Positions 1 to 64,000 of a stretch of 64,000 nt of DNA are shown one piece after another. The position numbers and the translations under genes were made by a program. A model generated the notes under the pieces. That model saw only the letters and a program-made list of their open reading frames with translations. It did no database searches and was not told the DNA's origin. The stretch comes from Monosiga brevicollis MX1 (taxonomy: Eukaryota > Opisthokonta > Choanoflagellata > Craspedida > Salpingoecidae), in the NCBI RefSeq assembly GCF_000002865.3, contig NW_001865070.1, forward strand, positions 194,012 to 258,011. The letters are read 5' to 3'. Each line of letters starts with the position of its first letter. Position 1 is the stretch's first letter.

Positions 1-1267
1 CTTCACTTGCACAACATCAGTCTGTCCCCACGCTTACCCTTGGACAGCATGACGGTGAAGTTCTTCCTGAGCAAGTTGACAGGCATTGGGATTGAGGCAC
101 CGACGAAGACAGGCAAAAAAAAGGCAAGACCATGTTTGAGCACGAGGGACGGTCTCACGTCGTGAGGAAAAGCAAACCTTGAGCAAAGTCTGGGAAAGTT
201 GCACGAGACCCACGCTCAAAGAGCCACGTGGATGGTCATCAGATTCCACCAAAGGAGCAATCCGAAATGGCACTTCACGGCGTCTACGAGAAAGTTTGTG
301 CCCGTTTGAGGTTGAGCCTTTGTGAAGCGGGTTGAGAGCTTCAATAGCCAGAATACTCACCTCAACTCGCCGGGATCAGTCTGAAAACAGGTCACTTCGA
401 CTTGCGCAGTCTGCGGGGCCACGCAATCCACCAACGCGTATGCGTGGGCCTGGAGTCAGGCACTCACGGACCGTGCAGTACCCATCATATCACAAACCTC
501 GTGATTACAGGACACGATGAGACCAAACCAATGGGATGATAGCTGCTGGTAGCTGCGTTGCGTGCGCAGGTCTGAGACCCAGGCCAAAAGTCACACCAGA
601 ATGTGAGGAGGGGGAGGAGGAGGGGAGGAGGAGGAAAAAGAACCGTACACCACCGACCCGGACCCAAGCCAGTCGCTGAGCACGAGTTTGGAAAGCTGCA
701 GGCAACACACCGACGTCGGACGGCCAGACGGTCAGCTTTGGGTGTGAGTGATACCAGCCAATGACGGTCACAGAGGAGCCTCGCTCTCGACTCAAGGTCT
801 CAGCCTATGGATGGGGATGGGCAAGAAAGTGTTCAGGACACCAAAGAAGCACGTGGCAGATGGGTCATGCAAACCACAAGGGTTGCTGCTGGCGGGAGAT
901 GAGCGCACACACCCATCGGCGAGCCTCATCCTGGGTCTGCGGGGCAATTTCAACGCGGTCTGAAGTGCCTTGATGGCGAATGCCCACAAATAGATCGGTG
1001 ATCCGAGCGGTGGCGCGAGCGCTACGACGCCCGCCAAGCTCTTCAATCTCTCCAAGAACCAAGCCAGCAATCTCCTCGTGCGCTGGCGGCCATCATCATC
1101 ACAACAGACCGGTGAGGCGGTGCCGACACGTTTGTTCACTTCCCAGCATGCAGATGCCCGTCCACCCACACCACCACCGCCCCATCAAACTCAAACTCAC
1201 GTGATGTAAGCGCATGCGTCAGCAGCACCTGATAAGCTGCGCGCGCGCAGCTCACCTCCACCAACAT
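1..1267 (-). CDS. BRCC3: BRCC36-like K63-specific JAMM deubiquitinase, 3' end off the window
   Basis: Likely ortholog of BRCC36, the JAMM/MPN+ metalloprotease that cuts K63-linked ubiquitin in the BRCA1-A and BRISC complexes. Seven exons join in phase: 1267-1201, 1082-913, 804-711, 571-498, 449-361, 283-178 and 66-38, followed by a GTAAGC donor. The first exon begins MLVEVSCARAAYQ. Exon 2 carries the conserved glutamate segment EEIAGLVLGE. Exon 3 carries GWYHSHPKLTVWPSDV, and the last zinc-ligand Asp of HSHPx6SxxD is completed across the exon 3/4 junction. Exon 4 gives LRTQRSYQ and LIVSC; exon 5 gives VTCFQ. These match human BRCC36 in order and spacing. About 209 residues are present; the C-terminal coiled coil is off the left edge. 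It is divergently arranged with the LRR/kinase gene. The family call is strong; complex membership is inference. Confidence 0.9.
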
Positions 1268-1942
<675 letters not shown>

Positions 1943-4195
1943 ATGGCGCGCTACAGCCTTGGGGCGCGGGGTAAAGTGCAGCCGACATTGCCGACGCGCG
2001 GCTTTATGCTCACCCATGGCAGCGATGGTTGGCGCCCCACGCGCCCACTCCTCAACTACGATGGCCGGCACACGGGGGCGCGCGTTTGGTGGATTGCCAT
2101 TTCCTTCGCCGCCATCACCGGCATCATCATTTGGGCCAGTCATCATGACGGAGACTCCACGGCGACCCGCATCGTCTTACCCAACGACTTTGGAAGCGGG
2201 CCCACCTGCGCTGGCCTCAGTGACGCTACAAACCACTATAGTTTGAACTTGGCACACTGCAACTATGCTTTTGCCCTTGAAGAGTGGACTTCGGCTGAAA
2301 AGACACCAGACGCAAAGCAAATCCGACTCCTAGACCTGGGAGAGAATCGTCTCCGGGCCATACCCACTGAACTGCCCAACTTTGAAAGGTCAGCCGCTCG
2401 TTCGGGTGGACCACGCCTTCCTGCCTGTTCGACATAGTACCGTAACAACATCAGGCGTGCAATTCTGTATCCCCGCCGAGTCGGGTATCTGCCTGCCCCT
2501 CCCGATGCCCACAGGCTCAACCCTCACTCCTGCTCTCCACTTCTCCGTCTGCAAATGCGCGCAGCTTGGAAATCCTGTTTCTGAGCAATAACCAGTTTGC
2601 CGACGTGCCCGACGTCCATGGTCTGCCTCAATTGCACGTGCTTTCACTTCGCCATAATGCCGTCTCGGTCCTGGATCCATCTCGCCTTCCTACGAGCTTG
2701 ACACAGCTCATCTTGACAGACAATCAACTTGCGTCGTTGCCAACCGGCCTCAACTACCTTCATTTGCGAAAGCTAATGTTGACTAACAATCAACTAACGA
2801 CGCTACCCCCGGATTTTGGCGTTCAAACAAAGCTCGAGCTCGTGCGTTTGGCCATGAACAAGATCACTGAGGTGCCCACCTCTTTTTGGGAGGCGCCTGC
2901 CCTTACCTGGGTGGGTCTGGCCAGCAATCCCATCCTTGGCCGCTATCGACATCGCCAGCAGCTTGCCTCGGCCATTGACCTAGAGGAACTTTCTTTCGGA
3001 ACCCTGCTCGGCGAGGGATCATCGGGCCGCGTCTTTGAAAGTCTATGGAACGGCTCACGAGTTGCTGTCAAGCTGTTCAAGAAGACCTCTACTGACGGCA
3101 GTTTTCTGGTAGGATATCAAAGACTTGACCTCACATCGACCACACCCTGCTCATCCTCCTCGCCTTGACTCCTTGTCTGGGCTTGGGCTGTTTTTGACGC
3201 TCGATGATATCTGATAGGATGAGATGGGGCTAGCAGCTTCCGTTCATCACCCGGGTCTGATTCATATTCATGGGATCGTTCATGGCGGCCCAGAACATGG
3301 TATATAGCTCTGGTCCCGTGTGGCCCCGACCTTTGATGACGTGCCAGTCTTGAGACAACATGCTCATCTTCAAATACCACCCACCACCAATGTTCCATGC
3401 GTTCTTTCTATAGGCCTCGTCATGGAGATGCTTGATGGTTTCCAACCGTTGGCTCATCCCCCCGACGCCTGGAACACCGTGCGATGCATTTATTCAGAAG
3501 GCCAAACGTTTGTCGCCTCGCGCGCCGCATCCTTACTGACTACTGTGGGCCAGGCTCTCCACCACTTGCACGAGAACGGGGTGTGTCTTTCTCATTCCCG
3601 CCATTGGGATTGTTTTGCTTCTAGAACATGTCGATAGCTCACAAATTATCAATCTCTTGTGACGTTGCCACTCCATTCTTACTGTTGTACCACTTAGATC
3701 ATTCACGGTGACTTTTATGCACACAACGTCATGTACAACTCGGTGACTGGTACGTCGACCGCTCCTCTGCTTCCTCTTGACTCATCTCTTTACAAAGCAC
3801 TGATTATGATTGGTCTTGTGCCTCCTGGCCTTTTGTTTTAGGCGATGTACGACTTGGTGATTTTGGTGCCGCCTGGCGAACTTTTGCGCTTCAGCCTGAG
3901 CAGCAAGCGCGTGCACAAGCTTTTGATACGCGGGCATTCTGCCTGCTGATGCAGGCACGTCCCATCGTTTGTGTCCCCCCCCCCTCCCTCTATAATCTCT
4001 CTGCTTTATGTCAACTGTGTGTGTCTGATGAGAGCGTGCGACCCCATCACATGACCCTAGGAAGTTACCTCTCGAGTGGTGGACCACGCCGACTGGGCCA
4101 GCAGGGCACGTCAAGCAGCTACAAACTGCATTCATGCCCCACCTTCCACGCGAGCTCGTCTTCCCAGTCTGATTGCTGCCTGTAAACTCTTGTAA
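1943..4195 (+). CDS. Membrane-anchored leucine-rich-repeat protein kinase
   Basis: Seven exons: 1943-2388, 2565-3108, 3218-3299, 3414-3580, 3698-3749, 3842-3954, 4061-4195. They sum to 1539 nt, 512 residues plus stop. One membrane segment (about residues 48-66, VWWIAISFAAITGIIIW) is followed by about six LRRs (LEILFLSNNQ, LTQLILTDNQL, LRKLMLTNNQL) and a C-terminal kinase: P-loop GEGSSGRV, lysine in VAVKLFK, catalytic loop IIHGDFYAHNV and LGDFGAA. HRD is replaced by HGD, but Asp and Asn are kept. No membrane segment lies between LRRs and kinase, so both probably face the same side, unlike plant LRR receptor kinases. The P-loop/TKL-like kinase class is inferred. The exon 6 donor reads CAG|GCACGT, a GC-AG intron supported by phase. 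Start at 1943 was chosen for its GCCATGG context; an in-frame ATG lies at 1748. Confidence 0.82.
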
Positions 4196-4589
4196 CGTTG
4201 ACAGCGGCCAAAACGCACGATTGTGGTTTTCTCCTGCTTCCATTGACTGAGGTCTCATTGGTCTGCTGAGCGCAGCCCTTGTGTGCCGAGCCGAACGAGT
4301 TTCACGTGAAACATGACGGAAAAAAATTTAGATGAAATAATTATGACTTGCTTGTGGGATTCTCGCCTTTCTTTCCTGTCCCGACAGGCCGTGACTGATG
4401 TGCACACCCACGGCCACCAAAAACACATCAGAGGGACATGGGATCAGACCAAGGAAAGGCACAACTATTGTTGAAAACTGAAGCTGAAGAAACAAAAAAA
4501 TGTCGTCAAATCAGCGACACAGAACAGCAAAAAAAAAAATAAAAAAAAAAATACAGCTTGTACAACCCATCGAGACTTCACGCAAAGCT
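4196..4589. other. Convergent 3' intergenic region
   Basis: About 390 bp between the stops of the LRR/kinase (+) and CEP192 (-). It is A-rich, with A-tracts near 4510-4555, suitable for polyadenylation on either strand. No gene seen. Confidence 0.5.
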
Positions 4590-13230
<8,641 letters not shown>

Positions 13231-14872
13231 GGTCGCACTTGGCGCAATTCGATAGGAGCCGGGCCGGCGCACGATATGTTCCTGCGGCTTGGGATAGTTT
13301 GCAATCTCCGTAGGCTACTGCTCCATCCTCTTGTCGATGGAGCAAGATCGCTATCGAAGGTCGGGTGAAGCCCAGCCCACCCCTGAAGCCGCCGGCTGGC
13401 AAAATCTCGATTCGCAGCTTCACTGCTTGGATCGTATGACATTCAACCGTCAAACGATCAAGGAGAGCATAGGAAGGCGGCAAAGAAACCCTTGTGAGAG
13501 GTCGCGCCAGGGACTCGAACGTGAACGACGCTATTCTGCCACCATTTGCGCCCTGGTCGCCGAAAAAACCTGCTGATCGCTCACCCCAGATTAAAAAAAA
13601 AAAAAAAAAAAAGAAGAAGAAGAAGAAGAAGAATTGGGTGGGGGGGGGGGCACTGCGAACATCTGATCGCAACCAAGGCTGCCAACCCAGACACCACAAG
13701 ACAAGGCCCATCCAGCACATACGCGATCAGAGGTCGCTCAAGGAGACCAGCAGCTGAGCACGCAGTTCAATCCGATGCCCTTTTACCTTTGAGAGAGATT
13801 CAAAAAAAAAAAAAAAAATTGAGAGGCAGAGACCGAGATGCAAAACGAACAAAAACAGAGATGGACTTGCGCCGCGACAGGTGTTGGACCTAAAACAAAG
13901 GGAAAAACAGACAGCAGCAGAGGTGCAGACCGGACAAATTTGAAACCAGAGAGATGCCATGGAAGAAACAAAATTCAATTTTTGAAACTTTCACCACAAT
14001 AAAGTGTGTAAACTAGCACACCATATCAATTTATTTTGAGGGACGTGTTATTTATATTGTAGAATGGTTATAAGTGTGATTAAGATGACAGTATCTCTGG
14101 CCGCTCATCACAACGCATTTTGGCGAAACAGAAAAAAAAAAAATTTCAATTTTTGCTCGCTCTCCGTGGATGAGGCTGGGGCTGCCTGTACAGGTGCGGC
14201 TGGCAGCCGTGCGTCCAATGTTACAAGGCTCCACTGCTGGATTTAGATTCTCGAGGGCCCTGAAAGTTGTCTGGTCTGCGCGGGCCATTAGGCGTTTGGC
14301 TTCGGTCGGCGCTCAGGGGCGCATCGCACCAGTTTTGCTCGACACAGTTCGGCGCAAACTTGAAGCATTGTCCAGCAGCCCGACGCACGCACAGCCTGGC
14401 CTGCACCGATACCATGGGTTTGTTGTGCCTATGCATTATCATTTGAAGCAACGACAAGCCTGCTCGCCCTCGTGCATGATGTCGGGCTCATTGAACTTAT
14501 CGTGTGTCGCAGCCATGACGGGGCGTGAAATTTGGCTCAACGCTCTAGCCTCAGGAACCGGTATGATTCCTGCCCTGCTTTGGCTCATCTCTCGCGAAGT
14601 TCGACATGGTAATCGGGCTTGAGAGCTCGTTTTTTCTTAAGAAACACATCGCTTTTTATTGCTGCCCTGCCTTCGGCCTACTCCCTACATTAGCACGCAT
14701 CGATCCACGTCCCGGTGCCCCGCCCTACTCGGGTCGCTCGAACCCTGCTGCAGCCTCTCGCTCACAATATTTAACAGAGGTGTGCCGAACCGCCCACGGC
14801 CGTGTACTGCGATGGTCGCGACCCGCCTCTCACCTTGTCTTCCCTCATGATCGCCCGATTTTACCCGTGTAG
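13231..14872. other. Divergent intergenic region, A-rich, with simple repeats
   Basis: This 1.6-kb stretch lies between the CEP192 (-) and IQ-motif (+) starts. It holds a poly(A)/(GAA)n tract at about 13592-13633, a G-run near 13638-13650, a poly(A) tract near 13801-13818 and an AT-rich stretch near 13970-14080. An open frame at 14170-14622 (150 codons) has no recognisable domain and is not called. 5' exons of either neighbour may be hidden here. Confidence 0.5.
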
Positions 14873-17844
14873 GTGATGCGCCACGCAAATCGCACCGGAA
14901 TCGTCGCGGTAAGATTGAGCATCAAGACTCGGGCCGAACCTTGCTCAAAGAACGGCGACGCCTGTTTTTCGCCTTACCACTCACGGCAAAAATGGACTCG
15001 CTGTGTCCCGCAATGAAGCATCCTTCTGATCTGCGCAGAAAGTCACGGAGTCGACCGCATCGCCCCGCTTCAGCCTCGGGCGTCCAAACAAGGTACTGCC
15101 AAGCTTGCCCATGCCGCGCTCGTACGGTGCCCAATCGTTGGGCAAGCCCAAAAATCTGTCACCCCAAGCTAGTCTGATGACGTTTGCATTGTGCAGGGAT
15201 AGCGAACGAGACATGCTGGCCCTGAAGGAGCAACAGCAACAAATTCAACAGCAACTCCGCGTGTATGAACACGAAAACAAAGTGCTCAAGGCAAACATCA
15301 TTCAGCTTGAAACGCAAGCCAAACGCAAGGATCAGGATATTGAAGAACTTTTAGCCACCCACCACAACCTGGAAGGAGCCACGCGTCCGGCCACTGGTAG
15401 CACGACCGCCAAGCGAGATCCGGCCGCAGCTCGACAAATTGTGGGGCTGCGCAATCAGCTCAACTTGCTAAAGCGTGATCATCAGACGCTGCAGCGCCGC
15501 TATGATCAGGTGAGAGTTTGTTTAGGGCTGCGCAACCAATCCCCGCTTCCACCTGCCCAAGCGCAATCCATCGAGGTTTGATGCATTGCTCATGATTCCA
15601 TAGCTCTCCTCAAGCGTCAAGGCCGCACGCCTTGATGAGCTGGAGCTGGAAGTGACGCAATATTACAACGAGGTTTTGCGCCTTCGCTACCTCCTGCGGC
15701 AGGTAGGCTCGACCCACTTCTTGCCAGCACACGCGTGTCGAAGGGAGACATGAGTTGGCGCCCCACATTCATAGCACCGTCTTCTCCTTAGGCCGGCGGT
15801 GACGATGTCACCACGGGGTCCCTCGTGCCAGCTGCATCAGCCGACGATGGAGCATGTACGTACTGCCGCTTTGTTTCATTCCATCTTTCGCGTCACACTT
15901 GCCAAGAGCACACGCGCGGCGCGTCTCAGAGCTAATCACGCCGAACATTTTCTGACAGACATCTCATCCAACGTGGTGGAGCTCAAGCGCCTGCAAGACC
16001 AATTTGCCGCCGCAACCGTACAAATAGAGGTTTGGCCGGCTGCGTTTGTGCTCATAGTTTTGTTGGTTACTCGTGTCAGTTCATCGCCGCCAATTTTGGA
16101 CCCCACAGGATTTGAACGCCCGCCTAGAGGTGGCCACTCAACGCGAGGCTACGCTCCTCGAGGATGCTGCCAAGCTTCGTGCTGAGCTAGGTCTGTCGCG
16201 CCTTGACTCAATATTCGGCTGGCATGCCCATTTGCGTTTGACCAAGCTCTCTCCTCGAAAGGCCTCACGTTGCACATTCTTTCTGGCCTTTCCTAGGTGG
16301 GGATGAGGAGGTCGACTCGGATGACGAGGACGCAGATGTGAAGCGCATGACGCGCAAACAGGCAGTCGCTCAAGCCGCTCGTCAGCGCAAAGCTCATCGT
16401 GTATGTCGTGCTCCTTGCGAGCCAGCCGACTGGTTGGCGCGAATATCAAAAGCCCTCACCGACTGAATGTAATGGCCCACTCCTTGGCAGGCCCTGGAAA
16501 CGGAGCATCAGCAAGTGTCTCGAGACTTGAAAGAAGCTCGAAGCGAGCTCAAGACACTACGCCGCAACTTGGAGCGACTTCAAGACGGTGCGCTGACCAC
16601 TACTCGCCTCCCACCTGCGATTTGTATTTTGTATTGTGCACCCAGACCAGACCTTCCAACTGACAAAGCTTGAGAAGATAATGGGCCGTGACATGTCTGC
16701 GCTTTGAAACACAGAGCAAAGCCACACCGGAAGCAGCTTGCAAGAGTCGCGCAAGCACACCGATTCCTACAAGGATCAGGTCGCCAGTCTACAAGCCACT
16801 GTTCAGGAGATGTCTCAAACGAATGCCAGGCTGCAAGACCAGCTTGTTGCTGCGCTGAACAAATCGGCTGCCCCGCCCGACTTTGAGGCGCAGCTGGCCC
16901 CATTGTTTGAAAAGCACAATGCAGAGCTTCGGTCGCGCTTAAAACGGGTATGTACTCGCTGCCATATGCTTGGCTCGGTGAAGAGACAAGAAAAAGCAAT
17001 TACGTCTCTCCCTCTCAGACTCGCTGTGTATCGCTCCACCTGATGATTATTTGACCGCAGCTGGATGACATCGACCATCGATTGCAAGAGCACACTGATA
17101 CGTTACGGCAGGAGTTTGGCCAGGTTCATGCTCAGGCACAAGCCCAGACCAAAGAGCTTGATCAGTACGTGGTGCCTTGACAGTGTTATCGACCTCTAGC
17201 AAACAGCCTCTCAACATCTCTATTGGATTGCCTTGCAGGGTGGCGGAAGCGCTACCGCAACAGATTGAAGCAGCCGTGAAGCTGCAGTCCAATTGGCGTC
17301 GTTATCGTGCGCAAAAGGAAGTCAAGGTAAATGAACCGCGAATTCTCTTGTTTCTGTTTTTGGCCCCGGGCTCACCTGCTGATCGTGACCGCCTACCAGC
17401 AACTGCGTTTGTCCCGAGAAGAGAAGAATCAGCGAATTGCTCAACTTCAAGCTGGTACGAGACTATACTACCCCGCGTGCGCTCCGTGCAGCCATTCGAT
17501 GTTGCCACAAACTCACCACGCGCCTGTGCTTGCTGTTAACAAAATATGCAGTCTTGCGGGGGCACTTGGCGCGTGTCCAACTGCTGCGAGATCTCCAGGA
17601 GCGCGCATGGCGGCAGAGGGGTACCGTCAAACGAGACGATCAGCCAGACATGACAGTCTCGCGCTCTTCCCCCCGGCGGCCCGCCGCGTCCCGTGGAGCC
17701 TCAAGTCCGGACCGCCGGTCTGATGGCGTGCTCAGCCCCTCCGTATTGAGCAGGAGTGCCCTCGATGACTCGGCCCCTTTGTCAGATAGTGAAATTGGTG
17801 CCATGGCCGAAGTCCTTGAGCTGAGTGACGATGATGAGTTTTAG
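14873..17844 (+). CDS. IQ-motif coiled-coil protein, IQCE-like
   Basis: Many short exons join in phase from 15197 to the TAG at 17842-17844: 15197-15509, 15604-15702, 15792-15855, 15959-16029, 16109-16190, 16297-16400, 16491-16587, 16715-16947, 17061-17164, 17239-17326, 17400-17454, 17552-17844. The product is mostly coiled coil (ALKEQQQQIQQQL; LELEVTQYYNEVLRLRYLLR), with an acidic patch (DEEVDSDDEDADV) and two IQ motifs near the end (AAVKLQSNWRRYRAQ; VLRGHLARVQLL). It ends in an acidic tail, SDDDEF. This order resembles IQCE, a ciliary base-of-cilium (EvC zone) protein in vertebrates. That is a resemblance of layout, not a proven orthology. The 5' end is unresolved: exon candidates at 14873-15093 are Arg/Lys-rich and join with phase 2 to exon 15197, but the start codon is unclear. 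Confidence 0.6.
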
Positions 17845-18033
17845 TTTGCTCTCATTATTGACTCGTGACTATTGACTATTGACTATTGAATTGTGCTATT
17901 GATCGGGCTGTGCAACAAAATGAGTGCGGGTCAATCGGGTAATGTGCATTGACATGTGCATATATGACTCTTGGCAGGGTGTTCGTCGTGTTTGTTGTCA
18001 TAAATTGCCTTGACGGTGCTCTCAATTCACATG

Positions 18034-18075
<42 letters not shown>
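17845..18075. other. Short convergent intergenic region with repeats
   Basis: Only 231 bp separate the stops of the IQ gene (+) and the epimerase fusion (-). It contains a short run of TTGACTA-like repeats at 17868-17890 and a (CA)n tract at 18037-18072 that ends at the epimerase stop. The two 3' UTRs probably overlap. Confidence 0.6.
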
Positions 18076-18076
<1 letters not shown>

Positions 18077-21000
18077 TACCACAGGGTCTCAAGACGAGTG
18101 CTACTATACCAGACCGAGAATGCCGTCACGAAGAAGCAGACGTTGCGAACAACGGTGCGCTTGAGGTCATCGCTGAAAAAGGTCGGATTTTTGCCCACAA
18201 ACCAGTCAAAACGACGAAACAGTAGGTGGGGGTCGCGACGCAAAAAATGACCGACAACACGACCCATTTCACTGCAGTTGCGTGTGATTGTTGCAGGGAC
18301 CAATGCCCGAACACGGGGCCAGACGCCAGGCACCATATCATGATACAATCCGCGGTCAAAGGACCATGGAAAGCCAAAAGCAAAGCAAACAGCACTGAGC
18401 AACTCGCCACCCACCAATCCACCACCCACGGCCAGGGCGCCGCGCAACATCGTGCTTGTCCCAGGGAACGGTGCCAGGTCTCGAACAAGTGACATGCTTT
18501 CAGGCAGCCACTGTAGCATGCCAAGGCAGATTGCGGAGGTGGAAAGAAGCACCAGCCACTCGGAGGGGTTAGGAGCCATCCACCAACAGTGCTGGGGCCA
18601 GAGTGCAATCAATGCGCCGTCTCCACGCGCCCAGCCGAAGAAGCGATCAAATCGAGGATGCCCATCATTCCACCAAGGATGCGTGGCCTTGGCCTTGGGC
18701 ACCGATAGCAAATCAGCACCGCACCACATGAGACAATAGTCAATATCTTCGCCACCGCCAGTCTTGGGGAACAAGTCGCGAAAGCGCGCAGTTGGTACGC
18801 GTTTGCACGCCATGTTGGCGGTAACGGCCCAAGGCATGGTTTGCATGTACGTGGCCGCATCCCAGAAGTAAGTCACGCCGGCAAGACGAATGCCCAAGCA
18901 GCGGATGGACTTTGTGGCTGGAAAACAGGTCGGACCAACAAAGCCTGTTTGCTCAGGATGCTCCAAAAAAGCGCGGCAGTAGGCCTCGAGCAGCCCTGCT
19001 GACACCTGAACATCGTCATCCAAAAATATAATGTAGTCGGCCGATGACTCCTGCAGACCTCGATTGCGAGCGGCGGCCGCCCCCGTGTTCACGGGTTGCG
19101 CACGGATGCGGTAGCGCCAGTCATGCCCAAACTTGGCTTCAAGCGCCTCGAGCTCACGTTGAATCTTTTCACGAGGTTGATCAGCGATGAGGACAAAGCC
19201 CACGTCTATCTTCTTGGCCAGCTCCGGGTCGCGAATGTGCTGAGTCAGCAGTGGTACCAAAAACTGGGGATCGACGCGAAAGCTGGCCACCACAATATCC
19301 ACCAGAACGCGAGGTTGGCGATCCTCACTCGAGACACCCTGTGCCTCCAACCAGGAAAGAACGCGCTGCCGGCCCTCTGTCAAAGGGGCATCAGTCCAGT
19401 CGCCACTACGTGTCTTGACATAGCGGGCGTCATCGGATCCACCAATGTCGTTGCTGAGCCGTGCGTCAGCCAGCATCTCGCACGCTTGCCAAGGCCGATA
19501 GAGCTGGAAGAGATAAGGGTCACCGTCCTGGTTGATGAAAAAGTCGGGCAAGATCTCGCCCCCAAAAATCTCCATGTGGGTACGGCTAACGACGGGGAAT
19601 GTGGGAAAGCCTGGGAAGCTCACATCATCAAAGGCCACACAGCCAAACCCGAGGGGCAAGTTCGTGTCACGGGCCATGTCCTCAAACTTGTTCACAATGG
19701 CCGTTACCCAGCCGGGGGTGAGGATCCGAACGTCATCGCCCAAGAGTAAGAAGTGAGTCGCACCGAGATCGTAGGCTTGACGAGCCAGGGCCGTCCAGTA
19801 GTGACAGATGGCACCCGGGGCGTATTTGGAGAGGGACTGCACAACGACAACACCCTCCATTGGAAGCACCTCATTCAAGCGCCGGCACAGACGCTCACGA
19901 CCATCGCGATGCAACCCAACTTCCGCATCATCGTCGTCAAGACCCAAAATGATCATGATGTGCTTTGCATGTGGATCTCCGGCCAACGTGCGGCACAAGT
20001 GCATGACCCACGTTTCAATGCGGGCCCAGAACTCGCGTGGCTCGGCGCCACGAGAGGTGATGGGAAGCAAGATGGCAAACTTGGTGTGGCTGTCAGTGGC
20101 CTCGTGACGCTGTGAGGTAGTCCAGACTTTGAGCAGTGTGGCCTCTTGATCTGTGGCTGCCTGCGCCAACTGGCTGGCCAGTTGTTCATCCATCCAGTTG
20201 GCGGTAGCTTGGAGTCCATCTTGAAGAGCGACACTGGGCCTCCAGTCCAGCAGCTTTTGGGCCCGAGCCCCGTCACAGCTCCGACCACGGACGCCCTGTG
20301 GGCCAGCGACATCAAAGACCAGCTCGACGTTGCTCTCGATGCCACGAAGCGACAAGCAGAGGTTTGCCAGACCTGCGACGCTAATGACCTCGGACGAGCC
20401 AACGTTGACAATCGTGGGGTCGTTGGGCCTCTCTTGGGCGTATTGTCCCAACTTCAAAAGGGCCTGCACGCAATCACTGACGTAGAGGTAGGTGCGAGTT
20501 TGCTGGCCATCGCCCCACAACTCCAAGGGCAACGGCAGTGCTGGGTTGGGGGAATCCTTGAGCTGGCGCCACAGCGCCCATGATTTGCGCAGCAGCGCGG
20601 CCGGCGCTTTTTCGCGACCACCTTGAAAGGTACCAAAAGGCCCGTACACGTTGTGAAGACGTGCGATTCCCAAGCGCGAGATGCAAGCCTTGAGAATCTC
20701 TTCGCCGCGTAGCTTTTCTCGGCCGTATTCGTCTTGGGGTTGAGCTGGATAGGCCTGGTCTTCCTGAAGGCAGATGGCCTCGGGGCTGGCCTGCAAGGTC
20801 TCAGGATAGACGCACGCAGAGGACGTATAAACAACGGTGCACTCTGGCATGTGGTGTGCGATGCCGGCCAGATTTGTGGTCATCTTTCCGTTATGCAGAG
20901 CAATTGCGGCGTCGTTTTCTTGATCCCCAATGAACCCCATGCCACCTAGAGCAGTCAGATTGATAGCACGGTAACACAAACCAAGACAGTGCAGATGAGA

Positions 21001-21305
21001 TGCCGGTCATGCCGAGGGACGAAGGCAACCAATGAAAACACGAACACACCCATGTCGGCGCCTAGGTGGAAGATAAACTTGGGTTGAATCTGCTTGATCT
21101 TTTCGCGCAGGGCCGATTCGTCGGTGGCATCAAGCAGATGAACCGCGACACCCTGGGCGGCCTGATCGCGAAAGGCAGATCGTTGAATATCAATGCACTC
21201 AACATGAGCCCCGAGCTCGGCTAGCTCGGCACAGAGGTGGCCGCCGATGAACCCAGCGCCACCAATGACCAAAACCACCTCATCTTTATAGGTAGAAAAA
21301 CCCAT
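18076..21305 (-). CDS. GDP-mannose 3,5-epimerase fused to two GT-A glycosyltransferase domains
   Basis: Two exons, 21305-21050 and 20945-18076, encode 1041 residues. Residues 1 to about 345 are a short-chain dehydrogenase/epimerase with the NAD motif GGAGFIGG (about 15-21), ADMGGMGFI, SSACVYPE, catalytic YGREK (Tyr159/Lys163), PFGTFQGGREKAPAA, ELWGDGQQTR and GPQGVRGRS. These are hallmarks of GDP-mannose 3,5-epimerase, which makes GDP-L-galactose/GDP-L-gulose. The next domain (about 370-610) has a GT-A-like fold signature with LLLGDDVRI. The third (about 620-860) is GT2-like: DIVVASFRV, NTGAAAARNRG, IIFLDDDVQ (metal-binding DxD) and GGGEDIDYC (catalytic acid). Two or more hydrophobic segments follow (LVLLSTSAICLGMLQW; GALAVGGGLVGGELL), suggesting membrane attachment at the C-terminus. 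The 2.87-kb second exon runs unbroken across all domains, so this is not two adjacent genes. Coupled sugar making and transfer is inference. Confidence 0.88.
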
Positions 21306-22406
21306 TATGTATGTAGCGGTAAGTTGGCAGGGGGGATGGCAGTACGGATGGCAAGACAAGGTATGCAAAGGAGCAGGGATATGTTCGGGCTAGAGATGTC
21401 CGACCGTAAATGCGACTCGCACGCATCCAGACATGATACATGCCTTTGGCCCTCAGGGCAATAGCGGGAGTACGTCAATGCTTCCTTGTGGCATTCTGCT
21501 TGTTGTATTGGCAAGGGAATACTCGTCTGTATGTTGTATTGGCAAGGGAATAGGCGTGAGATCGCGCTAGCTTCTTGAGAGGGCGAAGCCTTCTCATGAG
21601 CGTATTCGAGCACGTTCTGCAACGAGCTGTCCCCCCGTTTCGTATCGAGAAGCCATCCCCTGCCCCCATCTTGGCCAAAGTTGGCTCGTTTAGGCTGGCA
21701 TCAGCGCCAACTGCAAAGTCCCGCTGGTTCATCTGACCGTACTGGACACTGTCGATCACCAGCTAGGCAAAACCAGCCTTGAGCTGGGCCAACCTAGCCA
21801 CCCCTGCACCCTGAGCTACATGCTTTGATTTTTTTTTATCTTCGCTACCTCCCACTCCCTCTGTTCGTGTGATCGTTAGAAAAAAGGTCCCCTCTTCTCA
21901 TGAGAGCATTCCCATACACCGCGCACTCCTTCCTTCTCGTGGGTTCTTCCCCATCTTCCTCGTTTCTAGACCCCATCCCATGCCACCCGATCCCACACTG
22001 AGCTCACGTGCCACATCACATGAGCACTTCAACCTCGCCGCCCTTGCCACTGCTGTGACCACTTTTTTGCCACTCCTCACACCCATGTCGTGAGCCACAC
22101 CCCCCCTCCTCTCTCTCTCTCGCTCTCCTTTTTTTTTTTTTTTTCTCATGAGCTCACTCTCTCAATTCTCGCGAGCTGAAGACCCATTACTGCGGACATC
22201 GCTTCTTGAAAGAACAACGTCCACGTCAGCTGACAGCCTCAATATTAGAGGATGAAGTTCATGGTCTCTAATTTTAAGCCAAATCATCTGACAAGCGAAA
22301 CGGTTTTTTTTTTCTCTCTCTCTTTTTTTTTTTTTTTGTTTCCGAGTGTGTGAAGGCTGCTTGCTCGATCCGACCGCTTGGAAGCTACATTCACATCAAC
22401 GCTGCC
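21306..22406. other. Divergent intergenic region
   Basis: This 1.1-kb stretch lies between the epimerase fusion (-) and LIN54 (+). It has a 21-bp direct repeat (TGTTGTATTGGCAAGGGAATA, split here as copies at 21501-21521 and 21533-21553). Pyrimidine/T tracts at 22112-22144 and 22304-22338 precede the LIN54 start. No gene seen. Confidence 0.5.
21501..21553. repeat. Two direct copies of a 21-bp unit
   Basis: Copies at 21501-21521 and 21533-21553 are identical and separated by 11 bp. They lie upstream of the epimerase fusion. Function unknown. Confidence 0.9.
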
Positions 22407-24724
22407 ATGGCCGATGAGGATCTGGAGACTGCTGCCGTGTTGCCGAGGGGCTTACAGGGGGAGCAGCCCACGCCGACCACACCATTGGCCCAGCTGACCG
22501 GAAGCGTCAGCAGCTTCTTTCCCTCAACTCCTGGCATGACGCCCTCGTACCAACAACCAGCCGTGCACCCGCCCCCTGCCGCTGCTGCTAGCAGTGCTCT
22601 CCAAGGCCCTGGCCTGATAGGTGCTCCGGTGTCGGCTACGCGTCGACGAACCTCTGATAGCCTACCAACAACGCCTCGTATTTTAACGCGATCCCATCTC
22701 ACTCAACAAACCTTGAACAGCTACAATGCCATGTACTCACCAGGTATGTCGGGGCCTGAAGTTGTTCCTTCTGGCTCAGACTGCAGCTGTCTCACATTGG
22801 CAACTGTCAAAACTAAATAGTGGCGGGCATGTCGCCGTTGGCGAGCCGACGTGGAGTGCCACCACCAAACTTCTCCCCCTCCCAGTTGTTTAGCTACAAT
22901 GCTACTGCGCTCCCGCCATCCTTCCTGGAGCGGCAATCCTACCAATCCCCCTCACCGTATGTACACGACAAAAATGGGTGCATAGCCCAAACAAGCAGAA
23001 TGACACCTTTTTCCATCCCAGCATCCCCATTCTTTGGGCCTCGCCGTCCTTTTCCTCATTTTTTTTTGTTTCGGCGACAGATTCCGCGGCCGCTCTCGGG
23101 TAGCAAGCTTGCGCAAGGAACAACGCGCAGGCGGACCTGCTCCTGTCGCTCATGAACCTGCACTTGACCCTTCCACCCTCGTGCCGCCGTCCTCACCTGG
23201 CGCCACGACAGCTTTGCCTGGCACGAGCTCGGTGGCCGTCGCCAGCGGTGGCCGGACGGTGAGCCCTGGTCGACCCCGCTGTTCTCCACGACTGCCTTGT
23301 CTTTCTCCACTGCATCCTCACCTGCTCTTCCATGGTCTCTCCAACTGCGTGCGGAACATTAGTGTAATTGCAAGAACAGCAAGTGCTTGAAATTGTATTG
23401 CGAGTGCTTCGCCAATGGCGAATACTGCGGCCCCAATTGCAACTGTGTGTCCTGCGGCAATCGCGAGGCCACAGAAACACTTCGCAAGCAAGCCATCGAG
23501 GTGACCTTGGCCAAAAATCCAGATGCCTTTCGTCCCAAGTTTGGTGCCAATAAGGTATGGGCGGCTCATATCCCAAACCTTTATCCCAGGCCTTGCTGTT
23601 GAGGATTTATGTCCCTCTCGCTATGATGCACCTCCTTAATGCCATCTTAAGTGACGCAGCGTGAGCAAGAGCAAACCTTCAAGGTCTCTTGCCCATGCCA
23701 AGCGTTGCCAGTGCCCCTGGAAACTCATTGGCATTTTGCTTGATTTGACCCTATTAGAGTCGACAAAGCGCTGCGCCCAGCGCGCATGTCAAAGGATGTC
23801 GCTGTGCACGTTCCAAGTGCATCAAACGCTATTGTGAATGCTTCCAGGTAGCTTTTGTTTTTCTTCTTCCTTCCTTCCTTCCTTCCTTCCTTCCTTCCTT
23901 CCTTCCTTCCTTCCCTCCCTCCTTCCTTCCTTCCCCGGCTTAATTTGTAGCCACAAGTCATGCGTGCCGCGTGTGCTCGTTGGTTCTGCGAATGCTCTCT
24001 AGGCGGGTATACCGTGCACCTCGGCGTGCCAGTGCCGAGACTGCCACAACCGTGGCGACTCGTGCGCTAGCCACGGCAGTGCTGCAACCACAGCCTCAAC
24101 AGCTGCGCCGAACAGCAGTACGAGTGGACCATCTGGTGCAGGACCACCTGCGGCTACTCCGACCAGTGCCACCCCTGGAACCACCGTAGCTGAGCTTGCG
24201 CCACCGCCACCGTTGGCAAAGGACGTGCAGCTGCACCACCGTGGCGTCATCCAACTCCTCAGCGCCAAAAACATTGGCCTTCTAGCCCGCAACATGCTTG
24301 AGCGGCTCTTAGAGCATCGCGACCAGCCGGACCAAGGCCACACGGAAGTTCTTTCGTAGGTCCTTGCCCTAATCTATTCGCCTTGGACTGAGCCCCCTGC
24401 TTCCTACCCGACTGCCCACCTGATGATGAACTGCACGATGCATCATGATCTCAGATTGACGCGACAAGGTCTCACAACGGTAATGGAGTGTATGACTAAA
24501 ACGGATCAAGAGGCTTTGCCGACCAGTTTTGTGGCGAGCGGCGCTCCAGGTTCGATGACAAGCAAGAAGGAGCACTTCTCCGGCCGTCAACCTATTGAAG
24601 CTTTTGTTTTGAGCCTCACTATCTCTCGCCCCTCCGTAGGTGCCAAACGTGTCAAACGCTGAGATGCAAGCTTAGTGCTAACCCCTGGTCACCCACATGC
24701 ACGCACACCTTCCGCACTCTCTGA
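22407..24724 (+). CDS. LIN54: LIN54/tesmin-type CXC-domain DNA-binding protein
   Basis: LIN54 is the DNA-binding subunit of the MuvB/DREAM cell-cycle repressor; its two CXC domains bind CHR promoter elements. Exons: 22407-22743, 22821-22956, 23081-23258, 23363-23554, 23758-23847, 24003-24355 and, less surely, 24640-24724; total 456 residues. Exon 4 gives CXC-1 (CNCKNSKCLKLYCECF; GEYCGPNCNCVSC) and the linker NPDAFRPK, matching the RNPxAF linker between CXC domains. Exon 5 gives CXC-2 start (KGCRCARSKCIKRYCECFQ) and exon 6 completes it (AGIPCTSACQCRDCHN). A helical C-terminal region (RGVIQLLSAKNIGLLARNML) follows. The N-terminus is Pro/Ser-rich. Because plant TSO1 and animal tesmin share the fold, LIN54 is the best but not the only label. 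Head-to-head with the epimerase fusion. Confidence 0.85.
23868..23934. repeat. (CTTC)n microsatellite in LIN54 intron
   Basis: Tetranucleotide CTTC/CCTT tract inside the 155-bp intron that splits the second CXC domain. It lies upstream of the true acceptor at 24001-24002. Confidence 0.95.
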
Positions 24725-25058
24725 GGCCAAGTCAATCCAGCTCTCGAATGAGGTGTCAGCTCAAGGAGGACACAAGATGGAAGCAACTTCAAATTATTCT
24801 CGGAGATTGCATTCTGGTTTGCGGAGAAGCCATCAGCTGAGCTGAGGCGCGCAATTGATGAATCAACACAGCACACGGCGTCCAAATTGGATGCCGCTTG
24901 TCACTCTCCATGCACAAGATGCCACTTGCGACCCAAACTCCGGGGCAGGCTGAGATGGCAGGAAGATGATGATGCGAAGCTCTGCTTCTGATCGAGTTGT
25001 TGGTCTCGTTTCACCCTCCCATCTCCTCTGTGCGTGAATGGAAGAACCGGCATAAAGC
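24725..25058. other. Convergent 3' intergenic region
   Basis: About 330 bp between LIN54 (+) and NAA30 (-) stops. No gene or repeat of note. Confidence 0.5.
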
Positions 25059-25910
25059 CTACTTGAGCCACAGCTTGAGACGAAGGGCATCCTGGCCACC
25101 TAGGTAGTAGCGGTTTAAAAACTTGTCTCGGACAAAACCTAGGGATTCGTAAAGGCGAATGGCACCGCTGTTTACAATTTCCGTCTCCAGCACAATCTAT
25201 CAACGGGAGGGGGAGGGGGAGGGGTCCAGTGTCAGTGCAGCGACTCGCTGGCAACACGGGGAAGGGCCTGAAGAAACGAATGGGGCATGTGTTGAGCCAC
25301 ATGATCTGTTAAACCGGGCAGACCGACCTCATCAGCTTCCATGTTTCGCATTGTCTCCAGGGCTTGCCGCGTCAGGGCAGAGCCTGCCCATTTGATATGG
25401 GTGATGTAGGGACGTGGGACAACACCAGAATGAGCTTGTTCACCACGAAAACGGCGCACGGCGCTCGAAGCCAAAGCATGAGACCCACCTATGCCCCGCT
25501 TGCGATAGTCCTTGTCCACGGCAAGCATGCCAATGTAGCCACGCAAGGTCCCGCTTTTGTGGTGGGTTAAGCGACAGATGACGACACCAACCATGCGATC
25601 ACCATCATAGGCCTACATGGATATGAGGGAAGGCAGGAAGAGCAAGGCCAGGCGGGGAAAAAAAGTCAAACGACCGTTTGCAAGCGCATGTGGCCGATGC
25701 CGATCAGACTCAAGCTCATGCGGCACAGCGAGTCTCTACCAAATGGCAAAGCTGGGGCCAGTTGCGAATGAAATAGAGGTAAGTAAAGGCACTGTAGGGC
25801 TCTGACAGATCGTGCTCAATGAGCTCGGTCAGCCGTCCGAGCTCAGCCTCATCAGCAAAGGGCCGGTACTCGATTGTCCCTGCCATCCTGCTGTTGCTGT
25901 TATCGGTCAT
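25059..25910 (-). CDS. NAA30: NAA30, catalytic subunit of NatC N-terminal acetyltransferase
   Basis: NAA30 acetylates N-terminal Met followed by hydrophobic residues, as catalytic subunit of NatC on ribosomes. Four exons, 25910-25740, 25612-25489, 25383-25328 and 25196-25059, give 162 residues. Signature segments follow the family closely: [39 protein letters not shown], the acetyl-CoA loop [15 protein letters not shown] (RxxGxG/A), [20 protein letters not shown] and [15 protein letters not shown], ending [10 protein letters not shown]. It lacks the long disordered N-terminal extension of human NAA30. An alternative start at 25886 would shorten it by eight residues. Convergent with LIN54, divergent from the SH2 gene. 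Confidence 0.95.
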
Positions 25911-26774
25911 CGATAAATCTACACCACACATGCGGACGGATAGCCAACCAAGACCGGGTCAGTGGAGGGCGTCCGGCTTGACACGACACCTATCAAACCC
26001 TGCCACCCCTGCGTGCCGCAGCAGCACCTTGATACCTCCTCACCGAGCTGTTCTGCCGCCGTGCGACTCGACTGCATACTACCTCTTTAAACTAAACATG
26101 ATACCCTCTACTTTTGTGTACTTTCTCACTCACACACACACACACACACACACATACGCAAAACCCACATAAAGTCGTCGAATCAGAGAGAGAGAGAGGG
26201 AGAGAGAGAGAGAGGCAAAAGCAAGCACCACACATACGTATCATGGGCCAAGGTGGATATAGTGGAACCCCACCACACCCGACATACGCGTCCTTTTTGT
26301 TGTCCGCTTGGACAAGTCGTGACCCTATCAACCGGGATACGGCAGCGTCATTCGGGTGGGACGTGAGGCTGAAGCCAGCTGGAGATACGCGGGGTCGTTG
26401 TTGACGTTGTGGCCGTGCCTGTGTTCATACCATTGAACTAAACACGGGCTTCCCATCACACCACAGACACGTCCAGCGCATCTATAGCCGGTGTTGGGCT
26501 CTGGTGTATTTTACTTGATCTGCTGGCAAGTCGAGTTCGTCGTCGGTCGGTTGAACCGGCCCGTCGTCGGCTCAGACAGACTCGCGCGCATTGCTTTCCT
26601 TGATGCAGGCCACAAAGGTCTTGCACGAAGTCGTTGTGCACGCACAATAATCACAAGACACGGATTAGGCGAGATTAGGTCAGGGTGAGACTGCCGCGTA
26701 TCGGGGTGGTGTCGTGCACGCCTTGCGCACGCCAGATACCTGCCTCGGTGTGATCGCCATCCCAGATCAATATC
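25911..26774. other. Divergent intergenic region with microsatellites
   Basis: About 860 bp between NAA30 (-) and the SH2 gene (+). It holds a (CA)n tract at about 26129-26153 and a (GA)n tract at about 26186-26213. No gene seen. Confidence 0.55.
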
Positions 26775-27965
26775 ATGGCGAGTCGCAGGCCCGCAACCAT
26801 GGTTGAAGGGAACGAGTACGAGGCCGCACCACAGGTGCGTGCACAGCACCACTCAACCTACGTTCGGCATGGCCTCACGGCCCAGGATCAGAAAATCTAC
26901 GAGCCAATGCAAGACATGCAGACCCCCGAAAGCTCACAACAGTTGAGTTCCCTCCAAGATGTAGCTACCAATGACCAGGGCCCTGAACTTCCTCCCTGCG
27001 TCATCCTCTCCAACGTCACGGGTTATGCCGCCTTTCTCAATGGCACTTATCACCGCCTCGTCAATTGCTCTTTCGACAAGCGGTGAGTCCCCCCGGCTAC
27101 ACCTGACCTCGGTACAAACACTTGCCAACCGTACAGTTTTCGCAGAGTCACATCTCATATCGCGGTCGTGGGCCATGGCAACCATGGCAGTGCGGTCTAT
27201 CGACTCCAGGGAACGGTGCCTCACAGTGCAACCGCAGCCCCCAGCGACTTCCTTTACTTGTACTACAAGCATCGCCAGGCTGCTTGGGCCATTGGCTTGA
27301 AAATCGGGTCCTCGGGTGTGCTTGCCTATCGCAAGACCGAAGCTTTGGACCCCGTCGTGGGTGACTCCCATTGGATGCTCTCCGATGTGGACGGAAAGTT
27401 TAGGCGCGAAACCCAGGTGACACTTGTGGCCGCTAATGGCCTTACTATCACGGGCTCGCCCGAAGAGCTCAACTGTGCCTCTGCAACCGCGATGCCCATG
27501 GGCTGTCTCCCAATGGACGTTTCGCGAGGCCGTTCTGAGCGTCTTTTGAAACGTGCCATGGATGAAGGCGCGAGTCCCGGTACGGATTCTGCGCCTGCAC
27601 CGGCTTTGTCCCTCTGCCAGCCGACGCCCTGTGAACCACGTGGCTTGCATGAGGAGCACCAACAGACTAATATGTCAACCAACTGCCAACGCTCGACCTG
27701 CACCCGCCTCCCTCTGATAGGAAGCTACGTCATCCGTGCCTCAACCAGCACTCCCAACGCGTACATTCTCAGCGCCATTGATGAGCAACGGCATATCGTT
27801 CACGTGCGCATCGACGAGAAGAACGGTTTTCATCTGGGTCAATGGAGTGCGCCGACTGTTCCAGAGTTGATTGACTGCATGCAGGGACGCGTCTTTCTCA
27901 CGGCCAGCGGCGAGCGCGTGCCGCCCCTTAAGAAACAGCTGATGCCCGCAGATTTTGGCATGTAA
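26775..27965 (+). CDS. SH2-domain protein with an N-terminal LNGTY-type module
   Basis: Three exons, 26775-27082, 27146-27579 and 27721-27965, give 328 residues. The C-terminal domain is SH2-like: a helix with SRGRSERLLKRAMDEG, then GSYVIRASTSTPNAYILS, where the Arg of the YVIR strand takes the place of the phosphotyrosine-binding FLVR arginine, and HIVHVRIDEKNGFHLG. The usual first Trp is absent. The middle region (LNGTYHRL, AVYRLQG, LYLYYKH, WAIGLKIGS, AYRKTEALDP) looks like a sensor-type module I have seen repeated in unicellular-eukaryote proteins but cannot name. Phosphotyrosine binding is inferred from the fold. The second intron, 27580-27720, is 141 nt, in frame and stop-free, so retention would insert 47 residues between helix A and strand B. 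A second start ATG lies at 26799. Confidence 0.75.
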
Positions 27966-28494
27966 GCCCTACTTTTAGGTCGTCGCAGGGAGACGCTATG
28001 CCTTGATGTCAACGGAGTGCTTCTTGGTCTCCCTGACCTCCTCGGCATGTTTGTCCCTCCTCGGCTAGCTCATTCAGCGTAAGCGAAGAGACCTAAAAGA
28101 CATCCTCATGTTGCTATGAAAAAAATCCGGATATGAAAAAGGCTGCGCCGAACACCAAAAATTCAAACCAAAGTCAATTAATATAAACTCGTCAACTTCA
28201 AGCCTCTCGTGGCTTCGTCTGTGCCAAAAAATGTGTAATGTGAGCGTGTGTGGGCGCGCGGGGACAGCAAGGCATGCCATGGTATCATCAGAGCGAGTGT
28301 CATACATGAAATATTTTTTCCAGTCACAAAAAAAAAAACAAGAGGGGCTCGGGTGGGGCGCTGATGGTGCTTCGTTGGGAAGCTAACCATTCAGCGACAT
28401 GGCATCGTGCGAACCGACTCATCCCACCGCGGCGTATACAAATATCTTCATCGGAAACAAACACACCGTTGAGAAGAAAACATGAACCGCGGGG
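27966..28494. other. Convergent 3' intergenic region
   Basis: About 530 bp between the SH2 gene (+) and the methyltransferase (-). A short poly(A) tract lies near 28328-28338. No gene seen. Confidence 0.5.
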
Positions 28495-29484
28495 CTAAGC
28501 TTGCTTTTGCAACACCAACAACGCTGTGAGTTGGTCTGAATCAAGGCGGGCATCAGCTTGAACGTTAATGTCGTACGAAAAATCGTGAAAAGACAACAGT
28601 TGCAGCGCCGGCACGGCCTGTAAGGTGGCCAACAGCTGTTCCAGATCGTAGGTTCGCATCTGCCAATGGCAATGAAAGCGCCGCCCCTGATACTTGGACA
28701 AGGCTGGAGGTATGGGCGGGGCCTCGGGTGAAGTGTCTGCCTTCACTTCAATAAACGTATCGACCTCTTCTCGACGCGTCACCGGGCAGGGTGGAGATGA
28801 AAGAATCTTCGCATCGATGCAAAGACCCTCACGTAGCTCGCGCCAGCGCTCACGTTCGCCCTGCTCAGCGTAGTACTCGTAGTCAACCAAGTGCATGCCA
28901 ATAATGTACAGCCCGCCCGGTCGCAGCGCTGCTGCCACTAGCTCCAAGTGCCGCACAGCTTCATCCTCGGTCAAAAGATACTTGAAGGAGGAGACCATGC
29001 AGTGCGCCACGTCGTACTCGGCGTTTCCCATCTCATCTTTGGCCATATCTCCCAGCTGGAGCTGTCCGGTCAGTCCATGTTGGGTGAGCCGCTCACGACA
29101 AAACTCCAATGCCGTGGCACTGGCATCGACTCCGGCTACGTGGTGACCATGCTCAGCCAGCGCCAGCATGAGACGGCCCGTACCGCAGCCCGGCTCCAGA
29201 ATGTCGTAAGGCCCCTGCACGCGGCTTGTGCAGAAGAGGGCCGCCGCGCCCTCAATAAACGCCGCCTCCTTGGCTGTGTCGGTCTGAAAAATGACATCAT
29301 ACAAGAGCAAGTGCTCACGTAGCCAATCAAAGTCTTCAAATGTCTCCGGCTCTGCCACCGAGCTCACCTCGCTCTCTGCCTCGCTCTCCTCCCCTTGCAC
29401 CCCTTCAAGCACACCAACCCCTCTACCCCCCTCATCAACTCCAACCTCCTCCCCCGCCCCCTCCTCCCCCATCTCCCCCCTCAT
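28495..29484 (-). CDS. Class I SAM-dependent methyltransferase, single exon
   Basis: An intronless frame of 329 residues from the ATG at 29484. A Glu/Gly/Val-rich low-complexity N-terminus of about 55 residues precedes the catalytic domain. Motif I is ILEPGCGTGRLMLALAEHG, followed by the acidic ribose-binding region VAGVDAS, LQLGDM and a post-motif strand (ALRPGGLYIIGMHL). The substrate cannot be told; the C-terminal part (TYDLEQLLATL, FHDFSYDIN) resembles bacterial small-molecule methyltransferases. Lack of introns contrasts with most neighbours and could mean bacterial origin, but this is only suggestive. A possible acceptor (CATTTTAG) just upstream leaves room for a 5' exon. Its start lies about 270 bp from the CEBPZ start on the other strand. 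Confidence 0.8.
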   Translation of the reverse strand: MRGEMGEEGAGEEVGVDEGGRGVGVLEGVQGEESEAESEVSSVAEPETFEDFDWLREHLLLYDVIFQTDTAKEAAFIEGAAALFCTSRVQGPYDILEPGCGTGRLMLALAEHGHHVAGVDASATALEFCRERLTQHGLTGQLQLGDMAKDEMGNAEYDVAHCMVSSFKYLLTEDEAVRHLELVAAALRPGGLYIIGMHLVDYEYYAEQGERERWRELREGLCIDAKILSSPPCPVTRREEVDTFIEVKADTSPEAPPIPPALSKYQGRRFHCHWQMRTYDLEQLLATLQAVPALQLLSFHDFSYDINVQADARLDSDQLTALLVLQKQA

Positions 29485-29757
29485 GGTTGCGACGAAAGGA
29501 TCCAAATCCTAAAATGACGAATACAGTGACCATATCTAATTATCCAACAATAAAGTGTGATTAATGTGTTACTATCGCATGTCAAGCGCAGGGCCACGAG
29601 GCCGCTGACTCTATTTTGCAGCTCGCAACTTGTGTGTGCGTGTCGGCGTACGGACGTGCGTGCGTGCGGAGATCTGGCAGTCGGGTTTGGGGTCTTGTTG
29701 AGAGGCTCTGGGTTTTTGGGACAGGCTTTGAACCTGGTTTTTTGAACCAAGGTTACA
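29485..29757. promoter_or_regulatory. Compact putative bidirectional promoter
   Basis: Only 273 bp separate the methyltransferase ATG (-) and the CEBPZ ATG (+). The regulatory elements of both genes must lie here or inside the transcripts. No named motif is claimed. Confidence 0.5.
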
Positions 29758-32700
29758 ATGGCGGCTGGCAAAGCCAAGAAGATGGCCAGGAGCCCGAATA
29801 GCAAAGCTAAGCAGGCCAAGCCAGCTCAGTCGAGCTCGGCGACCGAGCAGCGACCTGACCAGAATGAGGAGCTGGCCTTGGATGAAGTTTTGGCCTTGGG
29901 TGGCACGCAGGTAGGCTTACACCCAGTCGTCTGCGCTTTCCTGCCTCGGTGACCTCACCCCACGACCCCCTTGTGCGCTTTGGCAACCTTTTCTTCCTTC
30001 TGGTCCTTCACTTTGCTACCCTTGCCTCTCTCTGCCTCTCTCTCTCTCTCTCTCTCTCCTCCTCCTCCTCCTCCTCTCCTCCTCGTTTCTCCCTCGACAT
30101 AGGAGGATTATGACTGGCTGTTGCAGGCTGGCTCAGCAGGCTCTGCTAGTGCAACCAACAATGACCAGTCGTTCGACGCAAGCGAGGTGCGCCCCGACGG
30201 TGGTGTCTAGGATCCGGCCAGCCAAGCACTCCAGCCTAGATGCTGATTCTTTGGCTTTAGGGGGGAAGGTTCCTCCCTTCGGCAATCGCGCTCACCCCCT
30301 TTTTTTCCCTATTTTCTATACATGATTGCTGCTCAGGTCCAGAGCTTTTGGAAGAATCTCGGCTTTGATAAGCTGAAACCCCAAGACAGTGCTTTGCCCG
30401 ACGCAGTTGCCGAGGCTGAAGATGAGGTCCAAGATGCTGCTATGGACTCCGATGAAGAGGATGAGGAGGACGATGAGGGTGACGCGGAGGACGAGCAAGA
30501 AGTCGGAACTGCAACGCGCAAGGGTGATAACCCAGAGCACGCTGCGCTGCGTGCAGGGCTCAATCAACTCTTGGCCAAGGGCCTCGCAGGCGCGGACGGC
30601 GACGATGAGGAGGAAGATGAAGAGGACGATGAAGCCTTGGATTTGGTGCTCAAGGAGGAGGAAGCTCCAGCTCCCGCCGTAGCCACCCATCTCCAACGCG
30701 ATGACGCTATGGAGGCCAAGTACGGCAGCATTAAGCTGCTGCAGCCTCCCGCTCGCAAGGGTCTTATCATCGACGGTATTGAGGCGTGGCACGCCATTCT
30801 CGACAAGTCGGGCGCAGACGCACCTGATGCCTTGCTGCAAACCACCAGCTCTACTACCTTCATCCCACCCCACATTCTCAAAGAGATTCTGGCGTATGCT
30901 CAGACTATCATGAATATGGAATCAGCCACAGCCGAAGCTCGTAAGCCGCCGTACCCCTTGCCGCATCGCAAACCTTGACAGGAGCATAGCGCAGTTGCAT
31001 TCGTGGACTGCGCTTTCAACTCTCACCCCTTGCATCATGACTTGTCATGCACGTTGCCGATGGGGCACAGGCGAGGGCATGAAGCGCAACTCTGACTTGT
31101 CGTGGTTGAAGGAGGTCATGACATCGGGTACGCTTGCCGATCGTCAAGCCGCGCTGGTGACCCGCATCCAAGAGGACCCCGTGCACCACGTTCGCGAGTT
31201 GGACACGCTCATGGGCATGCTTGCCAAAAAGTCTCGACGCGAGGCTCTGTCCGCTGCTGGTACGCCTAGCTAAGCTCTTAAACATGTTGGTCGCCATGTC
31301 GCGCGCTTGCCGCGATGCTGTGAAGAGGCCTCACTCTTTGTCATGTACACCATGCACCTTATTATTTCACAAAAAAAAAAAAAAAAAAAAAAAAATAGAT
31401 TCGCTTTACGAGGCTTTCACGACAGCGCTACTTATTCCAAACCGCAAGCTGGTGGCTGCCGATCGCCGCCCCTGGTTTCAGCTGCTTGAACGCGGTCTGG
31501 GCTCGGGCAAGAGCTCGGGCAAGGGTGTGGACCGCATCGTACTCCTGTGGTTTTTTGAGGACCTCATCAAGCGCAAGTATTTGACCTTTGTTCAGCGCCT
31601 CCAAGATCTGGTCAACGACTCTCAGCTGCCCATCCGTAGCAAGATTCTGGGCATGATCTTTGATCTCTTGCGCACGCACAGCGAGCAGGAGAAGGTATGC
31701 GCCATCCGCCCCACCCACGTGTTTGAACACAGTCTTACTCGAAAGGAGTGTCCATTCACGCCTGGTAGTTTGCCCACCTTGCTCACCCAGTCGTTTCTGT
31801 TCCTCTGTTGTTTTGGGCGTGCTGCTCTGCTCAGATTTTGCTCACCAGCTTGGTCTCCAAGTTGCAAGACGCCGAGCGCAAACTGGCCTCAAAGGCGGGC
31901 CATTTTCTGCACTTGCTCATGCAACAATACCCGCTCATGAAATCTATCGTGGCTCGGGAAGTCAAGGCTGTCCTGTTCAAGCCCAGCACAAAAGTTCGTG
32001 GCCAGTACTATGCCATGAACGTGCTTAATCAGATCGAGTTGAGCCGCAAGCATGATCAAAGCCTTGCCAACGAGCTCTTGGATATTTACTTCACATTTTT
32101 CAAGGTCTGTTTCATGCTGAATGTGGGGTCACCGACGCCCCAACCTTTGTTTTCTCCAGTCTTCTCTCTTGTTACTCTTTCACTCTACACCTCACCGTAC
32201 CCTTGCTGGTTGCTGTCATATACCAGGAGCGCTTTGCTAAACACGCCACCGGTAGCGATGACGAGGAAGATGACCATAGTCGGCTTTTGGCAGCCCTGCT
32301 CACGGGCATCAATCGCGCCTACCCCTTCGGCAACCTGGACGCTGAGGTTTGTCACTCCCTCCACGCCCCAGTTGACCCATCGGATCACCTTCACTTGTCC
32401 ACCCACTTGGCCTGGCGACACAATCCCCTCACCTCCGGCCGCTCAACAGAAAATTCAATTCTATGCAGACGACCTCTTCCGCATGTGCCACGTGGGCTCC
32501 TTCAACTGCAGCATCCAGGCCCTCAACCTGCTCTTCCAATTTATGGACTCACACCAAGCTGTGTCGGACCGTTTCTACCGTACACTTTATGCAACCCTAC
32601 TCGATACGCGCTTGCCCAAGAGTTCGAAAAAGGCCATGTACCTCAATCTGCTCTTTCGCGCGCTCAAAAATGACCCCATGGTCTCACGGTACGTGGCTCT

Positions 32701-35186
32701 GCATGAAGAACAAACATTTTAGGTCTTTTTGAGGCAACAGCGGAGACTCACCGTGTGGCTGGTTCTTTTTTGCTCGTTCAGACTCAAGGCGTTTGTCAAA
32801 CGTTTGATGCAAACGGCCATGACTATGAATGCCGCATTCATGTCCTCGGCGCTGGTCATCTTTGCTGCGGTACGCATCGAACCTGGCCGTTATTCTACCA
32901 TGGAAGGAGGGTGGTAGTTGTTTGATTGTTTTTTTGTTGTTGTTTTTTCTGTGTGTGAGTGTATGTGTGTATGTGTGTTTTGCTTTGTTTTGTTCGGTTT
33001 TCTTGACCTCAGACTGGCCGCTCTGTCTTCCCTATTTGGCCCACATTGTGCTTTTGACGGGGCTCTTTCTTGACTCACGCCCGGTTTTGGGCCACGTGCA
33101 GCTTGTCAAGGAAAAGCCATCGCTCCGCACCTTGTTGGAAGCGGAAGTCGACGATGATAGCGATGATGAACGACTTGGCGACCGGTTGTCGGATGATGAC
33201 ACCCAAACCGTCGTATCCAGCACGACTGCCGTCAACGGTGACGAGGGGCAGCAAGAAGAAGCAGAAGAAGAAGAAGAAGAAGAAGAAGAAGAAGAAGGAC
33301 CCGAAAGCAACGCCGCTTTTCCTCACAGCAATTTTGTGGCCCCAGAGCAACGGCAGACCCTTCGCCGACAGTCAGGTTTGTGTACCCGCTCTGTTTTCGG
33401 ACACGATGTGCACTCTTGTCACCTCTTCGTGTGCTCACAAGTAGCCATATTCGGACCTCACTCACATCTCACACCGTCGTGTCCTAACAGGCTATGACCC
33501 TCTCAAGCGTGAACCCTTGTATGCCGGTGCTGAACTCTCGTCTCTCTGGGAGCTCGCCTTGGTACGCATCAGATATACAAAGTCACCTGTTTCCAACTGC
33601 AGTGCAGCTCACGTGCGACTTGGAAAATTGTGGCTGCTCGCCCGTCCATAGGCGCAAAACCACTTTCATCCGACCGTCACCGCTTTTGCTGATAAGACTC
33701 TGCGTGGCCTAAAACTCGACTACAACGGCGACCCACTTCAGGACATGACCTTGATCAAGTCAGTGTCACCTATCAACCCCGTGCGGGGGTTGCGACTTGC
33801 AGCATGTTGGTTGGGTTGACAGGATGTGCAATGGCTGATTGCGCACGCGGGTCTTTTTGTCTTTCCCACTTGATAGATTCTTGGATCGCTTTGTCAACAA
33901 ACAGCCTAAGAAGGTCAAGGATGGCCGCAACGTGTCGATTATGCAGCCGCTGAGTGCTCTTGACAAGCAACAGGGCCAAAAGTTGATCAAGGCCGAGGAA
34001 CTCCTTCAGAAATCCTTGAATGAGGTTGCCCCCGAGGACAGATTTCTTTATCAGTACGTCCCGATTATTCTTTCATGTCAGTTGGCCAAGGCATCACATC
34101 CTGCCTCACCGTTTGCGCCATCCATAGCTTTTATCAGATGAAGGGCGTGCACGGACGCGCCAAGCGCAGCAAGGGACCAATGGATGAGTTTTTGCTCGAC
34201 GCCCTGGAGCCCGAAGAGCGAGATTTTGCTGCGTATGTCTCTTCATGGCTGCACCACGCGACGGCCGCGTGTATCCCCTTGATCCTCAAGGATTTATTTT
34301 TTTTTTTTTCCGTTGCCATTCTTCTCATATCTCTGTCTGTCTGGATGCACGTAGCGCTTTCGGTGTCAAGGGCACTGGTGAGGATGAGGAGGAGGATGAA
34401 GACTTTGATGACATCGACGATGATGACGAGAACGAGAATGACGATGAGGAGGAAGCAGAGGATGAGTTCTCTCGTGCGAAGAGTATGCCCGAGTCCGCTG
34501 CGTTGGACCTTGACGCATACCGAGCAGCGCAGAAGGAACAAGGCGCTGATGCCAGTGATGACGAGTATCTCTACGACTACGACGATTTGCCAGGGCTCGA
34601 TGATGACGGTGTGTTGATTGATTAGGCTTGACGCCAGATCTCACTGCTTCATCTTGGTCCCATTCCCATTGATTCCCTCTTGCGATTTCAACGACTCTTT
34701 TTCTTGACTTTTCTTTCTCTTTTTCTTTCTCTCTTTTTTATTATTATTTTAGGCCTAGTCGAGGACCCTGTGGAAGGTGCTGAGGATGAGGCCGATGATG
34801 ATGCTTTGGAGGCGCAGATGGAAGCTGACCTCTTGCGTGAATTTGATGACGACAGTGATTTGGATGACGATGATGATGCCTTTGGTGATGACGACGATGA
34901 AGACGATGGTGGAGCCGCAGAGGGTTCGTCAGGAGCATCCATGTTTGCCTCGGCAGATGAGTTTGCTCAGCTCTTGGAAGACGACGATCGAGGCCAGCTG
35001 GCACAGGAGCGTGTACAAAAATTGCGCGAGCAAGTGCTCGGTAGTCGTGCGCGCCGCGGCAAACGCCCCGGAGGAGGAAGTGCCGGTGGCAGTGGTGGTA
35101 GCGCTGGTCACGGCCGTGCCAAGCGTAGCGCCAACTCCAAGGCATCGGGGGGTGGTAAGCGGGCTAAGCGTGGCGGTCGCAAATAG
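29758..35186 (+). CDS. CEBPZ: CEBPZ/NOC1 (Mak21) ribosome-biogenesis protein
   Basis: NOC1/Mak21 works with NOC2 in nucleolar maturation of the 60S subunit. About sixteen exons: 29758-29910, 30103-30186, 30337-30940, 31071-31259, 31399-31694, 31835-32104, 32227-32346, 32450-32688, 32782-32869, 33102-33375, 33491-33561, about 33651-33758, 33877-34053, 34128-34232, 34355-34608, 34753-35186. The protein is about 1160 residues (human about 1050). Family landmarks: VQSFWKNLGFDKL, the CBF/Mak21 core (ALNLLFQFMDSHQAVSDRFY; KKAMYLNLLFRALK; LKAFVKRLMQ), YDPLKREPLYAGAELSSLWE, HFHPTVTAFADKTL, GDPLQDMTLIK and FLDRFVNKQPKK. Acidic tracts interrupt it, and the tail is Lys/Arg/Gly-rich. The exon 11/12 border is ambiguous: two phase-consistent junctions exist (donor at 33582 with acceptor 33650, or donor at 33562 with acceptor 33606). 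Confidence 0.93.
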
Positions 35187-35634
35187 GCCCAAGCGACATC
35201 TTGTTTGTCTGGCCAGGCAGAGGCTACCATTTCCTTCAGTTGTGTGTGCATTGGGGCTGGAGGCCTGCAGCAGCGCTGCAAGGCGATTCCGCACCTCCAA
35301 TGACGTCGACACCCTATTCTTTGCGTGTCGCATGAAGAGACTATGACGTTGCCGTGCGTTTCTTCCCCGACCCCGTTGCAGTCGTTTGATAATTGACATG
35401 GTGCGTTGTTGTCCAAGCTTTTGCTTCCTGTTTGTTTCTCTACTGCAGCCATCTGTCGCCTTTGCTCAAAGGAAAATCGATGACCATGCAAAATGATGTG
35501 ATGCGATGATGATGGTGATTTAACGGCTTCTGATATTCAAAAAAAATACAAACGCATCATCATGACCTATCGATTTGCAAATTGATCCTACTTGCGCCTG
35601 AACGAGGTACGAAGCAGCTACACGCAGCGCCACA
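35187..35634. other. Convergent 3' intergenic region
   Basis: About 450 bp between CEBPZ (+) and ZFYVE26 (-). AT-richer near the ZFYVE26 end. No gene seen. Confidence 0.5.
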
Positions 35635-37446
35635 CTACTGGCGAGTTGAGCCATGCCGCTGCAGCCATGCTTCACACTTTTGGCGCGTGCTCTCTTTATC
35701 GGTCTCGGCGGCGGCGCGCTCCACCCGCTTGACTTGATTGACGCGATCTGCACACTTGATGGCCGTCTTGAATGCCTCCCGCAGCTGACCAATGTCGATC
35801 AAGGCCGTAATCTTGGCCTCGGCATTGAGCATTTGGCTGATGTAGGTCTGCGCGACATGGCTTTCTGAGGCTCCCATGAAGATCTGATAACACCGCGACA
35901 GGATGGCGTCCCAAACAACCTCATTGTCGCGCACGCCTGCCCCTTCCATACTGCGGAGAAGATCGTTCAATCGCACATTCTGTGCGTATTCCCATAGAGA
36001 CGCGATGCGATCAAGGGCCACATGAGATTAACTGAACCGACACTTCCACTACACTCCCTTCACTCCCTTCACGCTCCGCCTCGAAGCAACCCCGAGCCTT
36101 GCGCCCCTGACCAGTTGCAACGACAACGCCGGAATCTACCGGCAACAGACAGACACAACATGCAACCCACCTCGTGCAAACGAGCCAGCTCGGCGCAGGC
36201 GGCCTCGTAAACTTGGTGCGCGTCGAGCTTCCCCAATTCAATGAGGCGATAAACACGGGCAAACGCTTGCTCCATGTCATCGCCGCGTACCAGCAACAGG
36301 ACACACGCTTGCTGGAGCTCAGACGAGCTGTTTCCAAAGACGGATGGCGCCCTGATTACCTGGGCGCCAGATTCCTCACATAAATTCATCAACTGTTCCT
36401 GTAACTGCGTCTTAAACAAACAGTCGTGCAGGTCAGCCTCTCGGTGTCGAAAATGATCACCTCGAAAGCGTCGGTCCGCACGGCGACTTCGTTCCCGTTC
36501 CAGCGCCTGTTCAAAGCACTGCTGCGCTTTCTTTATCATGTCCAGGCGGTCTTTTCGGCGCACAGACTGCGAGGCCGTCGAGCCACCAGCACCAGCAGAG
36601 GCCACTTCGGCACTTGGGCCAATGGCCAGGTCGATATAGGTCAGAGCTGCGCCAACCAAATCCCCCAAGAATTGCTGCACACGCAAAAGTGTGTGATTGC
36701 ACCCTTGCTTGCGCAGAAAGATGCAGCACGCCGTCAGGTAGCCCTTCCAGTCGTCCATGTAAGGATCGGTAGCTTCGAGTGCAGGAAATAGGCGGTCCTC
36801 GGCCACACCACGATGCAGGCATGGCATAAATACGCGGCTTACAAAAACCTCCTGGTCCACCTTGAGATCCATTGTCTTGCTCACCGCCAGCTCAATCATG
36901 TCGTGGCGGATCAAGAAGCTTAAAAGTCGATCGTGCGTCGAGTATGTCTCTAGATAGTAAAGCGCTTCAAAAAAGCGCTCGCTATCCAACGTTGACGCCA
37001 TGCTCACTTTGCCCGTGCGCAACGCGTTGACGGCATACTTGTCGTCGCGCGCCAGGCGTTGGGCCCGCTCGCGGGGCCGGAGAGCCTTGAGCTCTAGCAG
37101 TTGGTGGTGCAGAAAGGCAATGTCGTCCAATGAAGGCGTTGGCGTCGCCTCAATAGCCTTGACAATGGCAGAAATCCAAGTGTCTGAGTGGCTGGGCGAT
37201 TTGAAGGCCTTTGCAAATTTGTCTCGGGCAGCTTCGAACGACCGCGAGCGCAAGTGTGATAAACCCCACGACGCCCACACGTGAACTTGATCCAGCTACG
37301 CGCCATCAAAAACGACCATACGCCAAAGGCAAGCAGGGATGAGAATAGTTCAGAGCAAAGGCGAAAATTTCATGGTGCTAGCTGTACCCACAAATAGTCG
37401 ACCAAGGTCCTTCCTTTCTGCCCTGACTCCGCCACTCTTACCACAT

Positions 37447-37544
<98 letters not shown>

Positions 37545-40500
37545 CTGCCTTGACGACTGTCTGGTCCTTGCGAGGAAACATAGTGCTGACCTGACAGCGC
37601 GTCGAGACCTCGAGGGCCAGTTCGTATTGGTTGCCTTCGCACAGCCGATCTCGCAGCTTCTTCGCGCGATCGGTGCGAGAGAGCTCGCGCAGCGACATAA
37701 GACTCTGACGCCCCTGTGGATGGCGACACAAGGCTTCCAGTAGATCACAGTAGCCTTTGTATGCCTCACACATTTGTACGTGGCGCGAGTCTCCAGCTTC
37801 AGCAAAGTGAATTTTGGCGTGCAACAGAAGTCGCTCAATGCTATTGATGACCACAAAGGGGTCAACGTCGGCGTCGCTAAGGTGGCTCGACAAGTCGCTG
37901 CTCATGCTCAGGCACCAGTGGGCAGCCTGCAATGGGTCGGGCATCAGGGCAATCATGCTCAGAGCTAGTGACGAATTCGGGGCGTCCTCAAAGTGAAAGT
38001 TTTGACGAAGAATGGCGTGACTTTGGATATCATGGGCCACAAGCGCACGATATGCGTTGGTGTTCGACCATGAGTCCCGATCAGCGCGGTCGGCCCCCTC
38101 CATAATGCCTTGAGACGGTGTGTGAGCTGACGTGAGCTCCAATGCCTTGCGGGCATACAAGGCCGGGAGCGTGGCGTGCAAGGCAGCGGCGTCTGCGGCT
38201 GCACTGTTGGTGCCGTCTGTGGCTGCAACAGTAGGCAAACCGTACACGTTGGTCAGTGGCCGGGCATGATGACTACGGCCTGTTGAGGAACGAGAACGCG
38301 TCTGGCCCTGGCCAAGATCTTCAGGTGTGAGATATTCGGTCCCATCCAATTTGAGAATGGCCGTTTGCTTGTTTGTGGGCAGGCTAGCCAGGCAATGCGC
38401 TGCGGCATCCACATTGGCGTGCATCAAAAGATCCTCGATGATGCGGCTTGGATTGTAAGAGAAAGGCATCAGCGCCGTCCGCAGGTCGTCTGGTAGTCGC
38501 TGCAACATGTCAATACCATCCGCTTTTGACCGGTAGCGCTCAACCTCATTCGGCGTCAACGATTGCGCGTGCTCCAGCAGAAATGACAAAAGAAAGCGCT
38601 CGCCGCTGCTCTGCGTTACGGCCACACCGGCCGAAGCCTGGGCTCCAAGTTCATCTTCACCGTGCAGCAAGACCAAGCGCTTGCAGATGCCCAAGGCATC
38701 ACCAAGGGGAAGTTGGTCCAAAATACGTTGTGCTGCGTAAATGGCATTCGTTTTCATCAGGAGCGCCACGTAGTTGGTATCGATGTCTGTCTCTTCCAGC
38801 CCATGAAAACGGGCCCATGAGCGGGCCAAATCAAAAGCCTGTGCCCAAACCAGTGCCCGCACGACCTGGTCAGGTTGCTGCCGCGTGGCATCGTACACAG
38901 CTTGCCAAGTTTCGAATTTGTCTGACGCTTCTTGCTTGACACGCATGCAAATCATCACGTCCTCGATCACGCGATCCAACTCGCGCCGAGTACGATCAAA
39001 GGCCGGGGCAGGGTGGTGCGGGTCATTGGCCGTGACCGCGGAGCCATCTTGTTGGGCCCCGAGAGCCTCCGCTTCAGACTGGGACCGGGAATCTGGTGCT
39101 GGCTGCTCCGCTGCCACTGCTTTCGACTCGTCACTGACGGGCGAGTTATTTTGACTCGAGGCCGAGGGCACTGATGCATGTCGGTCCATCTGATAGCGTG
39201 CAGTTTTGAGGAAGGAAATAACCAAGCTATCGCTCACTGTCCGAAAGGTTTCTAGCGCATGTTGGGCGGCCAGCAGTCCGCTCGAGAAACACCTGCAGCT
39301 CACGCAACAAACCAATAAAATTCAAGTGTGAGGTGCCTTAACAGCAATTCAGACAAAAACGAGACCCAACGGCTTCGATGCCCAAGCGTCCACGACTCCG
39401 GCCGAGGATGCGGGGCAGAAAGAGGAAAAGGGGTGGATGCGATAAAAAAAAAAGGCAAGTGGGGTAAACATTCACTACGACGCACCCTAGAAGATGCAGG
39501 CGACTTACCCTAGAAGATGCAGGCGACTTAAATCATTGGTACTCTTGCGGTAGGCACGAGCCACGACAGCATCGTCCAGTGGGGCACAAAGCAGTACGCC
39601 CTCAGCAACCAACATGACGGCAAGGTGCTCGTCGCTGCTCTGCACCATGCGCTCCACCAGGCGATGAGAGAGAAAGCGGCGCTCGGGAGTATCTTCATGC
39701 GTGAGGAGGATGACCAAGTGCTCATGCGTGAAAGGCTTGCGCAAATGCTTGCGCGCCAAACGTAGTTTGGCGTATCGCAATTCCAGCCAGTGATGCAAGG
39801 GCATAAGCCCCACCAGCGCGGGTGATTGCAGATAAGCATCATAGGCCTCAATCAAATGATCTCCATCCTGGTATTCATCAATGTCCTTGACGAAGAGGCG
39901 CAACACTAACGCCAGGGCCGGATGAACCTCGCCTACCAAAGCCAAGGACTGCTCAATGATGGTGCGATCGATAGGGAAGTTGACGTCATCGGCATCGTGC
40001 GTCGTCTGGCCCGCCAGCTCGCGCAAAACGCGCGTGTGAAGTGCTTGGTCCAGCCCAAGCTCAGCACCGGCGAAATCTTTGGCATCAAGGTCTTGTGGAG
40101 GTATAACCGTCATGCCCGGTAGCAGTAAACTATCTTCCAGCTCTAGGGTGGGCTGCACGCCGTCATCCGTCAACAGTCGATGCTGGCGACAGCCCGCTGG
40201 CAGGTGTTGGCGACAATACTCGGCCAGTGGGGCAATGTCGGTTTGAGCATCCAGATCATCGACATCGGTTGCGTCCAAGAGATGCCGTGCATGCTCCAGC
40301 AGAAAGTGAGGCAGAATCAAACGCCGGCGCCCTTTGGCTTTGACGCTGCGCCGCAAGAATGAGGAGCGCGCTGTCAGCAAAACGTCTGTCATGGTGTTGG
40401 ACTGCAACGGCACGGGGGCGGGTGAAGCCAGGTGACCCTGCCAAAGACTAAACACCAAATTGCGGGGCAAGCGCTCTGTACGCAGATAATCTGGCCCGGT

Positions 40501-43500
40501 ACTGGTCCCCGCACCCAAGAGCAGTTGCTCCAGTTGCAACAAGGATACGACATGCTTTGACCCGAGTTCATACTGGACCTTGGCACTCCACTGATCTCGC
40601 ACTGCCCAGCCCTCCGGGGGTCCGAGCAACAGGCAAGCGTGCAGACGTAGCAAATTGTAAATGTTCACAAGAACGCAGACCTTGTCGTTGGGATCCAGGA
40701 GAGCGAGGTCAACTTGACGCAGGAGTGCGGTGCGTTGATGAAGGCGTTGAAAGGCTGCCGTTGTGCTGATTTGCTGACAGAAGCTGCGACTGAACAGCAG
40801 CGCTGAGGTCATGCCCTGGGCTCCAACGTGGGGGCGCACCAAGAATAAGAACTCTTCCAACAGCTCATAGACAACGTCAATCTTATCTTGATTGGTATCG
40901 TTGCGTCCAGAATCTGAGACGGGACCGACATTGGCCGCTGGGACGGTCGTCGCCGCCGTCGCTGTCGCCGTGGTGGTTTGAGTCACTGCCGCCGTCGCAT
41001 CTGCGGCGTTTAGAATCGTGGCCCTGGTTGAAGTTACGAGGGGTGGTGGTCGTAGGCTCGGGGCTGCGCCAGCAGCGGTGGTGGTGAGAGGAATGGCCAC
41101 GCACAACGCTTTTTGAATGAGGCAAGGCACGGGTAAATCCACGGCGCGAGCTACAATCGCAGCCTCGCTCACGAGGTCGGCATTGCCGCTGCAAAACATC
41201 TGCAGCAAAAGTCGCGCAGGACTGATTGAAAGCAGTCGGATTGTGTCTGGATTCTCGGGTGTCAAACTGTTCAGAGCGTTGGCCTGGGAAATGAAGGCAT
41301 TGACAAACGAGTGGGGTGTCAGGGCCGCGTACTGGACACGCAGCTCCTCAAGAGCTGAAGTGATGCCACGTTCATCGTCAACGTTGCGCTCAAGCGGGCC
41401 CATGAGAGAGACCTGATCTTCGCTGATTTGTCGAGCTTCGGCCGTAGCTTCGGCAGTGGTGTCCAGAGCAACCAGTGCATCCTGACGGGCAATCTGACAT
41501 TGATCGGTCAGTCCACGACGAGTGCGATTGGCGCTGGCGTCGAGCGGTGCAGGTTGGCTCCGTAACAGCTGAACAACGGGCATCTTTCCGGCACTAAAAA
41601 TTTCCATGAGTTGAGCCACAATCCATTTGCTGTGGGCAGGAACTTCGGTTGAGCTCTCACTGATGACACTGGCACGCTTGAGAAGCGTGTGACAGGCGTC
41701 GGCAGTCATGGCAGCGGTAGCAGCCAGGTCTAAACAGATAGTCACGGCCACGTCGGAGGTCACCTCACGTAAAAGGTCACTCAGGTCGCTCTCAAAAGAA
41801 GCACCACGTCCCAGGCGACTGGCAATGTGCTCAATGGGCTCACCCAAGCGCGCATCCTGTTCAAGGGCCCCACTCAAGGCATACTGGCCTACGACCTTGA
41901 GTGCGTCTGCAAAGCGGTGCTGGCGAATGCATGAGGCGGCAATGGCCTCCGGCATACTCAGCACCTGCTCCGCAGGGCGTCGCGCAAAGGCTTCGCGGCT
42001 CTGAAGCAGTTCAAAGCGCCAATTATACTCGCGCAACTGCTGTTCGAGGTCATTGCGTCGCCGGACGTAGTTGTCGGCAGACACTGAAAGAGCTAGGGTA
42101 GCGTGCCACTGATCGTATGAGACGGGCAAGGCCGTCGCAGCAGCCAGCAGCATGGGACAGAGGTCCTCCATCACGAGGGCGGAGATGAGAAAGGGCGAGG
42201 CAGAATCATGGCTGTCTGTTTCTGGCGGCGCACCCTGGGGCAAATGCGCTCGCTGAAGGAAAAGAAGAGCATATAGTTGCTCCAAGACTTCAAGTTTGAG
42301 AGGAGTGTCTTCCATGTCGCCCAACAAATCATGTAGGCGGCTCAAGGCTGCCGAGATAATGACGTGTTGCCAATCCGAGTCGTGCTTGATGTGGGGGGGT
42401 GGTGAGCGCCAACCGGCACCAACCAAAACGGCGTAAAGAGCGTGGCGCACCACCGACACGGCGCGAAATATGGCCACGTCTTGGTCACGGCGCGCTTGGC
42501 CGGCCTTATTTGCTACGGGACGCTGACGCAGCTGTGCCAGAAGCTTGTCATCGCGCACATGATCCCAGACCAAGAGCTGGGCACAGTGCTCGAGGTCGCG
42601 AAAGCCCAGAACTGCATCGACATCGGCAAGCAGGCTGGACTGTATCCGGGTTAGAAGTTGGGTGGGGGCTTTACTAGCCGGGGCTGCCCCGTGTTCGAGC
42701 GCACGGCGCCGTTCCGCTAGAAGAAAACCAACAAACTCAACCTGATGCTGAAGGGCCGTCAAAAAGGTGTGCAATGCTACCCCGTCCTCTGTGCTGGTTG
42801 GAGTCCACATGCTAAGCACTCCGCGCATGGCTGCCAGGTCATGTTTACCCAGTGGTGGCAGGGCATCCAGGCAATGGAGCGCAGCTACCGGCAGCACGTC
42901 GCGCAAATGGTGCGTGGCTAGAATGGCGGCAAAGTCATCGGCCTGCATGCCAGACGCTGCAGCACGCAGTGCGTGTAAAAGAGCATCAAACCAGGAGCGC
43001 TCTTGATAGCGAGTGACAGCCATGATTTGCTCGCGAAGCACGGGCTGAGTAAACCACTGCAAGGTCTGCTCAGGCGTCAACTGCTGAGTTGCTTTGGCTA
43101 GACGGGTCAAGAACAGCCCCTGCCACTTTTTAAGCAAAAAAGCGTTGTGGTGGCTGAGGCAGGCCATGTAGACCTGATCCACAAGCACAGCTTGAGCTTG
43201 CTCGGGTTGATCGATCCAGGCTTGAATGATGGTATTGGCAACATGTGAGAGAAAGGTGTGCAGAGCGTTGACCATAGAATCATCAGTGTCCGTGTCTGTG
43301 GCTTCGACCAAGGCCAAGCGACGAACGCTCTGCTCTGGTGTGCTGGCCAGTTGGGCGTCAAGTGCATTCAACTGAGCCGTCAGAAGCCGGGTGCGTAGGG
43401 CTTCCTCCCCGCGCGTTGCCGTTTCCTGAATCAACAGCGGTCCGGCTATGGCAGTAGCGACCAAGCTAGCGAGCTCAAAATTACGGTTGAAGAGGTCACA

Positions 43501-44283
43501 GAGCTCGTTCTTGGCCTGTGTTGCTAACGGCTTCTTTTCGGCTTTGTCGGTTCCGTGTAAGTGGCGCCAATACTGCTCTACCTCCTGTCGTGCAGCCCAA
43601 ATTTTTAAATGTGCATGAGGAACAGTCAAAGATCAGTTGCTCCGAGCATGCAGAGTGAGCGCAACGCATTGCAAGACCTGAACAGCTTGGGTCGACATGA
43701 GCGTGGCCATTTCTTGCAACAGCATGGCAAAGCGCAAATGCGGGGTGACACCCTCATCGACGGGTTCCTAATATAAGGCAAGGCGCAGGTGAGCATGGAG
43801 GAGATACCACGGCGGGCCGGGATCAGCGCCTGCCCAGGGAAAACGAGCCCAGTAGACCTACTTTTGTGCCGGCCAGAAGCTGAAGACCCAGCCATTGCAA
43901 ATGGGGCAAAGATTTGACGCCTTGTGGTCGAAACAAGCTGTATTCATATTCACGGTGAGAGTCGAATGCAAGATGAGCCTGGGTGGTCTGAGACCCGGTT
44001 TGTCGACACGAGGAGTGATACATGACGGAAGAGGAAGGGGAGAAGAAGGATTCAGATCAAAAAGTGCGCACCATGCAATCGCATCGGGCTGCGCAATCAA
44101 TCGCAAGAGTTGGTCGCGACCCAGCGCAGGATCATGGCGCAAAAGCTGCCGGGCAGCCTCAATGAACTGCAAGCCATCGCCAACACGTAAGTAATTGATG
44201 GCAAGTTGCAAGAGGTACGCTGCAGGTTGTCGAATGGAAGTATAGGGGGCATAGTGGGCCTCATAGGCTGCGGGGACTGCCAT
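35635..44283 (-). CDS. ZFYVE26: ZFYVE26/spastizin-like protein lacking the FYVE finger
   Basis: ZFYVE26 (SPG15) acts with spatacsin and AP-5 in lysosome/autophagy recycling and midbody function; animal forms bind PI3P through a FYVE domain. The long exon about 43560-39509 and exons 39292-37591, 37295-36171 and 35979-35635 encode an alpha-solenoid. Alignable blocks include TWQAVYDATRQQPDQVV, PSRIIEDLLMHANVDAAAH, IHFAEAGDSRHVQMCEAY, HVWASWGLSHLRSRSFEAAR, LETYSTHDRLLSFLIRH, DPYMDDWKGYLTACCIFL, FGNSSSELQQACVLLL and ITALIDIGQLREAFKTAIK, in the same order as human. Between the two blocks that flank the FYVE finger in human there is only a Cys-free linker. The N-terminal exons (44283 to about 43560) are uncertain: MAVPAAYEAHYAPYTS starts at 44283, but an in-frame stop must be spliced out near 43640. 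Divergent from the 45-kb coiled-coil gene. Confidence 0.88.
37449..37543. repeat. (CA)n microsatellite in a ZFYVE26 intron
   Basis: A CA tract of about 95 bp in the intron between the exons ending at 37591 and starting at 37295. Confidence 0.97.
39485..39530 (-). repeat. Perfect 23-bp tandem duplication across a splice donor
   Basis: Two adjacent identical copies (39485-39507 and 39508-39530) of the unit beginning CCCTAGAAGATGCAGGCGAC. In gene sense the first copy is coding (the DLSRLHLLG end of the long ZFYVE26 exon). The GTAAGT donor is formed exactly at the junction with the second, intronic copy. Confidence 0.95.
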
Positions 44284-45248
44284 GGTTCTGGGCTGCAATC
44301 GATCGATTGCTCAGCGTTGCCCGACTAAGAACAAGCACTGCATGCCTAGTATCACAACGCGAAGTATTGTTGCGCAGGTGAGGGGGCATAGTCTTTGTGA
44401 GAGAGAGAGAAAAAAAAAGAGTAAAGGAGCAGAAAAAACCACTGTAGTTGCAATCCTTTCAACACACCATTGCTCGGTCAACAGGGGCACTGCCGTGTCA
44501 TTGATCCCAAGTTCACTGCCGCCCACCCCTCCCATCCAGAGGAAAGCAAAGAACAGCCCGATGGTCGCTTCTCTCTCTGTACATCAAAATAAAATGCAGC
44601 CAAGACATCAGGATGATCCGTGTCGTGCCAAAGCGCGCTGGCAGTCACACAAATGCCATGCGGTGGCAAGCAAAAGCACATCCATTCATGCCGGCACGTA
44701 GGCTGCACGGTGAGACACAAATCAAGCGGCGCTGCCCTTACCGCTCGCACTGAGGCGCAAACAGCTCCAGAAAAAGAAAATCAACTGGTCACGCTGTGTG
44801 TCTGGTTCATATAGACACATGTTCACAACAGTTGTGCTTCTCGTCTGTTTGTCAGCAGGTCCCCGCGCCAAAATTCAAAAAGATCCTCCACAAGAAGAGA
44901 GAGAGAGAAAATTTGAAAATTTTTATCTCTCACCTGGATGAGCAGTTGAGGCTCCCCCCCTCGCCTAGTCATTTTGCCCACCAACGAACGCCTGCAGCAT
45001 CAATACTGCACTTTGAATCTTTCAATTGCTGTGCTGGTGCTGGTGCTGGTGCTTGATGGTGCCTACCTCTGACTGATCTGACCCTTGAGAACTCAATCAA
45101 ACAGGGTGACTGCCGTGTGGTGTAGTGACTAATTTTATTAAACACTCTGCCCTCAGTAAACGTCCGCGTCGTGACGCCATATGATTGTTTGTTGTTTTAT
45201 GCCCTCTTCTTCCGTATCATTTGATTTCGATCACCCATTTTGCACACG
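44284..45248. other. Divergent intergenic region
   Basis: About 965 bp between ZFYVE26 (-) and the coiled-coil gene (+). A (GA)/A tract lies near 44400-44420 and a GCTGGT-type repeat near 45030-45055. Open frames here show no domain. No gene called. Confidence 0.5.
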
Positions 45249-47082
45249 ATGGCAGCCTTTCCACGGGCACCACGCTTTCGCGACGAGAACGTCTTCACTG
45301 GTGGCCAGATGGCCATGCACAAGGTGGATGCGGGTGCACTTCGGCCCAACAGCCAAAGACGCGAGGCTGTGCCAAGTCATTTCAGCGCCAACACACATCT
45401 TGGAGCCCCGCGTGCGGTGTCTCCTGCTTTGTCCAGCAGCAGTGGAGGCGGCCCGACACACCGCGAGCCCTTTCCCCGTTCCACGAGTTTGCGTCAAGGC
45501 AAGGGCTCCTTCACGGAAGGGCGTATGGAGAGCGACTACATCCACCAACTGAAGAGCCAGATTGAGTATTTGACGCTGGAAGTGCAGTTTCTGCGCCATC
45601 AGCTGCGCGATCAGCAAGGCCTGCAAACCAAACTTGGTGAGCAAGATGAAGCCCGACTGGCAGCGGAGGAGGAGCTGTCCGTGTGTCGAGAGGCCTTGGA
45701 GGCAGAACGCAACAGCCTACGCGAAGTCGAAACTCAGCTTGAACACAAGGATGAACTGCTTCGCCAGGTGCAGGCGGCGCTAGATGCTGCGCGTGTTGAG
45801 CATCACCAACAGAAACAAGCCCTGATTGAGCGCCACGCGCAAGCCGGCAAGGAGGTGGAGGTGCTGCGTGAGGACCTGGCTGCGCGTGATAGCCAGCTCG
45901 AGCGCTTGCGAGGCGAGTACGGGGCAGCCGTTCGCTCAATCAATGAAGCTCGCGGTCAAGGTCGCGCGGCGGAGAGCGAGGCTAGCCATTGGCGCGACGA
46001 ATGCCAACAGTTGCAGGAGTCTTTGGCAGCTCGTGCCGAGGATCAGATTGAACTACAAGCCACCATTGCTGATTTGCGACACCGATTGTCGACGTACGAG
46101 CAGGCTCAACGCCCGCGCTCGGGGGATGGAGAATCGGCCAACGGCGAGGAGGAAGAAGATGAGCGGTACGAGCTACATCTGCGACTGAAGCAGAGCACGT
46201 TGCACGTGGAGCAGCTGCAGGCCACGCGGCAACAACAGGACAGTGCGTTGCAACAAGTGATCAATGAAAACGCCAAGTTGACCAGTCGCTGCTCCAGTAC
46301 CGTCAAGCAGCTACAGCAGAGCCAACGTGAGGCGGCTGAACTCAAAACGCGCATGCTTGATCTCGAACGGCGCCTGGCTCGAGCGGAATCCGATCGCGAG
46401 CACGAACGGGCTGCAAGCAATCGGCGTAGCGGCACGGGTGATCGCGATGAATTGAGCCGCATCAAGGGTGAAGTCTACGGCCTCCAGCGCCAGGTGGCCG
46501 CGTTGGAAACGCGCGCAGAAGCAGCGGAACAGGATGCCCACGGAGCTCGCGAGGATTTAACGCAGCTGAAGGCCCGTTTGGACCAGGAGCGCTCGGATAA
46601 CACATCGCTGCGCCAGGAGCGCGCCGTCTTGCTGGAGCATGTCCAGGAGCTGGAAGCCGTGCAACAAGTCAATGTGACCGAGTCGCATGACCTGGCCGAG
46701 GAAAAACGACAGCTGCTCTTGCGCATTCGCGGTGAGTTGTCGGACCGTGCTAACATGGAGTTGGTTTCATTGGGCCTGTTAATTGGCTTGATCATGACAA
46801 TCGCACGGTGTCCCTGGTGGTTTGAATGACTCGATTTGAACGCGTTACACGGGCCCGATCCTGTTGTCAGCTCACAGTACATGATCTTGCTCTGAATGAT
46901 CCGCAGAACTGGAGCGCTCCCTCAACTTTTACCAGCGCATCAATGCCATCCGCTGGCAAGATCTGGAACAGATGGCCTCGGCCGTTCGTGATCTGACGCA
47001 CGACATGCAAGGTCGAGATCAATCATATGCCGCCTCGGACGATGGCGATGCTGCTCCCCGCACGGCTGTACGCGACTCATGA
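45249..47082 (+). CDS. Long coiled-coil protein, unrecognised
   Basis: Two exons, 45249-46731 and 46907-47082, give 552 residues. A disordered Arg/Ser/Pro N-terminus of about 95 residues leads into continuous heptad-rich coiled coil to near the C-terminus. It opens with DYIHQLKSQIEYLTLEVQF, a Tyr-x-x-x-Leu...Ile-x-Tyr-Leu pattern seen at the start of several centriole/axoneme coiled-coil proteins. No catalytic or binding domain is visible, and a name would be guesswork. The GC-rich codon use is like its neighbours. It is divergent from ZFYVE26 and followed in the same direction by the RRM gene. Confidence 0.8.
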
Positions 47083-47201
47083 GCCCTCTCGTCTTGAAGG
47101 GCCACGTCCCACCCCTCCTTTTTTTTTTGTTTGTTGTTTTATTCTTTCGAGTGGGCGTCTATGAGTTGTCACATAATATCAGCAGCGATGAGTCTGCGTA
47201 G

Positions 47202-47264
<63 letters not shown>

Positions 47265-47890
47265 AGAGACGAGACGATGATCATGATGGAGGAGGTGATC
47301 CCCCACCAGAGCCAGAGTGCACATCAATCGCGCCATCTAATCCAGGCCTACTCTTCATTCAAGCAATTCTTGCCATCGCATACACATCCTCCTCTCCTCC
47401 GTTCCCACCTCCCCAGTAAGGCAAGCCAGGTTTTGCTCCCTATGAACACCGATTATTGCACGTCGGTTCCCTTGGATTCGAGTATAAGTGAAACACGTGT
47501 CACACTTTTTCGACGCTCAAGCCATCGTTGTTGCAGCTAGAGAAAGAAAAAGTTTTTGTATAGGGTTTGAGGGTATTTTTCCCCTCTCCAGGCTTTGGCG
47601 TTTGCAACGTGGTGCACCCCGTTCACCACCAACGGTCCACCTCGATGGAGTACAAAGTGTACGTTGCACTGATCGGCGGTGCTGCTTGACTCGCGGGTCG
47701 TGGGGCTGCCACTGGATGCCCGCGGGGTGTGAGACAGGTGCATGGGATGGAAGGCGGGGCAGTGCGTGTGAAGACATGGGCATCTTAAGGGGCTGCCGGT
47801 GTGGGGTCGTTTGAAATGCCACTGGGCATGGGTTTAAGTTGAAACAGCGCGCTGACCTCCTGTGTGCACCTGGCGTGGCATCCTCGACAG
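47083..47890. other. Region between two co-oriented genes; may hide a 5' exon
   Basis: About 800 bp with a (GA)n tract at about 47211-47265. The RRM gene must start here, because its first recognised exon begins with phase 2, but no ATG-bearing exon of fitting phase could be fixed. ATG 47645 (MEYKVYVALIGG) is a candidate in the right place with the wrong phase. Confidence 0.4.
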
Positions 47891-50618
47891 GTTTGTGGGG
47901 AACATCCCGTTCGCAGCTGACGAAGATGAGCTGAGATCGGTATTTCCCTCACAAGACGTACGTATCTACGCTGTCCCAGCATTTTATTCCATCTCGAAAA
48001 ATCTCCTCTACCGATGCATTTGCAGCAACCCAACTGTCGTGCTTGTCTCACCGGTGCTCGCGGTGTGCTACACCAGATTGTCCATGCCGAGATTATCCGG
48101 GAGGATAACGGCAAGTCCCGCGGTGCGGGCTACCTAGTCTTTGGCAATGAGGAGGATTACCAAGCTGCCTTGGCGCAGGGTGTAGCCGATCTACACGGCC
48201 GCCAACTGCGCATCACCATGGCCAACAGCCGCCGTGGCCGCACGGGTGAGCCAACCAACCTGATTCGCTTCGCCGAACAGGGGGACAACACACACAATAC
48301 TTGGTCCTGCGCATGGCGGCAAACCTACATATCTTTTGTCCTTCTCACCCTCACTACTTGATTCGCGATGTTAGATAACGGTCGCGGGCCTGGCGGTCGA
48401 CGTGACGGGCCTGGCCAAGGCTATCGACCCATGTCCGTAGCCGATGCAGACCAATCTGTACCGCAATGGTGGGAGCAGTTTGGTACCCACCCCACCTTCG
48501 CCCCGAATGTCAACGCCAATGGCGTTCCAATTGTCAGACCCATCATCAAACTGCATGTCCCCCACGGCGCCACCAACGTGAAACTCTACAAGTGCTCAGA
48601 ACGAATGCTTCAAGATCTAGAGCAGTGCCTTCCGCCCGAGGTGAGATTCTTTGTCGCAATGGAGAGCTGACTTGGCGGATGGCAGGCTGACAGCTCGATT
48701 CAGGGACAGCAGACTTTTATGCCTACTTTCCTTCCCTTTGCAGTGTCACGCTCCGACTCATCGTCTTTGTTAATCGTATTCGTCCTCGTCGCAGACGCAA
48801 GCAGATCTGCGCCGCGGCTATGGTGCCTGTGTCGCTGGCCTGCACCAGGATGTTTTGAACATGCCCATTAACTTCTCCCCTACCTCGGATCGCTCCCTGG
48901 AGGATGACATGGCCGAGCCTCTTTCTGCCGCGCAGGACGAAGGCGCTCCCTCGGCGCTTGACATCTCCTTTGGTCTTCCAGTTGTCATTGTAAACCGTGC
49001 TTTCCAAAATCAGGTTTGTTCTCCCATCAGATTGAACTTGGCTCCCTCGTTATTTCCGTTCTTTCGGTGTGATTGGTGGACCCCAGCGGTGGCAATAGAT
49101 CGTGTGATGCTTTTGCGTTGAACAATGATCTTTTGAACGTTGGGCAGATGGAGCAGCCGACGTGTCCCTTGAATTCGGGATGCGGCGGCTGCGAGATGAA
49201 TTCCCGTATAGTTGTGCCTTCATTTTCTTCCGGTGCATGATTTCTTCCGTGTTCATCTCAAATTCTTCTTCCGATTCACGTGGCTGGCGACTCACGTCCT
49301 TGTCCTCGTATGCCTCAGGTCATCTCGCTTCGCGATTTTGAAAAAATGATTGAACAGTTCTTTGTCCGGGTTCTTTTTGTCGAGCGCATCGACATGACAG
49401 CGGAACGCAAGGACGTGGCTCGCGCCTTGACCAGCAGTCAAGGCTGGGATATGTTACGCAATCAGGTCGATGTGGAGGCACACTTCATGGACAAAAAAAT
49501 TGCGCTCTTCAACGTGGACTCGAATGGAGAGTTGCAATCTGACACATCAGCAGCAGAGAACGCGGTATGTTGCTGCTTCTGACGCTCACCACGGCTTTGA
49601 TTGCTGTCACCCTGACTTTGCGCCCTCCTCTATGCCGTTGCATTCTTCATAGGCATCCATGGCGCCCAACATGTTTCTGGTGGATAACGAGCTGGAAGCT
49701 CGGTTGTCCTTCTGTGAACTTGACACGGAAACGGGCCGTCTTAATGTGCCAGACACGAACAATAGTGATCTGCGTGTCACGCAGCATCGCAGCTTGTCCT
49801 CGCAACGCAACATCAAGCATGAAATTCTGAAGCATCGCAACTCTTGGCTTGCCGACGTTATGACTGTCGGTGAATACGGTGTGTAGCCCACATGAGCAAC
49901 CTGCTTGCATATTGTCTGAGCTGCCTGCGCTTTTTCCTGCACCCCGGTGGTGGCATAAGACCTGTGATCCACATGAGCAACCGTCTTTTGAACACCGGGC
50001 AGATCAAACAACGAGATGATTTCCCGTATAGTTATGCCTTATCTTCTTCAGGTGCATGATTTCTTCCGTATTCGTCTCAAATTTTTTTTTTTGTGCTACA
50101 CCCGCCGCAGACCATGTCAGTCGCTATGGCTCCAGCGCACGTCAGCATCTAGAGCTGCATGTATCCCGTCACCACTTGTTTCAGCATCAGGTTTGTCTGT
50201 GGGTTTGGCTCGACTCTTTTTGGTGTACCTTGGCTTCATTCTCACCTGATCTCATGCGGACGACATAGAAGGACCAGGATCAACCCAACTTGGTCGAATA
50301 CGTTACCTACAAGTCGCTGATGTTCTGTCCTAGCCGCAGTCTCAGTGCCATGATTACGCTCGCCGAAGTGCCTCCTGCGGAGGACGGCGGATTTCCTCAT
50401 GGTGCGCGTTGCTTTTTTTTTTTCTTTCCGCAGCACTTTGTTCGGCTTTCTCTCACCGCGATGTCTCGCCCCCCCCCCTCTCTCTCTCTCTCTCTTTCTG
50501 GCCTCATCGAGCAGAGGAATCAGTTGATACGGCCATCAACGTGGCCATGGAGGGCGTTCGATTGGCTCGCGCTGTTTTGGTAGAGCTACCCACATTTCAG
50601 GAGGATCGCTTCGAATGA
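47891..50618 (+). CDS. RRM-domain protein with a conserved-looking C-terminal region, start unresolved
   Basis: Exons in phase: 47891-47957, 48026-48245, 48375-48640, 48795-49013, 49319-49564, 49653-49878, 50111-50190, 50269-50401, 50515-50618. The first two encode one RRM: RNP2-like RFVGNIPF, and RNP1-like KSRGAGYLVF, ending LRITMANSRRGRT. A short Gly/Arg segment (NGRGPGGRRDGPGQGY) follows. The remaining ~440 residues (for example LKLYKCSERMLQDLEQ read as KLYKCSERMLQDLE; SLRDFEKMIEQFFVRVLFVE; VEYVTYKSLMFCPSRSLSAM) form a region I do not recognise. RNA binding follows from the RRM; the role is unknown. Introns 5 and 7 in this list share a homologous segment (separate entries). Confidence 0.7.
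49081..49270 (+). repeat. Intron segment homologous to one in a later intron of the same gene (copy 1)
   Basis: Inside the intron 49014-49318. Similar to 49941-50090 at start (GGTGGCA...CTTTTGAAC...GGGCAGAT) and strongly at the end (CCCGTATAGTT, GGTGCATGATTTCTTCCGT). Carries about 45 extra bp in the middle. See findings. Confidence 0.85.
49941..50090 (+). repeat. Intron segment homologous to an earlier intron of the same gene (copy 2)
   Basis: Inside the intron 49879-50110. By eye, the last 70 bp match copy 1 at roughly 85%. Copy 2 ends in a T-tract that serves as the polypyrimidine tract before the acceptor. Confidence 0.85.
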
Positions 50619-50933
50619 ACAAAGTCAAACACCGTGACATGCCAGGATTAAATCAACATGCCATGTACGCTTTTAATTGATGAGAAGACCCTATCGATCA
50701 AATTTCGTCATTTGCATTCCAGCATTCCAATGCCCCCCATCTCTCTCAACATGCTCCGGCGGAACAGCAAGTCGCTTCTTCGGTCACCCTTTATTTCAGT
50801 CAGAATGAGCAAGAAAAAAAAAAAAAGAAAAAAAAAAACAGAATCAAGGGCGCGCGAGATAATCTCGCGCGCCCCACACAAACGCACACACACGAAAATA
50901 GCAAGAACTGGTTGTGCAGAAGATCCGGAGAAC
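50619..50933. other. Convergent 3' intergenic region
   Basis: About 315 bp between the RRM gene (+) and the CAP-Gly gene (-). Contains A-rich stretches near 50811-50838 and one near-perfect palindrome. No gene seen. Confidence 0.55.
50848..50874. repeat. GC-rich palindrome between two convergent genes
   Basis: Arms GGGCGCGCGAGAT and ATCTCGCGCGCCC are perfect complements around one central A. RNA from either strand would form a strong 13-bp hairpin downstream of the coding ends. It could be a 3' UTR structure or pause element; function unknown. Confidence 0.9.
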
Positions 50934-54581
<3,648 letters not shown>

Positions 54582-55556
54582 TCCAGCTTCTTGACTTGCC
54601 GATCCACGCTGGGGCCACGCCTCGAGTCGAAGCGCCAACAATGCCAGCACAAGCCCCAGTCACCACACTCACCGCAGTACCGCAGTCAATCGCTGCCGTC
54701 GCTGCCACAGCGAGTTGGGGCGTCGCGCTAGAGCGCGTCTTTGACCGGTTGCGAGGGCGAAGAAATGGGTAGGGTGTCTTCCTTATCGTGGACACTAAAA
54801 AGTACATGCTTGTAACAACTACAAATTTATCTGCAACAACTGCCCATTTTTATACGTGACTGTCTGTTGAACAACAGCGTAAACTCTTCATTTTACGACG
54901 TTTATCTCCAGCTGGGCGCACGCTGTGGCGCCAGCGCCATTCCATTTGCACGATGAGGCGTGGCAGGCTATTTATTGGGTCGGAGTTGGGGTGGCGACTG
55001 GAGTAAGAGGGATGCCAACCCATGATGGTGGCTGAGGCCAAACTGAGCGCGGTAAGGGAAAAAAAGATGCATGCTGTGAAGGCGCAAGATCAATTGTCCG
55101 GGCCTTTTCTGCCTGGCGTGGGTTGACTGGATTGACATTTGCATGGCACGCACGATTAGATTGTGCGATAGCTTGGGAAGAGGGAACAAGAAACCGCAGC
55201 CGGGACTTCAGAAAAGGGCCCCGGGCGTTTCGCGAAGCGAAAACTGGTGGGAGAGGAGAAGGGGGACACGACCAGAAGACGAGAGTCGAGACTGGAACAA
55301 GCGCAAGCGTTGGTTGACGCGACGTGCACAGACCATCGCAGGCATTTGTGAGCTTATCAAGGACCTCAGGGAAAAAAATCAAGAAACAACCACAAACCAA
55401 AAGAAAAAAAAAATAAGCATGCATCTGTGCTGAGAGGAAGCGTGGGCCCGGCTACACAAGGACCAGGCGGATGTGGCGTGGCGTAGAATGACCGCAGCAA
55501 TATTCACCAACATCGCCGTCGTTCCTTGATTAGGCTAGTCACGGGTTGGCACGAGT
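54582..55556. other. Intergenic region between two minus-strand genes
   Basis: About 975 bp upstream of the CAP-Gly gene and downstream of the elongase. An A-rich stretch lies near 55367-55416. Upstream exons of the CAP-Gly gene could lie here; none was fixed. Confidence 0.5.
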
Positions 55557-57372
55557 TTACGTAGAGGCCTTGATACGGCGACGAGCATCGGACTTGACAG
55601 CGGTGGAGGTCGCGGTGGCTGCTGCGGCCGAGCTGCTGGAAGCAGCCTTGTCGTCCCTGCCAGCCTTTGCACCCTTGCCCTTGCCCTTGGAGTAGGCCTT
55701 GGTGTAAAAGAGGGAGAAGAGAGAAATCATCAAGATCATGTATAGGAGGTTGGCCTGGGAGCGCACGCCACGAGTGAAAAGGTGAGCGACCAGGTGGCGT
55801 ACATAAGTCGCTTAGCACAAGGTGATGCGAGTGGGCGCGGTGTTACTCTTCCGTGTTAACCACCTCGGGAGCAGAACACGGGTCAGAAGAACAAGAGCCA
55901 CAAACGTACCCAGCCCATCCACTCATAAAAGTTGCACCGTCCAGCGCGAGTTTCAACGAGGGCCATGGAGGTGGAACCAAAAATGACGAAGAATTGGGTC
56001 AGTTGAACCTGCGTCAGATAGCGCTTCCACCACAGGTGGGGGCGCATGGCGGGGATGGCAGCCAACGCATAGTAGGTGTCTATCCCAGGCATGCCACAAG
56101 CATTACGACGTGAGGCAGATCCTAGCGCGGTCTGTGGTCCAAGACCTAGGGAAGAGACCTACACATGATGATGTGAACACCCGAGTTGATGGCAGCAGAG
56201 ATGGTCGAGGTGCCTCCGGGAACCCAGCGCACACCCATCCACCAAAGGTTGAACATGGTCGAATGGTGGAACCTGCAGCATGGGAGCAAAGGTATCGATG
56301 ATGAAGAGTAAGCGAGAACCATTGGTCTAAACACCCAAGAAGACGAGACTTGGTCTTCCAATAGTGATGGAAAAATGGGACATACAGGTGCAGAAAGGAG
56401 ATTTGCTCGTCTTTCTTGCGAAGCACAAAGAAGACCTGTGTACACGGGCATCAAATGCATGAGCCATCATTCGCATGAGAACAGACACCCCCCCCCCAAA
56501 AAAAAAAAGAGAGAGAGAGAAGCCGTGCAGGAAGTTGGCCGAGGCGCTGTGTGCTGCGAAGACAGACCGTATCGAGGAATTCGATGCACTTGCTAAAGTA
56601 GTACCACCAGATGGCGACGGCAATCTGCGGCAGCGAGATGGATGCGACAGCCAAGTGGTGAGCGGCGCCGCGAAAGGCCAAAATCAACACGACGAGGAGA
56701 TGGGCCGGCTTCTTACGCGCTTCGAGTTCTTGTTGTTGGGGTCAGTGTTGACGCCATTGCACTTGAAACTCATGTTCTCCTTGATGAAGGAATCAACGAG
56801 CTGGGGGGAAGGAAAGGGGAGCGGCGAAGCGATGTGAATGGGATGCGATCTGTGCATCTGATTGGCGGTGGCGTGCAACCGGGGCGCACCTCAAAACAGA
56901 TCCAGGCGTTCAGGGCCACAAGAACTGCATTGTAAACGAGAATCGGGCCACGCAGCTCAAAGGGCTTGCGGTCTTAAGTGCGGAAAATTGACCAGCGTGA
57001 AAAAAAATAAGAGTGAAACGTGCAATGCGCATCGAGTGGGAAGGAGCAGCCATAAACCTCACTCACTCTTCATGACAATGCGCCCGATGAAGACAAAAGC
57101 CAGGTACAAAACAGTCAGAGCCATGGTGGGCACGGGGGAGGACATCAAGAACCAGTCCTGGACTCGGGGGTCTGCACGCGCAGTCGAGCAGCAAAGGTTG
57201 CGCTATGTCAGAAGCAAACAGGGACTGCAAGCACGACGCACTGCAAAGAGGTCTTGTGCACAAAGACACGCCAAGGCGTGACAGCACTTTGGCCGATGGC
57301 CCACCTACCGGCCTGCGACTCCATCCAGGACCACCACTGCACAAGGCTGTCTTGAATTCCGAGGTCGGCCAT
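55557..57372 (-). CDS. ELO-family very-long-chain fatty acid elongase
   Basis: ELO enzymes are ER membrane 3-ketoacyl-CoA synthases that condense acyl-CoA with malonyl-CoA. Nine exons, 57372-57309, 57171-57067, 56972-56890, 56800-56717, 56624-56568, 56435-56386, 56272-56163, 56079-55910 and 55754-55557, sum to 921 nt (306 residues). Landmarks in order: DPRVQDWFLMSSPVPT, NRKPFELRGPILVYNAVLV, WWYYFSKCIEFLDTVFFVLR (KxxExxDT), LRKKDEQISFLHLFHHST (catalytic HxxHH, built across the 56386/56272 junction), WVPGGTSTISAAINSGVH, MYTYYALAAI and LWWKRYLTQVQLTQF. These fit the metazoan/fungal ELO consensus. The Lys/Gly/Ala-rich C-terminus ends RRRIKAST rather than a classical KKXX. Chain-length specificity cannot be read from sequence alone. 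Confidence 0.93.
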
Positions 57373-58889
57373 GATCGCGGTGCGAGAAGCTAAAAAAAGG
57401 GTGGGTGATTCAAAGCAGAATTTCGTAGTGAGCTAGGACGCTGCAGCACAGGATCACGCTTGACTTTGATCACGGCGGTGGCAACGCCAAGGTCTGGTGA
57501 AGGCACGGGCGCAACAGAAAGTGTGATATCGGGGCTTTGCACACCCTGTCCCAAAACCCATCATTTCAAGGGCGGCTCGAAAATGGTGTTCCCTGGCAAG
57601 AGACATGGCATTTTTTCTCAGACAACAAGGTCATGAAAGGAAAGCTAAGATACTTTAAAGCCCCATTCTCGCAAACCCCGGTCATCTGCCTGTTGTGACC
57701 GTCCGCCATCATGCGCGGTGCTGCCACTACCTCTGCTGGAGCATGCGATCGCAATCTTGTCTTTCTCCAACACTTTCCACCATGCATTCACGGTACAACT
57801 CGAGGATGAACGCGTCGTGTATCATCCAGCAGAGCATGGCACTCCACCGCCGCACCCGAGTGTCCAACCCAGTTGGCATCGGGCTGTCGCGCTGCCATTT
57901 TCTCTCAACTGTCAACTTACCACGAGGTAAAAATAAAAAATAAAATAAAAAAAGACAAAATGCAAGAGAGAGAGAGAGGGGGGGGGGGCGGGGTCGTATT
58001 GAAGGGTCACACGTGGTAGATACCTGACAAGGGCTAATAACGTTAACTTTTGCAGATGGTGAGAATGATGAGATGGTGTGGTTGTACAAAAAAGAAAATG
58101 TGTGAGTCAGTGTGTGTTGTGCCTGTGCCGTTGAACGCTCCGCTCGGTCTCGGTGTCGGCCAAAGACCCAAAGATCGCGTCCTGCCCCGTGTCGAGCAGT
58201 CCTCTTCACAGCCCCACCATCTCACTCGTCAACCCCGGCTGCCGCTCCCACGTACCACCGTGCACTCGGCTGCCGTTGAAAGTTTCAGCCCTTTCGAAAT
58301 TACACACACACGTTCATGCACGTGTGTGTCTTCTCCACACACACACTCTCTCTATTAAATTTTTCAATAATATTTGCCGAGTTTTCGGCCTATTTTCATC
58401 TAATTTTTGTTGAGCCAAGTGTTCGATGGCTCTCGAGTTGTTGTCGTTGTCGTGTATGGAGATGCCTTTGAAATGCACGCTGTCATGCCATCGACTCTAC
58501 TGCATACCCACACACTCGAGCTGCGTCTTGTCCAATAATGACGGGGCTCATAATCGCAGCTTCAATGTTTGACTCGAACGCTGAAAAAGCCATGTTGTCT
58601 AAGTTATGTGGTATAAATACTGCTCATGTCGCGGTTTGGCTTTGAAATTTGATAAAATGCCAGTCTCAACCCGAACAATCCGGCTATGCCTCTCGCTTGT
58701 CTGAAACACGCCGACTGTAGTATCGAGCAACTCAACCTTTCTCAACCAGTGCTATTGTGCACCAGAGACAATGCCAGAGCCATCTCCCAATTCTATCGTC
58801 TAAGTGGTTGGAAACGACCACAAGGCCAACCCTCGGGTGCAAATGATCAAGAAAGGGTCGATTGATACGGAGAGGCTGTTGATAACAGT
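57373..58889. other. Intergenic region between two minus-strand genes
   Basis: About 1.5 kb. Contains a GA/G-tract near 57967-57991, (CA)-rich segments near 58300-58350, and a TATA-like GGTATAAATA near 58610. Open frames lack recognisable domains. Nothing is called. Confidence 0.5.
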
Positions 58890-60210
58890 CTATGCGGAGG
58901 GTTCTTCGGAGGACTGTTCGGCGTAATGGGCGAGCGCGGAGCGCCATTCCTGCTGCCGCTGTGATACATAGGGGTTGTGCTCTAGCACAGAGGGGACACG
59001 AGAAGAGCGATAGATCAGGCACCCGCCACGCCAGCGGAGAACACACAGCACCAACGTACCACTCATGAGAAGTCGAGAGAGTAGAAGCTGAGCTGGGGCG
59101 CCCATGCTCGCCATGCGGCCCACAAGCGTGCCAAGAACCTTGATGCTAAACTCTCCGGCGTACATGGCCAGCTCGGGCGTTGCCAAATCCCGCTCCACGT
59201 CCCGGTTATGCGCAAACGCCTCGTCTCGAAACAAGGAAAGCACTATGCAGGCCCAGGCTGCCGTTAGTAACCGAGGTGCTGCAAGGCGCACGCCTGCCAG
59301 CTGGTAGGTTAGATGGCAGTGGAGCAAGCGACAACATACTCGAGCCATCCTCAAGCTGCAAGCTTGTCTGAACCGTGAGCGTCTCCGGGTCGTACTGGCC
59401 ACGCACATCTCGAATTTGCGATAGCTCCACCGAGGCCTGGAGCCGCGGCAATTCCAGCGTTGCCCGCCCATCGCGTTGGCCCAGTCGGAGAACGGTCCCC
59501 TGGCCGTCAAACACAACGGGCAGTGTTCCCATGCCAAACCCCAGCTGCCAGGGATCGGTGTGTATCGCATTCATCTCGCCATGCATGACTGAGGCTGCAC
59601 CGAGCTGCATCAGCGTGTCATGTAGCACATCTCGGCCCATGGTGCCCACCAGCGCTACGGGCAACAAATAACACGCGTCACGCGTCAGTCGAGGTATGAA
59701 GGAGCAGTCGTCGGTGCTGGGTCAGCAGCCGGTCCAAAGCGTTCAGCCGGTTTGCACGTACCAAAGTCCACAATTTCAATGGGCGACACCTGGTCATCAT
59801 AAGGGCCACCCATTTGACACACTACAAAGCGATTGGCATGGGGGTGTAGCTCTTCTGCCCCTACGCCAAAGTGCTGCACAGTGCCTACAAACATGTGCTG
59901 GTCCAGCAGGTCCATGCGCATCTGGTCGTTGTCGAAAACTTCACTGCACATGCAACAGCCGGCCACGTGCGCATCATGAGCACCTTTCAGCTTGGTATGC
60001 GCAAGTCGGACAGAGAACCCAACCTGACAGGCGAGACTGGCCATACCTGATGGCGTGCTGGGACTCCTGCGTCAAGGCCTGCTCGTCAAAGTGGATGTGT
60101 CGCCGCTGCCGCGCCCAGCCCGGCGCCACGCTCTGCACGACGCCCAGAGCCCCGCTCGGCCCCAAGCTGGTGCGCCGCAATAACCTCATACACATGGTAG
60201 ACATTGCCAT
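58890..60210 (-). CDS. Unrecognised protein with a probable mitochondrial presequence
   Basis: Five exons, 60210-60047, 59943-59762, 59654-59340, 59242-59060 and 58981-58890, sum to 936 nt (311 residues). The N-terminus is Arg-rich with no acidic residues for about 35 positions (MRLLRRTSLGPSGALGVVQ; WARQRRHIHF), typical of a matrix-targeting presequence. The middle is beta-rich (LGFGMGTLPVVFDGQGTVLR; LPRLQASVELSQIRDVRGQY) and a later helix is weakly hydrophobic (APAQLLLSRLLM). It ends SQRQQEWRSALAHYAEQSSE. I do not recognise the family. The call as a gene rests on five junctions that all keep phase. Mitochondrial location is inferred. Confidence 0.65.
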
Positions 60211-61434
60211 TCTTGTATGTACAACAAGGCCAGCCACCTCATCCACTGCCACTCTTCTCCTCGTTCACTCGCTCCCTAAACCACCTCACATACACCAGTA
60301 CCGTGACCAACACGCCGCACCAGCACTCAGACGAAAAAAAAGAAAAAAAAAAAAAAAAAAAAAAAAAAAAGAAAGAGACAGAAGCGAGTGAATCTGACAA
60401 AATGTATTTTACATTTGATCGGTTTGATGTCTGCTTGTATGAACGAGTCACGTCGGCAGTTGCGGTCACTCGCATGGCAGTCAAGTCCGACGTTTCGTGT
60501 CATGTTGCGACTACGTCGAAACCACCCCCCCCCCCCCCCCCCCCGCCCCCTTTTCTTTTTTGGGTGAGTTGAAAGGGGCTGACTGCCACGAAAGCTCGCA
60601 GTCTTATTGGGCACGGTGGAAATACACCCAACCCTGCCTACTGGCACGCGTCATCAACTTGATGACCATGTGGAAGTTTCAAAGTCACAATCGCCATTCA
60701 GGGCCTCAAACCACAAAGCGGCTAGCTGAATGAGGCTCCCTATACGCCAGCTTACAGCTTGTACACTCGAATGCAGACTCAAGAGTTGGCAGGAATCAAT
60801 TGTCGCTTGTTCTCTCGTCGTGTAGGCTCGGGCGTTTGGGTTAGCCCATCCAAAGGGCGCAATCATGTTGGGCGTCCACCCCTTCAAAGTAAGGGACTAA
60901 ATCCGCAACACTAGCGGGCTACGATGATCAGAATTTGCAGACCGAATGCACATCACATTCAATACTATGATACAGCGGGTCGAGGTCATGACTTTCAGCT
61001 CTTGACAACGTGGGGACCACACCCACATGGTGGCTGTCATACCATGGCCTTTTGACGCCAGTCGTCTTGACCGTACTCTCGGACTCCGGGGGGAAAATGA
61101 GGAAACACCGCTCCATACCGGTGCCCATGTGCAAGGCTTGGCACTCAAAACACCACACCATCGGTGACATCGCACAACTCAAACCTCCAAAGCTTGAATT
61201 CCCTGTGCGGTGTTTCTGGTGATGTCATGCTCTGCTTTTGTACATTCCATGCACTTTTACTTTTACTTACAGCGGCTGTTCTATTTTTCAATTTCGGCCG
61301 GAAGCCTTGCCCTGCTTCACCTCATCAGTGGTGCTCTTCATCCACCCTGTCCCACATTGGTCGCCACTGTCCCCATTGTTGGTCTGAGGGCTTCTAAAGT
61401 CGACGATCAGAACTGTGCACGCAAAGGAATCAGC
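60211..61434. other. Divergent intergenic region with homopolymers
   Basis: About 1.2 kb between the mitochondrial-type protein (-) and the RING gene (+). Has an A-tract at about 60332-60370 and a C-tract at about 60526-60544. A hydrophobic frame just upstream of the RING start (61210-61434) is in frame with it but is probably 5' UTR; an extended membrane-anchored form cannot be excluded. Confidence 0.45.
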
Positions 61435-62480
61435 ATGTCCACTCGCGCCAAGATCAGCCGCCGCGAGTTATGCCCCATCTGCCTAGAGCAGCTGGCAGCG
61501 GGGGGCTACCAGTACCGCACAGGACAAGTAGTGCGGTTGCACTCGTGTGGGCATTGTTTTCATCGCAGCTGCATCGACAGCTGGCTGCAACAGGCGACTA
61601 CCTGCCCTACATGTCGAGTTGAACACCCAGAGCTGCCCATCGATTGTATCTATCTCGGTGTAGTCTCTCTCGGGCGGACTGAAACTCCTCCACTTGGTCA
61701 GCTCTCCGACGACGTGGCCAAATACGTGCATACGGCCACACAATCCATCGAGTACAGGTCTGTGAGCATGCCACTCTCACTTTGTTTTCTGATGTGCTCA
61801 AGCCCGAGAACAACTCAGTGGCGGGTGCGAATGCCTCGCTTCGACTCAAATGATATGTCTTTCGCGCCCCCTGTTTGGTAGTCGGGAGTGTAAGCAAATG
61901 CTCCGCTTGCGAAGCTCTTGTGTCGAAATCCTGGCTTCTCCAAGCGCGGTGGACAAGGCCAGCGACAAGTCATCAAGCCCTCTTTTGCTCACGGTTCGGC
62001 TTCACAATATTGCTGTGAGTTGAATTGTTCAGTAAAAGGCAAGGGTCTTTCGTACGATGACGGAAGAACGCTGATGTTGCCTGACACATGCTCCCGATTT
62101 TTTTCGGGTTATTTGCGGTCACATTCGTAACTTCTGTGCGTGCTCGCTTCCATTTGTAGAGCTTCCATTCTCTTCATCAGGCGGTCGTCTTGGTGGAACG
62201 AGCCAAGAGTCACAGCCCCAAGGGCCTGCTGCATCATATTTTGCAGTTTGACACGGATATACAGGCTTCCCACTGCATTGACCGTCTCCACGATGCCAGC
62301 ACCGCAGCCCTGAAGCGGATACGGCAGCATTCTGCTGCCGAATCAACTACTGCCACGTCACCGCGCGCTGCCTCTCGCAATTGCACTGATGCATCCACCA
62401 ATTCCAAAGCTTCCAATACAGCTTCAACATCTAGCCCCATTCAAAGTTCGTCGTCGCAAAGAGGCGCTGCAATTGATTGA
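61435..62480 (+). CDS. RING-H2 zinc-finger protein, likely E3 ubiquitin ligase
   Basis: Four exons, 61435-61757, 61803-61877, 61945-62014 and 62160-62480, sum to 789 nt (262 residues). The RING is at residues 13 to about 60 and has the C3H2C3 order: CPICLEQL, then after a slightly long loop HSCGHCFHRSCIDSWLQQA and CPTC. Cys, His and the Trp after the sixth ligand are all present, as in E2-binding RINGs. The middle and C-terminal parts are low complexity, with a helical stretch (AVVLVERAKSHSPKGLLHHI) and a Ser/Thr/Ala-rich tail. Start at 61435 (MSTRAKISRRELCPIC) was chosen over an in-frame ATG at 61210 because the extra part is hydrophobic but without a clear signal. Ligase activity is inferred from the RING. 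Confidence 0.78.
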
Positions 62481-63164
62481 GCGCACGATGGTTGCATCTT
62501 GCGGACAAGACACTGTGCTTCTCTGACCCTCGTTCTGCCCGACGTCGTCGCCTCTACCAGATTAAAAGCTTCCACTGTGCAAAGTAGTCGCTCCCTTCAA
62601 CGAGTGGCTCCTCACACTCATATTGTATGTTCGTGCCCGTGCCACTCGTGCCTCTTTTGAGCCTTGGTCTCTCGCCAACATCTTATCTTATTACATGTGG
62701 TACATTTTTGCTTTCCCTTGTTGATATGAGACGTTCCTCTCTCTCGGTGCTGACAATTGACACGAGAATGCTGACATTTGAAACGACACTAAAAATTTCC
62801 AATATTGGCACAAGTGCGATTTCAGTCTGACTTTGGAACGCTACTTTGAGGGTTATTGAAGAAAATAAACGCAGCCAAAAGGCGACAAGTGGAATATTTA
62901 AGGAGAAAGTTGTAGAAAAGATAGGAGTTGTGGCAGATTTCTTCCTCTTCCCGCAGCTTGAGCCGAGCGGGTGCTGGGTGCGACCGAGTTTGGACGGTGC
63001 GCGCGCGGACGTGACTGGCAGGCACGGCCATTTGAAGGCAGATGTCAGGAAGAGGGGTGGGTGTCGGTATTGGGATTCATTTTTCATCATTTTTATTTCG
63101 GTGCTCTCATCGTGTGAGCTGGTACGTTGCGTGATCTGCCAGCCCAGGCTCGCAAATTGCCACC
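62481..63164. other. Intergenic region
   Basis: About 680 bp between two plus-strand genes. AT-richer around 62640-62930. No gene seen. Confidence 0.5.
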
Positions 63165-64000
63165 ATGCCGCTGCCCCGTCGGAAAAACTGGTTCTTCGAG
63201 CTGTTTGGTGTGATCGAGCCGGCCTATGGCAACGTCCGGGGGCTTTTTGAGGTTTGTCGAGATTCAAGGTTGCTACCAAGTGGGGCTACTGTCTCAACCC
63301 CAACCGGTTCGTCGCGGCGTTGTTTCAGATGACAGAGCGGAATGGACTTGTTAGCTTGAAGAGCTTGAGTAATGGCCGAAGCTACCAGGCGGGTGCCTTT
63401 TCAACTCCTTCTCTGCGCTCTCTTCGCCAAAAAAGTACGTCGTTGTCCTTTGCCTTGTGCAAAGGCAGATGCCAGCTGTTGCGGGAACCATCAGCGTTGC
63501 GGGCACAATGCAGCATTGTCTGTCATCGACCCCCTTCACTGATCCCGTGCCCTGCCCTGGCTGTCGCAATCAACCTTGGGCAGATGCCGCCCTGCTTAGC
63601 ACTGAACGCATGGTTACCATCAAGCATGTAGTCGTTGGTGATATTCTGCAACACCATGCGGAACCGCAGTACAAGCATGCAACGTTCCAGGTGCGCCCCC
63701 CCGTACTTATGGGCCTGCCTGCCCAACAGACCTGTGGCGCAGAGAGTCACGATGGTGCTTTGGAGAATTAGGCAGCATCGCAGTTCAACTGTCTCGAATT
63801 TTCCCACCCCGAGGCTCTTCCTGAACGTGGCGTTACCAGTACGAAGCCTTGCTGCATACAACTCCCATTATAGACTTTTGTGTTGTTTCCTCCAAGTCAC
63901 ATGGCCCTTCATTTTTTTTGGAGACCCCATCTCAGTCTGAGGATGGATTATGTGGGGTCGTGGTGCATGCGCTTAGGTAACAGCGGTTTCGGCTCATTTT
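63165..64000 (+). CDS. Conserved uncharacterised protein, 3' end off the window
   Basis: Exons 63165-63251, 63329-63434, 63584-63690 and 63784-63838 join in phase and continue beyond the window. The product begins MPLPRRKNWFFELFGVIEP, then SLKSLSNGRSYQAGAFSTPS, TIKHVVVGDILQHHAE and FNCLEFSHPEALPERGVT. This order matches a family of uncharacterised proteins from bacteria and eukaryotes that I remember by the pattern NGRxxxxGxFxxPSLxxLR, then VVGDxxxLH, then QFNxLE...GVTxY. The family name and function are not known to me. Four residues expected before FNCLE (VASQ-like) are missing, so the third/fourth exon border may be imperfect. Confidence 0.6.

Follow-up and report, generated by a model that had tools for sequence, protein, structure and literature searches.

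A two-exon gene of Monosiga brevicollis encoding a GDP-mannose 3,5-epimerase domain fused to a GT2-type glycosyltransferase domain and a probable membrane tail

The window analyzed here is the whole 64,000-nucleotide stretch of the Monosiga brevicollis MX1 contig. Its minus strand carries, at 21305-18076, a two-exon gene with a coding sequence of 3126 nt, which translates to 1041 amino acids with 0 internal stops. The window also carries genes of the Cep192, SH2 and CAP-Gly types. On the minus strand at 5518-10652 of the window, long ORFs encode Cep192 and ASH/HYDIN-type Ig domains; they probably constitute a centrosomal Cep192/SPD-2 gene. The assembly amounts to 39.47 Mb in 57 contigs. An algal origin had been raised in the original prediction, and for the genome as a whole it was not supported: there are 114 SH2 matches in the genome compared with 0 in 14 control prokaryotes, and these matches, together with the Cep192, SH2 and CAP-Gly genes, point to a choanoflagellate, which the GLDH gene described below also fits. 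The features of the two-exon gene are as follows.

21050..21305 (256 nt), minus strand: exon 1, with the start codon and the N-terminal NAD-binding part of the GDP-mannose 3,5-epimerase (GME) domain
20946..21049 (104 nt), minus strand: intron, GT..AG, with CTGAC a little 5' of the acceptor
18076..20945 (2870 nt), minus strand: exon 2, an open frame with the remaining GME domain, the middle domain, the GT2 domain, the tail and the stop codon
20155..21305 (intron included), minus strand: GME domain, residues 1-349, assigned by phmmer, active-site residues and a tree
19315..20082, minus strand: middle domain, residues 374-629, with an LGDDV motif; a GT-A fold is only suspected
18592..19314, minus strand: GT2 glycosyltransferase domain, residues 630-870, with LDDDV, GGGEDID and HPWW, assigned by Pfam and a bacterial homologue
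18079..18591, minus strand: C-terminal tail, residues 871-1041, with probable membrane segments near 882-900 and 921-944

The exon layout agrees with the original prediction, which had proposed one continuous 2.87-kb exon and a short first exon; these were found at 20945-18076 and 21305-21050 with no internal stop, and the motifs quoted there (GGAGFIGG, YGREK, GGREKAPAA, ELWGDGQQTR, LGDD, LDDDV and GGGEDID) are all present in the chain. The start codon is the first in-frame ATG past the upstream stop, and the Pfam Epimerase match begins at residue 11, in the part encoded by exon 1. Within the intron, the codon score is negative (-0.18), and the CTGAC near the acceptor would suit a branch point. 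Splicing rebuilds the motif ADMGGMGF across the exon junction, and the identical stretch is found in plant GME.

A run of 955 codons without stops is not chance. With 6 other long ORFs from the window as the training set, codon preference ranked the annotated frame first of six in 17 of the 17 60-codon segments, which cover both domain junctions and leave the final 21 residues unscored. The segment 841-900 has a negative codon score, yet the annotated frame is still the top one there. From the single open frame and the coding bias over the junctions, it follows that the fusion is present in the genome sequence and is not a product of joining separate frames; at the sequence level it is real and well supported. 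As a single assembly is the source of the fusion, an artefact of assembly or annotation has to be considered, but we regard this as very improbable given the continuous frame with its codon bias and given that no other genomic copy of either part was found that could have been mis-joined. In a search of its own genome, the glycosyltransferase part matched nowhere else, and no further match to the GME part exceeded 35 bits, the next best being at 34.7 bits with 30% identity. Downstream of the gene, a 38-base run of TG dinucleotides lies at 18035-18072 of the window, a few bases past the stop codon, and a short tandem repeat of TATTGAC (7 nt/14 nt) lies at 17856-17902.

When residues 1-349 were compared with all PDB sequences by phmmer, the GMEs 8sg0 and 2c59 came first with 191 and 190 bits; the next family reached 69 bits, which is 122 bits below the top GME. 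All 8 of the 8 active-site residues that were checked are retained, namely S128, C130, Y159, K163, N184, K198, R236 and R307, whose counterparts in the Arabidopsis enzyme are S143, C145, Y174, K178, N203, K217, R243 and R306 (PMC8787198). Among these, S128, Y159 and K163 form the SDR triad with its Tyr-x3-Lys; C130, K198 and R307 form a Cys/Lys acid-base pair with an acidifying Arg, as is typical of GME; and R236 and N184 match the diphosphate-binding Arg243 and the conserved Asn203. According to PMC8787198, the base Lys and the acidifying Arg are the choice of GME versus Cys/His and Lys in GDP-fucose synthase, and Arg306 is the residue that acidifies the catalytic Cys.

For comparison, 160 GME relatives were fetched, consisting of the best 80 of 483 bacterial relatives and the best 80 of 125 from viral contigs. 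A quick tree of 78 rows was built from the query, 2 plant sequences, 67 of these 160 relatives and 8 other SDRs. It places the query on the GME side (70 rows including the query) against the 8 outgroup SDR rows, and the separating branch has an SH-aLRT value of 98. A tree of this domain had been suggested as a check of the original prediction, and the query does not fall outside the GME clade. The claim of a GME-type epimerase is thus borne out by the best PDB matches, the active-site residues and the tree placement, and the assignment of residues 1-349 by family resemblance is good.

The end branch of the query in this tree is 2.72, while the median end branch is 0.36. Because the branch is too long, the tree does not settle the position of the query among plant and bacterial GMEs, nor the evolutionary source of the domain, an algal one included. 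Several residues are also unusual. The query has G82 where Ala occupies 162 of the 162 compared rows. Between the catalytic Tyr and Lys it has R161, giving YGREK, compared with the usual YG[WL]EK (W in 142/162 rows, L in 10/162), which is a typical feature of the compared rows rather than a stated requirement. RSCDG is found where RNSDN is usual, although its S308 is also present in 15/162 rows. In view of the very long branch and of G82, RSCDG and other unusual positions near the active site, the product of the GME domain may differ, and G82, RSCDG and the long branch could reflect a change of substrate or a loss of activity. It is possible, though on the unlikely side, that divergence has given the epimerase domain a different substrate or product that suits the glycosyltransferase of its own chain; examples would be GDP-L-gulose alone, GDP-D-altrose or some other NDP-hexose. 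Besides the branch length and the odd residues G82, R161 and RSCDG, this explanation draws on the description of GDP-L-gulose and GDP-D-altrose as natural by-products of GME (PMC8787198); the retention of every checked active-site residue, including the counterpart of Arg306, speaks against it.

The GT2-like domain that had been predicted was confirmed by Pfam and by stand-alone bacterial homologues. Glycos_transf_2 matches residues 669-750 with 46.2 bits (cut-off 23.3, E 6e-12). A GT2 enzyme is defined by a DXD-type motif and a conserved acidic motif on the acceptor side; when the query was aligned with two bacterial homologues, DDD, GGGED and HPWW showed no variation in any of the 3 rows. 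The middle and GT2 domains together were used as a query against 392 genomes of one phylum, and 16 of these gave matches at E 1e-6, every one of them within the GT2 part or just ahead of it; one is strong (E 5e-39) and the other 15 are weak (E 5e-11 to 8e-7). The strong match is a stand-alone bacterial GT2 of 366 residues (L188), with 37% identity over 228 residues, which adjoins a radical SAM gene. When a two-row GT2 profile was run at E 1e-15, a second phylum (395 genomes) yielded a further homologue (L202) from 1 genome and a third phylum (386 genomes) yielded none; among 14 genomes of the class to which the L188 source belongs, the profile recovered only that source. L202 adjoins a second GT2 gene and a GT9-family gene, and this neighbourhood suggests a surface-glycan cluster.

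Matches elsewhere were remote. Against PDB sequences the whole glycosyltransferase part gave weak rows, the best of which has E 0.01 and spans 42 residues within the GT2 domain. No relative was found by tblastn of this part in phages, nor with the part as a single sequence among viral contigs; the two-row profile returned 4 remote matches from viral contigs with 20-25% identity. The stand-alone bacterial homologues are rare, with 30-37% identity to the query. We consider the assignment of residues 630-870 to GT2, made by homology, to be good. The bacterial GT2 proteins with tails (L188:932-2029 and L202:1210-2304) form a rare and patchily distributed family, with strong matches in 1/392 and 1/395 genomes of two phyla.

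On the other hand, the original prediction had counted two glycosyltransferases, and only the one at residues 630-1041 was established. The middle domain, taken there as the other, has no family match, and its relation to GT2 in a profile comparison is weak. It has no match in Pfam, PHROGs, phages or plasmids, and its comparison with the PDB gave chance-level rows only (E 0.64-1.5). With NCBIfam on the whole chain, none of the matches listed (25 of 79 families) falls in the middle domain. In hhalign, against a profile of 118 GT2 sequences and the query's own GT2, the LGDDV of the middle domain falls on the LDDDV of GT2 with a score of 19.8, the best of 28 queries, while the best unrelated control reached 17.7. 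Of the 80 bacterial GME loci, 35 had their genomes searched for the domain; 7 of the 35 gave a row at E <= 1, and the best row (E 0.005 over 42 residues) has an internal stop. At E 0.001 the domain was found in 0 of 386 genomes of one phylum, a scan run with no positive control. Four viral-contig matches to the DNA pattern of the middle-domain motif GFPTFPV+[V/I/M] were judged by tblastn and translation to be chance. Any assignment of the middle domain to the glycosyltransferases is guesswork.

The predicted C-terminal hydrophobic segments stood in part. The usual hydropathy threshold for a transmembrane segment is 1.6, and the two peaks of the tail, at 1.48 and 1.69, are marginal; a soluble Rossmann strand of the epimerase reaches 1.75. 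The tails of the homologous bacterial proteins are hydrophobic as well, with peaks of 1.62-2.6 at about the matching place, and the similarity of the GT2 domain to these proteins extends, with gaps, into the tail. A membrane tail is likely, not certain: it is marginal by hydropathy alone and finds its main support in the homologous bacterial tails.

We then considered how unusual the fusion is. None of the 160 fetched GME ORFs from bacteria and viral contigs, a few of them perhaps cut by contig ends, has space for a C-terminal transferase. The longest is at most 549 aa, and the 18 ORFs of more than 400 aa have at most 25 residues beyond the match. In the flanks of the 160 loci, the glycosyltransferase part gave weak GT2-like rows only (best E 9e-5). 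As a separate observation, GME-like epimerases (L096-L175) are common on contigs labelled as viral, with IMG/VR giving 125 relatives, and some of them lie near GT2-like genes. No such fusion is described in the largely open-access literature searched for a GME-glycosyltransferase fusion or for GME in choanoflagellates, and the word 'epimerase' is absent from the main text of a paper on horizontal gene transfer in M. brevicollis (PMC4046809), whose gene list is in the supplement. An epimerase and a bacterial-type GT2 on one chain are a new architecture made from known parts, absent from the prokaryotic and viral-contig relatives examined.

This single occurrence, with no fusion among the 160 fetched relatives, would also be consistent with a chain that is translated but uncoupled, whether as a neutral accident of gene acquisition, through separate transcripts, or by the chain being cut apart. 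We consider this unlikely, since the frame is open throughout with coding bias through both linkers, and the signature residues of GME and of GT2 are intact.

The role of the gene can also be considered from the other genes of the genome. A gene for GLDH is present as one open frame (L015:628-2439; TIGR01676, 510.6 bits compared with the cut-off of 458.25). GLDH catalyzes the final step of vitamin C synthesis of the plant type, and in this genome it occurs alongside a GME-type domain. The GLDH of M. brevicollis and Salpingoeca rosetta has been reported (Wheeler 2015, PMC4396506), and that of M. brevicollis is reported in PMC4046809 as well. As choanoflagellates of this clade have GLDH and the fusion gene is the sole clear GME match in the genome, the locus bears on the choice between an ascorbate and a glycan role. 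If the GME domain served mainly for vitamin C, GDP-L-galactose would be released and converted to L-galactono-1,4-lactone for GLDH, and the transferase would have a separate function. The presence of GLDH and the lack of another clear GME match in the genome both favour this explanation; nevertheless, we rate it as rather improbable, because GDP-L-galactose phosphorylase (VTC2) was found in Viridiplantae only, according to PMC4396506, and because ascorbate leaves the fusion to a glycosyltransferase unexplained.

The explanation we lean towards, by a modest degree, is a cytosol-facing membrane enzyme that supplies its own GT2 domain with GDP-L-galactose or GDP-L-gulose for a surface glycan. GDP-mannose is made in the cytosol, and the catalytic domains of GT2 synthases usually face the cytosol at the membrane. 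In the present chain there is no N-terminal hydrophobic leader ahead of the Rossmann strand, and the GT2 domain precedes the tail. Given the cytosolic GDP-mannose, the lack of a leader and this order of domains, the simplest arrangement would have all catalytic domains facing the cytosol at the membrane. The N-terminal domain would oxidize GDP-D-mannose at C4 by its bound NAD+, epimerize it at C5 and C3 through the Cys130-Lys198 pair, and re-reduce it to GDP-L-galactose and/or GDP-L-gulose. The GT2 domain, held by the tail at the cytosolic face of the membrane, would use this product or a second donor, and its acceptor would be a surface glycan, either lipid-linked or still growing. As for the middle domain, it may act as another GT-A transferase or serve to bind the acceptor. 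The parts that we infer are the product, the membrane orientation, the glycan target, and that the GT2 domain draws on what the GME domain of the same chain makes.

A more specific form of this idea is a self-supplying glycan synthase, in which one membrane-bound chain makes GDP-L-galactose (or the L-gulose compound) and adds this sugar, together with a second one chosen by the middle domain, to a surface polysaccharide of the choanoflagellate. We put this forward tentatively, as a possibility that may well turn out wrong. If true, it would allow a rare L-hexose glycan to be built without a free donor pool and without a Golgi transporter. For the cytosol-facing enzyme in general, the gene would represent a natural case of a donor-making and a donor-using enzyme on a single chain, and a glycan with L-galactose or L-gulose would be predicted in a close relative of animals.

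When compared with known systems, the epimerase part belongs to the same sequence family as plant GME (PDB 2c59/2c54 and 8sg0), with the 8 active-site residues in common and 37-39% identity. It differs in the ~690 extra residues of the chain, in a 2-residue insert after GMGFI, and in the unusual G82, R161 and RSCDG. Bacterial GMEs, of which the enzyme of Methylacidiphilum fumariolicum is a characterized example (PMC8787198), have the same active-site residues, and the best 80 of 483 bacterial relatives have 35-40% identity to the query. The stand-alone bacterial GT2 proteins with a hydrophobic tail (L188 and L202) resemble the query over the entire GT2 domain and part of the tail, including DDD, GGGED and HPWW, but have neither a fused epimerase nor a middle domain. 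Exostosins with tandem transferases presumably have no donor-making domain. They illustrate that more than one sugar-transfer module is possible on one chain, although their modules are of the GT47/GT64 families (PMC9178029). The plant UDP-rhamnose synthase RHM is a eukaryotic fusion of successive nucleotide-sugar steps (PMC3220709); it joins two nucleotide-sugar steps, whereas the present gene joins an epimerase with a transferase.
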